NCBI RefSeq assembly: GCF_002355835.1
Contig: NZ_AP017459.1
Location: 310,001-374,000, forward strand
From: Candidatus Endomicrobiellum trichonymphae
GTDB lineage: Bacteria > Elusimicrobiota > Endomicrobiia > Endomicrobiales > Endomicrobiaceae
Length of the DNA: 64,000 nt
Direction: 5' to 3'
Positions 1-64,000 of the stretch are shown piece after piece. The position numbers and the translations under genes are program-made. The first letter of the stretch is position 1, and each line of letters begins with the position of its first letter. Below the pieces are notes generated by a model. That model saw only the letters and a program-made list of their open reading frames with translations, did no database searches and had not been told where the DNA came from.

Positions 1-1
1 C

Positions 2-379
2 CATGAGGAGATAGTTTTAGTTAAAGATATTACTTTTTATTCTCTGTGCGAACATCATTTGCTCCCTTTTTTCGGTAAAATGCACATAGCGTATATACCT
101 AAAAAAGACAGGATAATCGGAGTATCAAAACTTATAAAACTTGTTGAAATTTTTGCAAATAGACTCCAGCTTCAGGAAAGACTTACAAAACAGCTTGCAG
201 ATATAGTAATGAAGTTTGTAAAGCCGCATGGAGTTATGGTAGTTGTTGAAGCAGAACATTTGTGTATGACGATGAGAGGCGTAAAAAAAGCAGGTTCAAA
301 AATAATTACTTCCGCCATGCGTGGCATATTTTTGAAAGACGTAAGAACACGCTCAGAAGCGATGTCTCTATTAAGATGA
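2..379 (+). CDS. folE: GTP cyclohydrolase I, 3' part (5' end outside window)
   Basis: GTP cyclohydrolase I converts GTP to dihydroneopterin triphosphate, the first step of folate synthesis. The reading frame is open from base 2 and ends at TGA 377-379, so about the last 125 residues are present. The zinc and catalytic motif [11 protein letters not shown] is visible, followed by [16 protein letters not shown], and the second zinc-binding cysteine lies in CMTMRG. Its neighbour folP works in the same pathway, with about 410 bases of decayed sequence between them. The family assignment is secure from these motifs. The start lies upstream of the window. Confidence 0.95.
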
Positions 380-789
380 TAGACAAGTGAAAATAACTGA
401 GATTAACGGCGCTGCAAAAAATTGACATTACTGAATGCAAATCATGCAATAAATAAGGTTTATATATATCACAGCGAAAACGAAATAGACAAAATAAATA
501 TCAATACCGAGATGGTTTGTTAATACGCATATATAAACATTATAGGTAAGATTACTAAGTTTTTCCCATATTTATAGTTATTAAACTAAGCGATAGTATG
601 ATGGTGATTGCTTATTGTATGACTTTTTAAATGCTTTGGTGGCAGAGATGGAACACTGTGGACAAAATAACAAGCAGTCTCTCCATATTTAACAGTGTGT
701 ATAAAACCGTTTATAGCAGTAAGTTGCAAAAAAATCTGTCATTGAGAAGTTGTTTATCTGCTTTGGCAGTCTGTGTGGTGTGTAAATAA
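380..789. other. Gene-free stretch between folE and folP, probable decayed gene
   Basis: No intact reading frame of useful length is seen here. Short open pieces, such as one starting GTG at about 388, are stopped within about a dozen codons. The interval would fit a lost folate gene, but I could not match it to any family. Confidence 0.4.
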
Positions 790-1956
790 ATGATTATAAG
801 AAAAGCAATTGTTAGTAACTTTAATGACGCTTTAAGACTTGTAAAAAACACCGGGAGCAGCAGCGTTGTTAACGAACTTCTTGCAAAAAAAGGAGTTTTC
901 AATGCGATAGTTATTGAAAAAATAGATAATAGAGCAGCAAATATTTTAAAACAGGAAACTATTTCTGTCGGAGCTTCTGTTGCATTAAACGAAAATGTCA
1001 GTAGATTTAAAAAAGGCATATCCAATACAGTTTTATTTGCTACCGTAAATCAAATTGAGAAGTTGATAAAGAAGCTTCGCTTACAACCGTTTAGATTGAA
1101 AGAAATTGCTTTAAAACTTGAAAATATAGTAAACAAAAAAAAAGTTTTCAAATATAGAGAAAGATATATGGATTTGTCAAATCCGGTTGTTATGGGTATT
1201 GTAAATGTAGATCCCAATTCTTTTTCCGGTGACGGACTTACAGATCCTAATGAAGCGCTTAAACAGGCGGTTGAATTTGAAAGGTTTGGTGCGGGAATAA
1301 TAGATATAGGCGCCGAATCTTCAAGACCGGGAACAAAACTTATTGATGCAAAAACAGAAATAAAGAGGCTAATTCCTGCTCTTAAAAGAATAAGGAAAAA
1401 TGTTAAGATTCCCGTTTCGGTAGATACTTATAAGTATGAGACTGTGAAAGCAGCTCTTGATGAAGGCGCGGATATAATAAATGATATTTTTGCTTTAAGG
1501 AAAGGTAGAGAAAGATCAGCAAAGCTTATTGCGGATGCGAAAGCCGGAGTGATACTTATGCATATGAAAGGCATACCTAAAAATATGCAGACATCTCCGG
1601 AATATAAAAACTGTACATCGGAAGTTTACGGATTTCTTGCGCAGCAAAAAGAATATGCAGTTGGTTTTGATATAGAAGAGGAACGTATTGCAGTTGACCC
1701 TGGTCCAGGTTTTGGAAAAACAGTAGAACATAGTGTTGAGTTAATAAAGAATATTGGCGTTTTCTCAACGCTTGGTGCTGTTGTGGGAGCGGTGTCAAGA
1801 AAAAGATTTATAAAAGCGCTTGCAGGTGAAGATAGAACGTCGTTTATTGCTGCAAATTTTCTTGCGGGGTTTTGTGGCGCAGATATTATAAGAGCACACG
1901 ATGTAAAAGAGACAGTAAACGTTTTGAAAATGGCTGAGACTTTTCGGAGAATGTAA
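790..1956 (+). CDS. folP: Dihydropteroate synthase with N-terminal extension
   Basis: Condenses 6-hydroxymethyl-dihydropterin diphosphate with p-aminobenzoate to give dihydropteroate. The 388-residue protein has an extra N-terminal domain of roughly 125 residues and then a full TIM-barrel DHPS domain. Motifs in order: MGIVNVDPNSFS (135-146, with DPN where TPD is usual), IDIGAESSRPG (171-181), SVDT (210-213), ND (231-232), MHMKG (267-271), DPGPGFGK (313-320), SRKRF (346-350) and RAHDV (378-382). Proteins of about 400 residues with this extension occur in several phyla, so it is not a local fusion. The stop TAA and the ATG of cdaA overlap at 1954-1958, which suggests translational coupling. The ribosome site before the ATG is weak. 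Confidence 0.93.
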   Translation: MIIRKAIVSNFNDALRLVKNTGSSSVVNELLAKKGVFNAIVIEKIDNRAANILKQETISVGASVALNENVSRFKKGISNTVLFATVNQIEKLIKKLRLQPFRLKEIALKLENIVNKKKVFKYRERYMDLSNPVVMGIVNVDPNSFSGDGLTDPNEALKQAVEFERFGAGIIDIGAESSRPGTKLIDAKTEIKRLIPALKRIRKNVKIPVSVDTYKYETVKAALDEGADIINDIFALRKGRERSAKLIADAKAGVILMHMKGIPKNMQTSPEYKNCTSEVYGFLAQQKEYAVGFDIEEERIAVDPGPGFGKTVEHSVELIKNIGVFSTLGAVVGAVSRKRFIKALAGEDRTSFIAANFLAGFCGADIIRAHDVKETVNVLKMAETFRRM

Positions 1957-2819
1957 TGGAAACTATGTTAAATATTTACAATACATACATAGTCAACATT
2001 CTTGATATCTTTATACTTGCAATAGTATTTTATAGAGTTGTTCTTATTATAAAAGGAACAATGGCAATACAAATTATTGTTGGTATATTGTTTATTTTAG
2101 GTTTTACAATAGTTGCAGAATATGTTTTGTATCTAAGAGTGTTGTCATGGCTTTTAAGTAGGTTATGGGTTACTGCAGTTGTTATCTTTGCCGTAATATT
2201 TCAGACGGAAATCCGTAGTGTTTTAGCTCGGCTTGGCGGGCAACTTTGGGGTTTGAAAGCTAAAGTAAAGGATTCTTATATAATTGAAATTGTCGAAGCT
2301 GTTGAAGATTTAAGTGTGTCTATGTCAGGTGGACTTATAGCAATAGAAAAAGAGATAGGTTTAAAAAACTTTGCAGAAACTGGAATACCTTTGAATGCAG
2401 ATATTTCAAAAGAACTGTTACTTTCAATTTTTAAAAATAAATCGGCTCCTCTGCATGACGGAGCTATAATAATATTTAAGGATAAAATTTCAGCTGCAGG
2501 GTGTTTGCTTCCTTTAAATAACGATGCAGGTGTGGAAATATTAGGCACAAGGCACAGATCGGCACTTGGTTTAAGCGAAGTGACGGATGCAGTTATAATT
2601 GTTGTTTCTGAAGAGACGGGACGGATATCTGTTGCTTATAAAGGGGAATTAAGTTTTAATATATCGTCCGCAGAACTTAGAAAAATAATTAGTATAAACG
2701 GCGAGGCTGAAGTCAAAATGAAGAGATTATATATCAAAATGAGAGAGAATTGGCAGCTTAAATTGCTTGCTTTATGTCTTGCAATTTTTGTCTGGTTATA
2801 TGTGGTTGGATATAAGTGA
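1956..2819 (+). CDS. cdaA: Diadenylate cyclase CdaA, C-terminally fused to a YbbR/CdaR-like membrane anchor
   Basis: Makes the second messenger c-di-AMP from two ATP at the inner face of the membrane. Residues about 14-82 form the three N-terminal membrane helices. The DAC domain follows, with the catalytic motifs LHDGA (166-170) and GTRHRSALG (197-205). From Met255 the frame continues without a stop into KMRENWQLKLLALCLAIFVW, a single hydrophobic segment typical of the very start of YbbR/CdaR proteins. CdaR is normally the next gene, between cdaA and glmM. Here glmM begins one base after the stop, so the YbbR body is gone. Alternatively Met255 (2718) could start a 33-residue YbbR remnant. 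Confidence 0.92.
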   Translation: METMLNIYNTYIVNILDIFILAIVFYRVVLIIKGTMAIQIIVGILFILGFTIVAEYVLYLRVLSWLLSRLWVTAVVIFAVIFQTEIRSVLARLGGQLWGLKAKVKDSYIIEIVEAVEDLSVSMSGGLIAIEKEIGLKNFAETGIPLNADISKELLLSIFKNKSAPLHDGAIIIFKDKISAAGCLLPLNNDAGVEILGTRHRSALGLSEVTDAVIIVVSEETGRISVAYKGELSFNISSAELRKIISINGEAEVKMKRLYIKMRENWQLKLLALCLAIFVWLYVVGYK

Positions 2820-2820
2820 A

Positions 2821-4161
2821 ATGAAATTATTTGGAACTGATGGCATAAGAGGCGATTCATTTAAATTTCCGTTTGATAATATTACTCTTGGGATTATTGG
2901 CAAATCAATAGCCGAAACTTTGGTCAGTAAAAAAGATATCCTAGTTATACGCGATACTAGAGAGTCCGGAAAAAGAATACAAAAAGAATTAGCCAAAGGA
3001 ATTTTAAGTGCGGGGGTAACGCCGGTTTTTGGCGGCATTATGCCTACGCCTGCTGCATCTTTTCTTATGCAGAGCGGAAAATATTCGGCGGCTGTTGTGA
3101 TTTCGGCAAGTCATAATCCGTATATGGATAACGGAATAAAAATTTTTAATTCAAAAGGGCTAAAAATTGGGGATTTTGTAGAAACAGAAATTGAAAAAAA
3201 AGTAAATAAATATCTTGGTTTAAAAGTTGTTGTTTCAGTCAAAAAAATAAAAGTAGTGGAGAATTCTGAACTCTTAAAATTTTACAAAGAGTTTATTGTG
3301 AGAAATTTTACCGGAAGCGATCTCAAAGGGAAAACTATAGTTATAGATTGCGCAAACGGTGCTTCTTATAAATGTGCTCCTTATGTTCTAAGGAAGCTTG
3401 GGGCAAGAGTTATCGCGTTAAATGTTAAGCCAAACGGTAAAAACATAAATTTAAATTGTGGTGCTCTCCAGCCTGAATATGCCGTAAAAATAGTAAAAGA
3501 ACTTAAAGCGTTCTGCGGATTTGCTTTTGACGGTGATGCCGACAGATTAGTGTGTATTGATGAAAACGGTATTGTAAGAGACGGTGATTATTTCCTTGCT
3601 TCGATGGCATGCTGGCTGAAAAGTAAAAAAAATCTTAAAAACAATATTTTAGTTGCTACAGTTATGACAAACATAGGGTTTTTGCAGGCTATGAAAAGAG
3701 AAAAGATTAAAATAGTATCCGCAAAAGTCGGTGACAGATACGTTATATCCGATATGAAAAAATATAAAGCGGTGCTTGGTGGAGAACAGTCGGGACATTT
3801 TATATTTAAAGATATTTTGGCTACAGGCGATGGACTGTTGAGCGCAGTTATGCTTCTTACAGCATTAAGCGACAAAAACAAAACAATGTTGGAATTTATG
3901 AACGTAATTGAAAAATTCCCGCAGGTGTTTATAAACAAAAAAGTTTCTGTGAGAATTCCCGTTGAAAAACTTTCAGAATCTTATAAACTTATTAAAAGTT
4001 ATGAGAGATCTCTCGGTACAGATGGGCGTATACTCGTAAGATATTCAGGCACGGAAAACCTTTTGAGGGTTATGGTTGAGGGAAAAGAGATAAAAGAAAT
4101 TAAAACAATTGCGAAAAATATAGCGGACAGTATTGAAAAAGAGATTAAATATTATGAATGA
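2821..4161 (+). CDS. glmM: Phosphoglucosamine mutase
   Basis: Converts glucosamine 6-phosphate to glucosamine 1-phosphate on the route to UDP-GlcNAc for peptidoglycan. The 446 residues start MKLFGTDGIRG, a normal start for the family, so ATG 2821 is chosen over the in-frame upstream TTG. Motifs: phosphoserine loop ISASHNP with Ser97, metal loop DGDADR (237-242), sugar-binding GEQSGH (321-326), and the phosphate-binding RYSGTENLLRVM near residue 410. It follows cdaA after one base. The cdaA-glmM pairing is common and links c-di-AMP to wall synthesis. GlmS lies about 1.2 kb downstream. Confidence 0.97.
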   Translation: MKLFGTDGIRGDSFKFPFDNITLGIIGKSIAETLVSKKDILVIRDTRESGKRIQKELAKGILSAGVTPVFGGIMPTPAASFLMQSGKYSAAVVISASHNPYMDNGIKIFNSKGLKIGDFVETEIEKKVNKYLGLKVVVSVKKIKVVENSELLKFYKEFIVRNFTGSDLKGKTIVIDCANGASYKCAPYVLRKLGARVIALNVKPNGKNINLNCGALQPEYAVKIVKELKAFCGFAFDGDADRLVCIDENGIVRDGDYFLASMACWLKSKKNLKNNILVATVMTNIGFLQAMKREKIKIVSAKVGDRYVISDMKKYKAVLGGEQSGHFIFKDILATGDGLLSAVMLLTALSDKNKTMLEFMNVIEKFPQVFINKKVSVRIPVEKLSESYKLIKSYERSLGTDGRILVRYSGTENLLRVMVEGKEIKEIKTIAKNIADSIEKEIKYYE

Positions 4162-4665
4162 CGTTTTTTACTTTTTCCTTGTATGGTTTGCGTCTGCCTG
4201 ATAAAACAGACAAAACCGTCGGCAGAGAAAGGTCGGCTATCTCAGTGTTTGGGTATTACAATGTTGCCTTTACTCTGATTTTTCAGTCTTTCCTAAGAGT
4301 CATGTTAAAAAGGACGAAGGGAAACTTATCGAGTATTGATGTCGTTGAGGACAAACGGCAAAGGGAAATAAATACCATAATAGCACGCTATGCGGGCAGG
4401 GGTGAATGTTGTTTATATATAGAGATTTAAAACAGAATGTGGATTGGGATAAAGTATTAAAAAGTGCAAAAAACAGGAGTAAAAGGCGTATATGAGCATA
4501 AAATTGACGAGTGGAGAAAACTTTTTGACGAAGCAGTTAACGAGCTAAATTACCGTATAAGAGTAACATCTTTTCGGGAAAGCGCAGACAACAAAATGTC
4601 GTCTGGCGAGATTTATATCTTAAGAGTTGTTAATGACAGTAGTGGAGGAGGTTATTTCGGATAAA
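4162..4665 (+). pseudogene. Decayed coding remnants between glmM and pdxJ, family not recognised
   Basis: Two modest open frames (4158-4430 and 4464-4664) and a third short one from ATG 4154 cover this interval, but none looks like a complete protein. Several stretches look protein-like, for example FPKSHVKKDEGKLIEY at about 4290 in another frame, and DEWRKLFDEAVNELNYRIRV near 4510. The open stretches alternate between frames, which is what a gene broken by indels looks like. I could not name the family. The last bases hold the AGGAGG (4646-4651) that may serve pdxJ. Confidence 0.35.
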
Positions 4666-5400
4666 ATGGTAAAACTTGGTGTAAATATCGATCATATAGC
4701 AACAATAAGGCAGGCAAGAAAAGAAGATTTTCCTTCTGTAATTAAAGCTGCAGCAATATGCGAAAAAAGCGGAGCAGATGGTATAACCGTGCATTTAAGG
4801 GAAGACAGGAGACATATTCAGGATGAAGACGTTTACGATTTAAGGAAGTCGCTTAAAATAAAACTGAATCTTGAAATGGCTGCGAGCGAAGAAATAGTTA
4901 AAATAGCTTTAGATGTAAAACCGGATTTTGTATGTATGGTTCCAGAAAAGAGGCAGGAACTTACTACAGAAGGCGGTCTTGACGTTAAAGCCCATAAAAG
5001 TAAACTTGCAAGTATTGTTGCAAGGCTTCAAAAAGCGGGAATTATCGTAAGTGTGTTTATTGATGCGAATACGGAGCAGGTGCTGGCGTGCAGCGAGATA
5101 AAAGCCGATTCAATAGAACTTCATACAGGTAAATATGCAAAGTTTTTTAAAGAAAATGGAACGGATTCTTCTGAATTTAAAGAAGAAATGGAAAGACTTT
5201 CTGAAGCATCGCGTAAAGCGGTGAAAAAAGGGCTTATATTAAATGCCGGTCATGGACTGGATTATGATAATGTAGAACGAATCTGCAATATCCCGGGCAT
5301 GAACGAGTTTAATATAGGTTTTTCAATCATTGCAGAATCGGTATTTGCAGGTCTTGAAACGGCTGTCAGAAATATGAAAGAACTTATTAGCAAGGACTGA
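4666..5400 (+). CDS. pdxJ: Pyridoxine 5'-phosphate synthase
   Basis: Closes the ring of vitamin B6 by joining 3-amino-2-oxopropyl phosphate and 1-deoxy-D-xylulose 5-phosphate. The 244-residue product begins MVKLGVNIDHIATIRQAR, the classic PdxJ start, so ATG 4666 is preferred to the upstream in-frame TTG at 4627. Further motifs are GADGITVHLREDRRHI, LNLEMA, FVCMVPEKR, VSVFID and ELHTGKYA. The end carries LNAGHGLDYDNV and FNIGFSIIAESVF, both phosphate-binding regions. A strong AGGAGG sits 14 bases upstream, a little far. Only four bases separate it from glmS. Confidence 0.97.
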   Translation: MVKLGVNIDHIATIRQARKEDFPSVIKAAAICEKSGADGITVHLREDRRHIQDEDVYDLRKSLKIKLNLEMAASEEIVKIALDVKPDFVCMVPEKRQELTTEGGLDVKAHKSKLASIVARLQKAGIIVSVFIDANTEQVLACSEIKADSIELHTGKYAKFFKENGTDSSEFKEEMERLSEASRKAVKKGLILNAGHGLDYDNVERICNIPGMNEFNIGFSIIAESVFAGLETAVRNMKELISKD

Positions 5401-5403
5401 AAT

Positions 5404-7233
5404 ATGTGCGGAATTTTTGGATATATAGGTAAAAAAAATGCTGTAGATATAATATTTAAGGGTTTGGAAAAGCTTGAATACAGAGGATATGATTCCGCCG
5501 GTATTGCTGTTGTTATTGACAAAGAACTGTGTATAAGAAGAAGTGTTGGAAAACTGTGCAATCTTGGGTTAAGCCTTAAAGAGAATCCTATTAGTGCAAA
5601 TATAGGCATAGGGCACACCCGTTGGGCTACACACGGAAGCCCGTCTAAAGAAAACGCTCATCCGCATACGGATACTGCAAAAACTGTTGTTATTGTGCAT
5701 AACGGAATAATAGAAAATTATGTTGAGTTAAAAGCCGAACTCCAAAAAGACGGGTATGAATTTAAATCTGAAACTGATACGGAAGTAATAGCGCATCTTA
5801 TAAAAAAATATTGTAAAGGTAATCTGTTTTGTGCCGTTCAAAAAACCTTAAGCAGAGTCAAAGGTTCTTATGCGCTTGGAATAGTCTCTAAAGACGAGTA
5901 TGACAAAATAATATGCGCAAGAAAAGATGCGTCTCTAATTATAGGCGTCGGTGTCGGTGAGAACTTTATGGCTTCTGATATTCCGGCGCTGCTTCCTTAT
6001 ACGCGCGATATGATTTTTCTTGAAAACGGAGATATTGCAGAAATTACTGCAGAGAAAGTAGTTGTAAAAAACATCAAAGGCGATATAATAAACAGAGAAA
6101 TAAAAAACATACGATGGGATACAGTACAAGCTGAGAAAGACGGCTATAAGCATTTTATGTTAAAAGAGATATTTGAACAACCTCGTACAATCGAAGATAC
6201 TTTTCGTGGAAGAATTTATCCTGATGAAGGAAGAGTTTATATCGAAGAAGTTAAACTTAAAGAAGAATACATTAAAAATATATCAAATATTTATATCGTA
6301 GCTTGCGGAACATCGTATCATTCTGGGCTTGTATCAAAATTTTTATTTGAAAGTTTTGCAAAAATACCGACAGAAGTTGATATCGCTTCCGAGTTCAGAT
6401 ACAGAGATGTTATTTTAGATGAAAAAACTTTAGTTGTGGTTATTTCGCAGTCTGGCGAGACTGCGGATACTTTGGCAGCTTTAAGACTTGCAAAAAGTAA
6501 AGGTTGTCAAACTCTGGCGGTATGTAATGTCGTAGGTTCAAGTATTAGTCGCGAAGCTATGTATGTGATTTATACGCATTGCGGTCCTGAAATAGGAGTT
6601 GCCTCTACAAAAGCTTTTACGGGGCAGGTTACTGCTCTATATGTACTTGCTTTGGATTGGGCATATAAAAGAGAGGCGCTTACAATCAAAGAATTGAAAA
6701 AATATTTAAAAGAGTTATGGGAAATTCCTTTAAAAATCAACGAGTTTTTGAAAAATGCCGAGTCCGTTCATGATATTGCAAAGGTTTTTGCAAATAAAAG
6801 GGATTTTTTATATCTGGGAAGACACATAAATTATCCTGTGGCGTTGGAGGGTGCATTAAAAATTAAAGAAATTTCATATATACACGCTGAAGGCTATGCC
6901 GCCGGCGAGATGAAACACGGACCGATAGCTTTGATTGATAAATCTATGCCGATAGTTGCAATAGTCATTAAAGGCAGAATATATGAAAAAATAATTTCAA
7001 ATATAGAGGAAGCGAAAGCCAGAGGCGGGACTATTATAGCGGTGGCAGATCAATCTGATAAAGAAATTGGAAATAAAAGCAATTATGTGATTTATGTTCC
7101 TGAGACTGATGAGTTTGTGTCGCCGCTTATGACTGTAATTCCGCTGCAACTTTTAGCTTATTACATTTCGCTCATTCTCGGTTGTGATGTAGATCAGCCT
7201 AGAAATCTTGCTAAGTCCGTCACAGTCGAATGA
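5404..7233 (+). CDS. glmS: Glutamine--fructose-6-phosphate aminotransferase (isomerizing)
   Basis: Makes glucosamine 6-phosphate from fructose 6-phosphate and glutamine, the first committed step to UDP-GlcNAc. It is 609 residues long, the normal length. The N-terminal glutaminase domain starts MCGIFGYIG with Cys2 as nucleophile, followed by LEYRGYDSAG and IGHTRWATHG. Two SIS domains follow, with VACGTSYHSG, SQSGETADTLAALR and STKAFTGQV, and the C-terminal end QPRNLAKSVTVE is canonical. It is in line with pdxJ. I saw no glmS ribozyme: only three bases separate it from pdxJ. Confidence 0.98.
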   Translation: MCGIFGYIGKKNAVDIIFKGLEKLEYRGYDSAGIAVVIDKELCIRRSVGKLCNLGLSLKENPISANIGIGHTRWATHGSPSKENAHPHTDTAKTVVIVHNGIIENYVELKAELQKDGYEFKSETDTEVIAHLIKKYCKGNLFCAVQKTLSRVKGSYALGIVSKDEYDKIICARKDASLIIGVGVGENFMASDIPALLPYTRDMIFLENGDIAEITAEKVVVKNIKGDIINREIKNIRWDTVQAEKDGYKHFMLKEIFEQPRTIEDTFRGRIYPDEGRVYIEEVKLKEEYIKNISNIYIVACGTSYHSGLVSKFLFESFAKIPTEVDIASEFRYRDVILDEKTLVVVISQSGETADTLAALRLAKSKGCQTLAVCNVVGSSISREAMYVIYTHCGPEIGVASTKAFTGQVTALYVLALDWAYKREALTIKELKKYLKELWEIPLKINEFLKNAESVHDIAKVFANKRDFLYLGRHINYPVALEGALKIKEISYIHAEGYAAGEMKHGPIALIDKSMPIVAIVIKGRIYEKIISNIEEAKARGGTIIAVADQSDKEIGNKSNYVIYVPETDEFVSPLMTVIPLQLLAYYISLILGCDVDQPRNLAKSVTVE

Positions 7234-7577
7234 TTTTGATTTTTCTTTTTTATCTTTTTTTGAGATTGCGACGCTGAAAAGTATGATGTATCTATCATTT
7301 TGAAAAGGCAAAGCCTTTGAATAATCCAGTTTTTTGTTTGTAATCTGCTGTCAAGTTTTTACCGTTTTATTTATGAGTAATATTAGTTTTTTTCTTAGCG
7401 GTTTAGTAGAATCTGTGAAACAGATATTTTGGTTGTAAAGTCCGACAATAATATAGATTATTAAGCAATGAATATTTGTTAATTTATCATAGGGAAAGAA
7501 AATATTAAAAAAGAAGTTGTAACCGCTGTAAACTTGTTTGCTGTGTTTAACAATGACTGTTGTATTGGGTATGTTAA
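7234..7577. other. Gene-free stretch after glmS, with a short hairpin
   Basis: No gene is recognised in these 344 bases. A perfect 6-bp inverted repeat with a three-base loop (AAAGGC, AAA, GCCTTT at 7304-7318) lies about 70 bases after glmS. It lacks a T-run directly behind it, so it is at best a weak terminator candidate. Confidence 0.35.
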
Positions 7578-7913
7578 ATGAATGTAGGGATTGATATTGA
7601 AGAAGTTGAAAGATTTGTTAAGTATGTAAGAGACAAAAAATTTTTGGAACGTATTTTTGCAAAGGAAGAAATATCTTACTCTATTCCAAGAAAAAATGCT
7701 GCTCAGTATTTGGCGGCGCGTTTTGCGGCAAAGGAAGCCGTTTGGAAAGCGTTAAGCACGAGGAATAAAAAATTTACTATTGCAGATATTTCGGTTAGAA
7801 ATACTAAGGACGGAAAACCTCAGGTCTATATTAAAAATAAAAAATATAAAAGAATAGACATATCGCTGTCGCATACTGATAAGTATGTTGCAGCTGTTGC
7901 GATTGCCTTTTGA
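7578..7913 (+). CDS. acpS: Holo-[acyl-carrier-protein] synthase
   Basis: Transfers 4'-phosphopantetheine from CoA to acyl carrier protein. The 111-residue length is normal for AcpS. Visible motifs are GIDIEEVERF at the start (metal-binding Asp), RFAAKEAVWKAL (metal-binding Glu) and ISLSHTDKYVAAVAIAF at the end. The ATG at 7578 gives the usual MNVGIDIEEVERF start. The nnrD start follows only seven bases after its stop. The acpS-nnrD pairing is seen in many bacteria. Confidence 0.96.
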   Translation: MNVGIDIEEVERFVKYVRDKKFLERIFAKEEISYSIPRKNAAQYLAARFAAKEAVWKALSTRNKKFTIADISVRNTKDGKPQVYIKNKKYKRIDISLSHTDKYVAAVAIAF

Positions 7914-7920
7914 AAATACT

Positions 7921-8775
7921 ATGAAAGAAAAAGAAATTAGAAGTTTTGCTTCAAAATTAAAAAGGAAACCTGACAGTTATAAATATAACTATGGTCATGT
8001 TTTGGTAATAGCAGGTTCTAATACTATGCCCGGTTCCGGCATATTGTGCTGTTTGGGAGCATTGCGCTCTGGATCGGGACTTGTAACTTACGCTGTTAGA
8101 GATAATTTTTTAGATCAGGCATGTGCAATATCAAAACCTGAAGTAATGTTTTTTGTATATAGAACGGCGACGGATATTCTTGATTTTATTAAATCCAGAA
8201 AAGTTACGTCAATTGTAATAGGTCCGGGATTAAAAGCTGATAACAGCGTATTATGCAAATTTATTAAAGAAATTATTTATGCTGTTAACATACCGGTTAT
8301 CTTAGATGCTTCCGGACTTGCCTGCTTTAATGGCATCGCAGGTGAACTTAAAACGACAAATGCTAAGCTTATAATAACGCCGCATTTGGGCGAATTTTCT
8401 AAACTTTTAAATATACAAAGCGCTGTAATAGAAAATGATAGGAAAAAGATAGTTGCAGATTTTGCAGAAGTAAATTCTCTTATTTGCGTTCTAAAAGGCA
8501 GCAATACTTTTGTATCTTGCGGTAAAAAAAATTATAAAAATAATACCGGCACTCCGGCAATGGCAACCGCGGGAAGCGGTGATGTATTGAGCGGAATAAT
8601 ATCTTCTTTTGTAAATGTTACGGATGATGTATTCGAAGCTGTAACATTTGCGGTTTTTATTCATGGACTTGCAGGTGAGATTGCCGAGAAAGATAAAGGT
8701 ATGACGGGCGTTATTGCAAGCGATATTGCGGAAAATATTTGTTATGCAATAAAGCAGATAATGATGAAAAGATAG
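7921..8775 (+). CDS. nnrD: ADP-dependent NAD(P)H-hydrate dehydratase
   Basis: Repairs damaged NADH and NADPH hydrates using ADP. The 284-residue product is the ribokinase-like C-terminal domain of the YjeF family. Motifs are YGHVLVIAGS near the start, GALRSGSGLVTYAV, IVIGPGL, VILDAS, TPHLGEF, VLKGSNT, and the nucleotide-binding ATAGSGDVLSGII. The N-terminal epimerase (NnrE) half found in fused YjeF proteins is absent. ATG 7921 is chosen over an in-frame TTG at 7885 that would overlap acpS. Confidence 0.94.
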   Translation: MKEKEIRSFASKLKRKPDSYKYNYGHVLVIAGSNTMPGSGILCCLGALRSGSGLVTYAVRDNFLDQACAISKPEVMFFVYRTATDILDFIKSRKVTSIVIGPGLKADNSVLCKFIKEIIYAVNIPVILDASGLACFNGIAGELKTTNAKLIITPHLGEFSKLLNIQSAVIENDRKKIVADFAEVNSLICVLKGSNTFVSCGKKNYKNNTGTPAMATAGSGDVLSGIISSFVNVTDDVFEAVTFAVFIHGLAGEIAEKDKGMTGVIASDIAENICYAIKQIMMKR

Positions 8776-9195
8776 ATAAACTTAGATGGATTTTTGTTTA
8801 AAAGACTCCAAGATGGCAAGTTCTCTTTTGTATTTTCCCGAATATTGTTATTGGGTATCCGTTTTTCTGAATATTTTTTGTAGTTAATTATATTGTGAGA
8901 TAGAAATGACTTTAGAGCGTGGAATTATCGAAATAAGAAGACATATACATAAAAATCCTGACTAATAAAAGAAAAAAATTATTTGAAAAGAGTACAAGCT
9001 ATATAATAACATCTCATAGTTTGCTTAAGGTGAACATTATTAAAGGTATCGACATAATTAAATAAAATCGCATTTTATATGAATGCGTGAATTAAAGTTA
9101 TTTTTAAATATGAAAAAGAGTATCGTTAGTTTTTCTTTTTGTCTTTTGTTTACAGATGCATTAAAAATGACTTGTATAAAAGGAGAGGTTTTAGA
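8776..9195 (+). pseudogene. M20-family amidohydrolase relic and cas operon upstream region
   Basis: ATG 8906 opens a 19-codon frame ending EIRRHIHKNPD at TAA 8963-8965. The piece IEIRRHIHKNPD closely resembles the extreme N-terminus of M20-type amidohydrolases (hippurate hydrolase or N-acyl amino acid amidohydrolase type). Nothing recognisable follows the stop, so almost the entire gene has been deleted or decayed. The rest of the 420 bases is AT-rich and must hold the cas promoter. I could not find a convincing -35/-10 pair with normal spacing. The ribosome site AGGAGAGG of cas3 is at 9181-9188. Confidence 0.5.
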
Positions 9196-11640
9196 ATGAT
9201 TTCTGAAAAGCAACCACTATTATTTTATGCTCATTTATCTAAATCTAAAGATGATAAAAATAAAAGACAAGAATTAAATACACATTTAACTGAAGTTGCT
9301 GAGATGTCTCAGAAGAATGCTTCAAAAATCGGAATGAGAAACATAGGATATTGTTTAGGATTGTTACATGATTTAGGAAAATATTCTGAATTATATCAAG
9401 ACTATTTATTGGGAGAAAGAGGCGATATTAGCAGAGGAGATATAGATCATTCTACTGCAGGCGCTCAATATTTCAATGAGTTTATTAAAGCGTCAATGCA
9501 GGACGATAATAAATTAAAAAACTTTTTGTCTGAACAAATTGAACTTTGTTGTGTTTCTCATCATTCTGGACTGATTGATATGATTGATATACGTGGAAAG
9601 AACAATTTTGATAAAAGATTGAACAAAAAATATTATTATAAAGAAACTGTCTCGATAGAAGATATAAAGAAAAACATAGAAAAAGACGTTGTGGATAAAA
9701 TAAATAATATTGCCAATAACGACTTATTATATGAAATTGAACAAATCAAAAGCAAAATAGACAAAAATTCTAAAAATGAGATATATAGAACATTTTCATA
9801 CGGAATGCTTGCAAGGTTTTTGTTGAGTTGTCTTATAGATGCAGATCATACAAACAGTGCAGATTTTGAGCGCGGAAAGAAAATTAAAAATAAGCTTGTA
9901 GATTGGAATATAATTTCAGAAAAATTAGAAAAAGCAATAGACGAACTTAATGATAAAAATAAATCTTCTGAAAATATAAAAGAAATAAGAAAGCAGATTT
10001 CTGATGATTGTGCTATTGCCGGACAAACATATCAAAAAGGATGTTATAAACTTGAAGTGCCTACAGGTGGCGGAAAAACACTTGCAAGTTTTAGGTTTGC
10101 TGTTGAGATGGCAAAGAAGTGCAATGCTGGTATTGATAGAATAATTTATTGCATTCCTTTTACTACAATAATTGAGCAAAATGCTAATACAATAAGGAAA
10201 ATAGTTGAAGCAGATAAATCCGATAAAGGGAATATAGTATTAGAACATCATTCTAATATATCTCAAACATCATATGATAAGGGAAAAGAAGAAGAATTTA
10301 ATCCAACAGAACTTTATATGCAAAGTTGGGATATTCCTATTATATTTACGACAAATGTACAGATTTTAGAGGTTCTGTTTGGACGTAGAACTAGTGACAC
10401 AAGGAAACTTCATCAATTGGCAAATTCAATAATTATTTTTGATGAGGTACAGTCGCTTCCAATAAAGTGCGTTCATTTATTTAACAATGCGATAAATTAT
10501 TTAGTTGATTTTTGTAATACTACTGTTGTTTTATGTACTGCAACACAACCTTTATTAGACAATGTAGATCCAGAAAGAGGTTGTTTAAAACTTTCTGAAA
10601 AACCAGATATTATTCAGAATAGAAATTGTGTGTTTGATAGTTTGAAGCGAGTAGAAGTTAAACCTGAAATAAAAGATGTTGATTATACAAGTGAAGAAAT
10701 AGCTTCAAAAGCCGCAGAGTTTGTTAATGATAACGAGAATTGTCTGGTGATTTGTAATACAACAAAATCTGCAAAAGAGATTTTTGAAATTATAAAAGGC
10801 AGAGTGGATTATGAAGTTTATCATCTTAGCGCAAGAATGATGCCAATTCATAGAAAAATTGTTTTAAGAGCAATAAAAAGAAAATTAAATAAGAGAAAAA
10901 AAATTGCAGTTGTCTCTACGCAGGTTATAGAGGCTGGCATTGACATTGATTTTAATTGTGGCATTCGAGCATTGGCAGGATTGGATTCTATAATTCAAGC
11001 GGCTGGAAGAATCAATAGAAATGGAACTTTAAAAACTAATGATGGGAATAATAAAAAGGGCAAACTGTATGTTTACAATTTTAATGAAAATTTAGGTATT
11101 TTAGATGATATTAAGAGAGGAAAAGATACTGCTGAAATTATTTTAAGGAGGCATCCTAATGCAGATTTGTTAGACAATAAAATAATCAAAGATTATTATG
11201 ATGATTTCTTTTATCAAAAAAAACAGCGAAAAGATATGCAATTTTTAATTTGTAATGAAAATACTGAATTGGATTTATTGTCAGAAAACTGTAAGTATAA
11301 TGGTAAATATAATCTTACGCTGAATCAATCTTTTAAAGAAGCTTCAAATAATTTTAAAGTTATAGATAATATTGCAAGCCCTGTCTGCATTGAGATAAAA
11401 AGAGTTCGTAAAATTATTGATAAAATAAATAGTTCTTTTGATTCTAAAGAAAGATATAAACTTATAAAGAAACTTCACAAATATAGAGTTAATATCTATC
11501 CAAGTCAATTTAAAAATTCAACCGCGATAAAACCAATAAGTAATGATTTAGATATTTATAGCATAAGCGATTGTTATTATGATAAAAACTTTGGCATTAC
11601 AGAGGAAGCAGCATTAGATAAAGGAGGTGCATGTGTTTAA
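9196..11640 (+). CDS. cas3: CRISPR-associated nuclease-helicase Cas3 (type I-C)
   Basis: Recruited by target-bound Cascade to unwind and degrade the invading DNA. It is 814 residues long, with an N-terminal HD nuclease and a C-terminal superfamily 2 helicase. HD residues are His30, LLHDLGK (HD at 58-59), DHSTAGA (84-90) and the SHHSGL motif near 119. Helicase motifs: Walker A VPTGGGKT (about 288-295), DEVQ box in IIFDEVQSLP (about 415), motif III CTATQP (about 447), STQVIEAGIDID (about 573) and QAAGRINRNG (about 602). ATG 9196 follows AGGAGAGG, while the in-frame upstream codon at 9139 has no ribosome site. First gene of the seven-gene I-C operon. All catalytic motifs appear intact. Confidence 0.97.
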   Translation: MISEKQPLLFYAHLSKSKDDKNKRQELNTHLTEVAEMSQKNASKIGMRNIGYCLGLLHDLGKYSELYQDYLLGERGDISRGDIDHSTAGAQYFNEFIKASMQDDNKLKNFLSEQIELCCVSHHSGLIDMIDIRGKNNFDKRLNKKYYYKETVSIEDIKKNIEKDVVDKINNIANNDLLYEIEQIKSKIDKNSKNEIYRTFSYGMLARFLLSCLIDADHTNSADFERGKKIKNKLVDWNIISEKLEKAIDELNDKNKSSENIKEIRKQISDDCAIAGQTYQKGCYKLEVPTGGGKTLASFRFAVEMAKKCNAGIDRIIYCIPFTTIIEQNANTIRKIVEADKSDKGNIVLEHHSNISQTSYDKGKEEEFNPTELYMQSWDIPIIFTTNVQILEVLFGRRTSDTRKLHQLANSIIIFDEVQSLPIKCVHLFNNAINYLVDFCNTTVVLCTATQPLLDNVDPERGCLKLSEKPDIIQNRNCVFDSLKRVEVKPEIKDVDYTSEEIASKAAEFVNDNENCLVICNTTKSAKEIFEIIKGRVDYEVYHLSARMMPIHRKIVLRAIKRKLNKRKKIAVVSTQVIEAGIDIDFNCGIRALAGLDSIIQAAGRINRNGTLKTNDGNNKKGKLYVYNFNENLGILDDIKRGKDTAEIILRRHPNADLLDNKIIKDYYDDFFYQKKQRKDMQFLICNENTELDLLSENCKYNGKYNLTLNQSFKEASNNFKVIDNIASPVCIEIKRVRKIIDKINSSFDSKERYKLIKKLHKYRVNIYPSQFKNSTAIKPISNDLDIYSISDCYYDKNFGITEEAALDKGGACV

Positions 11641-12376
11641 TATTCCCAAAAACGCAATAGAGTTTAAAGTGTATGGAAAATATGCATTATTTACTGATCC
11701 AATTACAAAATTAGGCGGAGAAAAATGTTCATATCAAATTCCTACTTATGAGGCAATTAAAGGGATTACAGAGTCAATTTATTGGAAACCGACATTTATT
11801 TGGATTATAGATAAAGTTCGTGTTATGAAGTCTATAGAAATGGAAGCCAAAGGTGTAAGAACTTTAAAGTATCATGGCGTCGTCGGATTATATTACTATA
11901 CTTATCTACGAGATGTTGAATATCAAGTGCAGGCACATTTTGAATGGAATGTTAATGAGTCTAATCTCATACAAGACAGAATAGATGGGAAACATTTTGC
12001 AATAGCAAACCGTTCGCTCGAAAATGGCGGCAGGAGAGATATTTTTATTGGAACTCGCGAGTGTCAAGGATATGTTGAACCTTGTAAATTTGGAGAAGGT
12101 GATAGTGATTATGATAACAATAATTTATTGTCTTTTGGCTCTATGTTTTATAATTTTGGTTATCCAAATGAAACAGGGAAAAAGGAATTAATAACGAGAA
12201 TATGGTTAGATGCCAATATGAAAAAAGGGACAGTTGATTTTAACGATAAAAAGAATAATATAAAAGAAAGAATAGTGAAACCAATGCAACAAGAAAACCA
12301 ATATGTTTTAGATAAGAATATTTTGAAAGTTAATACAGAATATGAAAATATATTTGGAAATATGGAGGTAAAATAA
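11633..12376 (+). CDS. cas5c: Type I-C Cas5 (Cas5c/Cas5d), pre-crRNA endonuclease and Cascade subunit
   Basis: In type I-C systems Cas5 replaces Cas6: it cuts the repeat RNA and holds the 5' handle in Cascade. The product of about 247 residues has YALFTDPITKLGGEK, IPTYEAIKGI and SIYWKP near the N-terminus. Tyr50 of SIYWKP and Lys120-His121 of GKHF fall where the catalytic Tyr-Lys-His triad of Cas5d enzymes is described. GGRRDIFIGTRECQGYV follows. The start is taken as GTG 11633, five bases after AAGGAGG (11621-11627). An earlier GTG at 11627 overlaps that site. It overlaps the end of cas3 by 8 bases and cas8c by one. Confidence 0.95.
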   Translation: MFNIPKNAIEFKVYGKYALFTDPITKLGGEKCSYQIPTYEAIKGITESIYWKPTFIWIIDKVRVMKSIEMEAKGVRTLKYHGVVGLYYYTYLRDVEYQVQAHFEWNVNESNLIQDRIDGKHFAIANRSLENGGRRDIFIGTRECQGYVEPCKFGEGDSDYDNNNLLSFGSMFYNFGYPNETGKKELITRIWLDANMKKGTVDFNDKKNNIKERIVKPMQQENQYVLDKNILKVNTEYENIFGNMEVK

Positions 12377-14385
12377 TGAGTTGGTTTCAACGATTATATG
12401 AGACTTATGGAAATTGTGTTGCCGCACAAGGAGAGTTTGAAATCGCTCCTGTCGCACATACCAATAAAGTTTGTAATATTGAGATAACATTAAATGAAAA
12501 AGCTGAGTTCATAAAAGCTGAGTTCATAAAAGCTGAGTTCATAGAAGCTATAACCCCAATCCCTACAACAGATGATAATAATTGCCTGTGGCCACTTGCA
12601 GTTGATATAAAAACTTATCAAAAAGAAAAAGATAAGCAAGGAAAAGAATTAAAAGTTACATACAAAAAACTGTTGAAAGAATGGTCTGATACCGCTGATA
12701 TAAAAATACAAATAGTAAATAAATATATTCAAAAAAATACATTGATACAGGATTTAGAAAAAAAAGGAATTTTATGGCTCAGCGAAGATGGTAAATTTAT
12801 TGAAAAACCTAAAAAAGATATAACTGATAAGTACAAAATTTTCCAATATGTTAAAAAACAAAAAGATGCCTTTATTAGGTGGATTGTTGATACGGGTGAA
12901 GGACTTAATCGTAATACTTGGGAAGATGAGGCAATTATAGAATCTTGGATAAATTTTAGGAAGCAAAAAGAAAATAAAAAATATAAATCTGAAATTGAAA
13001 AAACTTACAGAAAAATAGATAAAGAAAATAATATTGTGTCAAGATTAACAGATGATAAAATTTGTTACATTTCAGGAGAAATTACTGATTGTATTACAAC
13101 AAATCATCCGTTCGCAAATGGCACATCTAAACTTATAGCAGTTGGAGATGATCTAGTATTCAAAGGAATATTTGAAGAATATTATGAAGCATTATCTGTA
13201 AGTTTTGACGTGTCTCAAAAAGCGCATAATACACTAAAATGGCTTATTTCAAAAGAAAGGGAACAAGCATATCGTAATTATCCTCAAATAATTGTTGCTT
13301 TCACTATAAATGGTAAAAATGGGAATGTAGGGCTGATTTTCGGGGAAGATTTTGTTAAAAGTGCAAAAGGTTATAGGATAGATTTTGAAAAATTTGAAGA
13401 AGACGAAAAAATCGTAAAGACCAGCTTGCAGAGCAGGAAGCACAAAATAGATTTTGAAAAATTTGAAGAAGACGAAAAAATTGTGCTTTTAGAGATGAAT
13501 GCTGCAAGTCCAGGCAGAGCCTGTATAACTTATTATAAAGAACTTTTAGGTTCTCAATATTTAAAAAACATAAAAAATTGGCATAAAAAATATTGTTGGC
13601 AGTTTTTAAAAAGAAAAAATAAAAATAGTCAAAAGAAAGAATATCAATATTTTTGTGGAACACCATCAATAAATACGATAGCTAATTCATATTTTTATAA
13701 AAAAGATAAGTATTCGGCTGAAAAAAGCGAACAGAATATAAAAAGAAAGCTGATAAGAGACTTAATGCCAAGTGTTTTAGAAAATAAAAATATTCCAGAG
13801 TATATAGAAAAACATTTTATTGAAAAGGCTTCAAATCCTGTTGTCTTAAATAATATTCAATGGAAAACAATCTTAAGCATTGCTTGTTCAATATATAAAG
13901 GCAATCATTTATATTATGATGAAAATAAAAAAGAGGAGGATTGTTTAATGAGTGTTGACGAAAACTGCAAAGACAGGAACTATCTTTATGGAAGGTTATT
14001 GGCTGTGATTGATGATGCTGAAAAAAGTGCGTTGTTAAAACAAAATAAAGAAAATAGTAACGCAAAAGAGACAATAAGATCAACTAATGCTCAAAGACTG
14101 ATGCGTCAGTTTTCTATAAAACCATTTGAAACTTGGAAATTTTTATATGAAAAATTTAATGATGCTTATAAAAAAAGGCTAAGTGGGGATTGGATAGATA
14201 AAAGAATAGCAGATATTAAAGATAAATTTACTTCAATAGAAGAATTTGAAAATAATTTAAAATTAACAGGTTTATATTTGTTAGGTTATTTTCATCAATT
14301 AAAAACGATAGAAAATGAAAGAGGAGCTGCGATACAAAATAAAAATAAAAAAGAAAAGGAGTTTTCAAATGACACTGCTAAGTAA
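12376..14385 (+). CDS. cas8c: Type I-C Cascade large subunit Cas8c (Csd1)
   Basis: Large subunit of the type I-C surveillance complex, expected to read the PAM. The 669-residue protein starts MSWFQRLYETYGNC and carries Csd1 signatures such as CYISGE, HPFANGTSKLI, AHNTLKWL and the C-terminal SGDWIDKRIADI. It is somewhat longer than many Csd1 proteins, partly because of two in-frame internal repeats: three copies of AEFI(K/E) at 12499-12543 and a duplicated IDFEKFEEDEKIV at 13378 and 13447. Both keep the frame, so the protein is probably functional but may be still diverging. Its ATG overlaps the cas5c stop and its ribosome site GGAGG lies within cas5c. Confidence 0.95.
   Translation: MSWFQRLYETYGNCVAAQGEFEIAPVAHTNKVCNIEITLNEKAEFIKAEFIKAEFIEAITPIPTTDDNNCLWPLAVDIKTYQKEKDKQGKELKVTYKKLLKEWSDTADIKIQIVNKYIQKNTLIQDLEKKGILWLSEDGKFIEKPKKDITDKYKIFQYVKKQKDAFIRWIVDTGEGLNRNTWEDEAIIESWINFRKQKENKKYKSEIEKTYRKIDKENNIVSRLTDDKICYISGEITDCITTNHPFANGTSKLIAVGDDLVFKGIFEEYYEALSVSFDVSQKAHNTLKWLISKEREQAYRNYPQIIVAFTINGKNGNVGLIFGEDFVKSAKGYRIDFEKFEEDEKIVKTSLQSRKHKIDFEKFEEDEKIVLLEMNAASPGRACITYYKELLGSQYLKNIKNWHKKYCWQFLKRKNKNSQKKEYQYFCGTPSINTIANSYFYKKDKYSAEKSEQNIKRKLIRDLMPSVLENKNIPEYIEKHFIEKASNPVVLNNIQWKTILSIACSIYKGNHLYYDENKKEEDCLMSVDENCKDRNYLYGRLLAVIDDAEKSALLKQNKENSNAKETIRSTNAQRLMRQFSIKPFETWKFLYEKFNDAYKKRLSGDWIDKRIADIKDKFTSIEEFENNLKLTGLYLLGYFHQLKTIENERGAAIQNKNKKEKEFSNDTAK
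12499..12543 (+). repeat. Three tandem 15-bp units inside cas8c
   Basis: The unit AAAGCTGAGTTCATA occurs three times in a row without mismatch, giving three AEFI pentapeptides. A perfect triplet of 15-bp units indicates recent replication slippage. Because 15 is a multiple of three, the cas8c frame is kept. Confidence 0.9.
13378..13481 (+). repeat. 35-bp direct repeat inside cas8c, 69 bp apart
   Basis: The 35 bases from 13378 recur exactly from 13447. The offset of 69 bases is 23 codons, so the reading frame survives and IDFEKFEEDEKIV appears twice. The bases between the copies are not repeated afterwards, which suggests a duplication with later divergence or an insertion. Confidence 0.9.
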
Positions 14386-15220
14386 AAAAATTGATTTTGT
14401 AGTTATATTTAAAGTAAAAAGTGCTAATCCTAATGGAGATCCTCTTAATGAAAATATGCCGAGAACATTGGCAGATGGGATTGGTGAAGTAACAGATGTA
14501 TGCATTAAAAGAAAAATTAGAAATAGACTATTAGATATGAATAAAGATATTTTTGTTCAATCTGATGATTATAAAAAGGATAAATATAGTTCTTTACAAG
14601 AAAGAGCAAACAAAGAAATAGGTGAAATAAGTAAAACTTCTGATTTTTCTACAAAAGCTTGCGAAAAATGGATGGATGTTCGTGCTTTCGGACAAGTTTT
14701 TGCTTATGAAAAAGGAAGTTCTATTGGGATCAGGGGTCCAGTGACAATTCGAACTGCTTTTAGCAAAGAACCGATAATTGTTATAAGCGACCAAATAACA
14801 AAAAGTGTTAATGGTAAAAGCAATAAAAAAGGCAATGATTCAGATGATGAAGGAATGGCATCTGATAGGATGGGAATGAAACATTGGATAAGAGAAGCGA
14901 TATATGTTTTTTATGGAGCTATGAATCCTCAATTGGCTGAGAAGACTGCTTTTACTGATGAAGATGCTAAAGACATAAAAGATGTATTACCAAAATTGTT
15001 TGAAAAAGATGCTTCTTCGGCGCGACCAGAAGGAAGTATGGAAATATTAAAAGTTATTTGGTTTGAACATAATTCACCGGCTGGACAATACTCTTCTGCA
15101 AAAGTTCACGGTTCAATTAAAATTGACAATAGTGGCAATATAGAAAATGAAAAAGATTTAGAAAATGGAACTGTGGAATCAATAAAAGGTTTAAAGGCAG
15201 AAATAATTCAAGGTTGGTAA
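14369..15220 (+). CDS. cas7c: Type I-C Cascade backbone protein Cas7 (Csd2)
   Basis: Forms the helical backbone of Cascade along the crRNA. The 283-residue product starts MTLLSKKIDFVVIFKVKSAN and continues with the family signature PNGDPLNENMPR, then RKIRNRL, VRAFGQVFA and IGIRGPVTIRTA, and ends with WFEHNSPAGQYSS. ATG 14369 is preceded by AAAGGAG and overlaps the 3' end of cas8c by 17 bases. An in-frame upstream codon at 14315 would add a lysine-rich tail with no family support. Cas4 starts four bases after its stop. Confidence 0.95.
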   Translation: MTLLSKKIDFVVIFKVKSANPNGDPLNENMPRTLADGIGEVTDVCIKRKIRNRLLDMNKDIFVQSDDYKKDKYSSLQERANKEIGEISKTSDFSTKACEKWMDVRAFGQVFAYEKGSSIGIRGPVTIRTAFSKEPIIVISDQITKSVNGKSNKKGNDSDDEGMASDRMGMKHWIREAIYVFYGAMNPQLAEKTAFTDEDAKDIKDVLPKLFEKDASSARPEGSMEILKVIWFEHNSPAGQYSSAKVHGSIKIDNSGNIENEKDLENGTVESIKGLKAEIIQGW

Positions 15221-15224
15221 AATA

Positions 15225-15863
15225 ATGTATTGTGAAGACGATTTGCTTCATATAAGAGGAGTACAGCAATTATCTTATTGTAAGCGAAGATGTGCCTTGC
15301 TTTTTATTGAACAGCAATGGTCAGATAATTTCTTTACGGCAAAAGGAATTGTTATGCACGATAAAGCTCATGTAGAAAAAATTGAGCATAAAAAAGGCGT
15401 AGTTATTGAACGTGATATTTATCTTAAGTCTTATGAGCTTGGATTGATAGGGAAAAGCGATGTTGTGGAGTTTCACAGATCCGGGAATAAATTAATTCCA
15501 TTTCCTGTTGAATATAAAAGCGGTAAGGCAAAATCTGACAATGTAGATAAAGTTCAGCTTTGTGCGCAGGCTTTGTGTCTTGAAGAAATGATGAATGTTA
15601 CAATAGAAAGTGGCGCTATATTTTATGGGAAAACTCGCAATCGGCTAAATGTTGAATTTAATAAGTCTTTAAGAGAAGAAACTTTTGCTCTTGCTCAGGA
15701 ATTTCACAGCTTAGTTGATAGCAGAGAAACTCCAAAACCGGAGTATTCGAAGAAATGTTACAATTGTTCGTTTGAAGAATTATGTCTGCCGGAAATATTT
15801 GACAAACAAAAATCTGTAAAAAAATACTTAAAAAAAATTGTAAACAATGAAAAAACTATTTAG
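15225..15863 (+). CDS. cas4: CRISPR-associated exonuclease Cas4
   Basis: Works with Cas1-Cas2 to trim prespacers and select those with a correct PAM. The 212-residue protein has the Cas4 iron-sulfur layout: CKRRC at residues 19-23 and three clustered cysteines in KKCYNCSFEELC near the C-terminus. The RecB-type nuclease motif is VEYKSGK, about residue 95, with GKSDVVEF before it supplying the acidic residue. The frame overlaps cas1 by 17 bases, so the two are probably translated together. Its presence fits a system that selects spacers by PAM. Confidence 0.95.
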   Translation: MYCEDDLLHIRGVQQLSYCKRRCALLFIEQQWSDNFFTAKGIVMHDKAHVEKIEHKKGVVIERDIYLKSYELGLIGKSDVVEFHRSGNKLIPFPVEYKSGKAKSDNVDKVQLCAQALCLEEMMNVTIESGAIFYGKTRNRLNVEFNKSLREETFALAQEFHSLVDSRETPKPEYSKKCYNCSFEELCLPEIFDKQKSVKKYLKKIVNNEKTI

Positions 15864-16881
15864 CACGCTTTATGTTTCAACTCAAGGGGCATATATATCA
15901 AAAGAGCGTGAAAATATTGTAGTTAGTTTACAAAGCAAAGAATTATTTAGAGCGCCAGTTCATCTGATTAATTCAGTTGTTTGTTTTGGAAATATTATGT
16001 GTTCGCCTTTTCTTTTGGGGTTATGTGCTGAGAATAATGCTTCTGTAAGTTACTTTACAGAATATGGGAGGTTTATTGCGAAAGTGCAGTCTCCGGTTTC
16101 AGGAAATGTACTTTTAAGAAAACAGCAGTATAAATATTCAGATGATGGAAAATTTTGCCTTGAAACAGCCCAATCAGTATTGCTTGGAAAGTTGAGTAAC
16201 TCAAGAACTGTAATAAATAGAGCTTTAAGAGATCACGAGGATAAAATATCTGATTCTGATAAACTAAAACAAGTGTCTGATGGTTTACGCAGGGCAATTG
16301 CTAATGTTTTCAATGCTGAAAATGTAGATGTATTGCGGGGTATGGAAGGCGATGCTGCAGTTGCTTATTTTAGTGTCTTTAATAAACTAATATTGAATCA
16401 TAAAGAAGAGTTTTTTATGCCCGGGAGAAACAGACGACCTCCTAAGGACAGAGTTAATTGTCTTCTTTCGTTTGTGTATACTTTATTAGTGCATGATGTT
16501 TCGTCAGCTTTAGAAGGAGTTGGATTAGATCCTCAAGTTGGATTTTTGCATAAAGACAGACCCGGCAGACCAAGTTTATCTTTAGACATAATGGAGGAGT
16601 TTAGATCTGTAATAGCCGACAGATTAGTTCTTACTTTAATAAATCTATCTCAAGTTAATGCCAATGGTTTTTCAGAATCTCCAAGCGGCGGTGTGATAAT
16701 GGATGATGAAAATAGAAAGATTGTTATAGATGCATATAGAAAGAGGAAAGAAGAAGAAATATTTCATCCTTTTTTCAAAGAGAATATACATATAGGGCTT
16801 TTGTATCATGCACAGGCTTTACTTTTTGCCAGATATATAAGAGGCGATATTGATGCATATCCGCCATTTATTTGGAAATAG
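15847..16881 (+). CDS. cas1: CRISPR integrase Cas1 (type I-C)
   Basis: Catalytic subunit of the spacer integrase. The 344 residues match the type I-C Cas1 family. The three expected metal ligands are visible: Glu in GMEGDAAVAYF (about 164), His in FLHKDRPGRPSLSLD (about 234) and an acidic cluster in DIMEEFR (about 246). ATG 15847 lies inside the end of cas4. The nine bases before cas2 include no terminator. All catalytic residues are intact, which fits the large, uniform array downstream. Confidence 0.96.
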   Translation: MKKLFSTLYVSTQGAYISKERENIVVSLQSKELFRAPVHLINSVVCFGNIMCSPFLLGLCAENNASVSYFTEYGRFIAKVQSPVSGNVLLRKQQYKYSDDGKFCLETAQSVLLGKLSNSRTVINRALRDHEDKISDSDKLKQVSDGLRRAIANVFNAENVDVLRGMEGDAAVAYFSVFNKLILNHKEEFFMPGRNRRPPKDRVNCLLSFVYTLLVHDVSSALEGVGLDPQVGFLHKDRPGRPSLSLDIMEEFRSVIADRLVLTLINLSQVNANGFSESPSGGVIMDDENRKIVIDAYRKRKEEEIFHPFFKENIHIGLLYHAQALLFARYIRGDIDAYPPFIWK

Positions 16882-16890
16882 GATTATATT

Positions 16891-17181
16891 ATGTTGGTTT
16901 TGATAAGTTATGATATAAGTACTATTGATGCAGGAGGACAAAAGCGGTTAAGGAGGGTTTCTAAAGAATGCTTGGATTATGGACAGAGAGTTCAGTATTC
17001 GGTATTTGAATGTGAAGTTGACCCTACTCAATGGATTTTTTTAAAGGATAAATTATTGAATACTGTAAACTTAAAAAAAGACAGTATAAGGTTTTATATG
17101 CTTGGTTCAGATTGGAAAAGAAAAATAGAACATTATGGTTGTAAAAAACCTGTTGATTTACATGGAACGTTGATAATATAA
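16891..17181 (+). CDS. cas2: CRISPR-associated protein Cas2
   Basis: Structural partner of Cas1 in the integrase complex. The 96-residue length and the ferredoxin-like fold pattern are typical. The start MLVLISYDIST carries the conserved Asp, RRVSKECLDYGQRVQYSVFEC is the family core, and the C-terminal end KPVDLHGTLII matches type I-C Cas2. It is the last gene of the operon. The array leader begins directly after its stop. Confidence 0.96.
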   Translation: MLVLISYDISTIDAGGQKRLRRVSKECLDYGQRVQYSVFECEVDPTQWIFLKDKLLNTVNLKKDSIRFYMLGSDWKRKIEHYGCKKPVDLHGTLII

Positions 17182-17356
17182 GAGTTATAAAGGAGTATAA
17201 CGGTGCGAATGGTATGTAATTGATTGTTGTTTATTGGCATCGCACATTGAAAAATGAATAGAAATTAAGAATATGTCAATGGTTTTGTAATAAAAATGGG
17301 TGATTCGCATAAATTGTGAAAAATGTGTTGAATTTTTAATTATTTTTTGTTTTGCT
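17182..17356 (+). promoter_or_regulatory. CRISPR leader
   Basis: These 175 AT-rich bases lie between the cas2 stop and the first repeat and contain no gene. Position next to the cas1-cas2 end and repeat orientation (GAAAT end pointing away) make this the leader, so spacers near 17.4 kb should be the newest. A clear -35/-10 pair could not be settled by eye. Confidence 0.8.
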
Positions 17357-20300
17357 GTCGCGCCCCGTGTGGGCGCGTGAATTGAAATGTATGTTGTGAG
17401 CGTTCCGCCGTTCACTGCATGTGTCGCGCCCCGTGTGGGCGCGTGAATTGAAATTTTTTGGGATCGGCCTGATTGCGGTACAGTGGTTGTCGCGCCCCGT
17501 GTGGGCGCGTGAATTGAAATTTACTGAAGCCCAAAACTTCGAGCAGAAAATGCAGGTCGCGCCCCGTGTGGGCGCGTGAATTGAAATCGAAATAGGTTAT
17601 CGTACAAATAATGAGCAAATTGTCGCGCCCCGTGTGGGCGCGTGAATTGAAATGAAGTATGCTAGTCTTGGTAGTTCAATGTTCGGAGTCGCGCCCCGTG
17701 TGGGCGCGTGAATTGAAATCATCATAGTGCTTGTGAGTGTTTGCTTTGTTTTTGTCGCGCCCCGTGTGGGCGCGTGAATTGAAATAGTATTTTATATCTA
17801 TTCCGCCCTGTGCTTACGGTGTCGCGCCCCGTGTGGGCGCGTGAATTGAAATTTTAGCTTCGCAGGACTATGATTTTGACGACGACGTCGCGCCCCGTGT
17901 GGGCGCGTGAATTGAAATCACTTATCAGGGCAATATATAACAGTTGCGGCATGTCGCGCCCCGTGTGGGCGCGTGAATTGAAATCAGCTGAACGAAAGAT
18001 ATACACTAAGGTTCAACGTCGCGCCCCGTGTGGGCGCGTGAATTGAAATTTGAGAATGTTGACTAAATTTCGTGGGTTATCTGGTCGCGCCCCGTGTGGG
18101 CGCGTGAATTGAAATGGAAGCCATAATAGGTAGAGTTGTGGGTGCGGTAGTCGCGCCCCGTGTGGGCGCGTGAATTGAAATCTCAAAAGACTGCTTGAGA
18201 GCGGAAACGTTTCTGGTCGCGCCCCGTGTGGGCGCGTGAATTGAAATTAATACATTCGTATCCTACTCCGTTGGCTAAAGTCGCGCCCCGTGTGGGCGCG
18301 TGAATTGAAATCTCCTGCTAAACCTCCCAACATCCCGCCTCCTCCGGTCGCGCCCCGTGTGGGCGCGTGAATTGAAATGGAACGCAAACGCACGCAAGAA
18401 AAGAACTTGACGGTCGCGCCCCGTGTGGGCGCGTGAATTGAAATACAACAGACTTGAGGATATTTACCCAACAATGTTTGTCGCGCCCCGTGTGGGCGCG
18501 TGAATTGAAATATGTTATGGTCTGCGATTTTGGCTTTAAATGCTTGTCGCGCCCCGTGTGGGCGCGTGAATTGAAATCAGTTCTCTACAGGCAACATGTG
18601 ATTTGCCTCATGTCGCGCCCCGTGTGGGCGCGTGAATTGAAATCTGTTGCATAACTGCACCACAATACCTGCGTAATGTCGCGCCCCGTGTGGGCGCGTG
18701 AATTGAAATGTTTCTGTAGATGTGTTTCGCTTTTTCAAATGTGTCGCGCCCCGTGTGGGCGCGTGAATTGAAATCTTTCAGAATAATCAGGGATATTTAC
18801 TATCAAAAAGTCGCGCCCCGTGTGGGCGCGTGAATTGAAATAAAATGTTATAATAAGACAAGGCACAGACACTTCGTCGCGCCCCGTGTGGGCGCGTGAA
18901 TTGAAATCGTCTGTTTGAGGCAATATGCCCAGTTCTTTCTCGTCGCGCCCCGTGTGGGCGCGTGAATTGAAATATTAGTTTCTAAATCTTTCTGCAGTGC
19001 TTCAAATGTCGCGCCCCGTGTGGGCGCGTGAATTGAAATCGATTGGAAAGATACAGCTCTGGACTTTATAGGGTCGCGCCCCGTGTGGGCGCGTGAATTG
19101 AAATGTCCCATTTCTCCTGCCCGCCCTCGTAGCCTTTGTCGCGCCCCGTGTGGGCGCGTGAATTGAAATCTGCAAAGCTGTAAACACAGAAGCCAAATGG
19201 GCAGTCGCGCCCCGTGTGGGCGCGTGAATTGAAATTTCATATCCTTCTTTTGGTGCAATAAAGAATTGCGTCGCGCCCCGTGTGGGCGCGTGAATTGAAA
19301 TCATCTCTAGTGCAAACAGTGCGTTTTCGTTTACCGTCGCGCCCCGTGTGGGCGCGTGAATTGAAATTACAGCTTTCTGATACAAAGCATTTATAGACTG
19401 CGTCGCGCCCCGTGTGGGCGCGTGAATTGAAATCCTAAACAACACTTCGTTTCTTTTCATTCTCTTTGTCGCGCCCCGTGTGGGCGCGTGAATTGAAATC
19501 CTCTTCAGCTGTATTTTCAAAATCAAACAATTGGTCGCGCCCCGTGTGGGCGCGTGAATTGAAATTATTTGCCTGCTTTCAGCGTAAGTAATAGAAGGAG
19601 TCGCGCCCCGTGTGGGCGCGTGAATTGAAATCAATACAGATACATCCGTACCTTTCTCAAATCTCGTCGCGCCCCGTGTGGGCGCGTGAATTGAAATTTA
19701 CATAATCTGCGTAAGCTAACAGCCTGTAATGTCGCGCCCCGTGTGGGCGCGTGAATTGAAATTTGACAAATAAATAATAATATGCTTATGTGGTGTAGTC
19801 GCGCCCCGTGTGGGCGCGTGAATTGAAATTAAATATTCCGCATACATTTCGTAATAATCGTTAGTCGCGCCCCGTGTGGGCGCGTGAATTGAAATCAATA
19901 GTATCTCCATCCTCGCTCAATCCCATCTTGTCGCGCCCCGTGTGGGCGCGTGAATTGAAATCTGTGCTCTGAACATTTTGCCATCTTCTCTCTCTTGTCG
20001 CGCCCCGTGTGGGCGCGTGAATTGAAATAGCTATAAAATTATATAACCGCTGAACTCTTCCAGTCGCGCCCCGTGTGGGCGCGTGAATTGAAATAACAGT
20101 GTTTGTATGATTTCTCAAAATCTTAAAGTCGCGCCCCGTGTGGGCGCGTGAATTGAAATAATCCATTGGTCTCTATCCAGTATAGGTTTATTAGTCGCGC
20201 CCCGTGTGGGCGCGTGAATTGAAATCGCACGTAGCTTCGGCAAATGCGATTTTAGGTGTTGTCGCGCCCCGTGTGGGCGCGTGAATTGAAATTTTAAAGG

Positions 20301-20556
20301 CATTAAACTTGTCAAATTTTGACATAGTCGCGCCCCGTGTGGGCGCGTGAATTGAAATGCGAGTGCTTTTCCAACCGTGCGAGAAAAGATTAGTCGCGCC
20401 CCGTGTGGGCGCGTGAATTGAAATCTGCTGAATCTGAAGCAACGTATCTAAATAATAAGTCGCGCCCCGTGTGGGCGCGTGAATTGAAATTCGTGGCAGC
20501 CCCATTTCCTCATTTACTTCTGCGGTCGCGCCCCGTGTGGGCGCGTGAATTGAAAT

Positions 20557-20589
20557 GCGCCCCGTGTGGGCGCGTGAATTGAAATTTTC
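20557..20589 (+). repeat. Spacer-sized interval made of repeat sequence
   Basis: Between complete repeats 20525-20556 and 20590-20621 lie 33 bases: the last 29 bases of the repeat (starting GCGCCCCGTG) plus TTTC. The length is that of a normal spacer. Among all spacers I listed, only the one at 22211-22245 begins TTTC. Confidence 0.9.
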
Positions 20590-23500
20590 GTCGCGCCCCG
20601 TGTGGGCGCGTGAATTGAAATCTCTATCAAGTGGTGCATATAACGCATACATTTGGTCGCGCCCCGTGTGGGCGCGTGAATTGAAATTGCTCTTTCTCTT
20701 GCAGTTCAGCTTGTTTTATTATGTCGCGCCCCGTGTGGGCGCGTGAATTGAAATTTTAATGAGTTTATGTTTTAGTAAAAGTAGAAGCGTCGCGCCCCGT
20801 GTGGGCGCGTGAATTGAAATTATAATATGAGTGTTCGCGGCGTTCCACATCAACAGTCGCGCCCCGTGTGGGCGCGTGAATTGAAATAGAATGCAGTTTA
20901 ATGTATTGTGTGTCCGTTCCTGTCGCGCCCCGTGTGGGCGCGTGAATTGAAATAGGTACGGGAGGCAAAAATGACGCGGGAAGAGTAGTCGCGCCCCGTG
21001 TGGGCGCGTGAATTGAAATTGCTTTAAACCTTAATTTCAGCACTGATAAAAGGAGTCGCGCCCCGTGTGGGCGCGTGAATTGAAATCGTTATCTCCATAT
21101 ACAGGTATTCAAATATTAAGTCGCGCCCCGTGTGGGCGCGTGAATTGAAATAATCTTGAAAAGCCCTGTAAGATTAGATATGTAAAGTCGCGCCCCGTGT
21201 GGGCGCGTGAATTGAAATTTGACAAAATTGCCGACTTTTCTGATAAATTTCGCGTCGCGCCCCGTGTGGGCGCGTGAATTGAAATAGGATTTTGTTTCCA
21301 TTGGTGAAGACCTTTCAGAAGTCGCGCCCCGTGTGGGCGCGTGAATTGAAATAGCCAATCGGCTGTGAAATTATTGTACCGCAAGAGTCGCGCCCCGTGT
21401 GGGCGCGTGAATTGAAATCTGTAGAATCGGACGCAATAGCTTTCCACTGGACAGTCGCGCCCCGTGTGGGCGCGTGAATTGAAATGGATGTTATAACATA
21501 CTTAACTATCAGAGAAAAGGTCGCGCCCCGTGTGGGCGCGTGAATTGAAATTCCTATATGGAAGTTATATCCTAAAGTGTTGCTGTGTCGCGCCCCGTGT
21601 GGGCGCGTGAATTGAAATAACGACAACAGAAAAGACAAGTTGACTTTTTTTGTCGCGCCCCGTGTGGGCGCGTGAATTGAAATCGCAAAAGTGATATTAA
21701 CTGTTCCTCTTCCGCCAGTCGCGCCCCGTGTGGGCGCGTGAATTGAAATCTCTTGAATTTATTGTAAATTTAATCAGACGTAATGTCGCGCCCCGTGTGG
21801 GCGCGTGAATTGAAATCAAATGCTTCAGGATTTCAACCCTTCGAATCCCTGTCGCGCCCCGTGTGGGCGCGTGAATTGAAATCCAGATCGCTTGATAGCC
21901 AAATGGCACATTATTAGTCGCGCCCCGTGTGGGCGCGTGAATTGAAATTATTATGCCTCGTACCGCATATCAGCAAGGTATCGTCGCGCCCCGTGTGGGC
22001 GCGTGAATTGAAATGATTAGGCACAAAGAAAAAATGTGTGTATACATGTCGCGCCCCGTGTGGGCGCGTGAATTGAAATGCGTACGAGCGTGAGCAGGCT
22101 CGTTTGAACGAGGTCGCGCCCCGTGTGGGCGCGTGAATTGAAATAATAATGCTCCAGTACCTTGAGGAACATTTAAATGTCGCGCCCCGTGTGGGCGCGT
22201 GAATTGAAATTTTCGTAGTGCGGAATAATCCGTGAACAGAATTCTGTCGCGCCCCGTGTGGGCGCGTGAATTGAAATAGGAGCAGATGGTGTGCCTACTT
22301 TCTGGTAAAGAAGTCGCGCCCCGTGTGGGCGCGTGAATTGAAATGTATTTGCCGATATTTTTCAATCAAGGTGCTGGCGTCGCGCCCCGTGTGGGCGCGT
22401 GAATTGAAATTACACCTAAACATCGTTCAGCCGCTTCCGCTTTGTCGCGCCCCGTGTGGGCGCGTGAATTGAAATATATTGACAAGTGCGATTGTAATAA
22501 TACATTGTGGGTCGCGCCCCGTGTGGGCGCGTGAATTGAAATATTTAGTTTGGAAGGAAAATCCTGTAACTGGTGAGTCGCGCCCCGTGTGGGCGCGTGA
22601 ATTGAAATCTTTCAGAATAATCAGGGATATTTACTATCAAAAGTCGCGCCCCGTGTGGGCGCGTGAATTGAAATTGGAGGAAATGTTCAGAGGGCGGTGT
22701 CCCCAAATGTCGCGCCCCGTGTGGGCGCGTGAATTGAAATTTTTAAAAGTATCCATAAAGATATTCTGGAGGATGTCGCGCCCCGTGTGGGCGCGTGAAT
22801 TGAAATTTTAAAATAATCAGTGAATAACTGGTCCCCTTCTAGTCGCGCCCCGTGTGGGCGCGTGAATTGAAATTGATAAGCGTAAGAATTGGTATGTGAG
22901 AGAGAATGTCGCGCCCCGTGTGGGCGCGTGAATTGAAATCTGACGGAAAACCGAAAGTAGACGGACAGATATGGTCGCGCCCCGTGTGGGCGCGTGAATT
23001 GAAATTGGTACCACGGATGAGCAGCGCCCGCAACAGAAAGTCGCGCCCCGTGTGGGCGCGTGAATTGAAATGCAGATGGAACCGTCGGACGCTGTCAATT
23101 TTGAGGTCGCGCCCCGTGTGGGCGCGTGAATTGAAATAGATAGATATGTCAAAATTTGACAAGTTTAATGCGTCGCGCCCCGTGTGGGCGCGTGAATTGA
23201 AATATTCCCTGTGCCTGTAAGAAACTTCGTGCCAGGTCGCGCCCCGTGTGGGCGCGTGAATTGAAATAAGCCCTTGACAAATAAATAAAAATATGATTGT
23301 AGTCGCGCCCCGTGTGGGCGCGTGAATTGAAATATTTATTTTCAGGTGCTTGTACCTCTGGTACCTTGTCGCGCCCCGTGTGGGCGCGTGAATTGAAATT
23401 GCAAAAAGGTTTTAACATATCCAAAACAAATTTGTCGCGCCCCGTGTGGGCGCGTGAATTGAAATCGTTACCCACTCAATATTCGAGTTAAATGCTACTT

Positions 23501-24986
23501 GTCGCGCCCCGTGTGGGCGCGTGAATTGAAATAGGCGCAATATTATTCCGCTGGCAACGTTGCAGAGTCGCGCCCCGTGTGGGCGCGTGAATTGAAATCG
23601 AAATAAAAAACAAAAGCACAGCGGAGGCAAAAAGTCGCGCCCCGTGTGGGCGCGTGAATTGAAATCGCTCAATTACAATTTAACGATTATAGATTTTCCG
23701 TCGCGCCCCGTGTGGGCGCGTGAATTGAAATGGAACGGTAAAAAAACGGTTCGTTTTCACCGTAGTCGCGCCCCGTGTGGGCGCGTGAATTGAAATAAAC
23801 TGTGCAACACGCATTCCAGGGTAGCACTTCGTCGCGCCCCGTGTGGGCGCGTGAATTGAAATTTTGTATTGGAAATCTTTAGCTTTGCCTTCTTTAAGTC
23901 GCGCCCCGTGTGGGCGCGTGAATTGAAATTTATCGCCAGCGTCCACCAATGTTTTAACATCGCCGTCGCGCCCCGTGTGGGCGCGTGAATTGAAATAAAT
24001 CCTGACATATCTAACTCCTCTTCCACTGACGTCGCGCCCCGTGTGGGCGCGTGAATTGAAATAACTATGAATAGATATTCCGACGAATTGTTTGAGTCGC
24101 GCCCCGTGTGGGCGCGTGAATTGAAATCAGAAAAGAAGCCTTGATAATATCGTAGAAGGGCTTGTCGCGCCCCGTGTGGGCGCGTGAATTGAAATAACTG
24201 CCACACCGTATACACTGCGTATATAATCAGTCGCGCCCCGTGTGGGCGCGTGAATTGAAATTATTTTCGTAGTTGATATCGTGTTTCAGTTGATGGTCGC
24301 GCCCCGTGTGGGCGCGTGAATTGAAATGTTTGATTTTAGTAGATATGTTTCACCTGCCATTGTCGCGCCCCGTGTGGGCGCGTGAATTGAAATATAATCT
24401 TTATCCTCGTTTGCCGTATGAAAATCCAGTCGCGCCCCGTGTGGGCGCGTGAATTGAAATTTAATCATAAGCATTTTAGGACATTTATTGAGAGGTCGCG
24501 CCCCGTGTGGGCGCGTGAATTGAAATCTTGTACCTTCAATTTCTGTGCAACGAGCGCCTCGTCGCGCCCCGTGTGGGCGCGTGAATTGAAATGATCCCGG
24601 TATCGAGCGACGGCAGAGCGCCTGTGTCGCGCCCCGTGTGGGCGCGTGAATTGAAATTATTTTCTAAGAAATGTTCCTGATTTTCTTTTCTGTCGCGCCC
24701 CGTGTGGGCGCGTGAATTGAAATAATGAATTCACGCAACTGCCGTTCGAATCGTATCGTCGCGCCCCGTGTGGGCGCGTGAATTGAAATAAATCCTCGTA
24801 TGCTTTTGCTACTGTAATTACAGTCGCGCCCCGTGTGGGCGCGTGAATTGAAATCATTAAAAACAACTGTTTTATATACTCCTCTGAAGTCGCGCCCCGT
24901 GTGGGCGCGTGAATTGAAATATTCCAATTAGTTTCCTTTATATTTGCCTCTGCCGTCGCGCCCCGTGTGGGCGCGTGAATTGAAAT

Positions 24987-25086
24987 TAATATTAAGTGTA
25001 CAGGATTTGCCCTGTTTATTGTCGCGCCCCGTGTGGGCGCGTGAATTGAAATTAATATTAAGTGTACAGGATTTGCCCTGTTTATT
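24987..25086 (+). repeat. Two identical neighbouring spacers
   Basis: The 34-base spacer at 24987-25020 recurs exactly at 25053-25086 with one repeat between them. This is either a tandem duplication of a repeat-spacer unit or two captures of the same fragment. Confidence 0.95.
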
Positions 25087-25841
25087 GTCGCGCCCCGTGT
25101 GGGCGCGTGAATTGAAATAAGTCCCCTTGACTTTTAAATAAAAATATGATTGTCGCGCCCCGTGTGGGCGCGTGAATTGAAATATTGCCTACATCAATTA
25201 TTATGCTGTTGTTGTGGTCGCGCCCCGTGTGGGCGCGTGAATTGAAATAGCGATGTTATGATCTCTATATACAGGTATTCCCGTCGCGCCCCGTGTGGGC
25301 GCGTGAATTGAAATAAATTAAGACTGTACAATTCGTTGAGGAGAGTATGTCGCGCCCCGTGTGGGCGCGTGAATTGAAATAGACGGGACAGCAGATAGCC
25401 AATGTGCCAGACTTGTCGCGCCCCGTGTGGGCGCGTGAATTGAAATTGCTCTGAATACTCCGTGCTGGCTTAAAGGTGCAGTCGCGCCCCGTGTGGGCGC
25501 GTGAATTGAAATTGACAATTATCTACAGATTACGGGAGTTGACGGGTCGCGCCCCGTGTGGGCGCGTGAATTGAAATTCTCAGATACGCTTGAGAAAGGC
25601 AAAGAACTTCCGTCGCGCCCCGTGTGGGCGCGTGAATTGAAATTTGACGAAGTAATTGTTGATAAATTTGCTGTTGAAGTCGCGCCCCGTGTGGGCGCGT
25701 GAATTGAAATACAAATTTGGCAGAGCTTTAGACTTACATTTGAAGTCGCGCCCCGTGTGGGCGCGTGAATTGAAATCAATCCCTGATTTACAAGGCTCTC
25801 TTCCAACTTGTCGCGCCCCGTGTGGGCGCGTGAATTGAAAT

Positions 25842-25954
25842 TAAACCCATCAACGATATCTGTTATAGCTTCCTTCCTATCTTTAGATGTGCTATACTAA
25901 ATTATTGAAAATTCAATTGATTTAGCGTTTTCTATTTTTAGTAAGCAGGCTTTA
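25842..25954. other. Leader-distal flank of the array
   Basis: About 110 AT-rich bases follow the last repeat up to the 3' end of mtaB. The first part could be a former spacer whose closing repeat was lost. No repeat remnant or terminator is evident. Confidence 0.4.
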
Positions 25955-27172
25955 TTAAATTTCGGAAGTATCTGTAATTTCAACTTCAAAAATGCCGCTC
26001 TGCTTCTTTTTATTGCCGGAGGCTTTCATAATTCCACACTCTACATTCCACGCTTCAGTTTGTTGTTTAACAGTTATATAATTGTCTGTAAGCAGCTTAT
26101 TTTTTCCTGTTTTTACAGCCTTTCTTTTTGTGCCTATGTTTTTATTTAAAAAATCTTTTCTTTTTATAGAATCTATTTCAAATATATCTTTTGACCTGCT
26201 TTTTATTTCAATTGTAGGAACTTTGTTTCCAAATGTTGAAGCTTTCGTTTCCTGTCTGTAAGAATATCTGAAAATGTGAAATCTTGCAAACAAAATTTGT
26301 TTTACAAAATCGCATGTTTCTTTGTGGTGTTTTTCGGTTTCTCCGGGAAATCCCGTAATGATATCTGTAGTAAGCGCCAAATCAGGTAAAATCCGCATTA
26401 TTTTACTTACCTTTTTTTCAAACTCCTTTGTTGAATAATTTCTGTTCATTTGTTTTAAAATTTCATCGCTACCGGACTGCAGGGGGACGTGTAGATGACG
26501 GCATATTTTTTCTGCATTTGTTTCTATAAGTTCTATGAATTTGTCGTCAATCTCGTTTAATTCTACAGATGAAATCCGTACTCTGAAAGCTAAAGGAATT
26601 TTAATGATTTTTTCAAGCAGATCTGAAAGTCCGCCGTCATATTTTCCTGTATGTATTCCGGTCAGAACTATTTCAGAGTATCCGCTTTTTACAAGATTTT
26701 TAATTTCCGATAAGACTTCATTTTCGGGTTTGCTCCATAGAGTGCTTCTTACATACGGAACTATACAGTAGCTGCAGAAACTTTTGCAGCCATCCTGTAT
26801 TTTTAAAAATGCTCTTGAGTGTCTATCAAAACCGGAGACTTTCTGTTTTTGTGGTTCGATAAAAAGTTTTGTTTTATCCTTTATTATTTCAATATCGGGG
26901 AAGAGATTTTTGATATCAATATTTTTGTTTTTTACAATACAGCCTGTAAGCATTATTTTGGGTCTGTTTGGCAGTTTTGTCGCTTTTCTTAAAAAATATT
27001 CCAACTTTTTATCAGCGTCTGCCGTTACGGTGCAGGAATTAAAAATAATAATATCAGCTTCTTCAGGCTTTTGCGTGCATTCAAAATTATCTTTTCTAAA
27101 TTTTTCGGAAATGAGCTGCGATTCGTATTGATTTACTTTACAGCCGAAAGTGTGTATATAATACTTTTTCAT
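25955..27172 (-). CDS. mtaB: tRNA t6A37 methylthiotransferase MtaB
   Basis: Radical-SAM enzyme that adds a methylthio group to t6A at position 37 of tRNAs. The 405 residues start MKKYYIHTFGCKVNQYESQ, the UPF0004 domain, with further cysteines in FNSCTVT and LTGCIV. The radical-SAM cluster motif is CKSFCSYC (CxxxCxxC) followed by IVPYVRS. RISSVELNEID, HLHVPLQSGSDEILKQMNR and TDIITGFPGET follow. The GCKVNQ motif separates it from MiaB. The start overlaps the stop of the dead rsmE upstream, a coupling commonly seen in rsmE-mtaB operons. Confidence 0.94.
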   Translation of the reverse strand: MKKYYIHTFGCKVNQYESQLISEKFRKDNFECTQKPEEADIIIFNSCTVTADADKKLEYFLRKATKLPNRPKIMLTGCIVKNKNIDIKNLFPDIEIIKDKTKLFIEPQKQKVSGFDRHSRAFLKIQDGCKSFCSYCIVPYVRSTLWSKPENEVLSEIKNLVKSGYSEIVLTGIHTGKYDGGLSDLLEKIIKIPLAFRVRISSVELNEIDDKFIELIETNAEKICRHLHVPLQSGSDEILKQMNRNYSTKEFEKKVSKIMRILPDLALTTDIITGFPGETEKHHKETCDFVKQILFARFHIFRYSYRQETKASTFGNKVPTIEIKSRSKDIFEIDSIKRKDFLNKNIGTKRKAVKTGKNKLLTDNYITVKQQTEAWNVECGIMKASGNKKKQSGIFEVEITDTSEI

Positions 27173-27740
27173 TTAAGATTTTTAAAAAAATTTAAAATCA
27201 AGGTGCTTGTGACAATTGCCGCGGTTTCTACTCGTAAGATGTTGTTTCCGAGTGTTTTTGTCAGGATGGCGAACGATTTCGCAAATTATACTTCTTCATT
27301 TTCAAATCCACCTTCCTTCCGGACCTATAAAAAATACTGTAGCTATTATATTTTACTTTTTCTTTAAAAATATTATTTATAAGGGATTTGTTATTTTCGC
27401 TTTCGTAAGGATAAAATATTTATGGATTTTTTGTCTGCGGCAGCATTTTTGCAAGCAGTTTTAAAATCCAAAGGCTCATTTATTTTCATAATGTCGTTTC
27501 TTTCGCACTGCGAACTTGCGGCAACGGATATCTTTTTATATCGTTCTGACTTATTTTTTGAAAAACTGGTTTTTAGTATTAACAGGTGCGATTTCAGAAA
27601 CTTCTATTTCGGCATGTTTTTCAATAAGCCATTCAAATTGTCGTCTTTGGGAAGCTTTTACGATAAAATCAGACATTTTATGTAAAGAAGACAAAATATT
27701 CTCCATGAGCATAATTACTATTATAACACAATACAAAGAT
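27169..27740 (-). pseudogene. rsmE: Broken 16S rRNA m3U1498 methyltransferase (rsmE)
   Basis: Read on the minus strand, pieces of RsmE appear in order. DFIVKASQRRQ and HAEIEVSEIAPVNTK lie at about 27690-27570. ISVAASSQCERNDIM and INEPLDFKTACKNAA at about 27530-27430. FIGPEG and GFENEEV near 27330-27290. FAKSFAILTKTLGNN, ILRVETAAIV and the end ILNFFKNLK run down to TGA 27169-27171. The pieces lie in different frames and contain stops, for example directly after GFENEEV, so the gene is dead. Its stop overlaps the mtaB start, showing the original operon. The true start upstream is uncertain. Confidence 0.85.
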
Positions 27741-27875
27741 TATCTGAAATGGTAAAAATGGCTGTTTTAAGTGTTAACAAAGTAAGTTGTAAGGAATTTA
27801 TTTTTTAATTTGATAATGATACACGACTTAAAATAGAATAGCTATGTGAAAAAATAATAATTTATTCTTTTAGAT

Positions 27876-28424
27876 ATGTGCATTTATGATTGGACTTTGC
27901 ATTGGATAAAGACAAGAAACTCAAATTACGTATTATTTGGCATAGCTTTTATGGAAAATTTATTTTCCCCTGTTCCGACGAATATACTGCTTACTCCTTT
28001 AGTTATTGCAGAACCTGGAAAATGGTGGCAGAAAGTATTAATATGTACTTTGGGTTCCGTTTGCGGCGTTATATGATAGGCAAGGTTTTTTATAAGACTA
28101 TTAAACTTGTAAATAGTAAATTTTTATAATTTACGCAATGCTGTGGCAATAATCGGTGAAAAATATGCAGTAAATGCTTTTTAAGTATTTTTACAGGAAC
28201 ATTTGCGACTATTCCTTATTAAAGTGCTAACGATTGCAGCTGGAATATTCAATATATCTATGCTTGTTTTGTTTGTTGCGTCTATGCTTTGAATAGTCGG
28301 GCGTTTTTTTATTGTCTCTACTGCTTTAAAGCTGTTTGGCGCAAAAATCTAATATACAATAGAAAAGTATTTTAATATCCTCTCTGCAGTATTGCTATTT
28401 TACTTATTACCGGCTTTTTTTTAG
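27876..28424 (+). pseudogene. Broken YqaA/DedA-like membrane protein gene
   Basis: ATG 27876 opens MCIYDWTLHWIKTRNSNYVL, followed by FGIAFMENLFSPVPTNILL and WWQKVLICTLGSVCGVI, then stops at about 28074. This is the N-terminal pattern of YqaA-like (SNARE-associated/DedA) membrane proteins, which usually read FAESSFFPIPPDVLL there. Shifted frames continue with GYMIGKVFYKT, TGTFATIPY, TIAAGIFNISMLVLFVASM, GRFFIVSTALKLFGAK and a final hydrophobic stretch near 28420. At least three stops or frameshifts interrupt it. The order of pieces matches one ancestral gene of about 180-200 codons. Confidence 0.75.
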
Positions 28425-28449
28425 AATTAAAGTGTCCTATACATTTCTG

Positions 28450-28478
28450 TTGACGGTGCGATATCTTTATGGTATAAT
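28450..28478 (+). promoter_or_regulatory. Strong sigma-70 type promoter for the tRNA-tuf operon
   Basis: TTGACG at 28450-28455, a 17-base spacer and a perfect TATAAT at 28473-28478 form a near-consensus promoter. It lies 40 bases before tRNA-Tyr and probably drives the three tRNAs and tuf. Confidence 0.85.
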
Positions 28479-28518
28479 TATAGGTTGATTGATACGATAA
28501 ATTTTAAGTTATTAAAAC

Positions 28519-28601
28519 GGGGGTGTGGCAGAGCGGTCTAATGCACCAGACTGTAAATCTGGCGGGCTTGCCCTTCGGTGGTTCAAATCCATCCGCCCCC
28601 A
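28519..28601 (+). tRNA. tRNA-Tyr (GTA)
   Basis: Acceptor GGGGGTG pairs with CGCCCCC, discriminator A. The anticodon loop CTGTAAA gives GTA. The long variable arm (GGGCTTGCCC region) and T-loop TTCAAAT are as expected for tRNA-Tyr. No CCA is encoded. Confidence 0.96.
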
Positions 28602-28616
28602 TACTACTATAAATTT

Positions 28617-28687
28617 GCGGGAGTAGCACAATGGTAGTGCTCCAGCCTTCCAAGCTGTCCACGCGGGTTCGATTCCCGTCTCCCGCT
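28617..28687 (+). tRNA. tRNA-Gly (TCC)
   Basis: Acceptor GCGGGAG pairs with CTCCCGC, the anticodon loop CTTCCAA gives TCC, and the T-loop is TTCGATT. It lies 15 bases after tRNA-Tyr. Confidence 0.96.
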
Positions 28688-28713
28688 TTTTACTTATTGT
28701 TGTCTGAGAGTCT

Positions 28714-28785
28714 GCCGAGGTGGCTCAGTGGTAGAGCACCTCCTTGGTAAGGAGGTGGTCGCGGGTTCGATTCTCGCCCTCGGCT
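28714..28785 (+). tRNA. tRNA-Thr (GGT)
   Basis: Acceptor GCCGAGG pairs with CCTCGGC. The anticodon stem CCTCC/GGAGG encloses the loop TTGGTAA, anticodon GGT. T-loop TTCGATT. It is followed 64 bases later by tuf, the common tRNA-tuf arrangement. Confidence 0.96.
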
Positions 28786-28849
28786 AGTTTATCTTGAAAG
28801 TTACAATTAGTACTGCAGTGAGGTTGATGATGAGGGAGGGGAAATAAAA

Positions 28850-30049
28850 ATGGGAAAAGAGAAATTTGAGAGGAGTAAACCGCACGTAAATATAGGGACA
28901 ATAGGGCATGTAGATCACGGTAAGACGACGTTAACGGCGGCGATAACGAAAGTATTGGGTGATAAAGGGTTAGCGAAGTACATTAGTTATGATGAGGTGG
29001 CGAGGGCGTCAGAATCGCAAGGGAGAAGAGATGCGTCAAAGATAGTGACAATAGCGGTGAGTCACGTGGAATATTCAACGGTGAATAGGCATTATGCACA
29101 TATAGATTGTCCTGGTCATGCTGATTATGTAAAGAACATGATAACGGGAGCGGCGCAGATGGATGGTGCGATACTGGTGGTGAGTGCGCTTGATGGTCCG
29201 ATGCCGCAGACGAGGGAGCATATATTGCTTGCAAGGCAGGTGAATGTGCCGGCAGTGGTAGTATTTCTGAATAAATGTGATGCGGTGGAGGATAAGGAGT
29301 TGTTGGATTTAGTGGAGATGGAGGTTAGGGATTTGCTGACGAAGTATAATTTTCCTGGGGAGAGCACGCCGATAATAAGAGGGAGTGCATTAGGTGCGTT
29401 GGAAGGGAAGCAGGATGGAGTGGATTCGATAATGAGTTTGATGGAAGCGGTAGATAATACGATACCGTTGCCTGCGAGGGATGTTGACAAGCCATTTCTG
29501 ATGAGTGTTGAGGATGTATTTTCGATAACAGGGCGAGGGACGGTAGCGACGGGGAGAGTAGAAAAAGGGAGAGTGAGAGTAGGAGAGAATGTGGATATAG
29601 TGGGGATACAGGAGACGAGGAAATCGGTGGTGACGGGTATAGAGATGTTCAGAAAGCTGCTTGATGAAGCGCAGGCAGGGGATAATATAGGGATGCTGTT
29701 GAGAGGGATAGAGAAGAATCAGGTGGAGAGAGGACAGGTAATAGCGTATCCGGGTTCAATAAAGCCGCATAAGAAGTTTAGAGGACAGGTATATGTGCTG
29801 ACTAAAGAAGAAGGAGGGAGACATACGCCGTTTTTCAATGGGTATCGTCCGCAGTTTTATTTTAGGACGACGGATGTGACGGGAATAGCGCATTTGCCTG
29901 AAGGTGTGGAGATGGTGATACCTGGGGACAATGTGACGATGGATATAGAGTTGATAATGCCTGTGGCGATGGAGACGCAGTTAAGGTTTGCGATAAGGGA
30001 AGGTGGGAAGACGGTAGGTTCTGGGGTTGTTACCGAGATAGTTGAATAG
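28850..30049 (+). CDS. tuf: Elongation factor Tu
   Basis: Delivers aminoacyl-tRNA to the ribosome as a GTPase. The 399 residues include G1 GHVDHGKT (20-27), [16 protein letters not shown] and GSALGALEG, and domains 2 and 3 are complete. Switch I is unusual: between YDEVARASE and [10 protein letters not shown] the loop [10 protein letters not shown] is about five residues longer than the common EEKARGITINTAHVEY form, and the RG of RGITI is replaced, though the key Thr is kept. Codon use also stands out: Ile is almost always ATA and GGG, GCG, ACG and AGG codons are frequent, unlike the neighbours. A ribosome site GGGAGGGGAA precedes the ATG. Confidence 0.97.
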
Positions 30050-30551
30050 AGAGAGGTTTTTTTTTGATTATGTTTGTGTGAGTGAAAGATTTGGGTGGAG
30101 AAATTATTAGATTTAATAAGAAAGAAGCTTTATTGTTTGGATACGACTTGAATGTAAAATAATCGACGCTTAAGTATTATGTTATAAAACGGAGATTAAA
30201 TAAACAGGATTAAAATCTATGGTAAATGAAAAAGCAGTCCCGACTCAACGTTTGAGAATTAAGTTGCGGTCGTATGATCATTGACACCGAGAGATTTGTT
30301 TTGGAGCTATTTTATTATAGTTATTACTCTTAAGAAATTATATATAGCGATTCTAACAGATATATAAAACAGAGGGGGGGGGGGTAAACCGAAACGACCA
30401 TAAAGAGACGATAGCGGCAGAATAAAGTGATAGAATATAGCACAGGCTCTCGTTATCGGCGAAAGAAATATGAAGTAAAAGCAAACAGATGTTTTTGAGA
30501 CAAAAACTACCTAAACATGGCAGGCAAAATATAAAATTGGAGAATTAATAG
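30050..30551 (+). pseudogene. rpsJ: Interval with a broken start of rpsJ (ribosomal protein S10)
   Basis: ATG 30219 opens a 21-codon frame containing QRLRIKLRSYDH, the highly conserved S10 N-terminus, and then TGA at 30282-30284. The following bases show only faint S10 traces (HREI). tuf is followed by rpsJ in many bacterial str/S10 clusters, so this piece probably came along with tuf. It cannot encode S10, so a working rpsJ must be elsewhere. The rest of the interval has no gene and includes a run of 11 G at 30374-30384. Confidence 0.7.
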
Positions 30552-30704
30552 ATGGCGGAAAGAGTTATTATAACATTAGCGTGCAGTGTATGTAAGAACA
30601 GGAATTATTATTTTGACAGAGCCAAAAATCATGAAGGGAAGCTCGCATTGAAAAAATTTTGTAAAAATTGCGGCAAACGCACTGATCACAAAGAGACAAA
30701 ATAA
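30552..30704 (+). CDS. rpmG: Ribosomal protein L33 (bL33)
   Basis: Small 50S subunit protein. The 50-residue product begins MAERVIITLACSVCKNRNYY and ends GKRTDHKETK. Two CxxC pairs (CSVC and CKNC) form the zinc ribbon of the four-cysteine L33 type. RAKNHEGKLALKKFC lies between them. A standard rpmG-trnW-secE-nusG order follows, which supports the call. Easily missed because of its length. Confidence 0.95.
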   Translation: MAERVIITLACSVCKNRNYYFDRAKNHEGKLALKKFCKNCGKRTDHKETK

Positions 30705-30715
30705 TCAAGACAAGG

Positions 30716-30786
30716 GGGGGTATAAGCTAATGGTAAACTGCTGGTCTCCAAAACCAGCTTTGGAGGTTCAAATCCTTCTGCCCCCG
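30716..30786 (+). tRNA. tRNA-Trp (CCA)
   Basis: Acceptor GGGGGTA pairs with TGCCCCC, discriminator G. The anticodon stem CTGGT/ACCAG encloses CTCCAAA, anticodon CCA. The T-loop is TTCAAAT. The D-stem has one apparent mismatch. The rpmG-trnW-secE position is canonical. Confidence 0.93.
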
Positions 30787-30815
30787 TTTTTGAATAATAT
30801 TTACGAAGGTTTAAG

Positions 30816-31004
30816 ATGAATTTAATTAGAACGTTCATACAATTTTTTAAAGAGTCGTATTACGAGCTTACAAAGGTTACATGGCTTGGCAAAAAAGAAG
30901 TTGTGGGAACTACTATAATAGTGATTATATTTGTTATTATCATGTCTATTTTTGTAAGCGTTGTTGACTTGTTTTTAGGCACTGTTGTTGGTATTATATT
31001 ATAG
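30816..31004 (+). CDS. secE: Preprotein translocase subunit SecE
   Basis: Clamps SecY in the membrane translocon. The 62-residue protein has the short bacterial form: an amphipathic N-terminal helix with FFKESYYELTKVTWLGKKEV, which contains the conserved ELxKVxWP-like motif (here WL), and one membrane span from about residue 29 to 60. It sits between tRNA-Trp and nusG, as in most bacteria. Confidence 0.96.
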   Translation: MNLIRTFIQFFKESYYELTKVTWLGKKEVVGTTIIVIIFVIIMSIFVSVVDLFLGTVVGIIL

Positions 31005-31016
31005 CTGGAGTGAGAA

Positions 31017-31547
31017 ATGGCAAACCAATGGTATGTTGTTCATGTTTATTCAGGACATGAATATAAAGTAAAAAAAGGGTTGGAAATGACTGTTGCAAAT
31101 TTGAACATGCAGGATACTATTTCGCAAATACTTGTCCCCACTGAAGAGGTAATTGAGGTAAAACAAAATAAAAAAAAAATAAAAAAAAGAAAATTCTATC
31201 CCGGTTATATTTTTGTTGAGATGACGATAAACAATTCGACTTACTGGCTTATTAGAAACACCGCAGGAGTTACAGGTTTTTTGGGCGGCGTAAAGCCTAT
31301 TCCAATATCGCAGTTTGAAGTTGAAAATATTCTTAACACTGTTGCCAATCCGGATACTTCTAAGCCCAGACCCGCGGTATCGTTTGAGAAAGAAGAAAAT
31401 ATCCGTATTATTGAAGGGCCGTTTAAACATTTTATAGGTATCGTGGAAGAAGTCAATCACGAGAGAGGTAAGTTAAGAGTTATGGTGACGATATTCGGAA
31501 GGCATACACCGGTAGAGCTTGGTTTCTTGCAGGTTGAAAAAATGTAA
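31017..31547 (+). CDS. nusG: Transcription termination/antitermination factor NusG
   Basis: Binds RNA polymerase, suppresses pausing and links transcription to translation or Rho. The 176 residues have the NGN domain (WYVVHVYSGHEYKVKKGLE, RKFYPGYIFVEM, WLIRNTAGVTGFLGG) and a C-terminal KOW domain (IIEGPFKHFIGIVEEVNHER, GRHTPVELGFLQVEKM). A run of lysines coded by an A-rich stretch at 31160-31190 lies between them. It starts 12 bases after secE. Confidence 0.97.
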   Translation: MANQWYVVHVYSGHEYKVKKGLEMTVANLNMQDTISQILVPTEEVIEVKQNKKKIKKRKFYPGYIFVEMTINNSTYWLIRNTAGVTGFLGGVKPIPISQFEVENILNTVANPDTSKPRPAVSFEKEENIRIIEGPFKHFIGIVEEVNHERGKLRVMVTIFGRHTPVELGFLQVEKM

Positions 31548-31618
31548 AAAAGTTAAGGTTAAATTCTATATATATTTTTACTTATATGCGAAATCAGTCA
31601 ATACAGGAGTAATATAAA

Positions 31619-32053
31619 ATGCCCCCTAAAAAAATAAAAGCAATGATTAAATTACAAATTCCCGCAGGCGGAGCAAATCCGTCGCCACCAGTAGGTCCCG
31701 CATTGGGACAGCAGGGCGTAAATATTATGGATTTCTGCAAACAATTCAATGAAAGAACAAAAAGTATGGAGCAGGGAATGACAATACCTGCAGTTATAAC
31801 TGTATTTGAAGACAGATCATTTACTTTTATAACAAAAATACCCCCCGTTCCGGTTTTGATTAAAAAAGCTGCCGGTGTTGCAAAAGCTTCTGGAGTTCCT
31901 AATAGAAATAAAGCAGGAAAAATTACTGCGACACAGGTAGAAGAAATAGCAAAGCAAAAAATGCCGGACTTAAATGCAAACGGAGACCTGAATGCTGCAA
32001 AGCTTATGATTGAGGGAACTGCAAGAAGTATGGGCATTGATATTGTTAAGTAA
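31619..32053 (+). CDS. rplK: Ribosomal protein L11 (uL11)
   Basis: Part of the GTPase-associated centre of the 50S subunit. The 144-residue product contains [35 protein letters not shown] and [17 protein letters not shown], and ends with the typical [11 protein letters not shown]. An AGGAG ribosome site precedes the ATG. The start [17 protein letters not shown] is normal. About 100 bases separate it from rplA, longer than usual. Confidence 0.98.
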
Positions 32054-32155
32054 CCGTAAAGTTGAAAGTGAAAGCAAATAGTGAAATTGACAATAATAAT
32101 AGAAGTGAATTGTGGGAGTCGGTTTATGCTCGACATATAACCACAGGAGGAAAAA

Positions 32156-32839
32156 GTGGGTAAAAGATTAAGCGAAGCGTCAAAGTTAGTTGATAAGAAC
32201 ATGGTTTATAAACTGACGGAAGCTGTAATTCTTGTAAAAGAAACGGCAAAAGCAAAATTTGACGAAACTATTGAAATTCATATTAAGTTAGGCATTGATC
32301 CTAAACGGAGCGATCAGATGGTGAGAGGTACAATATCTATCCCGCACGGCATCGGTAGGACAAGAAAAATCGCGGTTTTGGCAAAAGGCGAAAAACAAAA
32401 GGAAGCTGAAGCAGCGGGTGCTGATATTATAGGTTCAGATGACTTAATTGAGGATATATCAAAAGGTAAACTTGGTTCTGGCTTCGACGTTTTGGTTGCG
32501 ACGCCTGACGTTATGAAAGATTTGAGTAGGGTTGCAAAAATTCTCGGACCTAAGGGTCTTATGCCGAATCCGAAGTCAGGAACTGTGACGTTTGAGATCG
32601 GCAAAACAGTTGAAGAACTTAAAAAAGGAAGAGTCGAATATAAAAACGATTCTTTCGGAATAATTCATGTTCCGGTAGGAAAGGCATCTTTTGAAAAAGA
32701 AAAACTTGAAAACAATATAAAAACTTTGCTTGAAGCTGTTGCGAAAGCAAAACCTTTAAGTTCAAAGGGACAGTATATAAAGAGTATTTCTATTTCATCA
32801 ACTATGGGTCCCGGTATATTTGTTGAACAAAAAATATAG
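32156..32839 (+). CDS. rplA: Ribosomal protein L1 (uL1)
   Basis: Forms the mobile L1 stalk of the 50S subunit and usually represses its own operon. The 227 residues start at GTG 32156, five bases after AGGAGG (32145-32150). MGKRLSEASKL, LGIDPKRSDQMVRGTISIPHG, LGPKGLMPNPKSGTVT and FGIIHVPVGK are clear L1 signatures. rplJ-rplL-rpoB, the usual next genes, do not follow: a terminator-like hairpin and rimP come instead. Confidence 0.98.
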   Translation: MGKRLSEASKLVDKNMVYKLTEAVILVKETAKAKFDETIEIHIKLGIDPKRSDQMVRGTISIPHGIGRTRKIAVLAKGEKQKEAEAAGADIIGSDDLIEDISKGKLGSGFDVLVATPDVMKDLSRVAKILGPKGLMPNPKSGTVTFEIGKTVEELKKGRVEYKNDSFGIIHVPVGKASFEKEKLENNIKTLLEAVAKAKPLSSKGQYIKSISISSTMGPGIFVEQKI

Positions 32840-32863
32840 TTGCTTTTTAAGTTTTAGTTATAT

Positions 32864-32901
32864 AAAAGGCGGCTGACTAAAGGCTGTCTTTTACTTTTTT
32901 T
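32864..32901 (+). terminator. Probable intrinsic terminator after rplA
   Basis: AAAAGGC (32864-32870) can pair with GTCTTTT (32886-32892) with one G-T pair, and a run of seven T (32895-32901) follows. It separates the L11-L1 unit from rimP. Confidence 0.55.
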
Positions 32902-32917
32902 GTGAGGATGGTGTCAG

Positions 32918-33373
32918 ATGAGAAAAGTGCAGGAAATAGAGGATTTGCTTGCTCCAGTTGCAGCGAGGGAAAAAATTGAAATAGTTGATGTACAGTACAG
33001 TAAGAAAGCTGGCGATTGGGTTGCAAGAATTTTTATCGATAAAGACAGCGGGGTGACAATAAGCGACTGTGAAAATATAAGCTGTATTTTCGGTGCTTTT
33101 TTAGATGAGAGCGATATATTAAAAGATTCTCATGTTCTGGAAATTTCTTCTCCGGGATTTAAAAGAGTTTTAAAGAGCGAAAAAAGTTTTAGACGTTTTA
33201 TAGGAAGTAAAACTAGAATTCGGACTTTTAAACCTATAAATAATCAAAGGAATTTTTTAGGAACTCTTTTAAATTTTGATGATGGCAGGATAAAAATAAA
33301 CGATGTGACAAACGGAGTTGTGGAAATAGAATTTTCAGATATAAGAAAAGCTAATATAGAAGCAGATATTTAG
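32918..33373 (+). CDS. rimP: Ribosome maturation factor RimP
   Basis: Needed for maturation of the 30S subunit. The 151-residue protein shows VRIFIDKDSGVTISDCENIS-like features (here ARIFIDKDSGVTISDCE) and the signature LEISSPGFKRVLKSEKSFRR followed by FIGSK. The C-terminal SH3-like domain (FLGTLLNFDDGRIKI) is complete. It opens the rimP-nusA-infB-rbfA cluster, and nusA begins 10 bases after its stop. Confidence 0.94.
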   Translation: MRKVQEIEDLLAPVAAREKIEIVDVQYSKKAGDWVARIFIDKDSGVTISDCENISCIFGAFLDESDILKDSHVLEISSPGFKRVLKSEKSFRRFIGSKTRIRTFKPINNQRNFLGTLLNFDDGRIKINDVTNGVVEIEFSDIRKANIEADI

Positions 33374-33383
33374 GGGGGATGGA

Positions 33384-34676
33384 ATGGCAGAAAAGGGTGA
33401 ACTTTTAATAGCTCTTGAGCAGATTGAGAAAGATAAGAAAATTAAGAAAGAAGATATTTTAGTAGTGATAGAAAATGCTCTTGTGTCGGCCTATAAAAAA
33501 CATGTTGGTAAAAATGTTAATGTTGAAGCTAAAGTCAATCCTGAATTGGAGGAGATGACGGCAAGCGTAGTAAAAGTTGTTGTCAAGGATGTTGTAAATC
33601 CGCTTTTAGAGATATGTGTTCAAGATGCAAAAAAATTCGATCAAAGTGCAGAGATTGGGACTGAGGTAAGAATACCTCTTGATACGCGGGATTTTTCGCG
33701 TATTGCCGCGCAGACAGCAAAACAGGTTATAGTGCAGAAAATCAGGGAATCCGAGAGGGATTCGCTGTTTGACGAGATGAAAGAAAAGATTGGACAGATT
33801 GCAAATGGTGCTATATATCGCATAATAAACAGAAATCTTATAGTGGATTTGGGTAAAACAGAAGCGATACTTCCTTCAAGCGAGCAGGTATTTAAAGAGA
33901 AATTTAGTGTTGGGCAGTATATAAAAGCCGTAATTATAAAAGTTGAAAAGAGTGTTAAAGGTTCCGGAGTCGTTTTATCGAGAACAAGCATCGAACTTGT
34001 AAAAAGACTTTTTGAACTTGAAGTTCCTGAAATTTACGAGAAAATTGTAGAGATAGTAAATGTTGTAAGAGAGCCGGGTGTGAGGACAAAGATAACCGTA
34101 CTGTCGCATAATCCGAAAGTTGATCCTGTAGGAGCATGCGTAGGCGTGAAAGGCGCGAGAGTGAAACCCATCATCGATGAATTAAGAGGTGAAAGGATTG
34201 ATTTGGTGTCTTATTCTGTAGATCCGGCAAAATATATAGCGAGTGCGATGTCTCCCGCAAAAATTGTTTCCGTAACCACTATTTCTGAAGAAGAGAAAAA
34301 AGCAGAAGTTTTGGTGACCGATGATATGCTGTTTTTGGCTATTGGCAAAAACGGGCATAACGTAAGACTTGCAGCAAAACTCACAGGTTGGCATATCGAT
34401 GTAAAATCAGAGGGACAGAAAAAACAGGAAGGTAATGAAAGAATTGAAAAACAAGCTGAGGTTTTCGAAAAACTTGAAGGTTTTAGCGAAAGAATCATAA
34501 AAATGCTTGTAAAAGCTGGAATTACGGATGTAGAAAAGTTATCCTTGCTAACAACTGAATATCTTATTACTCTACCTGGTATAGGTCATAAAACTGCCGA
34601 AAAGATTATTGAAGTGGCAAAAAAAATAGCATTAGAAAATAAGCAGGAGTGTTTATATGCCATCAAAACAAGGTGA
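33384..34676 (+). CDS. nusA: Transcription termination/antitermination factor NusA
   Basis: RNA polymerase-associated pausing and antitermination factor. The 430 residues contain the N-terminal domain (KEDILVVIENALVSAYKKH), an S1 domain (about 135-200, NRNLIVDLGKTEAILPSSEQ), and KH domains with VDPVGACVGVKGARVKPI and FLAIGKNGHNVRLAAKLTGW. A C-terminal helix-hairpin-helix segment (LPGIGHKTAEKIIEVAKKI) follows at about 400-425. A GGGGGG-rich ribosome site lies upstream. The last 20 bases overlap infB. Confidence 0.97.
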   Translation: MAEKGELLIALEQIEKDKKIKKEDILVVIENALVSAYKKHVGKNVNVEAKVNPELEEMTASVVKVVVKDVVNPLLEICVQDAKKFDQSAEIGTEVRIPLDTRDFSRIAAQTAKQVIVQKIRESERDSLFDEMKEKIGQIANGAIYRIINRNLIVDLGKTEAILPSSEQVFKEKFSVGQYIKAVIIKVEKSVKGSGVVLSRTSIELVKRLFELEVPEIYEKIVEIVNVVREPGVRTKITVLSHNPKVDPVGACVGVKGARVKPIIDELRGERIDLVSYSVDPAKYIASAMSPAKIVSVTTISEEEKKAEVLVTDDMLFLAIGKNGHNVRLAAKLTGWHIDVKSEGQKKQEGNERIEKQAEVFEKLEGFSERIIKMLVKAGITDVEKLSLLTTEYLITLPGIGHKTAEKIIEVAKKIALENKQECLYAIKTR

Positions 34677-36936
34677 TAAAGTAGAAGTTTCTGAAGAAAA
34701 AAGTGCAAAAAAGAATACCGTATCGTCAGGTAAAACAAAAAAAGTTTCAGCTAGAAAAGCCGTAAAAAAAGCTGCTATTGGAGTTGCTCAAAAGGTGGTT
34801 AAAACTAAAGTTGTGTCTAAAAAAACGGAATTAGGTGCTAAAACAAAATTTGTTAGGACGAAAGTGGGAAAAGCTAACTCTGTTAGAAAGAAAATTATTA
34901 AGGATGTTTTTTCTGAAAAAAATGACCATGAAGAAAAATCTGAGATTGAAAAAAAATATGATTTAGAAACTGTTGTAAAAGAAGAAAAAGCGACACCTAA
35001 AAAAGAATCTGCAATAATAAAAGGACAAGAAACTGTTATTTTGCATTCTCCGATGTCTTCTGATGCAACAGCTGGATATCAAGAGTCGAAACAAAAACCG
35101 ATAGAACCAGAATCGTCTGTTCCGAAAACTGAAAACCCAAAAACTGCTATAAAATCTACAGAGGCTAAGCCCGGAACCGTTAAAGATAATTACAATGGGA
35201 TAATTTTAATAAATGAGTTGATAACCGTAAGAGAACTTGCCGATAAAATGAAGCTTATGTTTGGTGACGTTTTAAAGAAACTTCTTTCTATGGGAAGTCT
35301 TGCTACCATAAATCAAAGGCTTGATACTGATACGGCTATTCTTTTGGCTAAAGAGTTTGATTATGATGCGAGATTTACGTCAATTTATTCCGAAGAGGAA
35401 ATAAATTCCAAAGAGGATTCTTCAAAATTAAAGCAGCGTCCGCCGGTTGTTACAATTATGGGACATGTTGACCACGGTAAAACTTCTCTTCTTGATGCAA
35501 TAAGAAGCAGCGACGTTATTGCAGGCGAACACGGCAGAATTACGCAGCATATTGGAGCATATAAAGTTAAAGTGTCTAGTGGGGACTACATTGCGTTTTT
35601 GGATACTCCGGGTCATGAAGTTTTTACAGCAATGCGTTCTAGAGGAGCTCAGGCTACCGATATAGTCGTACTTGTTATTTCTGCAGCTGATGGTGTAATG
35701 CCGCAGACAGTTGAAGCTATAAATCATGCAAAAGCCGCAAATGTACCTATTATTGTTGCTGTAAATAAGATAGATTTGCCTTCTTCAGACACGCAGAAGG
35801 TAAGACAGGAATTAAGCAATTATGGTCTTGTGCCTGAAGAATGGGGTGGTGATACGATAATGATTGATATTTCTGCAAAACAGAAAACCAATATTAATTC
35901 ATTGCTTGAAATGATTTTGCTTAAAGCTGAGATGATGGAACTTAAAGCAAATCCTGATAAAAAAGCAGAAGGAGTAGTTATTGAAGCAAAACTCGATTCA
36001 CGCAGAGGTCCGGTCGCGACGCTTTTGGTTCAAGGCGGAACTTTAAGAGTTGTCGATAATTTGGTTATAGGAACGACTTATGGTAAAGTGAGAGCGATGA
36101 TTGACGATCGCGGAAAGAGGTTTAATGAAGCTCCTCCTAGCACTCCTGTAGAAATTTTAGGTATGAATGAACCTCCGCATGTGGGTGATAAATTTATTGT
36201 GGTTGATAATGAATCGCAGGCGAGAGAGATTACTCGTTCGAGAAAGGGAAAAATTAAAGAAGCTTCTTTAAAGCCCAGACATCATTTGTCGCTTGCCGAT
36301 ATAAATATGAGGCAAGTGAAAGATTTAAGAATAGTATTGAAAGCAGATGTTCAGGGTTCTTTGGGAGCTTTAAGTGATGCTTTGGAGAGACTTTCGACTT
36401 CTGAAATAAGTTTGAAAATAATACATATGGGTGCGGGCGCAATTACAGAATCGGATATTGCTTTAGCTGTTGCTTCAAACGCTTTGGTAGTCGGTTTTAA
36501 CTTACGTCCCGATACCGTAGTTGAAAAACTTGCAGAAGCGGAGGGAGTAAGCATAAATGTTTACAGAATTATTTATGATTTGATCGCAGATGTTAAAGCC
36601 GCTATGGAAGGATTGCTTGACCCCGATGTGAAAGAAAAAGTGTTAGGCAGAGCTGTTGTGAAACAGGTGTTCAGATTGTCAAGCTACGGAATTATTTCGG
36701 GCTGTTCTGTTACTGATGGACAAATACAAAGAGGTATAAAGATAAGGCTTTTGAGGAATAATATCATTGTTTTTGAAGGGAATATTTCTTCGTTAAAGAG
36801 ATTTAAAGATGATGTTAAAGAAGTTGAAAAAGGTTATGAGTGCGGAATTGGTCTTGAAAATTTTTCTGACGTAAAGCCAGGCGATATAATTGAGAACTTC
36901 TCTATAGAAAAAATTGTAAGGAAACTGGATAATTGA
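34657..36936 (+). CDS. infB: Translation initiation factor IF-2
   Basis: GTPase that brings initiator tRNA to the 30S subunit. The 759-residue protein has a low-complexity Lys-rich N-terminus (1-170), an IF2_N domain (about 180-235), and the G domain with GHVDHGKT (about 269-276), DTPGHEVFTAMR (about 315) and NKID (about 369). Domains II-IV follow with RGPVATLLVQGGTLRV, VLKADVQGSLGAL and GDIIENF near the end. ATG 34657 has an AGGAG just upstream within nusA. Everything appears complete. Confidence 0.97.
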   Translation: MPSKQGDKVEVSEEKSAKKNTVSSGKTKKVSARKAVKKAAIGVAQKVVKTKVVSKKTELGAKTKFVRTKVGKANSVRKKIIKDVFSEKNDHEEKSEIEKKYDLETVVKEEKATPKKESAIIKGQETVILHSPMSSDATAGYQESKQKPIEPESSVPKTENPKTAIKSTEAKPGTVKDNYNGIILINELITVRELADKMKLMFGDVLKKLLSMGSLATINQRLDTDTAILLAKEFDYDARFTSIYSEEEINSKEDSSKLKQRPPVVTIMGHVDHGKTSLLDAIRSSDVIAGEHGRITQHIGAYKVKVSSGDYIAFLDTPGHEVFTAMRSRGAQATDIVVLVISAADGVMPQTVEAINHAKAANVPIIVAVNKIDLPSSDTQKVRQELSNYGLVPEEWGGDTIMIDISAKQKTNINSLLEMILLKAEMMELKANPDKKAEGVVIEAKLDSRRGPVATLLVQGGTLRVVDNLVIGTTYGKVRAMIDDRGKRFNEAPPSTPVEILGMNEPPHVGDKFIVVDNESQAREITRSRKGKIKEASLKPRHHLSLADINMRQVKDLRIVLKADVQGSLGALSDALERLSTSEISLKIIHMGAGAITESDIALAVASNALVVGFNLRPDTVVEKLAEAEGVSINVYRIIYDLIADVKAAMEGLLDPDVKEKVLGRAVVKQVFRLSSYGIISGCSVTDGQIQRGIKIRLLRNNIIVFEGNISSLKRFKDDVKEVEKGYECGIGLENFSDVKPGDIIENFSIEKIVRKLDN

Positions 36937-36993
36937 TAAAAAGATGTAAATCCGCATAAAGTTCAAAATAATGAATCTAAAGGAGAAGTCAAT

Positions 36994-37359
36994 ATGCCGT
37001 TATCATATAAAAGATCTGTCAGAGTAAGTGAACTTATACAGCAGACCATATCGTCAATCGTAAGAGAAATGAAAGATTTAGACGCAGGACTTGTTACGGT
37101 TATGGGTGCCAATCTTACGGACGATTTGTTAAGTTGTAAAATTTATTATTCCGTCTTAGGTTCGGAAGAATATAAGAAAAAAGTTGCCGGGATTTTAAAG
37201 AGAAGTACAAAACAGGTAAGACATAAACTGGCTTTACGTTTAAATTTAAGGTGTACCCCGACAATATCTTTTGTTTATGACGATAGTAATGAAAGAGCTA
37301 CGAAAGTATTTGATATGCTCCAAAGAATAGAAGAAGAAAAGGATAAATGTATTTTTTGA
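36994..37359 (+). CDS. rbfA: Ribosome-binding factor A
   Basis: KH-fold protein that helps mature the 16S 5' end. The 121-residue product shows YKRSVRVSELIQQTISSIV at the N-terminus, then VTVMGANLTDDLLSCKIYYS and LRCTPTISFVYDDSNERATK, all typical of RbfA. An AAAGGAGAA ribosome site precedes ATG 36994. It follows infB by 57 bases, in the canonical order. Confidence 0.94.
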   Translation: MPLSYKRSVRVSELIQQTISSIVREMKDLDAGLVTVMGANLTDDLLSCKIYYSVLGSEEYKKKVAGILKRSTKQVRHKLALRLNLRCTPTISFVYDDSNERATKVFDMLQRIEEEKDKCIF

Positions 37360-37494
37360 GTCTGTGCTTCCATGGTTATGAGCAGTATGAATATGAAATG
37401 GATGAGCGTTAAATAAGGAAGACGAATTGACAGATAGATAATATAAATCCGCAAATCTTGACTTATTTGACAGATTGAAGGATATCCGTTATAC

Positions 37495-38511
37495 ATGAAT
37501 TTAGCTAAGAACGATTTGAAAAAAATTTCTGAAATCTCCAGAATAATTAAACAATCAAAAATATTCTTTATTGCCGGTCATATAAAACCAGATGGTGACA
37601 GTATCGGTTCAGCTTTGGCTCTTGCATCTGTTTTAAACAGACTTGGTAAAGAGGCTTGTGTTTACTGCATTGATGAAGTACCGGATTTTTTAAAGTTTCT
37701 TAAAGGTTCGGATGAAATAAAAAAGTCAGCAAAAAAAACTGATGTGTTTGACTGTGCAATAATCTTAGAAGCGATTAACTTTTCAAGAATGGGTGATATA
37801 ATTACTCCGTGTCAGTCAAAAAAAGTGATCAATATAGACCATCATTTAACTTATACAAATTTCGGAACTATAAATTATATAGTCCCGTCTTCGTCGTCAA
37901 CTGCAGAACTCGTATTAAATATTTTAGATTATATGAAAATTAAACTTACCAGAGGCGAAGCTGAGAATCTTTATGCGGGTATATTAACCGATACAGGATG
38001 TTTCCAACAGATAAATACTACTCCTAATTCACATATTGCTTGTGCAAAACTTATGAAGTATGGTATAGATATAAATGAAATTTATAAAAAAGTTTATGAG
38101 AACGGTTCTATCAATGCTTTGAAATTACGAGGAATTGCTCTATGCGGAATAAAAACAATTCTTGATGATAGTGTTTCTTATATTGTTTTAACAAAAGATA
38201 TGTTTAAGAAAAGCGGTGCAAAAGACAATGACGACAGTGGTATAATAAATTATACTTTAAGAATAGAAGGCGTAAAAGTCGGTTGCCTTTTCAAAGAAAT
38301 AGACGAAAAAACCATAAAAGTCAGTTGCCGTTCGGTAAGAAGCTTTAATGTATTGGAAGTTGTAGGCAGATTTGGCGGTGGTGGACATAAAAATGCCGCA
38401 GGTTGCACCATTAAGAAGGGAATAAACGCTTCAATCAAAATGATAAGCAGTGTTTTAAAAGAGAAACTGGCTTCTGACAAACTGTTGTTCTGTAGTGCAG
38501 TTTTTCTGTAA
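37495..38511 (+). CDS. nrnA: DHH-family phosphoesterase, NrnA-like (oligoribonuclease/pAp phosphatase)
   Basis: Probably degrades nanoRNA and 3'-phosphoadenosine 5'-phosphate. The 338 residues carry the DHH metal motifs: IAGHIKPDGDSIGSALAL near the start, DCAIILEA, and VINIDHHLTYTNFG. The DHHA1 domain is marked by FGGGGHKNAAGCTIKKG near the C-terminus. It sits between rbfA and truB, where NrnA-like genes are frequent. The substrate preference is inferred from family and position. Confidence 0.92.
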   Translation: MNLAKNDLKKISEISRIIKQSKIFFIAGHIKPDGDSIGSALALASVLNRLGKEACVYCIDEVPDFLKFLKGSDEIKKSAKKTDVFDCAIILEAINFSRMGDIITPCQSKKVINIDHHLTYTNFGTINYIVPSSSSTAELVLNILDYMKIKLTRGEAENLYAGILTDTGCFQQINTTPNSHIACAKLMKYGIDINEIYKKVYENGSINALKLRGIALCGIKTILDDSVSYIVLTKDMFKKSGAKDNDDSGIINYTLRIEGVKVGCLFKEIDEKTIKVSCRSVRSFNVLEVVGRFGGGGHKNAAGCTIKKGINASIKMISSVLKEKLASDKLLFCSAVFL

Positions 38512-38602
38512 ATTTTATATGTTTTATTTTAGCTTTGTACTCAAAATAGATAAAAGTTTCTAAAAGATCCGAGTAACGTTGCCTATGTGAGGTTAATCAG
38601 TC

Positions 38603-39295
38603 ATGTCTCAAAGCTATAACAATATTGATGGGTTGTTACTTTTAGATAAACCGTTTGGCATTACTTCGTTTGACGCTGTTTATAAAATAAAAAAGGTTTT
38701 AAACGTTGAAAAGACTGGACACTGCGGTACTTTAGATCCTGCTTCTACAGGACTTTTACTTGTGTTGATGGGCAAAGCTACAAAACTCCAAGCTAAATTT
38801 ATGAAAAAAGATAAAGTTTATTTGAGTTCTTTTCTTTTGGGTATGGTTACAGATAGTGGTGATTTAGATGGGAAGGTAATTTCCGAAAACAGTGTTTTAA
38901 ATATAAACATTGAAAAGATAAAAAAAATGGTTGAAATGTTTGAAGGTGAAATTTTCCAGATTCCTCCGATGTATTCAGCTTTAAAATATAACGGTAAAAA
39001 ACTCTGCGAACTTGCAAGACAAGGCATTGAAGTCGAAAGAAAACCGAGAAAAGTTACAATAAAGAAATTTGAAGTACTTTCTTATGATGGAGACATTGTG
39101 AAAGTAAGGATAGAATGTTCAAGTGGAACTTATATAAGGACTTTAGCACAAGATTTAGGAAATGTTTTAAAGTGTGGCGCAACAGTTAAAACTTTGAGAA
39201 GGGAGAAAATAGATATATTTGATATTAAAGATGCTTTGAGATTTAAAGATACAGACAGTGCCGATAAAATAATAAAAAAACTGATACCACTTTAA
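38603..39295 (+). CDS. truB: tRNA pseudouridine(55) synthase
   Basis: Makes pseudouridine 55 in the T-loop of tRNAs. The 230-residue product shows LLLLDKPFGITSFDAV-like start (GLLLLDKPFGITSFD), the catalytic GHCGTLDPASTGLLLVLMG with the active Asp, YLSSFLLGMVTDSGDLDG, and IPPMYSALKYNGKKLCELAR. CSSGTYIRTLAQDLG follows. It is on the short side and lacks an extended C-terminal PUA domain, which is common outside proteobacteria. Confidence 0.95.
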   Translation: MSQSYNNIDGLLLLDKPFGITSFDAVYKIKKVLNVEKTGHCGTLDPASTGLLLVLMGKATKLQAKFMKKDKVYLSSFLLGMVTDSGDLDGKVISENSVLNINIEKIKKMVEMFEGEIFQIPPMYSALKYNGKKLCELARQGIEVERKPRKVTIKKFEVLSYDGDIVKVRIECSSGTYIRTLAQDLGNVLKCGATVKTLRREKIDIFDIKDALRFKDTDSADKIIKKLIPL

Positions 39296-39386
39296 AATTA
39301 TCTAGATTTGCAGTTTATGATTATAGCAAACAAAAAAACAGATGCTGAAAGGCAAAGATTTCGGTATAAAATTTAATAGGTGTGAA

Positions 39387-40259
39387 ATGACTAAAAAATC
39401 AGTAGTAGCCATCGGAACTTTTGATGGAATGCACAAAGGGCACAGACTTCTTATAGATAAAATTTTATCTTCCGCAAGAAAAAATAATTTAAGAAGCGTA
39501 ATAATTGTGCTTGAAAAACCTGTCAAAAAAGTAAGAGGTCTGCTTACGACATATGAGGAAAAGATAGAAAAGATTAAGTTTTCAGGGGCAGATGAAATTT
39601 TTGTAATAGGAGTTCCTTCTGAAATTCTTTCTTGCTGTCCCGAAGAATTTTTTGATGAATTTCTGCATAAAATGCTTAATGTCTCGGAAATAATGTGCGG
39701 CATTGATTTTGCTTTCGGGAAAGACGGAAAAGGCAACATTGAATGGCTTAAGAAAAAAGCAAAAGAAAAGAATATAAAAATAAATATCGTCAAACCTCTA
39801 AAAAATATCTCGTCTTCTTATATAAGAATATTAATTGAAAAAGATGATGTGAAAAACGCGGCAAGCCTGCTTGGCAGAAATTACTCTTTTACGGGGATTC
39901 CGTTTAAGGAAAAAGGAGAGGGGAAAAAACTTGGATTCCCTACTGTTAATCTTCATGTAAACAGTGATAAACTTCTCCCCAAGGGGGTCTATATAAGTCT
40001 TATATCGCAGGGAGAAAGAATATATCCTTCACTTACAAATATAGGGATACGTTCTACTTTTGACAGAGGGAACAAAATTGTTCCGGAAACGTATATTTTA
40101 GATTTTAAAGGGGAATGGAAAAAATTGCAGACTAAAGTTATGTTCTTAAAAAAAATAAGAAATGAGAAAAAATTTGCAAGCGTTGATGCGCTTAAAATTC
40201 AAATTTCAAAAGATTTATTGGCAGCATTGCGATTTTTTAACTATCATAAGACGAAGTGA
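39387..40259 (+). CDS. ribF: Bifunctional riboflavin kinase/FAD synthetase
   Basis: Phosphorylates riboflavin to FMN and adenylates FMN to FAD. The N-terminal nucleotidyltransferase domain has VVAIGTFDGMHKGHRLLIDK (GxFDGxHxGH) and CGIDFAFGKDGKGN, with ISSSYIRILIEKDDV, the ISSTxIR-like motif. The C-terminal kinase domain has GKKLGFPTVNLHV, LPKGVYISL and ETYILDF. ATG 39387 after an AGGTG is preferred, giving 290 residues. The frame stays open to an ATG at 39342, so 15 more residues are possible. truB-ribF is a common pair. Confidence 0.94.
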   Translation: MTKKSVVAIGTFDGMHKGHRLLIDKILSSARKNNLRSVIIVLEKPVKKVRGLLTTYEEKIEKIKFSGADEIFVIGVPSEILSCCPEEFFDEFLHKMLNVSEIMCGIDFAFGKDGKGNIEWLKKKAKEKNIKINIVKPLKNISSSYIRILIEKDDVKNAASLLGRNYSFTGIPFKEKGEGKKLGFPTVNLHVNSDKLLPKGVYISLISQGERIYPSLTNIGIRSTFDRGNKIVPETYILDFKGEWKKLQTKVMFLKKIRNEKKFASVDALKIQISKDLLAALRFFNYHKTK

Positions 40260-40555
40260 AAGGCGCATTATTTATTTGGGCAGATTAACGGCAGTATATA
40301 TTTTGTATCTGGCTGTTGTTGCAGTTTAAAAGCAATTAATTAAGGAATTTTGAGGCAATGAAGAAAAAAGGTTTATCTGCAGATTATTTATATTGTGGCA
40401 GCAAAAATTCTTATTTTCTTTTAAATCTGAAAGCTCTCTTAATTTGTGTATTCTGAAATTTTAAAATGTAGCCTATTTATCTAATAAATACGACGGTTTA
40501 ATATTTTTTAATAGAATTTAAAAATATTTTTGTATTATATAACTAAGGGGTTTAA
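40260..40555. other. Gene-free stretch before the HIT gene
   Basis: About 300 AT-rich bases with no recognisable gene. TATTAT/TATATAA-like boxes at about 40535-40545 could be a -10 element for the HIT gene, but no matching -35 was settled. Confidence 0.35.
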
Positions 40556-40903
40556 ATGTCAGAAAACTGTCTTTTCTGTAAAATAACCAAAGGAGAAATT
40601 CCGTCTTATAAGGTTTATGAAGACGAGAAAGTTTTTGCTTTTAGAGATATAAATCCGCAGGCACCGGTTCACATACTCATTATTCCTAAGAAACATATAG
40701 GCGGATTAAACACTGCATCGGAAGAAGATGAGAGAATATTGGGTAATATTCAGATTATTGTGTCAAAAATAGCAAAACAGTTTAGTGAAATGGGAAACGG
40801 CTTCCGTTTGGTAAATAACTGTGGTGCTGACGGCGGACAGACGGTTTTTCATATACACTATCATCTTCTTGGAGGGCGAGTTTTCGGCTGGCCCCCTGGA
40901 TGA
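40556..40903 (+). CDS. HIT-family (HINT-like) nucleotide-binding hydrolase
   Basis: Histidine-triad protein expected to hydrolyse purine nucleotide phosphoramidates. The 115-residue product begins with CLFCKITKGEIPSYKVYEDE, including the CxxC found in bacterial HINT proteins. It continues with DINPQAPVHILIIPKKHIG and ends with the triad FHIHYHLLGGR (H-x-H-x-H). It is intact and of normal length. rpsU follows by 41 bases. The physiological substrate is unknown. Confidence 0.95.
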   Translation: MSENCLFCKITKGEIPSYKVYEDEKVFAFRDINPQAPVHILIIPKKHIGGLNTASEEDERILGNIQIIVSKIAKQFSEMGNGFRLVNNCGADGGQTVFHIHYHLLGGRVFGWPPG

Positions 40904-40944
40904 TGTGAAAAGTATTTTTTAAGAAAGGTGGTGTTTTAAAAAAA

Positions 40945-41151
40945 ATGGTCAGTGTTAAAGTGCGCGAAGGCGAGTCTATTGAAGAAGCTATCAGACGTTT
41001 TAAGAGAGAATGCGAAAGAAACGGAGTAATGCAGGAAATAAAAAAACGCGAATTTTATAAAACTCCAAGTATTTTAAAAAAAGAAAAACTTGCAGAAACA
41101 AAAAGGAAAATCCGTCGTAAAATGTTTAAGGACAGTAAGTGGTCAAAGTGA
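40945..41151 (+). CDS. rpsU: Ribosomal protein S21 (bS21)
   Basis: Small 30S subunit protein involved in initiation. The 68-residue product has VKVREGESIEEAIRRFKREC and ERNGVMQEIKKREFYKTPS, followed by a very basic tail with KRKIRRKMFKDSKWSK. Ribosome site AAAGGTGG upstream. rpsU-dnaG-rpoD is the classic macromolecular-synthesis order, here with a NIF3-like gene inserted. A clear terminator follows. Confidence 0.96.
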   Translation: MVSVKVREGESIEEAIRRFKRECERNGVMQEIKKREFYKTPSILKKEKLAETKRKIRRKMFKDSKWSK

Positions 41152-41162
41152 TTAAAAATAGG

Positions 41163-41208
41163 AAGGGAGTTATGTTTAGCTGTATTGATGGACATATAAC
41201 TCCCTTTT
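41163..41208 (+). terminator. Intrinsic terminator after rpsU
   Basis: An 11-bp inverted repeat, AAGGGAGTTAT (41163-41173) with ATAACTCCCTT (41196-41206), is followed by a short T-run. It should end much of the rpsU transcription before the NIF3-dnaG-rpoD genes. Confidence 0.75.
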
Positions 41209-41224
41209 ACTTTGGGGTGGTAAA

Positions 41225-42184
41225 ATGAAATTAAAAGATATACATGATTTGTTTATAAAAGAGGGAATTAAAGCAGATCCCAGAGGCTTAAACATTGTGG
41301 AACTGGATTTGTTAAAACGCAAAGAAGAGTATGATGATCTTTCAGACAAAAAGAAAGAGAATTACGATATAGAAAGTCTTACAAATCCTTATTATGATTC
41401 AAGGATTCTCTACGGCGACGAAAATACCGAAGTCAAAACCGTTATGGTCGGCATAGATATAGAAAGTCAGGAGATTTTACTTGCAAAACAGCTTATAAAC
41501 TCAGGCACTAAAATTGATTTGATTATAGCTCATCATCCTGAAGGATATGCCTATTCGACGTTTTACGGTGTTTTGGAAATGCAGACTGATATTTTAAATA
41601 AACAGGGCGTTCCGATAAATATTACCGAAAAAATCGTTTCCCAAAGAATAGAAGAAGTGCAAAGGAGTGTGCTTCCTCAGAATAGCGAGAGAGTTTATGA
41701 TGCCGCAAAACTTTTAAATATACCTCTTATGACTGCTCACAGCGTTGCGGACAACCATGTAGCTACATTTTTACAAAATGAAATCAATGTTTTAAGTCCG
41801 ACGTATTTAAAAACGATTATTGAGCTGTTAAATAAATATCCGGAATATAAACATGCATCAAAAATTGGACACAAGCCGTTTATTCTAAACGGAAGTGATT
41901 ATTCGCACTGCGGGAAAGTTTTTGTCGATATGACAGGCGGTACGGAAGGTCCTCTTGAATCTTTTGAGAAACTTGAAGCTGCAGGGGTCGGAACAATTAT
42001 TTCAATGCATTTGAGCCGCAAAGCTGTCAAGGAAGCGGAAAAACATCATTTAAATATTATTTTGGCCGGACATATTTCATCTGATAATTTGGGTTTAAAT
42101 CTGCTTTTTGACAAATTGAAAAAAAAAGCTCTTGAAAAATTTGAATTTATAGAATGTTCTGGTTTCAGAAGGTTTGGAAGATAG
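41225..42184 (+). CDS. NIF3-like (NGG1p-interacting factor 3 family) protein
   Basis: The 319-residue protein shows NIF3-family metal-site patterns: LIIAHHPEGYAYS (HH near residue 106), LMTAHSVADNHVATF, and near the end IISMHLSRKAVKEAEKHHLN and IILAGHISSDNLGLN. The family has a di-metal site and often a GTP cyclohydrolase-like or unknown function, so no activity is claimed. It is followed after two bases by dnaG and is probably cotranscribed with dnaG and rpoD. Confidence 0.85.
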   Translation: MKLKDIHDLFIKEGIKADPRGLNIVELDLLKRKEEYDDLSDKKKENYDIESLTNPYYDSRILYGDENTEVKTVMVGIDIESQEILLAKQLINSGTKIDLIIAHHPEGYAYSTFYGVLEMQTDILNKQGVPINITEKIVSQRIEEVQRSVLPQNSERVYDAAKLLNIPLMTAHSVADNHVATFLQNEINVLSPTYLKTIIELLNKYPEYKHASKIGHKPFILNGSDYSHCGKVFVDMTGGTEGPLESFEKLEAAGVGTIISMHLSRKAVKEAEKHHLNIILAGHISSDNLGLNLLFDKLKKKALEKFEFIECSGFRRFGR

Positions 42185-42186
42185 AA

Positions 42187-43953
42187 ATGGTGATATCCGA
42201 AGATACAATTGAAAAGATAAGGCTTTCAAATAGCATAGACTCTGTGATTAGAGAATACCTGCCGGACTTAAAAAGAGCGGGACGCAACTGGAAAGTCTGC
42301 TGTCCGTTTCACAATGAGAAAACGCCGTCTTTTATAGTAAGCCCCGAGAAAGGAATTTTCAAATGTTTCAGTTGCAACGTTGCGGGTGACGTTTTTAAAT
42401 TTGTGATGTTTTTAGACAATATATCGTGGATTGAAGCGGTAAAGAAACTTGCAAAGAAAACAAATATAGAAATTCAGGAGGCAAAACAAGGTATAATAAA
42501 ATTGTCCGAGAATACAAAACTGTTTGATATTTTAGAAAGTTCGGCTAATTTTTATAATAAATGTTTGCTTGAAAGAGCGAGCGCCCAAAAAGCAAGAGAA
42601 TATATCAAAAAACGCGGTATTAATCGCGAAGCAGTAAATAAATTTAAGATAGGGTTTGCTCCTAAAGGACAGTTTTTACAGTGGGCGTTAGAAAAAGATT
42701 ATAAAGACGATGATCTTTTAAAGGCGGGATTAATAACAAGAACAGGAAGAGGAATTTTTTTTGAATGTATGTCGGAAAGAGTGGTTTTCCCGATTTTTGA
42801 TGTTCAGGGAAGAATTGTGGCGTTTGGCGGAAGGACTATTGCAGGTCATAAAATTAAATATTTAAATACTCCCGAAACCGCTGTTTATTCTAAATCGTCG
42901 AATCTTTATGGATTATTTCAGACGTTGCCTGAACTTCGTAAGGAAAGAAAAATAATTGTTCTTGAAGGGTATATAGATGCTGTTATTCTGCAGCAGTTTG
43001 GAATAACAGGTGCGGTTGCGACACTAGGGACTGCATTTACTCAAAATCATGCGAAATTGGTTTCAAGATATTCCGACAGCGTCACATTACTTTTTGATTC
43101 TGATAATGCGGGAAGGGCAGCTGCGCAGAGATCTCTTGAAATTTTGGTTGGAGACAGTATAGAATGCAGAGTGTCTGCTTTACCTGAACATGTCGATGCT
43201 GATGAGTATCTCAACCAATACGGAAAAGAAAGCTTTTTAAAGTTTCTCGAAGACAGTTCTAAAAGTGCAATAGATTTTATGATTGAAAGAGTTCTTGGCG
43301 GGTTGTCTTCCGATGGAAGAAAGAGTTCACCTGAAATCAAAGCGAAAGCTGTATCTGCTCTTTTGGATTTTGTCGCAAGAAGTACCAATTCTATAATTCA
43401 GAGAGAATGGATAAGAGATATTGCGCAGCATGTGGATGTTAATGAAGAAGCGGTCTGGAGAGAGTTTGAAAAAAAGCAGCAACTGAGACTTAGAGGTTAT
43501 TTGCAATATGATAAAAATTCAGTTGAACAAACTGTCAAAGTTAAAAAAGATAAAAAATTTTCAATGTCTTTAGAAGAAAATCTTTTAAATCTTATTTTAA
43601 ACAATAGAGATTATATTAAAAAAACTGACAGCAATTGTTTTGAAGACGCTAGGTGCAGGAAAATTTTCGAGCTTACAGTTTCGGGTTTAAATACTGTCGG
43701 AATATTAAATACATTATCAGAAGAAGACAAAAACTGGTTTGCGGAACTGATATTAAACACAATAGAATACAGTGACATCGGGGAAGCTTTCGGCATTATT
43801 TTAAGGGATATTGATGCCGGCAGACTTGAAAGAGAAAGACGGCGGCTTGAAAAAGAAATTCTTTTAGTGAGCGAGGGCAAAAAAGAAAAAGACAAAAAAG
43901 TGTTTGATGAATATAAGAAGTTAACAGCTCTTTTGAAGGGATCGGGGAAATAA
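42187..43953 (+). CDS. dnaG: DNA primase
   Basis: Makes RNA primers for replication. The 588 residues include an N-terminal zinc-binding domain ([12 protein letters not shown] and CFSC, about residues 37-63). The RNA polymerase domain has a TOPRIM core: [12 protein letters not shown] (about 257), ATLGTAF and [12 protein letters not shown] (about 300). The C-terminal helicase-interaction region is less conserved. ATG 42187 gives the usual short start before the zinc finger. An in-frame upstream start at 42154 would overlap the NIF3-like gene. Confidence 0.97.
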
Positions 43954-43954
43954 A

Positions 43955-45676
43955 ATGGGGAAAAAAGATTTATTTAAGAGTTTGATCGACACTGGTAAAG
44001 AACAGGGTTATCTGACTTATGAAGCTATTAGTAAAAATCTTCCGCAAAGATCTATGATTGCCGAGGAAATTGATGGTTTTTTTGTTACTTTGGACAATTT
44101 GGGTATTAAAGTATTAGACAATAGAGAATATCGTTCCGATAAAGTGAAAAAGAGCAGAGGTGAAGTCGTAGAGCGGTCTATGAAAACTGTAAATGAAGAA
44201 GACATAAATCCCGTGAGAATGTATTTAAGCGAGATGGCAAAAGTTCCGTTGCTTGAAAGGAATATGGAACTCAAACTTGTAAAAAGTATAAGAGAAAACG
44301 AGGATAGATTAAAATCCATAGTTTTAGAATCACCGCTTATCATAAAAGAAATAAGAAACTGGGAGACGCTTATAAGCCAGCAGGAAATGACGACTAAAGA
44401 ACTTATGCCGAGAGGAAGAAAATCAAAAGCGCAGTTAATAGGAATGGGACTAAAAATAAAGATAGTTGTAAAAAAAATAAACCGTATTGAAGAAAACATA
44501 AATACTTATGAAAAAAAGTTAAAGCTTAAATCAATATCTTGTAAAGACAAAGAACAGTATAAAGAAAAAGTGAAAGAATTTCGTTCTGAAATTGTAAGTC
44601 TTATCGTAGAACTTAATCTTAATCAAGATAAAATTAGAAGGCTTATCAATAAGATTAAAACGATAGCCCAAAAATTAAATGAAATAAAGGAAGGTTTGAG
44701 AAGATTTGAACGCAAATATAAGAATTCTTTTTCTAAAGTCCAAGTGTTGTTTAAAAGTTGCAATTTGGGAAAAATTTCCTCAGCTGAATTTAAAAAAAGT
44801 ACCGGTCTTTCTGTGAAAGATGTGGCGGAAGATATAGCAAATGTCAAAACTCTTTTGGTTAAACAGACTAATCTAAAAGATGGTTTTGTTATAACTCCTG
44901 AAGAAATGATTGAGACTGACAGAAGAATCAGAGAGCTTGAATATGTTATACACAGAGATAAAATGAAGCTTATTGAAGCAAATTTCAGACTTGTTGTTTC
45001 AATCGCAAAGAAACATGTCGGAATAAGTAATCTGGAATTATCGGACTTGATACAAGAGGGGAATCTCGGTCTTTCAAAAGCCGTAGAAAAATTTGAGTGG
45101 AAAAGAGGATTTAAGTTCTCAACTTATGCCACGTGGTGGATAAGACAATCCATCAATCGTGCCATTGCGGATCAAGCAAGGACTATAAGAATTCCCGTTC
45201 ACATGAAAGAACTCATATCAAAACTTACCAAAAGTAAAAAGGAATGTCAGCAGAATATGGGCAGAGAGCCTACTATACAAGAGTATTCAAAAATATTAAA
45301 ACTTTCTTGTGATAGAATAAGAAGAATATTAAAAATGATGCAGGAGCCAGTTTCTCTTGCAATGCCTGTAGGCGAAGAAGAAGATTCTCGTCTTGAAGAT
45401 TTCATAGAAGATCAAAACAGTCCGAATCCAGTAGTCAAAACACAACAGTACAGACTTCAGCTTGAACTTGAAAAAGTGCTAGCCACTTTAGCTCCGCGTG
45501 AAGCTGAAATTATACGTTTAAGATATGGCATAGGCATAGGATATCCGAGCACCCTTGAAGAAGTGGGTAAAAAGTTTGGAATAACAAGAGAAAGAGTAAG
45601 ACAAATTGAAGCAAAAGCGATAAGAAAGCTGAAATACCCCCGAAGAAATAAGTCGCTGCGCGAATATTTAGATTAA
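43955..45676 (+). CDS. rpoD: RNA polymerase primary sigma factor RpoD (sigma-70)
   Basis: Housekeeping sigma factor. The 573 residues contain a region 1.1-like start ([20 protein letters not shown]) and region 1.2 ([20 protein letters not shown], about 83-102). A long Lys-rich non-conserved segment (about 120-330) precedes region 2 ([51 protein letters not shown]). Regions 3 and 4 end with [26 protein letters not shown] ribosome site lies before ATG 43955. It begins two bases after the dnaG stop, consistent with coupling. Confidence 0.98.
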
Positions 45677-45757
45677 TTTTATAATGACGTCAGATAAAAG
45701 GACGGTTATTATACAGAATGCTGTGCTTTTTATTTGGTTATATGATCTAAAAACTTA

Positions 45758-46507
45758 TTATATGTCGGAGTTTATCTTGTCCTTTACTGTTCTAAGCGGG
45801 AAAGATTTTATAAATGTTTCTTCAACCCATTTTATTGAATCAAGCGGAGTCATACCCCAATCAACCGGACAATTTGAAATAACTTCAACTAAGGAAAAAC
45901 CTTTTCCGTCAATTTGGCACTGAAAAGCTTTTTTTATTGCTTTTTTTGCTTTTATTATATTTTGCGGATTATATATCGCAACTCTTTCCAAATATGTTGT
46001 TCCTTCCAGCGTTGAGAGAAGTTCGCAGAGTTTTATCGGGTATCCTTCTCTTTCTGGGTTTCTGCCAAAAGGCGTAGTTTCTGTGACCTGTCCTATCAGC
46101 GTTGTGGGCGCCATTTGTCCGCCTGTCATGCCGTAGTTAGCATTATTTACAAATAGGATTGTTATATTCTCGCCTCTGTTTGCTGCATGTATTGTTTCCG
46201 CCATTCCTATTGCAGCTATATCTCCGTCACCCTGATACGTAAATACAAATTTGTCGGGATTTGTTCTTTTTATTCCTGTGGCAACTGCCGGCGGTCTTCC
46301 ATGAGGTGCTTCTGTAACGTCAAAATTAAAATAATCATAAGCAAAAACTGCACATCCTACTGGAGCTACGGCAATTGTTTTTTCTCTTACGACTAATTCG
46401 TCAATACATTCTGCGGCAAGCCTGTGAATTATGCCGTGTCCGCATCCTGAACAATATGATAAAACGGCATCTTTTAAACTTTCCGGTTTTGATAATATTT
46501 TCTTCAT
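45758..46507 (-). CDS. 2-oxoacid:ferredoxin oxidoreductase, beta (thiamine diphosphate) subunit
   Basis: Binds thiamine diphosphate in the ferredoxin-dependent oxidation of a 2-oxoacid to an acyl-CoA. The 249-residue product starts MKKILSKPESLKDAVLSYCS. It has CSGCGHGIIHRL, APVGCAVFAYDYF, PHGRPPAVATGIKR, the TPP motif YQGDGDIAAIGMAE and NNANYGMTGGQMAPTT. The upstream in-frame extension to 46639 lacks family support, so ATG 46507 is used. An unusual gap of 156 bases separates it from the alpha gene. The gamma subunit gene expected next is absent. Confidence 0.93.
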   Translation of the reverse strand: MKKILSKPESLKDAVLSYCSGCGHGIIHRLAAECIDELVVREKTIAVAPVGCAVFAYDYFNFDVTEAPHGRPPAVATGIKRTNPDKFVFTYQGDGDIAAIGMAETIHAANRGENITILFVNNANYGMTGGQMAPTTLIGQVTETTPFGRNPEREGYPIKLCELLSTLEGTTYLERVAIYNPQNIIKAKKAIKKAFQCQIDGKGFSLVEVISNCPVDWGMTPLDSIKWVEETFIKSFPLRTVKDKINSDI

Positions 46508-46663
46508 AGTTTTTATCCTATTATATTTACATCTATGCATTGTCATACAAAAAAACAATGTAAAACCTCGCTTTTTAGCGTAAAAAAGTGTGTTATGCAC
46601 TAGGACACCTTTATTAGTAATTCCGCTTTTTGCTCTCAATTTAACTCAGTCAGTCCAGCTGCT

Positions 46664-47725
46664 TTACAGAAAAATGCTGTACACTTTACTTTGTATTTTT
46701 TTAATTATTTCCTGTTCCGTAACAAGTCCACCACCGGCTTTTCCCAGAAATTCGACGTTGGACTTGCCGTTTACAGCAAGTTTTACGTCTTCAACCATCT
46801 GCCCGTAGCTTAATTCAACAGATAAAAATTTTATATTCGGTTTTGCAAAGGAACTTATTATTTTAGACGGAAACGGCCATAAAGTTTTTGGTCTTAAAAG
46901 TCCTGCTTTAATACCATTTTTTCTTGCAAGTTTTACTGCAGATTTTACTATTCTTGACGAAATGCCGTAAGCTGTTATAATAATTTCAGCATCTTCTATC
47001 ATGTATAATTCATATTTAACTTCGTTTTCAGATATCAGTTTATATTTTTCCTGGAGTTTGACATTATGTTTTTCCAAAACTCCGTCTTTCATAAGCAGAG
47101 ATTTAATGGATCTAGGTTCTCTTCCTTTACATCCGTTTAGAATCCATTCTTTTTCCTTAAATTCTTTTTTTTCAGGTCTGTTAAATTCTATAGGTTCCAT
47201 CATTTGTCCTATGATGCCGTCTGCTAGTATCATAACCGGGGTTCTGTATTTTTCAGCTAAATCAAAGGCGTCATAAGCTGTTTCATACATTTCTTGTGCT
47301 GAATTCGGAGCAATAACAATTATTTTATAATCTCCGTGACCTCCACCTTTTACGGCTTGAAAATAATCTGACTGTGAACTGGAAATATTACCAAGACCCG
47401 GTCCGCCCCGCTGTACGTTTACTATAAGAGCTGGAACCTGCATTCCGGCCATATAAGAAATTGTTTCCTGTTTTAAAGATATTCCTGGGGAAGATGATGA
47501 TGTCATAGCTCTTGTGCCTGTCGCAGCTGCCCCTAAAACCATACTTGCCGCTGCGATTTCAGATTCAGCTTGAATGAAAACTCTTCCAAGTTCAACCATT
47601 TTTCTTGAAAAATAAGACGGTATCTCATTTTGAGGCGTTATAGGATAACCAAAATAAGATTTAAGACCTGCAGTAATTGCGCCCTCACAGAGAGCGATAT
47701 TTCCTTTAACAAGTTTTTTCGTCAT
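46664..47725 (-). CDS. vorB: 2-oxoacid:ferredoxin oxidoreductase, alpha subunit (VorB-like)
   Basis: Pyrimidine-binding and transketolase C-terminal domains of the oxidoreductase. The 353 residues carry KGNIALCEGAITAGLKSYFG, YPITPQNEIP, QAESEIAAASMVLGAAATG, TSSSSPGISLKQE, RGGPGLGNISSSQSDYFQAV and KGGGHGDYKIIVIAP, a pattern I associate with the VorB (2-ketoisovalerate) group. The N-terminal gamma domain that some family members carry is missing. It overlaps the ferredoxin gene by four bases. The substrate (branched-chain 2-oxoacid or 2-oxoglutarate) is not certain. Confidence 0.9.
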   Translation of the reverse strand: MTKKLVKGNIALCEGAITAGLKSYFGYPITPQNEIPSYFSRKMVELGRVFIQAESEIAAASMVLGAAATGTRAMTSSSSPGISLKQETISYMAGMQVPALIVNVQRGGPGLGNISSSQSDYFQAVKGGGHGDYKIIVIAPNSAQEMYETAYDAFDLAEKYRTPVMILADGIIGQMMEPIEFNRPEKKEFKEKEWILNGCKGREPRSIKSLLMKDGVLEKHNVKLQEKYKLISENEVKYELYMIEDAEIIITAYGISSRIVKSAVKLARKNGIKAGLLRPKTLWPFPSKIISSFAKPNIKFLSVELSYGQMVEDVKLAVNGKSNVEFLGKAGGGLVTEQEIIKKIQSKVYSIFL

Positions 47726-47934
47726 AGATCTTTATAAACCTCAATGCAAACGTCGGGGCATACCATATAACAAAATCCGCAGCCTATACAAGAGTTTTCT
47801 TTTTCCAAAACAGCCCAATGATACCCAGCTTTATTAAATTGTTTTGAAAGAGATATGCACTGTTTAGGACAGGCTTTTATACATAAACTGCAACCTTTAC
47901 ATTTTTCTGAATTAATTTTAATTGTTGATATCAT
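47722..47934 (-). CDS. Ferredoxin subunit of the 2-oxoacid oxidoreductase (2x[4Fe-4S])
   Basis: Carries electrons from the thiamine centre. The 70-residue protein has two cluster motifs: CKGCSLCIKACP (residues 13-24) and CIGCGFCYMVCP (49-60). It is the first gene of the minus-strand operon and overlaps the alpha subunit gene, as in kor/vor operons. This arrangement makes it the delta subunit rather than a free ferredoxin. Confidence 0.94.
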   Translation of the reverse strand: MISTIKINSEKCKGCSLCIKACPKQCISLSKQFNKAGYHWAVLEKENSCIGCGFCYMVCPDVCIEVYKDL

Positions 47935-48099
47935 ATGAATATTCTAAGTTTTTTTTAAGATGAAATCAATTTTATGTATCTGTTTTAATCTATTGATAAA
48001 CTGTGTTCTCAACTACTTGTTGTTCAGAGAGTTGATTTGATAAAATAATTAAAAGTTTTTTTATTATCAAATCTGACTTCATTATTAATAAGAGGTATT

Positions 48100-48738
48100 A
48101 TGTTGGCAATACATCCGTTTAAACCTTTTGTTCCGCAAGGAGCAACAACACTTATTATAGGAACTTTTCCACCTTTAGCGCAATATCAGGATTTTAAATT
48201 TTATTACCCTAACAACACAGGAAGTAGATTTTGGATAATTATGGAATATGTTTTTAATCATAAGTTTCAATATTGGAAAGACGATCCAGCTGCAGAAGAA
48301 AGAAAGGCTTTGTTTGAGAGAGAACATATAGCCATAACTGATATGATTGAAAAATGTATAAGGACTAATGGCAATTCATCTGACAAAAACTTAAGCGAAA
48401 TAGAATTCCGCAATGTTTATAAGTTGTTGAAAGACCGTCCTGCAATACAAAAAGTTATACTTACAAGCAGAACTGATGGAGACAGTGAGCGAATACATAA
48501 AAAACATTTAGGAAAATCAAGAAATAACAGTGCGTTAGAATTATTGAACGAACACTTGATGGAAAACGAAATTACTATTCGGAATTTGCATAAAGAAGAT
48601 AATGGGCTTATCAAAGGCGAGTTTGAGTTGAACAACAAAATAATAAGAGTATTTGTTCCGTATACCCCGTCGGCGAGATGGTATAACAGTCATAAGGGAA
48701 AAGTGAACGATATGTATAAAGACAGCTTTGATGCGTAA
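48100..48738 (+). CDS. Uracil-DNA glycosylase superfamily protein (function uncertain)
   Basis: The 212-residue protein has the arrangement of the UDG/Mug superfamily. Motif 1-like TTLIIGTFPPLAQYQDF is followed by FYYPNNTGSRFW, comparable to the GTFPS...FYY..PxNRFW pattern in a group of uracil or mismatch glycosylase-like proteins. A C-terminal FVPYTPSARWYN is comparable to the substrate-binding SPSPRN loop. The polar catalytic residue cannot be fixed by eye. It stands alone between a catabolic operon and tRNA-Gln. It could repair DNA or belong to an uncharacterised branch. Confidence 0.65.
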   Translation: MLAIHPFKPFVPQGATTLIIGTFPPLAQYQDFKFYYPNNTGSRFWIIMEYVFNHKFQYWKDDPAAEERKALFEREHIAITDMIEKCIRTNGNSSDKNLSEIEFRNVYKLLKDRPAIQKVILTSRTDGDSERIHKKHLGKSRNNSALELLNEHLMENEITIRNLHKEDNGLIKGEFELNNKIIRVFVPYTPSARWYNSHKGKVNDMYKDSFDA

Positions 48739-48956
48739 AATAAGTATAGGTTTTCAAAAATATTCAATTTACTCAATAGACAGTTTGTTGAAACAGAACT
48801 CATTGTTTTATCGAAGAATATGAGATGAAATCTATTTTATAGACATTATCTACAAAGAGCTGTTAATGTCCATAAATTAAAAGCGCTTGGCAAAGAGAAA
48901 GATAAAAGAAATTACTAGAAAATATGATATGAATAATTAATCTTTCAACCGGAAAA

Positions 48957-48986
48957 TTTACTAAATACAAGACTTTTTAGTATAAT
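48957..48986 (+). promoter_or_regulatory. Probable promoter of tRNA-Gln
   Basis: TTTACT (48957-48962), 18 bases, and a perfect TATAAT (48981-48986) lie 24 bases before the tRNA. The -35 box matches the consensus at four of six positions. Confidence 0.6.
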
Positions 48987-49010
48987 TCTATCCTATTTAA
49001 TTACAAAAAT

Positions 49011-49083
49011 TGCCCGATAGTGTAATTGGTAACACGTCTGCCTCTGGAGCAGAAGTCTCCTGGTTCGAGTCCAGGTCGGGCAG
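49011..49083 (+). tRNA. tRNA-Gln (CTG)
   Basis: Acceptor TGCCCGA pairs with TCGGGCA, discriminator G. The anticodon stem TCTGC/GCAGA holds the loop CTCTGGA, anticodon CTG. The T-loop is TTCGAGT. A reading frame overlapping it on the same strand is spurious. Confidence 0.95.
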
Positions 49084-49572
49084 CTAACTTCACTACTTAT
49101 GGGGGTTTGTCTTTATATAATGACAGACAATCAATCTCAACACTTCTGCTAGTAAAACATATTGACGGGAAACTTTTAGGATTGTTGTCTATGAAAAACA
49201 GGATGTCTTTTTTTATTGGCAAAATATATGTTATATCACTTCATTAAGAACATACAGAAAAAGCGAAACATAATTAGCAGATTTTTTAGAAAGGAAGTAA
49301 TTTATGCAAAGAAAGAATATAAAAGAAATTTTATAGGAGGAGTATATTTGCAGTTAAGGAATGTTAAAAAGATTGAGTATTTTTATTGTTATCAGTTTGG
49401 CGAAATTAATTTTGCCGCGCTTCTTAATCTAATTTCTTTTGACAAAGATGAGAAAGTTTAATAATATGGTACTATTATTAAATTTTAGTAAATTAAGTAA
49501 ATAATCTTAATTTGCTATGAAGTTAGGTTAGTTATATGCCTAAAATAATAAAATGGTTATGGAATATATGTT
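49084..49572. other. Gene-poor stretch after tRNA-Gln
   Basis: Short open frames exist, for example one through 49303-49460 preceded by TAGGAGGAG, but none resembles a known protein and all are below 85 codons. The stretch is probably decayed sequence continuing into the dead HAD gene. Confidence 0.4.
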
Positions 49573-50060
49573 TTAATTTTTGATTTAGACGGAAACTTAT
49601 TTATTCTCAAAGAGATATAATATCGGCGGTTAACTCGGTAAGAAAAGAATATGGTTTTTAGTATCTTTATGCCAAACAAGTGTGTTCTTATCTGGGAACC
49701 GGCGTTAATGGGCTTATGAGTAGAGCTGTTCCAATTGTTCAGGCGGAAGTTCTTGAAAAGTTTAATTTTTATTATAGATGGTGTTTAACTGATACTACGG
49801 TTATTTATAACGGTATAAGAGAAATGCTCGAAGTTTTAAAAAATAAAAAGAAAGCAATTTTATCCAACAAAAATGAACATTTTTCTTACGAGATTGTAAA
49901 AAGACTGGGATGGGAATTTCTGATTATTTTGTCAAAGTATTAGGTGAGGACGGCGCGGGTGTAAAAGAGTCTGCCCCGAAATCGATTGTGGGTTTAATAA
50001 ATCTTACGAACTCTGATATTTCAAAAACCGTCATGATAAGGTGAAAGCGCAAATGATTTT
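49573..50060 (+). pseudogene. Broken HAD-superfamily phosphatase (phosphoglycolate phosphatase-like)
   Basis: The pieces line up with a HAD phosphatase: LIFDLDGN at 49575 is the nucleophile motif. RDIISAVNSVRKEYGF follows in a shifted frame. VCSYLGTGVNGLMSRAVP, EVLEKFNFYYRWCLTDTTVI and NGIREMLEVLKNKKKAILSN (the HAD motif II region) lie at 49680-49870. After another frameshift come GEDGAGVKESAPKSIVG and SKTVMI near 50030, where motif III/IV should be. At least three frameshifts or stops are present, so no working enzyme can be made. Relic of one gene of about 210 codons. Confidence 0.8.
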
Positions 50061-50278
50061 TTAGCCGCTTTTTTATTAATATTTGCTTTTTCATGAATAA
50101 AAACTGTTCCGTCCGCTTTGGACAGATGAATATACAGCAGATGTAAGCTTGTGTTGTTTACATCGCTACTGACTGAATATAAAAATTTTATAAATTTTTA
50201 CAAAGGATTGGATTTCAAGTGTTTTACAGATATACCGTAGGATTTTCATATAATGGCGGTAATTCCTCTGAAAGCCAT
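50061..50278. other. Gene-free stretch between dead HAD gene and deaminase gene
   Basis: No gene is recognised. AAAGCG at 50045-50050 could pair with CGCTTTTTT about 20 bases later as a weak hairpin. The 3' flank of the minus-strand deaminase gene follows. Confidence 0.3.
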
Positions 50279-50770
50279 TTATAAAAGACGGTTTATAGAG
50301 AAATTGTCGAGTTGTAATGTAGAAAATTCTATTCCTGTTACTGAAAAAAGCTCTTTAAAAGTATTGTCGGGATATTCGATATTAGCGATAACTCTTTTTA
50401 TGCCTGCATTCACTGTTATTTTGGCACACAGTACGCACGGAGAATGTGTGCAGTAAAGCGTTGAATCTTTAATATTTATACCGTGATATCCGCCCTGTAT
50501 AATTGCATTTTGTTCGGCATGAATTGCCCTGCATATTTCGTGTCTTTGTCCAGAAAGGATATTAAGAGTGTTTCTTAGGCAGCCCAAAGATATACAATCT
50601 TGCATGTCTGTGGCGGCTCCGTTGTATCCTGTTGTTAAAATTCTTTTATCTCTTACTATAACTGCTCCGACATGATGTCGTACGCACGTTGACCTTTCAG
50701 ATACAAGCCAAGCAAGCTTCATAAAGTATTCGTCCCATGAAGGACGACTACGTACTGTGATTTTTTCCAT
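50279..50770 (-). CDS. dCMP deaminase family protein (ComE/Dctd type)
   Basis: Zinc deaminase, probably converting dCMP to dUMP for thymidylate synthesis. The 163-residue product starts MEKITVRSRPSWDEYFMKLA. Zinc and catalytic motifs are RAIHAEQNAI (H-x-E) and THSPCVLCAK (PCxxC), and VGAVIVRDKRILTTGYNGA is also typical. A TTG at 50812 could extend it by 14 residues but gives no family match. No clear ribosome site was found. It stands alone, divergent from glyQ, with a G-rich intergenic region between them. Confidence 0.9.
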   Translation of the reverse strand: MEKITVRSRPSWDEYFMKLAWLVSERSTCVRHHVGAVIVRDKRILTTGYNGAATDMQDCISLGCLRNTLNILSGQRHEICRAIHAEQNAIIQGGYHGINIKDSTLYCTHSPCVLCAKITVNAGIKRVIANIEYPDNTFKELFSVTGIEFSTLQLDNFSINRLL

Positions 50771-50820
50771 TTTTATGTCAAATATTAAACTAAAAAAACG
50801 ATATTGGGTCAAAATATATT

Positions 50821-50850
50821 GGGGGGGAGGGGAGGGATACTCCCTAATTG
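50821..50850. other. G-rich intergenic tract with small inverted repeat before glyQ
   Basis: Seven G, A, four G, A, three G form a purine tract at 50821-50836. AGGGA TAC TCCCT (50833-50845) is a 5-bp inverted repeat. In such an AT-rich chromosome this composition is striking. No T-box or other riboswitch structure was seen. Confidence 0.5.
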
Positions 50851-50876
50851 TGATTGTGTGAAAATTGGGGGATTAT

Positions 50877-51722
50877 ATGAATTTTCAGGGAATTATTATG
50901 GCTTTGCAGAAATTTTGGGCAAAAAAAGGATGTCTTATATGCCAGTCTTATGATTTAGAAAAAGGAGCTGGAACATTTAACCCTGCCACATTTCTTCGTT
51001 CTCTGGGACCGCGTCCGTGGAATGCAGCTTATGTCGAGCCTTCCAGAAGGCCAGCCGACGGAAGATACGGCGAGAATCCTAACAGATTGCAGCATTATTA
51101 CCAGTTTCAAGTTATTATGAAACCTGCTCCCCAAAATATACAGCGGATTTATTTGGAAAGTTTAAAAACCGTAGGGCTTGATCCGAAAAAACACGATATA
51201 AGATTTATTGAAGACGACTGGGAATCTCCGACGCTTGGTGCATGGGGTCTCGGTTGGGAAGTATGGATTGACGGTATGGAAGCAACGCAGTTTACATATT
51301 TCCAGCAGGTCGGCGGCATCAATTTGAATCCAGTTTCCGTTGAAATTACATACGGCACTGAAAGGCTTGCGATGTATGTCCAAAAGAAAAACAGCGTTTA
51401 CGATTTACAGTGGAACGATGAGGTAACTTACGGCGACGTTCATCTTGAAGATGAAAGGCAGTGGTCTTTTTATAATTTTGAAAAAGTTGACGTCGATATG
51501 TTAAAGAAACATTTTGACGAGTGGGAAAGAGAGGCTGAAAGACTTGCCGGAACACATCTTCCGGTTCCGGCTTATGATGCGGTTATGAAATGCTCGCATC
51601 TGTTTAACTTACTTGACGCAAGAGGTGCTATTTCGGTTTCCGAAAGAATGGATTATGTTTTGAGAGTTCGCACAATAGCCGGAATTGTTGCTGAAGAATA
51701 TTTAAATTCCCACTCAGTCTAA
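50877..51722 (+). CDS. glyQ: Glycyl-tRNA synthetase alpha subunit
   Basis: Catalytic core of the two-subunit glycyl-tRNA synthetase. The 281-residue product starts [19 protein letters not shown], the standard start, with GGGGGA before ATG 50877. The landmarks [52 protein letters not shown] and [14 protein letters not shown] are all present. It is intact and of usual length. glyS follows 70 bases later. Confidence 0.98.
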
Positions 51723-51792
51723 AAAAATAAACTGCGTAATGCGGTAAACCGGGGAAAGTTTTTTTGTTATAAAATTAATTACGGAGCAGGAA

Positions 51793-53907
51793 ATGGTTGA
51801 CGGGAATATAAAGAACGCTTTACTGGAAATAGGTGCGGAGGAAATTCCATCTTCCTATATTGAACCGGCCTTAAAACAGATTGAAGATTATGCATTAAAA
51901 GCTTTTAATACTTCAGGGCTGAAACACGGAGTGCTTAAAACTTACGCTACGCCAAGAAGACTTGTGCTGATAGTTGAAAATCTTGAAGAGAAAAGCGATG
52001 ATAAAACCGAAGAGGTTTTAGGACCATCTTTAAACGCGGCAAAAGACGCGCATGGGAAATATACGCGGGCGGCTGTAGGGTTTGCTTTAAAAAACGGTGT
52101 AATTCCTGAAAAGCTTGCCGTGAAAACAACCGAAAAAGGTGACTATCTTTTTTTTGTTAAAAAAATTAAAGGCGAAAAAACAGAGAAACTTTTAGTCGCA
52201 ATTTTTCCAGAGATAATAAAAAATATATCCTTCCCCAAGATAATGATATGGGAAGAAAGCGGTTTTAAATTTGCAAGACCCGTAAGAAATATAGTTGCGC
52301 TTTACGGGGAAAAAGTAATTAAATTTAAAATTGCGGATGTTAATTCTTCAAATTGGACTGTGGGACTTCATACGTATGATAACAGCAGAATAAAAATAGA
52401 CTTGCCTGAAAAATATCTTTTGGCGATGAAGAATAAATCAGTGATTGTCGATCAGAACGAAAGACGTGAGGAAATAAAAAGGTCAATAAAGTATGCTGCT
52501 GAAAATATAGGCAGTGTAATACCTGACGAAGAACTTGTTGACAAAGTAAATTATCTTGTCGAATATCCGTCGGCTGTGCTTTGTGCTTTTAACAGAAAAT
52601 ATCTTGATTTGCCGCAAGAAATACTTACCGTATGTATGAGAAAAAGTCAAAAATCTTTTGCGATAAATGATGAAAATGGTAAATTTTCAAATTATTTTAT
52701 AAGTGTTAAAAACGGTGTTTCAAAATATCAGGAAACTGCAAAAGAAGGGTATGAAAAAGTTGTTGCAGCAAGGCTTGCTGACGCTGAGTTTTTTTATAGC
52801 AACGATTTGAAAAAGGGACTTGGTATTAATATAGAGAAATTAAAAGGTATTGTTTTCCACAAAGAAATCGGCACAGTTTATGAAAAAATAGAACGTATTA
52901 AACAGATAGCGACTCTCTTTAACGAAGAATTTGATATGAGAATTGACGGCAGTGCGCTTGAAAGAGCAGTGATGCTTTCAAAAGTCGATTTGACGAGCGA
53001 AATGGTTTTTGAATATCCCGAGCTTCAGGGTGTAATGGGGAGAATTTATGCGCTTAAGTCGGGAGAAAATGCAGATGTTGCTTCGTCGGTGGAACAGCAT
53101 TACTGGCCGTTAGTCACTTCGGGAAAACTTCCGTTACATCCAATGGCGTCTTTATTATCTTTGGCTGATAAAATAGATACTTTGACGGCATTTTTTTCAA
53201 TAGGGCTTGAACCTTCCGGTTCCGCGGATCCTTACGGTGTCAAGAGAGCTGGAACAGGTTTTGTGAAAGTGGCAATGAATGAACTGTCGAAATGCGATTT
53301 GACGGGCGTTGTCGGAAGAGTTTTTGAATTTTTGCCTGAAAATGTAAAAAATAATCCGAAATCAAAAGATGCTTGCGAAAGACTTATCAAGTTTTTTTGG
53401 CAGAGGATAGAAAATATTTTTGAGTCTGAAGGGTATAATTCTGATGAAGTAAAAGCTGTTATAAATGCGGTGGGAATTAATAAACTGAAATATATAGGCT
53501 CTTTACGGACGAAACTTGAGGCTCTGCGAAATGCCGGTCGAGAGGGGGATTTTTCATCTGTTGCGGCTATATTTAAGAGAATAAATAATATTATAAGTCA
53601 GGCAAAAAAACAGAATATCGGTATTTCCGGAGTAGTAAATGAAGATCTGCTTGCTGAAAATGCTGAGAAGGCGCTTTATACCGCTGCTAAAAAGGCAAAA
53701 GCAGAAATTGAAAATTGTGTGTCGGCAAATGAATATGGCAGGGTTTTTGGCAAAGTGTCTGAGATAAAGCCGGCGATTGACAGTTTCTTTGAAAAAGTTA
53801 TGGTGATGGCAGAAGATGAAACCATAAAGTTAAATAGAGTTTCTCTTCTAAGCTATATAAAAAATATGTTTGCTGGATTTGTAGATTTTTCGGTTCTGCG
53901 ACGTTAA
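51793..53907 (+). CDS. glyS: Glycyl-tRNA synthetase beta subunit
   Basis: Binds tRNA-Gly and completes the alpha2-beta2 enzyme. The 704 residues begin with NALLEIGAEEIPSSYIEPAL, then TPRRLVLIVENL, FPKIMIWEESGFKFARPVRN, VEYPSAVLCAF and the HD-domain-like VMLSKVDLTSEMVFEYPELQ with GVMGRIYA. SIGLEPSGSADPYGVKRAG is the C-terminal hallmark. A GGAGCAGGAA ribosome site lies before ATG 51793. It appears complete. Confidence 0.98.
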   Translation: MVDGNIKNALLEIGAEEIPSSYIEPALKQIEDYALKAFNTSGLKHGVLKTYATPRRLVLIVENLEEKSDDKTEEVLGPSLNAAKDAHGKYTRAAVGFALKNGVIPEKLAVKTTEKGDYLFFVKKIKGEKTEKLLVAIFPEIIKNISFPKIMIWEESGFKFARPVRNIVALYGEKVIKFKIADVNSSNWTVGLHTYDNSRIKIDLPEKYLLAMKNKSVIVDQNERREEIKRSIKYAAENIGSVIPDEELVDKVNYLVEYPSAVLCAFNRKYLDLPQEILTVCMRKSQKSFAINDENGKFSNYFISVKNGVSKYQETAKEGYEKVVAARLADAEFFYSNDLKKGLGINIEKLKGIVFHKEIGTVYEKIERIKQIATLFNEEFDMRIDGSALERAVMLSKVDLTSEMVFEYPELQGVMGRIYALKSGENADVASSVEQHYWPLVTSGKLPLHPMASLLSLADKIDTLTAFFSIGLEPSGSADPYGVKRAGTGFVKVAMNELSKCDLTGVVGRVFEFLPENVKNNPKSKDACERLIKFFWQRIENIFESEGYNSDEVKAVINAVGINKLKYIGSLRTKLEALRNAGREGDFSSVAAIFKRINNIISQAKKQNIGISGVVNEDLLAENAEKALYTAAKKAKAEIENCVSANEYGRVFGKVSEIKPAIDSFFEKVMVMAEDETIKLNRVSLLSYIKNMFAGFVDFSVLRR

Positions 53908-53927
53908 ATTTTCAGTTTCTATTAGTG

Positions 53928-53949
53928 CTTTTCTCAAAATAGAGAAAAG
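53928..53949. repeat. Inverted repeat between glyS and thrS
   Basis: CTTTTCTC and GAGAAAAG form an 8-bp stem with a six-base loop 20 bases after the glyS stop. There is no T-run behind it, so terminator function is unproven. Confidence 0.5.
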
Positions 53950-54041
53950 AATGTCGTAAATAGAAATAATATTGAAAAAAGATGCTGACGCAGAGAAAAA
54001 AGAAAGATTTTGAATATAAAAAATATTGTATAATAGAACAA

Positions 54042-55778
54042 ATGGAAAAACAGAAATCGCTGGATATTTTAAGACATTCTACAGCGCATATAATGGCGGC
54101 AGCTGTTATGGAGCTTTTTCCTGGGACAAAAGTCGCAATCGGTCCGTCGATAGAAGACGGATTTTATTATGATTTTGACAGAGAGCAAGCTTTTACTCCG
54201 GGAGATCTGATAAGAATTGAAGAAAAAATGGCAGAAATAATAAAGGCAGACTACCCTTTTATATGTTCGTATGTGCCTAAAGGCGAAGCTGTTAAAGAAT
54301 TTCGGGAAAAAGGTGAGAAATATAAAGCTGAAATAGCTTCTCAGATAGAAGACGATAAAGTAAGCATGTACAGGTCTGGAAATTTTACAGATTTATGCAG
54401 GGGACCTCATATAAATTCAACAGGAGAACTTAAATATTTTAAACTTCTTTCCATTGCAGGTGCTTATTGGAGAGGCGATTCTTCAAGGGAACAGCTGCAG
54501 AGAATTTACGGAACAGCATTCCTTACAAAAAAGGATATTGACGATTATTTGACTGGAATTGAAGAAGCCCACAAAAGAGATCATAGGAAACTCGGAGAAG
54601 ATTTGGATTTGTTCAGTATTGACGAGACTGTCGGAGGCGGTTTGGTTCTGTGGCATCCTAAAGGTGCTCTTTTGAAGGATATTATTGAGAATTATTGGAA
54701 GAAGTTTCATCTTGAAAATGGTTATGATCTTCTGTTTACACCTCATATTGCGAGCGAAGAACTTTTTAAAGTAAGCGGTCATTTACAAACTTATTCTGAA
54801 AATATGTATGCGTCTATGGAAATAGAAGGAAAACCTTACCGGATAAAACCTATGAATTGCCCTATGCATTTGATGATATACAAAACAAAACTTCATTCTT
54901 ATAGGGAACTTCCGGTAAGATATGCAGAACTTGGCACGGTTTATAGATTTGAAAAATCAGGTGTTTTGCACGGGCTTTTGAGAGTCAGGGGATTTACTCA
55001 AGATGACGGACATATTATTGTTGCTCCGGAACAGCTTGAAGAAGAAATGCTCGGAGTTTTTAATATGGCGGTAAACTGTCTTAAAACTTTTGGATTTAAC
55101 GAATATAAAATTTATTTTGCCACAAGACCCGAAAAAAAATATGTAGGTGAAATAGAATATTGGGAAAAAGCACAAAATTCCATTGAAAATGCTTTGAAAA
55201 AAACAGGCTGCGTCTATGAAATTGACGAGGGTGGAGGGGCTTTTTACGGACCTAAAATCGATATAAAGATAAAAGACGTTATAGGACGGCTCTGGCAGTG
55301 TTCGACGCTACAATTCGATTTCAATCTTCCTGAAAGGTTTGATATTTTTTATGTTAACTCGTCGGGTAAAAAAGCAAGACCTTATATAATTCACAGAGCA
55401 TTGTTGGGATCTTTGGAAAGATTTATAGGCGTTCTTTTGGAACATTATGCCGGTGCTCTTCCGCTTTGGCTTTCTCCTATTCAAGTTGCGGTGGCAAATA
55501 TTAATGAGGAACAGCGTGGGTTCTGCGAAGGATTGTCGCAGGAATTAAAAAAGAACAATATAAGAGTTATTTTCGATGGTAGGAATGAAAAGATAGGGCG
55601 TAAAATAAGAGAAAACGCAATGCAGAAAATTCCTTATATAGCAGTTATCGGAAATAAGGAAAAAGATGCGTGTGCAGTTGCCGTAAGAGCAAGAGGCAAT
55701 AGAGATTTGGGTGTTATGAGTGTTGACAATTTTATTTCTTTTGTAAAAGAGGAAAGCGTTTGCACAAGTGGATTGTAA
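54042..55778 (+). CDS. thrS: Threonyl-tRNA synthetase lacking the TGS domain
   Basis: Charges tRNA-Thr. The 578-residue protein begins MEKQKSLDILRHSTAHIMAA, which is directly the editing domain (HxxxH). The usual N-terminal TGS domain of about 60 residues is absent. The second editing motif is DLCRGPH. Class II motifs: GTVYRFEKSGVLHGLLRVRG and FTQDDGHI (motif 2), and HRALLGSLERFIGVLLEH (motif 3). The anticodon-binding domain (PLWLSPIQVAV) ends it. An in-frame ATG at 53982 would add 20 basic residues, not TGS-like. The genes often found next, infC-rpmI-rplT, do not follow. Confidence 0.95.
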   Translation: MEKQKSLDILRHSTAHIMAAAVMELFPGTKVAIGPSIEDGFYYDFDREQAFTPGDLIRIEEKMAEIIKADYPFICSYVPKGEAVKEFREKGEKYKAEIASQIEDDKVSMYRSGNFTDLCRGPHINSTGELKYFKLLSIAGAYWRGDSSREQLQRIYGTAFLTKKDIDDYLTGIEEAHKRDHRKLGEDLDLFSIDETVGGGLVLWHPKGALLKDIIENYWKKFHLENGYDLLFTPHIASEELFKVSGHLQTYSENMYASMEIEGKPYRIKPMNCPMHLMIYKTKLHSYRELPVRYAELGTVYRFEKSGVLHGLLRVRGFTQDDGHIIVAPEQLEEEMLGVFNMAVNCLKTFGFNEYKIYFATRPEKKYVGEIEYWEKAQNSIENALKKTGCVYEIDEGGGAFYGPKIDIKIKDVIGRLWQCSTLQFDFNLPERFDIFYVNSSGKKARPYIIHRALLGSLERFIGVLLEHYAGALPLWLSPIQVAVANINEEQRGFCEGLSQELKKNNIRVIFDGRNEKIGRKIRENAMQKIPYIAVIGNKEKDACAVAVRARGNRDLGVMSVDNFISFVKEESVCTSGL

Positions 55779-55799
55779 ATCTTTCTTTGTGTATATATA

Positions 55800-57040
55800 A
55801 AAATGACATATTGAAACATATAGACAAAATAAAAATAAATTCTTTTCTTGAGATGAAATCATCTAAAAAGGAAATTGACGGCATTTTGGAAAAAAACAAA
55901 ACAGCTTAAGAGACTCAACGCGGAAGAATTTGCAAAACTTTTATCTGTGACCAATTCTTCTTAAAAAAATTTACAATGCTGCTTCCTATGTAAAAAAATA
56001 CTGTGTGTGACAGGCGTATCGTTTGGTGTTTATGCCTCCTCTTTACATAAGCAATTTCTGCTCAAACAGCTGTCTTTACTGCGGGTTTTGCATCCAGACA
56101 GTAAGCTTATTGTCATAAAGAAACTTATGCTTCATGGAATAAAAGAGCAGACAGAAATACTTCTAAGAAGAGGACATAAACCTATTTTGATGGTTGCTGG
56201 AGAAATGTCCTCTACGGAAGAAAATACGGATTATTATGTCAGTGCGGTATAGTGCGGATTACAAAGGAAATAAGATAAAAAGAGTAAATGAATCGTTAGC
56301 GGATTTTAAAAATTTTAAAAAATTGAAAGAGGCGAGTATCAGTACGTACTACAGATATTCCAGAAAACTTCATATTGTGGACGCAAAAAGATCTGATACT
56401 GACAATCGTTTAGATGCAATACAATGCGTTTAAAGCTGGAATTGACGACGTTGGAATAGGGATATTATTGCTGGTCTTTCCGATTATCGTTTTGAAATTC
56501 TTATAATGCTTATAAGAGTATAATGGAAAAAGTTTGTGTAGTATGTCCTCACACTATTTTGGATCCATGCATTGAACCGGCGCGTGGATCCGTACATGCT
56601 TCAAATACTGAATATTTATTTGTAGATGAAGAATTTAAAAAACTGGTAGCTGTTTCTTATATCGGAATGATAATGTCGACGAGGGAAACAGCGGATATGA
56701 AGGACGTTCTTGTAAGTCTGGGCGTTACGCAGATAAACGCAGAATCAAGAGTTATTCCCGGCGGATACGAAGCTGAGGGAACTCCTCCGCATAGTGGATA
56801 AACTTGAAAGACAGTTCAGCGTAAATGACAGCGTACTCTTGATGAAATAGTAAAATCACTGCAAAGCAGGAATTTATGCCGAGTTTTTGTGCAGCTTGTT
56901 ATCGTAAAAACAGGTTGGATGAATATTTTGTGGATTTTGCAAAACCTGAACTTAAAGAATTGGGATATAGCCTTATTGAGGGATATAAAACAAAACTTGA
57001 TAAAGCGGGGATTTATGATACTGGAGAAGTTTTTCAGTAA
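55800..57040 (+). pseudogene. hydG: Broken [FeFe]-hydrogenase maturase hydG
   Basis: HydG is a radical-SAM tyrosine lyase that supplies CO and cyanide for the H-cluster. Pieces occur in family order in alternating frames. KEIDGILEKNKTA and RLNAEEFAKLLSVTN lie near 55870-55960. The cluster motif PLYISNFCSNSCLYCGF is at about 56035-56085. HPDSKL and GIKEQTEILLRRGHKPILMV, followed by AGEMSSTEENTDYYVSAV, end at 56250. GIDDVGIGI is near 56440, KVCVVCPHTI and IEPARGS at 56530-56600, MIMSTRETADMKDVL near 56670, and the C-terminal PSFCAACYR near 56880. Many stops and frameshifts show it is dead, while high residual similarity suggests recent loss. Confidence 0.85.
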
Positions 57041-58624
57041 TATAAATCTCAGAGTACGGGACTAGTATGTTTAATTTCTATTCTGTATATTCCTTAAAAA
57101 TCCTGTGCATAACGGCACTAAAGATTTTTGCCGTCTCATTATGTTGCATATAAAATCTTTGGTTTTGCTGAATATTTTTCAAAATAATATCAACAGTATC
57201 TTAATTATATATTGGGGGGGGGGTATAACTTTTTGCATCCATAAGTTTGCTATTGCGCTCGATGATAATTTAGGGTAATAGTGGTTTTATATTCAGATGG
57301 TTTTACTCTTTTAAAGAGAGCAACGTCCTTGTAGATATGAACTATGATGCGGCAGAGATAGTAATAAAGAAGAAATTCTTTCCGTCAGAACAAAAAAAGC
57401 GGGTGATACGATTGAAGAAAAGTACAAATCAGACTTGCAGCACAGCTTCAATCTTGCGGAAGTAAATTATATTCAGCAGGAAGCATTGAACGATATCTGG
57501 CGAATTACCGACGGATTGAGAGAAAAACTAGAAAGCGTAAATGAATAATAGAATAGTTAAATTTTATGTCGTAATTGTTATTAATAGTCTGTTCTAAAGA
57601 AGCTATCAAAAAGACACAGTAACACAAAAAATGAACAAGCAAGAGAAAAGATCGTTACAACAAATCCGACAGGTTAATGAAGCAAACAGGAAGGAATATT
57701 AAGAAAGACTTAAATCATATAAAAATCTAGAAACACTAAAATAAGAATTAAAAATACCTGAAAATAAAATAAGTACTTTAAAAACTTTATTAAACAAAAC
57801 AGCGAAAGAGAACAAAAATGAAAAGGATATAATATTAACATCATTAGCATTCTTAATGATAATCTGAGAGATCTAAAATGGGAAAGCCATTTAGCATAAC
57901 GCACGGGTTTTGGAATGGATGAGCTGTTTAACACTATTGTTGGTAAGGTTAATAACAATACAACCCAAGAACAAATCATCAACATGCTCAAAGAAGCAAT
58001 GACCAAAAACATCGACGACAACAGGCAGTTTTACGCTGAAGAAGCTATGAAAAAATATAGACGATAATTACGTTAACAGAGTCTATAAGAAATATTTAGA
58101 GGAAAAGAAACTTAATAAATAAAACGCATTTGTATTTGTTAGAGCACGAAATGAAAAAGCAATAGAGAAAGGCATGGATATTTGCGGATTTTAAAATTAT
58201 TCTCGATGTTAAAGTGTTTTTTAAGAGTTTGTTGCAAGAAACATGTGCTAGGTGGATTGGTTGAATTGCTATTTCCTCTTTGAAAGAAGCAAGAAAGGTT
58301 GGCTCGTAAGGCAAGTTTTATAAAACTTGCCGATGAGATATTTTTTAGAGTTTTTAACCTAACCTGCAAACTAAATAGCATTAGGAAAATAAAACGGCGA
58401 AGAAATCCCGATAAACTGGAAAAGGAAAACGGCAGACTAACTTTTCATCTGTGACAATCGTGACAATATCTATCCATTTGCGAATGAAAAGCATTTTCCG
58501 CGTAAACTGTGATACGGAATAAAAAAATAGAAAATAAAAGGATTAAGAAAGAATAGATTAAATTAAATTAAATACTATATTGTTTTTAATGTCTTTTTAT
58601 TGTGAATGCAGATTGTTATTGTAA
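57041..58624. pseudogene. Gene graveyard with unidentified fragments
   Basis: No intact gene is seen in about 1.6 kb. Readable scraps include a minus-strand piece at about 57207-57082 ending with IFSAVMHRIFKEYTE and a stop. A plus-strand piece at about 57385-57548 contains EEKYKSDLQHSFNLAEVNY and ends RITDGLREKLESVNE. A run of 10 G is at 57214-57223. A 50-codon open frame at 57915-58067 (MDELFNTIVGKVNNN at its start) continues after a frameshift with NYVNRVYKKYLEEKKLNK. The last pieces have a phage- or plasmid-like look, but I could not assign a family to any of them. Confidence 0.4.
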
Positions 58625-58653
58625 TTGATTTTTCAATTATAGTTTGTTAAAAT
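58625..58653 (+). promoter_or_regulatory. Probable promoter of tRNA-Lys and tRNA-Leu
   Basis: TTGATT (58625-58630), a 17-base spacer and TAAAAT (58648-58653) lie 27 bases before tRNA-Lys. Confidence 0.55.
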
Positions 58654-58680
58654 TATTATTTAAAGTGTGTCGATTTTATT

Positions 58681-58753
58681 GCGTTGCTAGCTCAATTGGT
58701 AGAGCAAACGACTCTTAATCGTTAGATTATAGGTTCGATTCCTATGCAGCGCA
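58681..58753 (+). tRNA. tRNA-Lys (CTT)
   Basis: Acceptor GCGTTGC pairs with GCAGCGC (one G-T), discriminator A. The D-arm is GCTCAATTGGTAGAGC. The anticodon stem AACGA/TCGTT holds CTCTTAA, anticodon CTT. T-loop TTCGATT. Confidence 0.95.
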
Positions 58754-58760
58754 TGTTTAT

Positions 58761-58842
58761 GCGGACGTGGCGGAATTGGCAGACGCGTATGGCTTAGGAC
58801 CATATACCACATAGTATGGGGGTTCAAGTCCCTCCGTCCGCA
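58761..58842 (+). tRNA. tRNA-Leu (TAG)
   Basis: Acceptor GCGGACG pairs with CGTCCGC, discriminator A. The anticodon stem TATGG/CCATA holds CTTAGGA, anticodon TAG. A long variable arm (class II) and T-loop TTCAAGT are present. It lies seven bases after tRNA-Lys. Confidence 0.95.
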
Positions 58843-59175
58843 TATATCAAAAATCTTTTGCTGTTATCCAAATATACACCTTTTTCTTTCTTCTTTTTTA
58901 ATGAGTAATAAGATAAGGTGGAAAAGTGGTATTTAATGAATTCCTCTAACTGTTTCTTATCATTTGCTTAATAATGCTTGGAGCAGGTACAGGTAGTGCC
59001 GGAACTTATTTGGAGTTCTCATCGGAAAAACAGGGGCGGCGACAGATAGGTTATACCTGTGTTGACGGGTGGCAATAGAAGTTTGTCCGAAGTGACGAAA
59101 AAACGCATCGACTGCAGTTTTAGGCATAACAATACACAAAATACATTGTTTATGTGAAATAAAGAGGAAAAGTAA
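58843..59175. other. Gene-free stretch before tig
   Basis: No recognisable gene in 333 bases. A Gly/Ala-rich scrap (MLGAGTGSAGTYL at about 58974) is open for some codons but matches nothing I could name. The ribosome site AGAGGA for tig is near the end. Confidence 0.4.
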
Positions 59176-60516
59176 ATGTCCCTGGAAAATAAGACGATTG
59201 ATTTTAAATCCGCAGTTGTTGGCGAAAAATTGTGCTCTGTAACTATGGATGTTGAAGTTTCAGAAAATATTGCTGCCGATGAAATTGAATCTGCTTTTAG
59301 CCGGATCCGGAGGCAGGCAAAAATTGACGGATTCAGACACGGGAAAGTCCCGATGAATATTATTAGACAGAAGTTTGCCGGCGAAGCTAAGGATCGAGCC
59401 ATAGAAAGCATCATAAAAAAAACCGTTTTAGATGCTCTTAAAAAAGAAGAATTTGTTTCGATTGGTTTTCCGATAATTGAAGAATTTGACTATGAGGTCG
59501 GACAGACTCTAAAATATCGTTTTACCGCAGAACGTCATCCAAAAATCGAAGTAAAAGATTATAAAGGCATTCCGTTAAAAAAAGAAATTTTCAAAATTAC
59601 TGATAAAAGTTTAGAACAAAATCTTGAAGTTTTAAGAAAAAGGAACGCAAAACTTGTTCCATCTAAATCCGATAAAGTTACAGAAAAGAGTTTTGTTTCC
59701 ATTGATTATGATGCTTTTGACGCTTATGGCAAGGAGCTTCCTGAAATTAGGGCAAAAAACTATGTTATTGATTTAAATTCCGAAAATACCGTTAAAGAAT
59801 TTAAAAAAGCTTTAAGTGGCTTAAAAATCGGTGCTGAGAGGGATATAAAAATTGAATATCCTTCGGATTATTCAAGTGAAATTTTAGCGGGAAAAACCGT
59901 AACATTTAAAATAAAAGTGATTGAAATAAAAGAAAAAGAGATTCCAGATCTAAACGATGATTTTGCAAAAGATATGGGAATTGAAAATCTTGGAAATTTA
60001 AAAACAAAAGTAAAAGAAATCGTAGAAACTGAAGAAAAACGCCGTCAGGACATGGACATTGAAAGGCAAATTATTGAATATTTGCTTGAGAAAAATAAAT
60101 TTGAAGTTCCCCAGTCTTTAGTTACAGAGAATAAAAAATCATTAGTTGAAAAAATGAAAAACTATATGAAAAGGCAGGGTGCTTCTGAAGAATATGTTAA
60201 AAAACAGGTTGAACTCGAGCAGAAAAAACTTAAAGAAGAAGCGGAGAATAAAATAAGACTTTCTTATATTTTGAATGCAATATTTAAAGATGAAAATCTT
60301 GCTATGACCGATGCTGATATTGAGGAAGAAAAAAGTAAAATGAAAACTTCAAATCCGGGCATGGAAAATGCGGTTGATAAATATTTTGCAGAAAAAAAAG
60401 AGAATATAATGCTTTCGCTTAAAGGACAAAAACTCTTTGGGTTTTTGCTTGCCAGTGCAAATGTTGAAACGGAAGAAAAGGATATGCTGTTAAAAAAAGA
60501 CGAGAATGAAAAATGA
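59176..60516 (+). CDS. tig: Trigger factor
   Basis: Ribosome-bound chaperone and peptidyl-prolyl isomerase at the exit tunnel. The 446-residue product has the ribosome-binding loop GFRHGKVPMNII (about 53-64; the family form is GFRxGKxP). A weakly conserved PPIase domain (about 165-250, VSIDYDAFDAYGKEL and FKKALSGLKIGAERDIKIEY) and a long helical, highly charged C-terminal domain follow. The tig-clpP-clpX-lon order is canonical. AGAGGA precedes ATG 59176. Confidence 0.95.
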   Translation: MSLENKTIDFKSAVVGEKLCSVTMDVEVSENIAADEIESAFSRIRRQAKIDGFRHGKVPMNIIRQKFAGEAKDRAIESIIKKTVLDALKKEEFVSIGFPIIEEFDYEVGQTLKYRFTAERHPKIEVKDYKGIPLKKEIFKITDKSLEQNLEVLRKRNAKLVPSKSDKVTEKSFVSIDYDAFDAYGKELPEIRAKNYVIDLNSENTVKEFKKALSGLKIGAERDIKIEYPSDYSSEILAGKTVTFKIKVIEIKEKEIPDLNDDFAKDMGIENLGNLKTKVKEIVETEEKRRQDMDIERQIIEYLLEKNKFEVPQSLVTENKKSLVEKMKNYMKRQGASEEYVKKQVELEQKKLKEEAENKIRLSYILNAIFKDENLAMTDADIEEEKSKMKTSNPGMENAVDKYFAEKKENIMLSLKGQKLFGFLLASANVETEEKDMLLKKDENEK

Positions 60517-60601
60517 AGTGTTTTGAGGAGCGGACTTAACAAAATAGTAAATAAAATTCTTTATAATTTGTCCTAAATGTTTGTATTATTAGGAGGTAGT
60601 G

Positions 60602-61213
60602 ATGCCATTACTGATACCTACAGTAATAGAAAGGTGGAATCAGGGAGCCGCCGTAACGTATGATTTGTATTCGAGGCTTCTCAAAGACAGAATTATTTTT
60701 GTCGGCGGGCAAGACGGAGCCGTTACCACTGATTCTGCAAACGTTTTAATAGCACAGCTTTTGTATTTAGACTCAGAAGATCAGGGAAAAGATATAAGTT
60801 TATACATCAATTCGCCAGGCGGTATGGTTAGTGCCGGACTTGCCGTTTATGATACTATGCAGTTTATAAAAAGTCCGATAACCACAATTTGTATGGGTAT
60901 GGCAATGTCTTTTGGCGCTGTTCTGCTTGCCGCGGGAACAAAAGGCAAAAGATATGCTTTGACGCATTCCCGCATAATGATACATCAGCCTTTGATTTAC
61001 GGAGGCGGTTTGTCGGGTACGGTTTCCGATATTGATATAGAAGCAAAAGAACTTGTCTCGACAAAACAGAAGCTTTCCGGAATAATTGCAGAGCATACTG
61101 GAAAGACGTCAGAACGAGTGTTGAAAGACACCGATAGAAATTGTTATATGTCGGCACAGGAAGCAAAAGAATATGGTCTTATTGATGAAGTGATAGTTAA
61201 TTTGAAGCAGTAG
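60602..61213 (+). CDS. clpP: ATP-dependent Clp protease proteolytic subunit
   Basis: Serine protease chamber that pairs with ClpX. The 203 residues start [20 protein letters not shown], with AGGAGGT just upstream. ATG 60602 is used, with a GTG one codon before it. Motifs are [29 protein letters not shown], the nucleophile Ser in [20 protein letters not shown] and the catalytic His in HSRIMIHQP. The Asp lies in [20 protein letters not shown]. All three catalytic residues are present. Confidence 0.98.
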
Positions 61214-61246
61214 CAGCCGTGACTGCGGACATCCTGAAATAAATTC

Positions 61247-62509
61247 ATGGCGGCAGAGAGTGTAAATATAATGGGAATTGATTTTAGCGAAAAGTGTTGT
61301 ATATTTTGTAACAAAGGCTATCCCTATAAATTAGTCGGGACAAGTGGTGTTTATATTTGTGAGGAATGCGCAAAACATTCGTTGGAACTTTTTGAAAATT
61401 TGAATAAAAAAGAATCAAAAGAAACTATGTTAAGACTGCCAAAACCAGGCGAATTAAAAAGGTTTCTTGATGCTTATGTTATAGGACAGGAACATGCAAA
61501 GAAGATTTTATCTGTCGCAGTATATAACCATTATAAGAGGCTTGAGGCTATTGTATCGAAAGATGATGTTGAACTTCAAAAATCCAATGTTTTGCTTATA
61601 GGTCCTACGGGAGCAGGCAAAACTCTTTTGGCTCAGACGTTGGCAAAAATACTTGATGTTCCGTTTGCCATTTCCGATGCCACTGTGCTAACGGAAGCGG
61701 GATATGTAGGAGAAGATGTTGAAAACATACTTTTAAGGCTTATACAAAATGCAAGTTTTGATATTAGAAAAGCGGAAAAAGGCATAATTTATATTGATGA
61801 AATAGATAAGATTTCAAGAAAGTCCGATACTCCGTCTATAACAAGAGACGTTTCTGGCGAAGGTGTTCAGCAGGCTCTTTTGAAAATTCTTGAAGGAACG
61901 ATCGCAAATATTTCTCCGCAGGGCGGGAGAAAACATCCGCAGCAGGAATATCTGAAAATAGATACCACAAACATTCTTTTTATTTGCGGCGGTGCTTTTG
62001 ACGGACTTGAAAAGATAATAGAAAAACGGTTGTCAAAAAAAACTTTGGGTTTTATAACGGATGGCTCGAATAATAGGAATGATTTTAAAAATATGGATTA
62101 TACCCTTTCTAGAGTTGAAAGCGAAGATTTAATAAAATTCGGTCTTATACCGGAGTTTATAGGAAGAGTTCCCGTGATTTCGGCATTAAACCATTTGTCA
62201 ACGTCGGATCTGGTTCATATTTTGACGGAACCTAAAAACGCTTTAATAAAACAGTATCAGAAAATGTTTCAGTTTGAAAATGTCGAACTTAAGTTTGAGA
62301 GAGAAGCTTTGGAAAAAATAGCGGAAGAGGCTTTAAAAAGAGGTTCTGGAGCGAGAGGTTTAAGATCAATTATAGAAAATATACTGCTTGATGCAATGTT
62401 TGACATTCCGGATAATACTTCAGTTGTAAAAAGCATCGTTATGGCTGAAACTGTGACAAGAAGAGAAAAGCCAAAATTTGTGTATAAAGGTACGAAGGAG
62501 ACTGCATGA
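61247..62509 (+). CDS. clpX: ATP-dependent Clp protease ATP-binding subunit ClpX
   Basis: AAA+ unfoldase that feeds ClpP. The 420 residues have the N-terminal zinc-binding domain (CCIFCNKG and CEEC, about 17-42), then [20 protein letters not shown], Walker [16 protein letters not shown], the pore region [11 protein letters not shown], Walker [14 protein letters not shown], and the C-terminal [12 protein letters not shown]. No strong ribosome site is seen at ATG 61247, and ATG 61271, which also precedes the zinc finger, is an alternative. Its TGA overlaps the lon start codon. Confidence 0.97.
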
Positions 62510-64000
62510 GCGAATTGGATAGATTCAGTAATGATAAGAACGAAATGCCAAAAATTCCTGATGTACTTCCGCTTCTTCCTGTAAGAGATATAATTTTGTA
62601 TCCGGCAATGGTGTTGCCGCTTGCCGTAGGCAGGGAAAAGTCAATCAAGGCTTTGGAAGAATCCATGTCGACAAACAGGCTTGTTTTTATAGTTACGCAG
62701 AAAAATATTCAGATTGAAGATCCAACGCCTAAGGATATTTATAATATAGGAACCATATGCGAAGTGCTTCAGATGTTGAAAATGCCTGACGGTACGTTAA
62801 AAGCTCTTGTAGAGGGTATAAGCAGAGCGCAGTGGACGGATTTTAAATTAAGCGATAAAGGCTATATTGAAGTAGGATTGAAAGTTTTTGACGAGAATAC
62901 CTTAAAAATGCCTGAAGTTGAGGCAATTATGAGACAAACTATCGCTCTTTTTGAGCAGTATGTGAAATTAAATCCCAGAATACCTATTGATATCTCTGTT
63001 TCTGTAAGCAACATTGCGGATCCCGCAAGACTTGCAGATACCATAGCGTCGCACCTTGTAATAAAAAATAACGATAAGCAGACGATTCTCGAACTTGTAG
63101 ATCCCGTTAAGCGTTTAGAGAAAATAATCCAGATACTTAATGCGGAGATAGAAATATTAAACATTGAAAGACGTATTCAGAACAGAGTGAGAAACCAGAT
63201 AGAAAAGACACAAAAAGAATACTATTTAACCGAACAGATGAAAGCCATTCAGAAAGAGCTTAAGCAGAAAGACGAGGCACAAAAAGACCTTGATGATTTG
63301 AAAGGCAAGCTTAAAAAAACGAAAATGCCGCAGGCTGCAAAAAGTGCCGCAGACAAAGAGATGTCAAGGCTTGAAAAGATGATGCCGATGTCTCCGGAGG
63401 CTACGGTTATAAGAACATATCTTGAATGGATTTTAGATTTGCCGTGGGATGAATCTACTATTGATAATTTGGATTTAAATAGAGCTAAAGAAGTTTTAGA
63501 TCAGGATCACTACGGACTTGAGAAAGTTAAAGACAGAGTTTTAGAATATCTTGCTGTTTTATCAAGAGTGCAAAAAATAAAAGGTCCTATTCTCTGTTTT
63601 ATCGGACCTCCCGGAGTGGGCAAGACTTCCATTGCAAAATCCGTTGCAAGAAGTCTCGGAAGAAATTTTGTAAGAATTTCAATGGGCGGTGTAAAAGATG
63701 AAGCTGAGATAAGAGGACACAGACGTACTTATATAGGCTCAATGCCCGGAAAAATCATACAGTCGATAAAAAAAGCGGGCTCTAACAATCCTGTGTTTAT
63801 TCTTGACGAAATAGATAAAATCGGTTCCGACTGGAGAGGCGATCCGTCTTCGGCGCTGCTTGAAGTTTTGGATCCGGAACAGAATTATACTTTTAACGAT
63901 CATTATCTTGATGTGGATTTTGATTTGTCAAACGTTATGTTTATAACTACGGCAAATACTTTGAACAATATTCCGGTCACGCTGTTTGATAGGTTGGAGC
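62506..64000 (+). CDS. lon: Lon protease, 5' part (runs off the window)
   Basis: ATP-dependent protease. ATG 62506 overlaps the clpX stop in ATGA, with AAGGAG upstream. About 498 codons are in the window without a stop. The N-terminal substrate domain starts [21 protein letters not shown] coiled-coil region includes [20 protein letters not shown] and [10 protein letters not shown]. The AAA+ domain has Walker [10 protein letters not shown] (about 367-375), [20 protein letters not shown], Walker [11 protein letters not shown] and [20 protein letters not shown]. The Ser-Lys protease domain lies beyond 64000. Confidence 0.97.

Follow-up and report, generated by a model that had tools for sequence, protein, structure and literature searches.

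A complete type I-C locus with a 129-repeat array

We analyzed a 64,000-nucleotide stretch of the Candidatus Endomicrobiellum trichonymphae genome (hereafter the window), which carries a complete type I-C cas operon (9139–17181) and a long CRISPR array, both on the + strand, as are all window features described below. Pfam and NCBIfam models matched across full domains in seven cas genes that lie directly upstream of the array: cas3 (9139–11640), with the HD motif, Walker A and DEVQ in its translation, cas5 (11627–12376), cas8c/csd1 (12376–14385), cas7/csd2 (open reading frame 14315–15220), cas4 (15225–15863), cas1 (15847–16881) and cas2 (16891–17181). Subtype cut-offs were passed by Cas1c, Cas5c and Cas7/Csd2; Cas8c scored 199 bits, below its cut-off of 219, yet nearly the whole model was covered. 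None of the seven genes appears broken. Between cas2 and repeat 1 lies an AT-rich leader (17182–17356), and the leader side of a CRISPR array is its young end.

The array itself (17357–25841) comprises 129 identical 32-nt repeats (GTCGCGCCCCGTGTGGGCGCGTGAATTGAAAT) and 128 spacers, with a modal spacer length of 34 nt (78 spacers); the remaining spacers are 32 nt (two), 33 nt (20), 35 nt (27) or 36 nt (one) long. Several spacers are related to one another. Spacers 22 (18775–18809) and 80 (22609–22642) differ only in an additional 3' A, present in spacer 22 (35 nt) and missing from spacer 80 (34 nt), which suggests that the same protospacer was acquired twice and trimmed differently. Spacers 116 (24987–25020) and 117 (25053–25086) are an exact tandem duplicate, and a tandem duplicate spacer is also present in a congeneric array (G025, C5:13600–13744). 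Neither spacers 22/80 nor spacer 116 had an exact match in IMG/VR. Spacers 45 (20293–20326) and 88 (23138–23171) come from opposite strands of a single protospacer region with the near-palindrome GTCAAAATTTGAC, and 27 nt are common to both. The sequences of spacers 37 (19763–19797), 90 (23268–23301) and 118 (25119–25151) resemble one another (TTGACAAATAAAT...) and seem to derive from homologous sites in related elements. The same genome includes three small contigs (L042, L043 and L044; contigs C2–C4, 5.0–5.8 kb) that carry mostly small lipoprotein-like open reading frames and may be plasmids, because L044 encodes a Rep-like protein; none of the array spacers matched any of the three.

Spacer 49 has the sequence of the array's own repeat

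Spacer 49 of the 128 (20557–20589; GCGCCCCGTGTGGGCGCGTGAATTGAAATTTTC) consists of repeat positions 4–32 followed by TTTC, and is adjoined by an intact repeat upstream (20525–20556) and another downstream (20590–20621). A sequence-only reading of the window had described it as a spacer-sized, 33-base element made of the last 29 repeat bases plus TTTC between complete repeats, and this description is exact. Genuine acquired spacers have a normal length and sit between intact repeats, and so does spacer 49, which is one of the 20 spacers of 33 nt in an array whose spacers range from 32 to 36 nt.

No other spacer resembles it. When spacers were compared with the repeat on both strands, the longest stretch shared by any spacer other than 49 was 9 nt. 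Two repeat cores within 30 bases of each other occur in the window at spacer 49 only, and the short-spacing pattern matched twice in the window and never in 100 dinucleotide shuffles, so the feature is not a product of chance. Spacer 49 also has one feature of a self-targeting spacer, an exact match elsewhere in the genome (33/33 at 22182–22214), and an ungapped exhaustive scan with up to five mismatches found no other spacer that matches its own genome. Each of the 129 repeats matches spacer 49 at 29–33 of its 33 positions, in agreement with the earlier claim that a crRNA from this unit would match all 129 repeats over 29 bases. The observation is real and rare.

A candidate source within the array

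The match at 22182–22214 is the only other 33/33 match to spacer 49 in the genome, and we treat it as the candidate source protospacer. It joins the last 29 nt of repeat 74 (22179–22210) to the first 4 nt of spacer 74 (22211–22214), the boundaries that the sequence-only reading had proposed on the ground that just one other spacer begins with TTTC. That premise also proved correct: in the array, and with a check of the whole genome, the only TTTC start besides that of spacer 49 belongs to spacer 74 (22211–22245). This spacer is farther from the leader, and the candidate source thus lies downstream of spacer 49, on the older side, as growth from the leader end requires.

The attribution to repeat 74 and spacer 74 is nonetheless weak, because it rests on four bases: given the base frequencies at spacer starts, chance predicts 0.8 TTTC starts in the full set of 128 spacers and 0.5 in the 79 that are older. 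For 30% of spacers, the first four bases are shared with some downstream spacer, and the repeat–TTTC junction is also present in a congeneric array. By sequence, this source is only compatible with spacer 49, which could equally derive from a since-lost spacer, a sibling chromosome or a foreign repeat.

The usual type I-C PAM is TTC. The sequence-only reading had named this motif, and the array supports it through one protospacer: spacer 71 (22015–22047) matches a microvirus contig from IMG/VR (L062) at 31 of 33 positions, and the protospacer is preceded by TTC (5' flank GTATTC). This protospacer is the only direct PAM evidence for the array (n=1). Other PAMs reported for type I-C are CTT, TTT and TTN (PMC8482600). 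In a blastn search of phage records, spacer 71 gave one 29-nt match to a rodent-gut microvirus, which carries no PAM information; a second match from that search was dropped as not spacer-like. Spacer 71 targets the antisense of the microvirus major capsid gene, a candidate host–virus link.

At the candidate source, the PAM-position flank is GTC (22179–22181), the three bases that the earlier reading had named, and the same GTC precedes the match in 129/129 repeats. The flank on the other strand is TAC, so TTC is found at neither end. Given the TTC at the spacer 71 protospacer, the GTC flank of the repeats is a non-canonical PAM. A genuine acquired spacer is expected to come from a PAM-flanked protospacer, and the candidate source is not one, a point that applies if the source was not foreign. 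The antisense strand of the repeat holds two TTC sites, each followed by 22–27 nt of repeat. Antisense captures should therefore target the array from behind a proper PAM and be suicidal, and a survivor is accordingly expected to resemble spacer 49.

Spacer-sized repeat captures are rare in type I-C arrays

We searched 84,980 species genomes of bacteria and archaea for pairs of I-C repeat 3' cores spaced more tightly than in a normal unit, and read all 33 stretches that emerged; close kin of the window's genome may be absent from this set. The scan detects only captures in sense orientation that retain the last 13 nt of a CGTGRATTGAAAY repeat. The irregular arrays consisted mostly of truncated repeats or very short spacers, plus some degenerate repeats, and nearly all of the irregular in-array units had 5–9 or 50–146 nt between intact repeats rather than a spacer length; these units are slippage or deletion products. 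Spacer-sized repeat-like units appeared in just two places in the scan, the window (33 nt) and an array of Gammaproteobacteria bacterium Hainich-H32 (L012), whose spacer 34 (minus strand; 34 nt) is a different I-C-type repeat. Because no second copy of that captured repeat was found in its own genome, it looks like the capture of a foreign CRISPR repeat.

Closer relatives gave no further case: none was found among 168 normally spaced repeat pairs from three congeneric genomes with the same repeat family, and the short-spacing pattern had no match in 340 other genomes of the phylum. The repeats of one congeneric I-C array (G025:C5; 143 spacers or more) drift from one end to the other, from GTCGCG to ATCGCG and from TTGTGTA to TTGTATA. 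Narrow phrase searches of open-access full texts returned no repeat-derived spacers, which does not prove their absence from the literature.

Origin of spacer 49

The best reading, and one that we consider probable, is that spacer 49 was captured by Cas4–Cas1–Cas2 from CRISPR-repeat DNA, the donor most likely being the array itself or a sibling chromosome's copy of it. The captured piece would have been 33 nt long, running from three bases inside a repeat to four bases into the next spacer, and would have been integrated as an ordinary repeat–spacer unit when the array had about 80 units; here we infer both the action of Cas1–Cas2 and the source molecule. Capture is the most parsimonious account because it requires one event, yields the correct length and intact flanking repeats, and leaves a product with almost no parallels among rearranged I-C arrays. 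The earlier claim of self-integration is thus supported as far as the capture of array-type DNA is concerned, and is only compatible with the data in naming spacer 74 as the source. Against capture counts the candidate source's lack of a TTC PAM at either end. In addition, the sole self-match of the array falls within array DNA, which makes up about 0.75% of the genome, so that one has to invoke survivorship bias, a hotspot at this locus or a foreign source. Survivorship would explain this location, and the absence of other self-matching spacers fits a purging of harmful self-spacers.

One alternative, which we regard as unlikely, is a foreign repeat as the origin of the prespacer, whether from a mini-array on a phage or plasmid, from a solitary-repeat RNA anti-CRISPR (Racr) or from DNA taken up from a related strain; spacer 49 would then simply record a mobile element bearing a copy of the host repeat. 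Phages do carry solitary repeats that mimic those of their hosts, type I-C included (PMC10651486), competence genes are kept in Endomicrobium relatives (PMC8809381), and the 34-nt spacer of L012 is a different I-C-type repeat with a single copy in its gammaproteobacterial genome. A viral contig (L063) has a small array with repeats that differ from the window's at 2–4 positions; besides this difference in sequence, these repeats too are preceded by GTC. The exact 29-nt sequence was not found in 2.9 million IMG/VR contigs, and spacer 49 matches its own array's repeat perfectly over those 29 nt. The L063 array (IMGVR_UViG_3300033141_005122, 3636–3878) is of I-C type with spacers of about 30 nt, and no cas gene was found in the 5 kb examined. 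We think it very unlikely that spacer 49 is the memory of a CRISPR-inhibiting mobile element bearing a repeat mimic, such as an RNA anti-CRISPR or viral mini-array; if it were, the spacer would be usable only where the element has a TTC flank, because the host repeats read GTC.

A rearrangement is quite unlikely in our judgment; here a template switch or a pair of deletions would have left a 5'-truncated repeat, joined to the first four bases of a spacer starting with TTTC, between two repeats. CRISPR arrays do rearrange (PMC8047081), and 5'-truncated repeats directly after a full repeat recur in three of the surveyed I-C arrays (L011, L013 and L016). Spacer 74 also continues with GT, the start of the next repeat, as do 6/127 spacers at this position; this two-base microhomology, at what would be the right junction of spacer 49, would be predicted by a template-switch model and speaks against capture. 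A left microhomology would exist if the lost spacer had begun with GCG, as 2/127 spacers do. The sequence-only reading had offered slippage as an alternative, but such an event would need two junctions and another copy of a TTTC spacer, and would have to arrive at 33 nt by coincidence, whereas the surveyed rearrangements left 5–9 or 50–146 nt between intact repeats. Furthermore, spacers 48 and 50 are unique, and the neighborhood contains no partial duplicate.

An assembly or amplification artefact, with two reads wrongly joined within repeats, is highly improbable: misassembly is common in repeat arrays, but here 129/129 repeats are perfect, the unit is spacer-sized, the array lies inside a single 1.11-Mb contig of a 99.6% complete genome, and a wrong join of identical repeats would produce whole units rather than a repeat cut at position 4. 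Two further candidates were dropped, namely that the element works as a Racr-like regulator (it is a single unit among 129, with no evidence of a promoter) and that it is a degenerate repeat followed by a 4-nt spacer, which does not account for a loss confined to GTC in a unit of normal total length.

How a repeat-directed spacer could be tolerated

Self-killing by a Xanthomonas type I-C system has been reported with 27 matching bases behind TTC (PMC8406640). Since every repeat in the array offers at least 29 matching bases, length gives spacer 49 no protection. Instead, the GTC flank may protect the repeats from it.

A further safeguard could act on the RNA. The Cas5 cut site lies at the base of the repeat stem-loop. 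Spacer 49 RNA alone is predicted to refold the repeat stem (–12.6 kcal/mol), and when the upstream handle is included, the stem is extended by A–U and U–G pairs to –14.3 kcal/mol, compared with –14.4 for a genuine repeat; in a predicted fold of a longer transcript, the repeat that follows is a further possible pairing partner of the embedded hairpin. Processing of type I-C pre-crRNA is attributed to Cas5 in PMC10651486, which cites Nam 2012 and Garside 2012 on this point. Because spacer 49 RNA refolds the repeat hairpin, carrying nearly the whole repeat stem-loop and 3' handle, Cas5 would be expected to cut inside it. Cleavage would yield one stub that has an 18-nt hairpin where its guide should be, and another product whose guide is 4 nt long, so in this model cleavage should destroy the guide and provide a second, RNA-level safeguard. 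The sequence-only reading had argued that the survival of spacer 49 implies strict PAM discrimination. This does not follow, as Cas5 should remove a guide with a foldable hairpin and handle. Spacer 49 is probably without immune function, and given the GTC flank and the predicted Cas5 cleavage, it should be harmless.

Significance and comparison with known systems

Spacer 49 poses an extreme test of CRISPR self-avoidance, in that each repeat is a potential target, matched perfectly in the seed and at 29 or more bases overall. It suggests an RNA-level safeguard in which a guide that contains a hairpin is cut by the system's own processing enzyme, and it illustrates survivorship: with two TTC PAMs on the other strand of the repeat, only non-PAM captures like this one should persist. 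The wider lesson is modest, and spacer 49 itself is probably inert.

Three kinds of known element invite comparison. Truncated or slipped I-C repeats, as in L011, L013, L014, L016, L038 and others, likewise place a partial repeat between intact repeats, but those units are not spacer-sized, unlike spacer 49. Spacer 34 of L012 is, like spacer 49, a spacer-sized I-C-type repeat inside an I-C array, although the repeat captured there differs from that of the array and occurs just once in the genome. Like spacer 49, Racr and viral solitary repeat units place a copy of the repeat where repeats do not normally lie, and cleavage of spacer 49 is predicted to leave a handle and hairpin without a guide, similar to a Racr-like decoy. 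However, such units are encoded by viruses or mobile elements, behind a promoter and outside an array, whereas spacer 49 sits as a spacer within a bacterial host array, without phage context and as one unit per 129.

A fourth comparison is with self-targeting spacers, which match host DNA as spacer 49 does and are expected to be lethal with a functional PAM and crRNA; self-spacers are estimated to make up about 6% of spacers according to PMC8616872, which cites Shmakov 2017 for this figure. Spacer 49 differs from them in that its target is the repeat itself, with 129 near-identical copies, and in that the signal for processing its crRNA lies within the spacer. It is a variant of this known class, best explained as an inert self-capture by the adaptation machinery.
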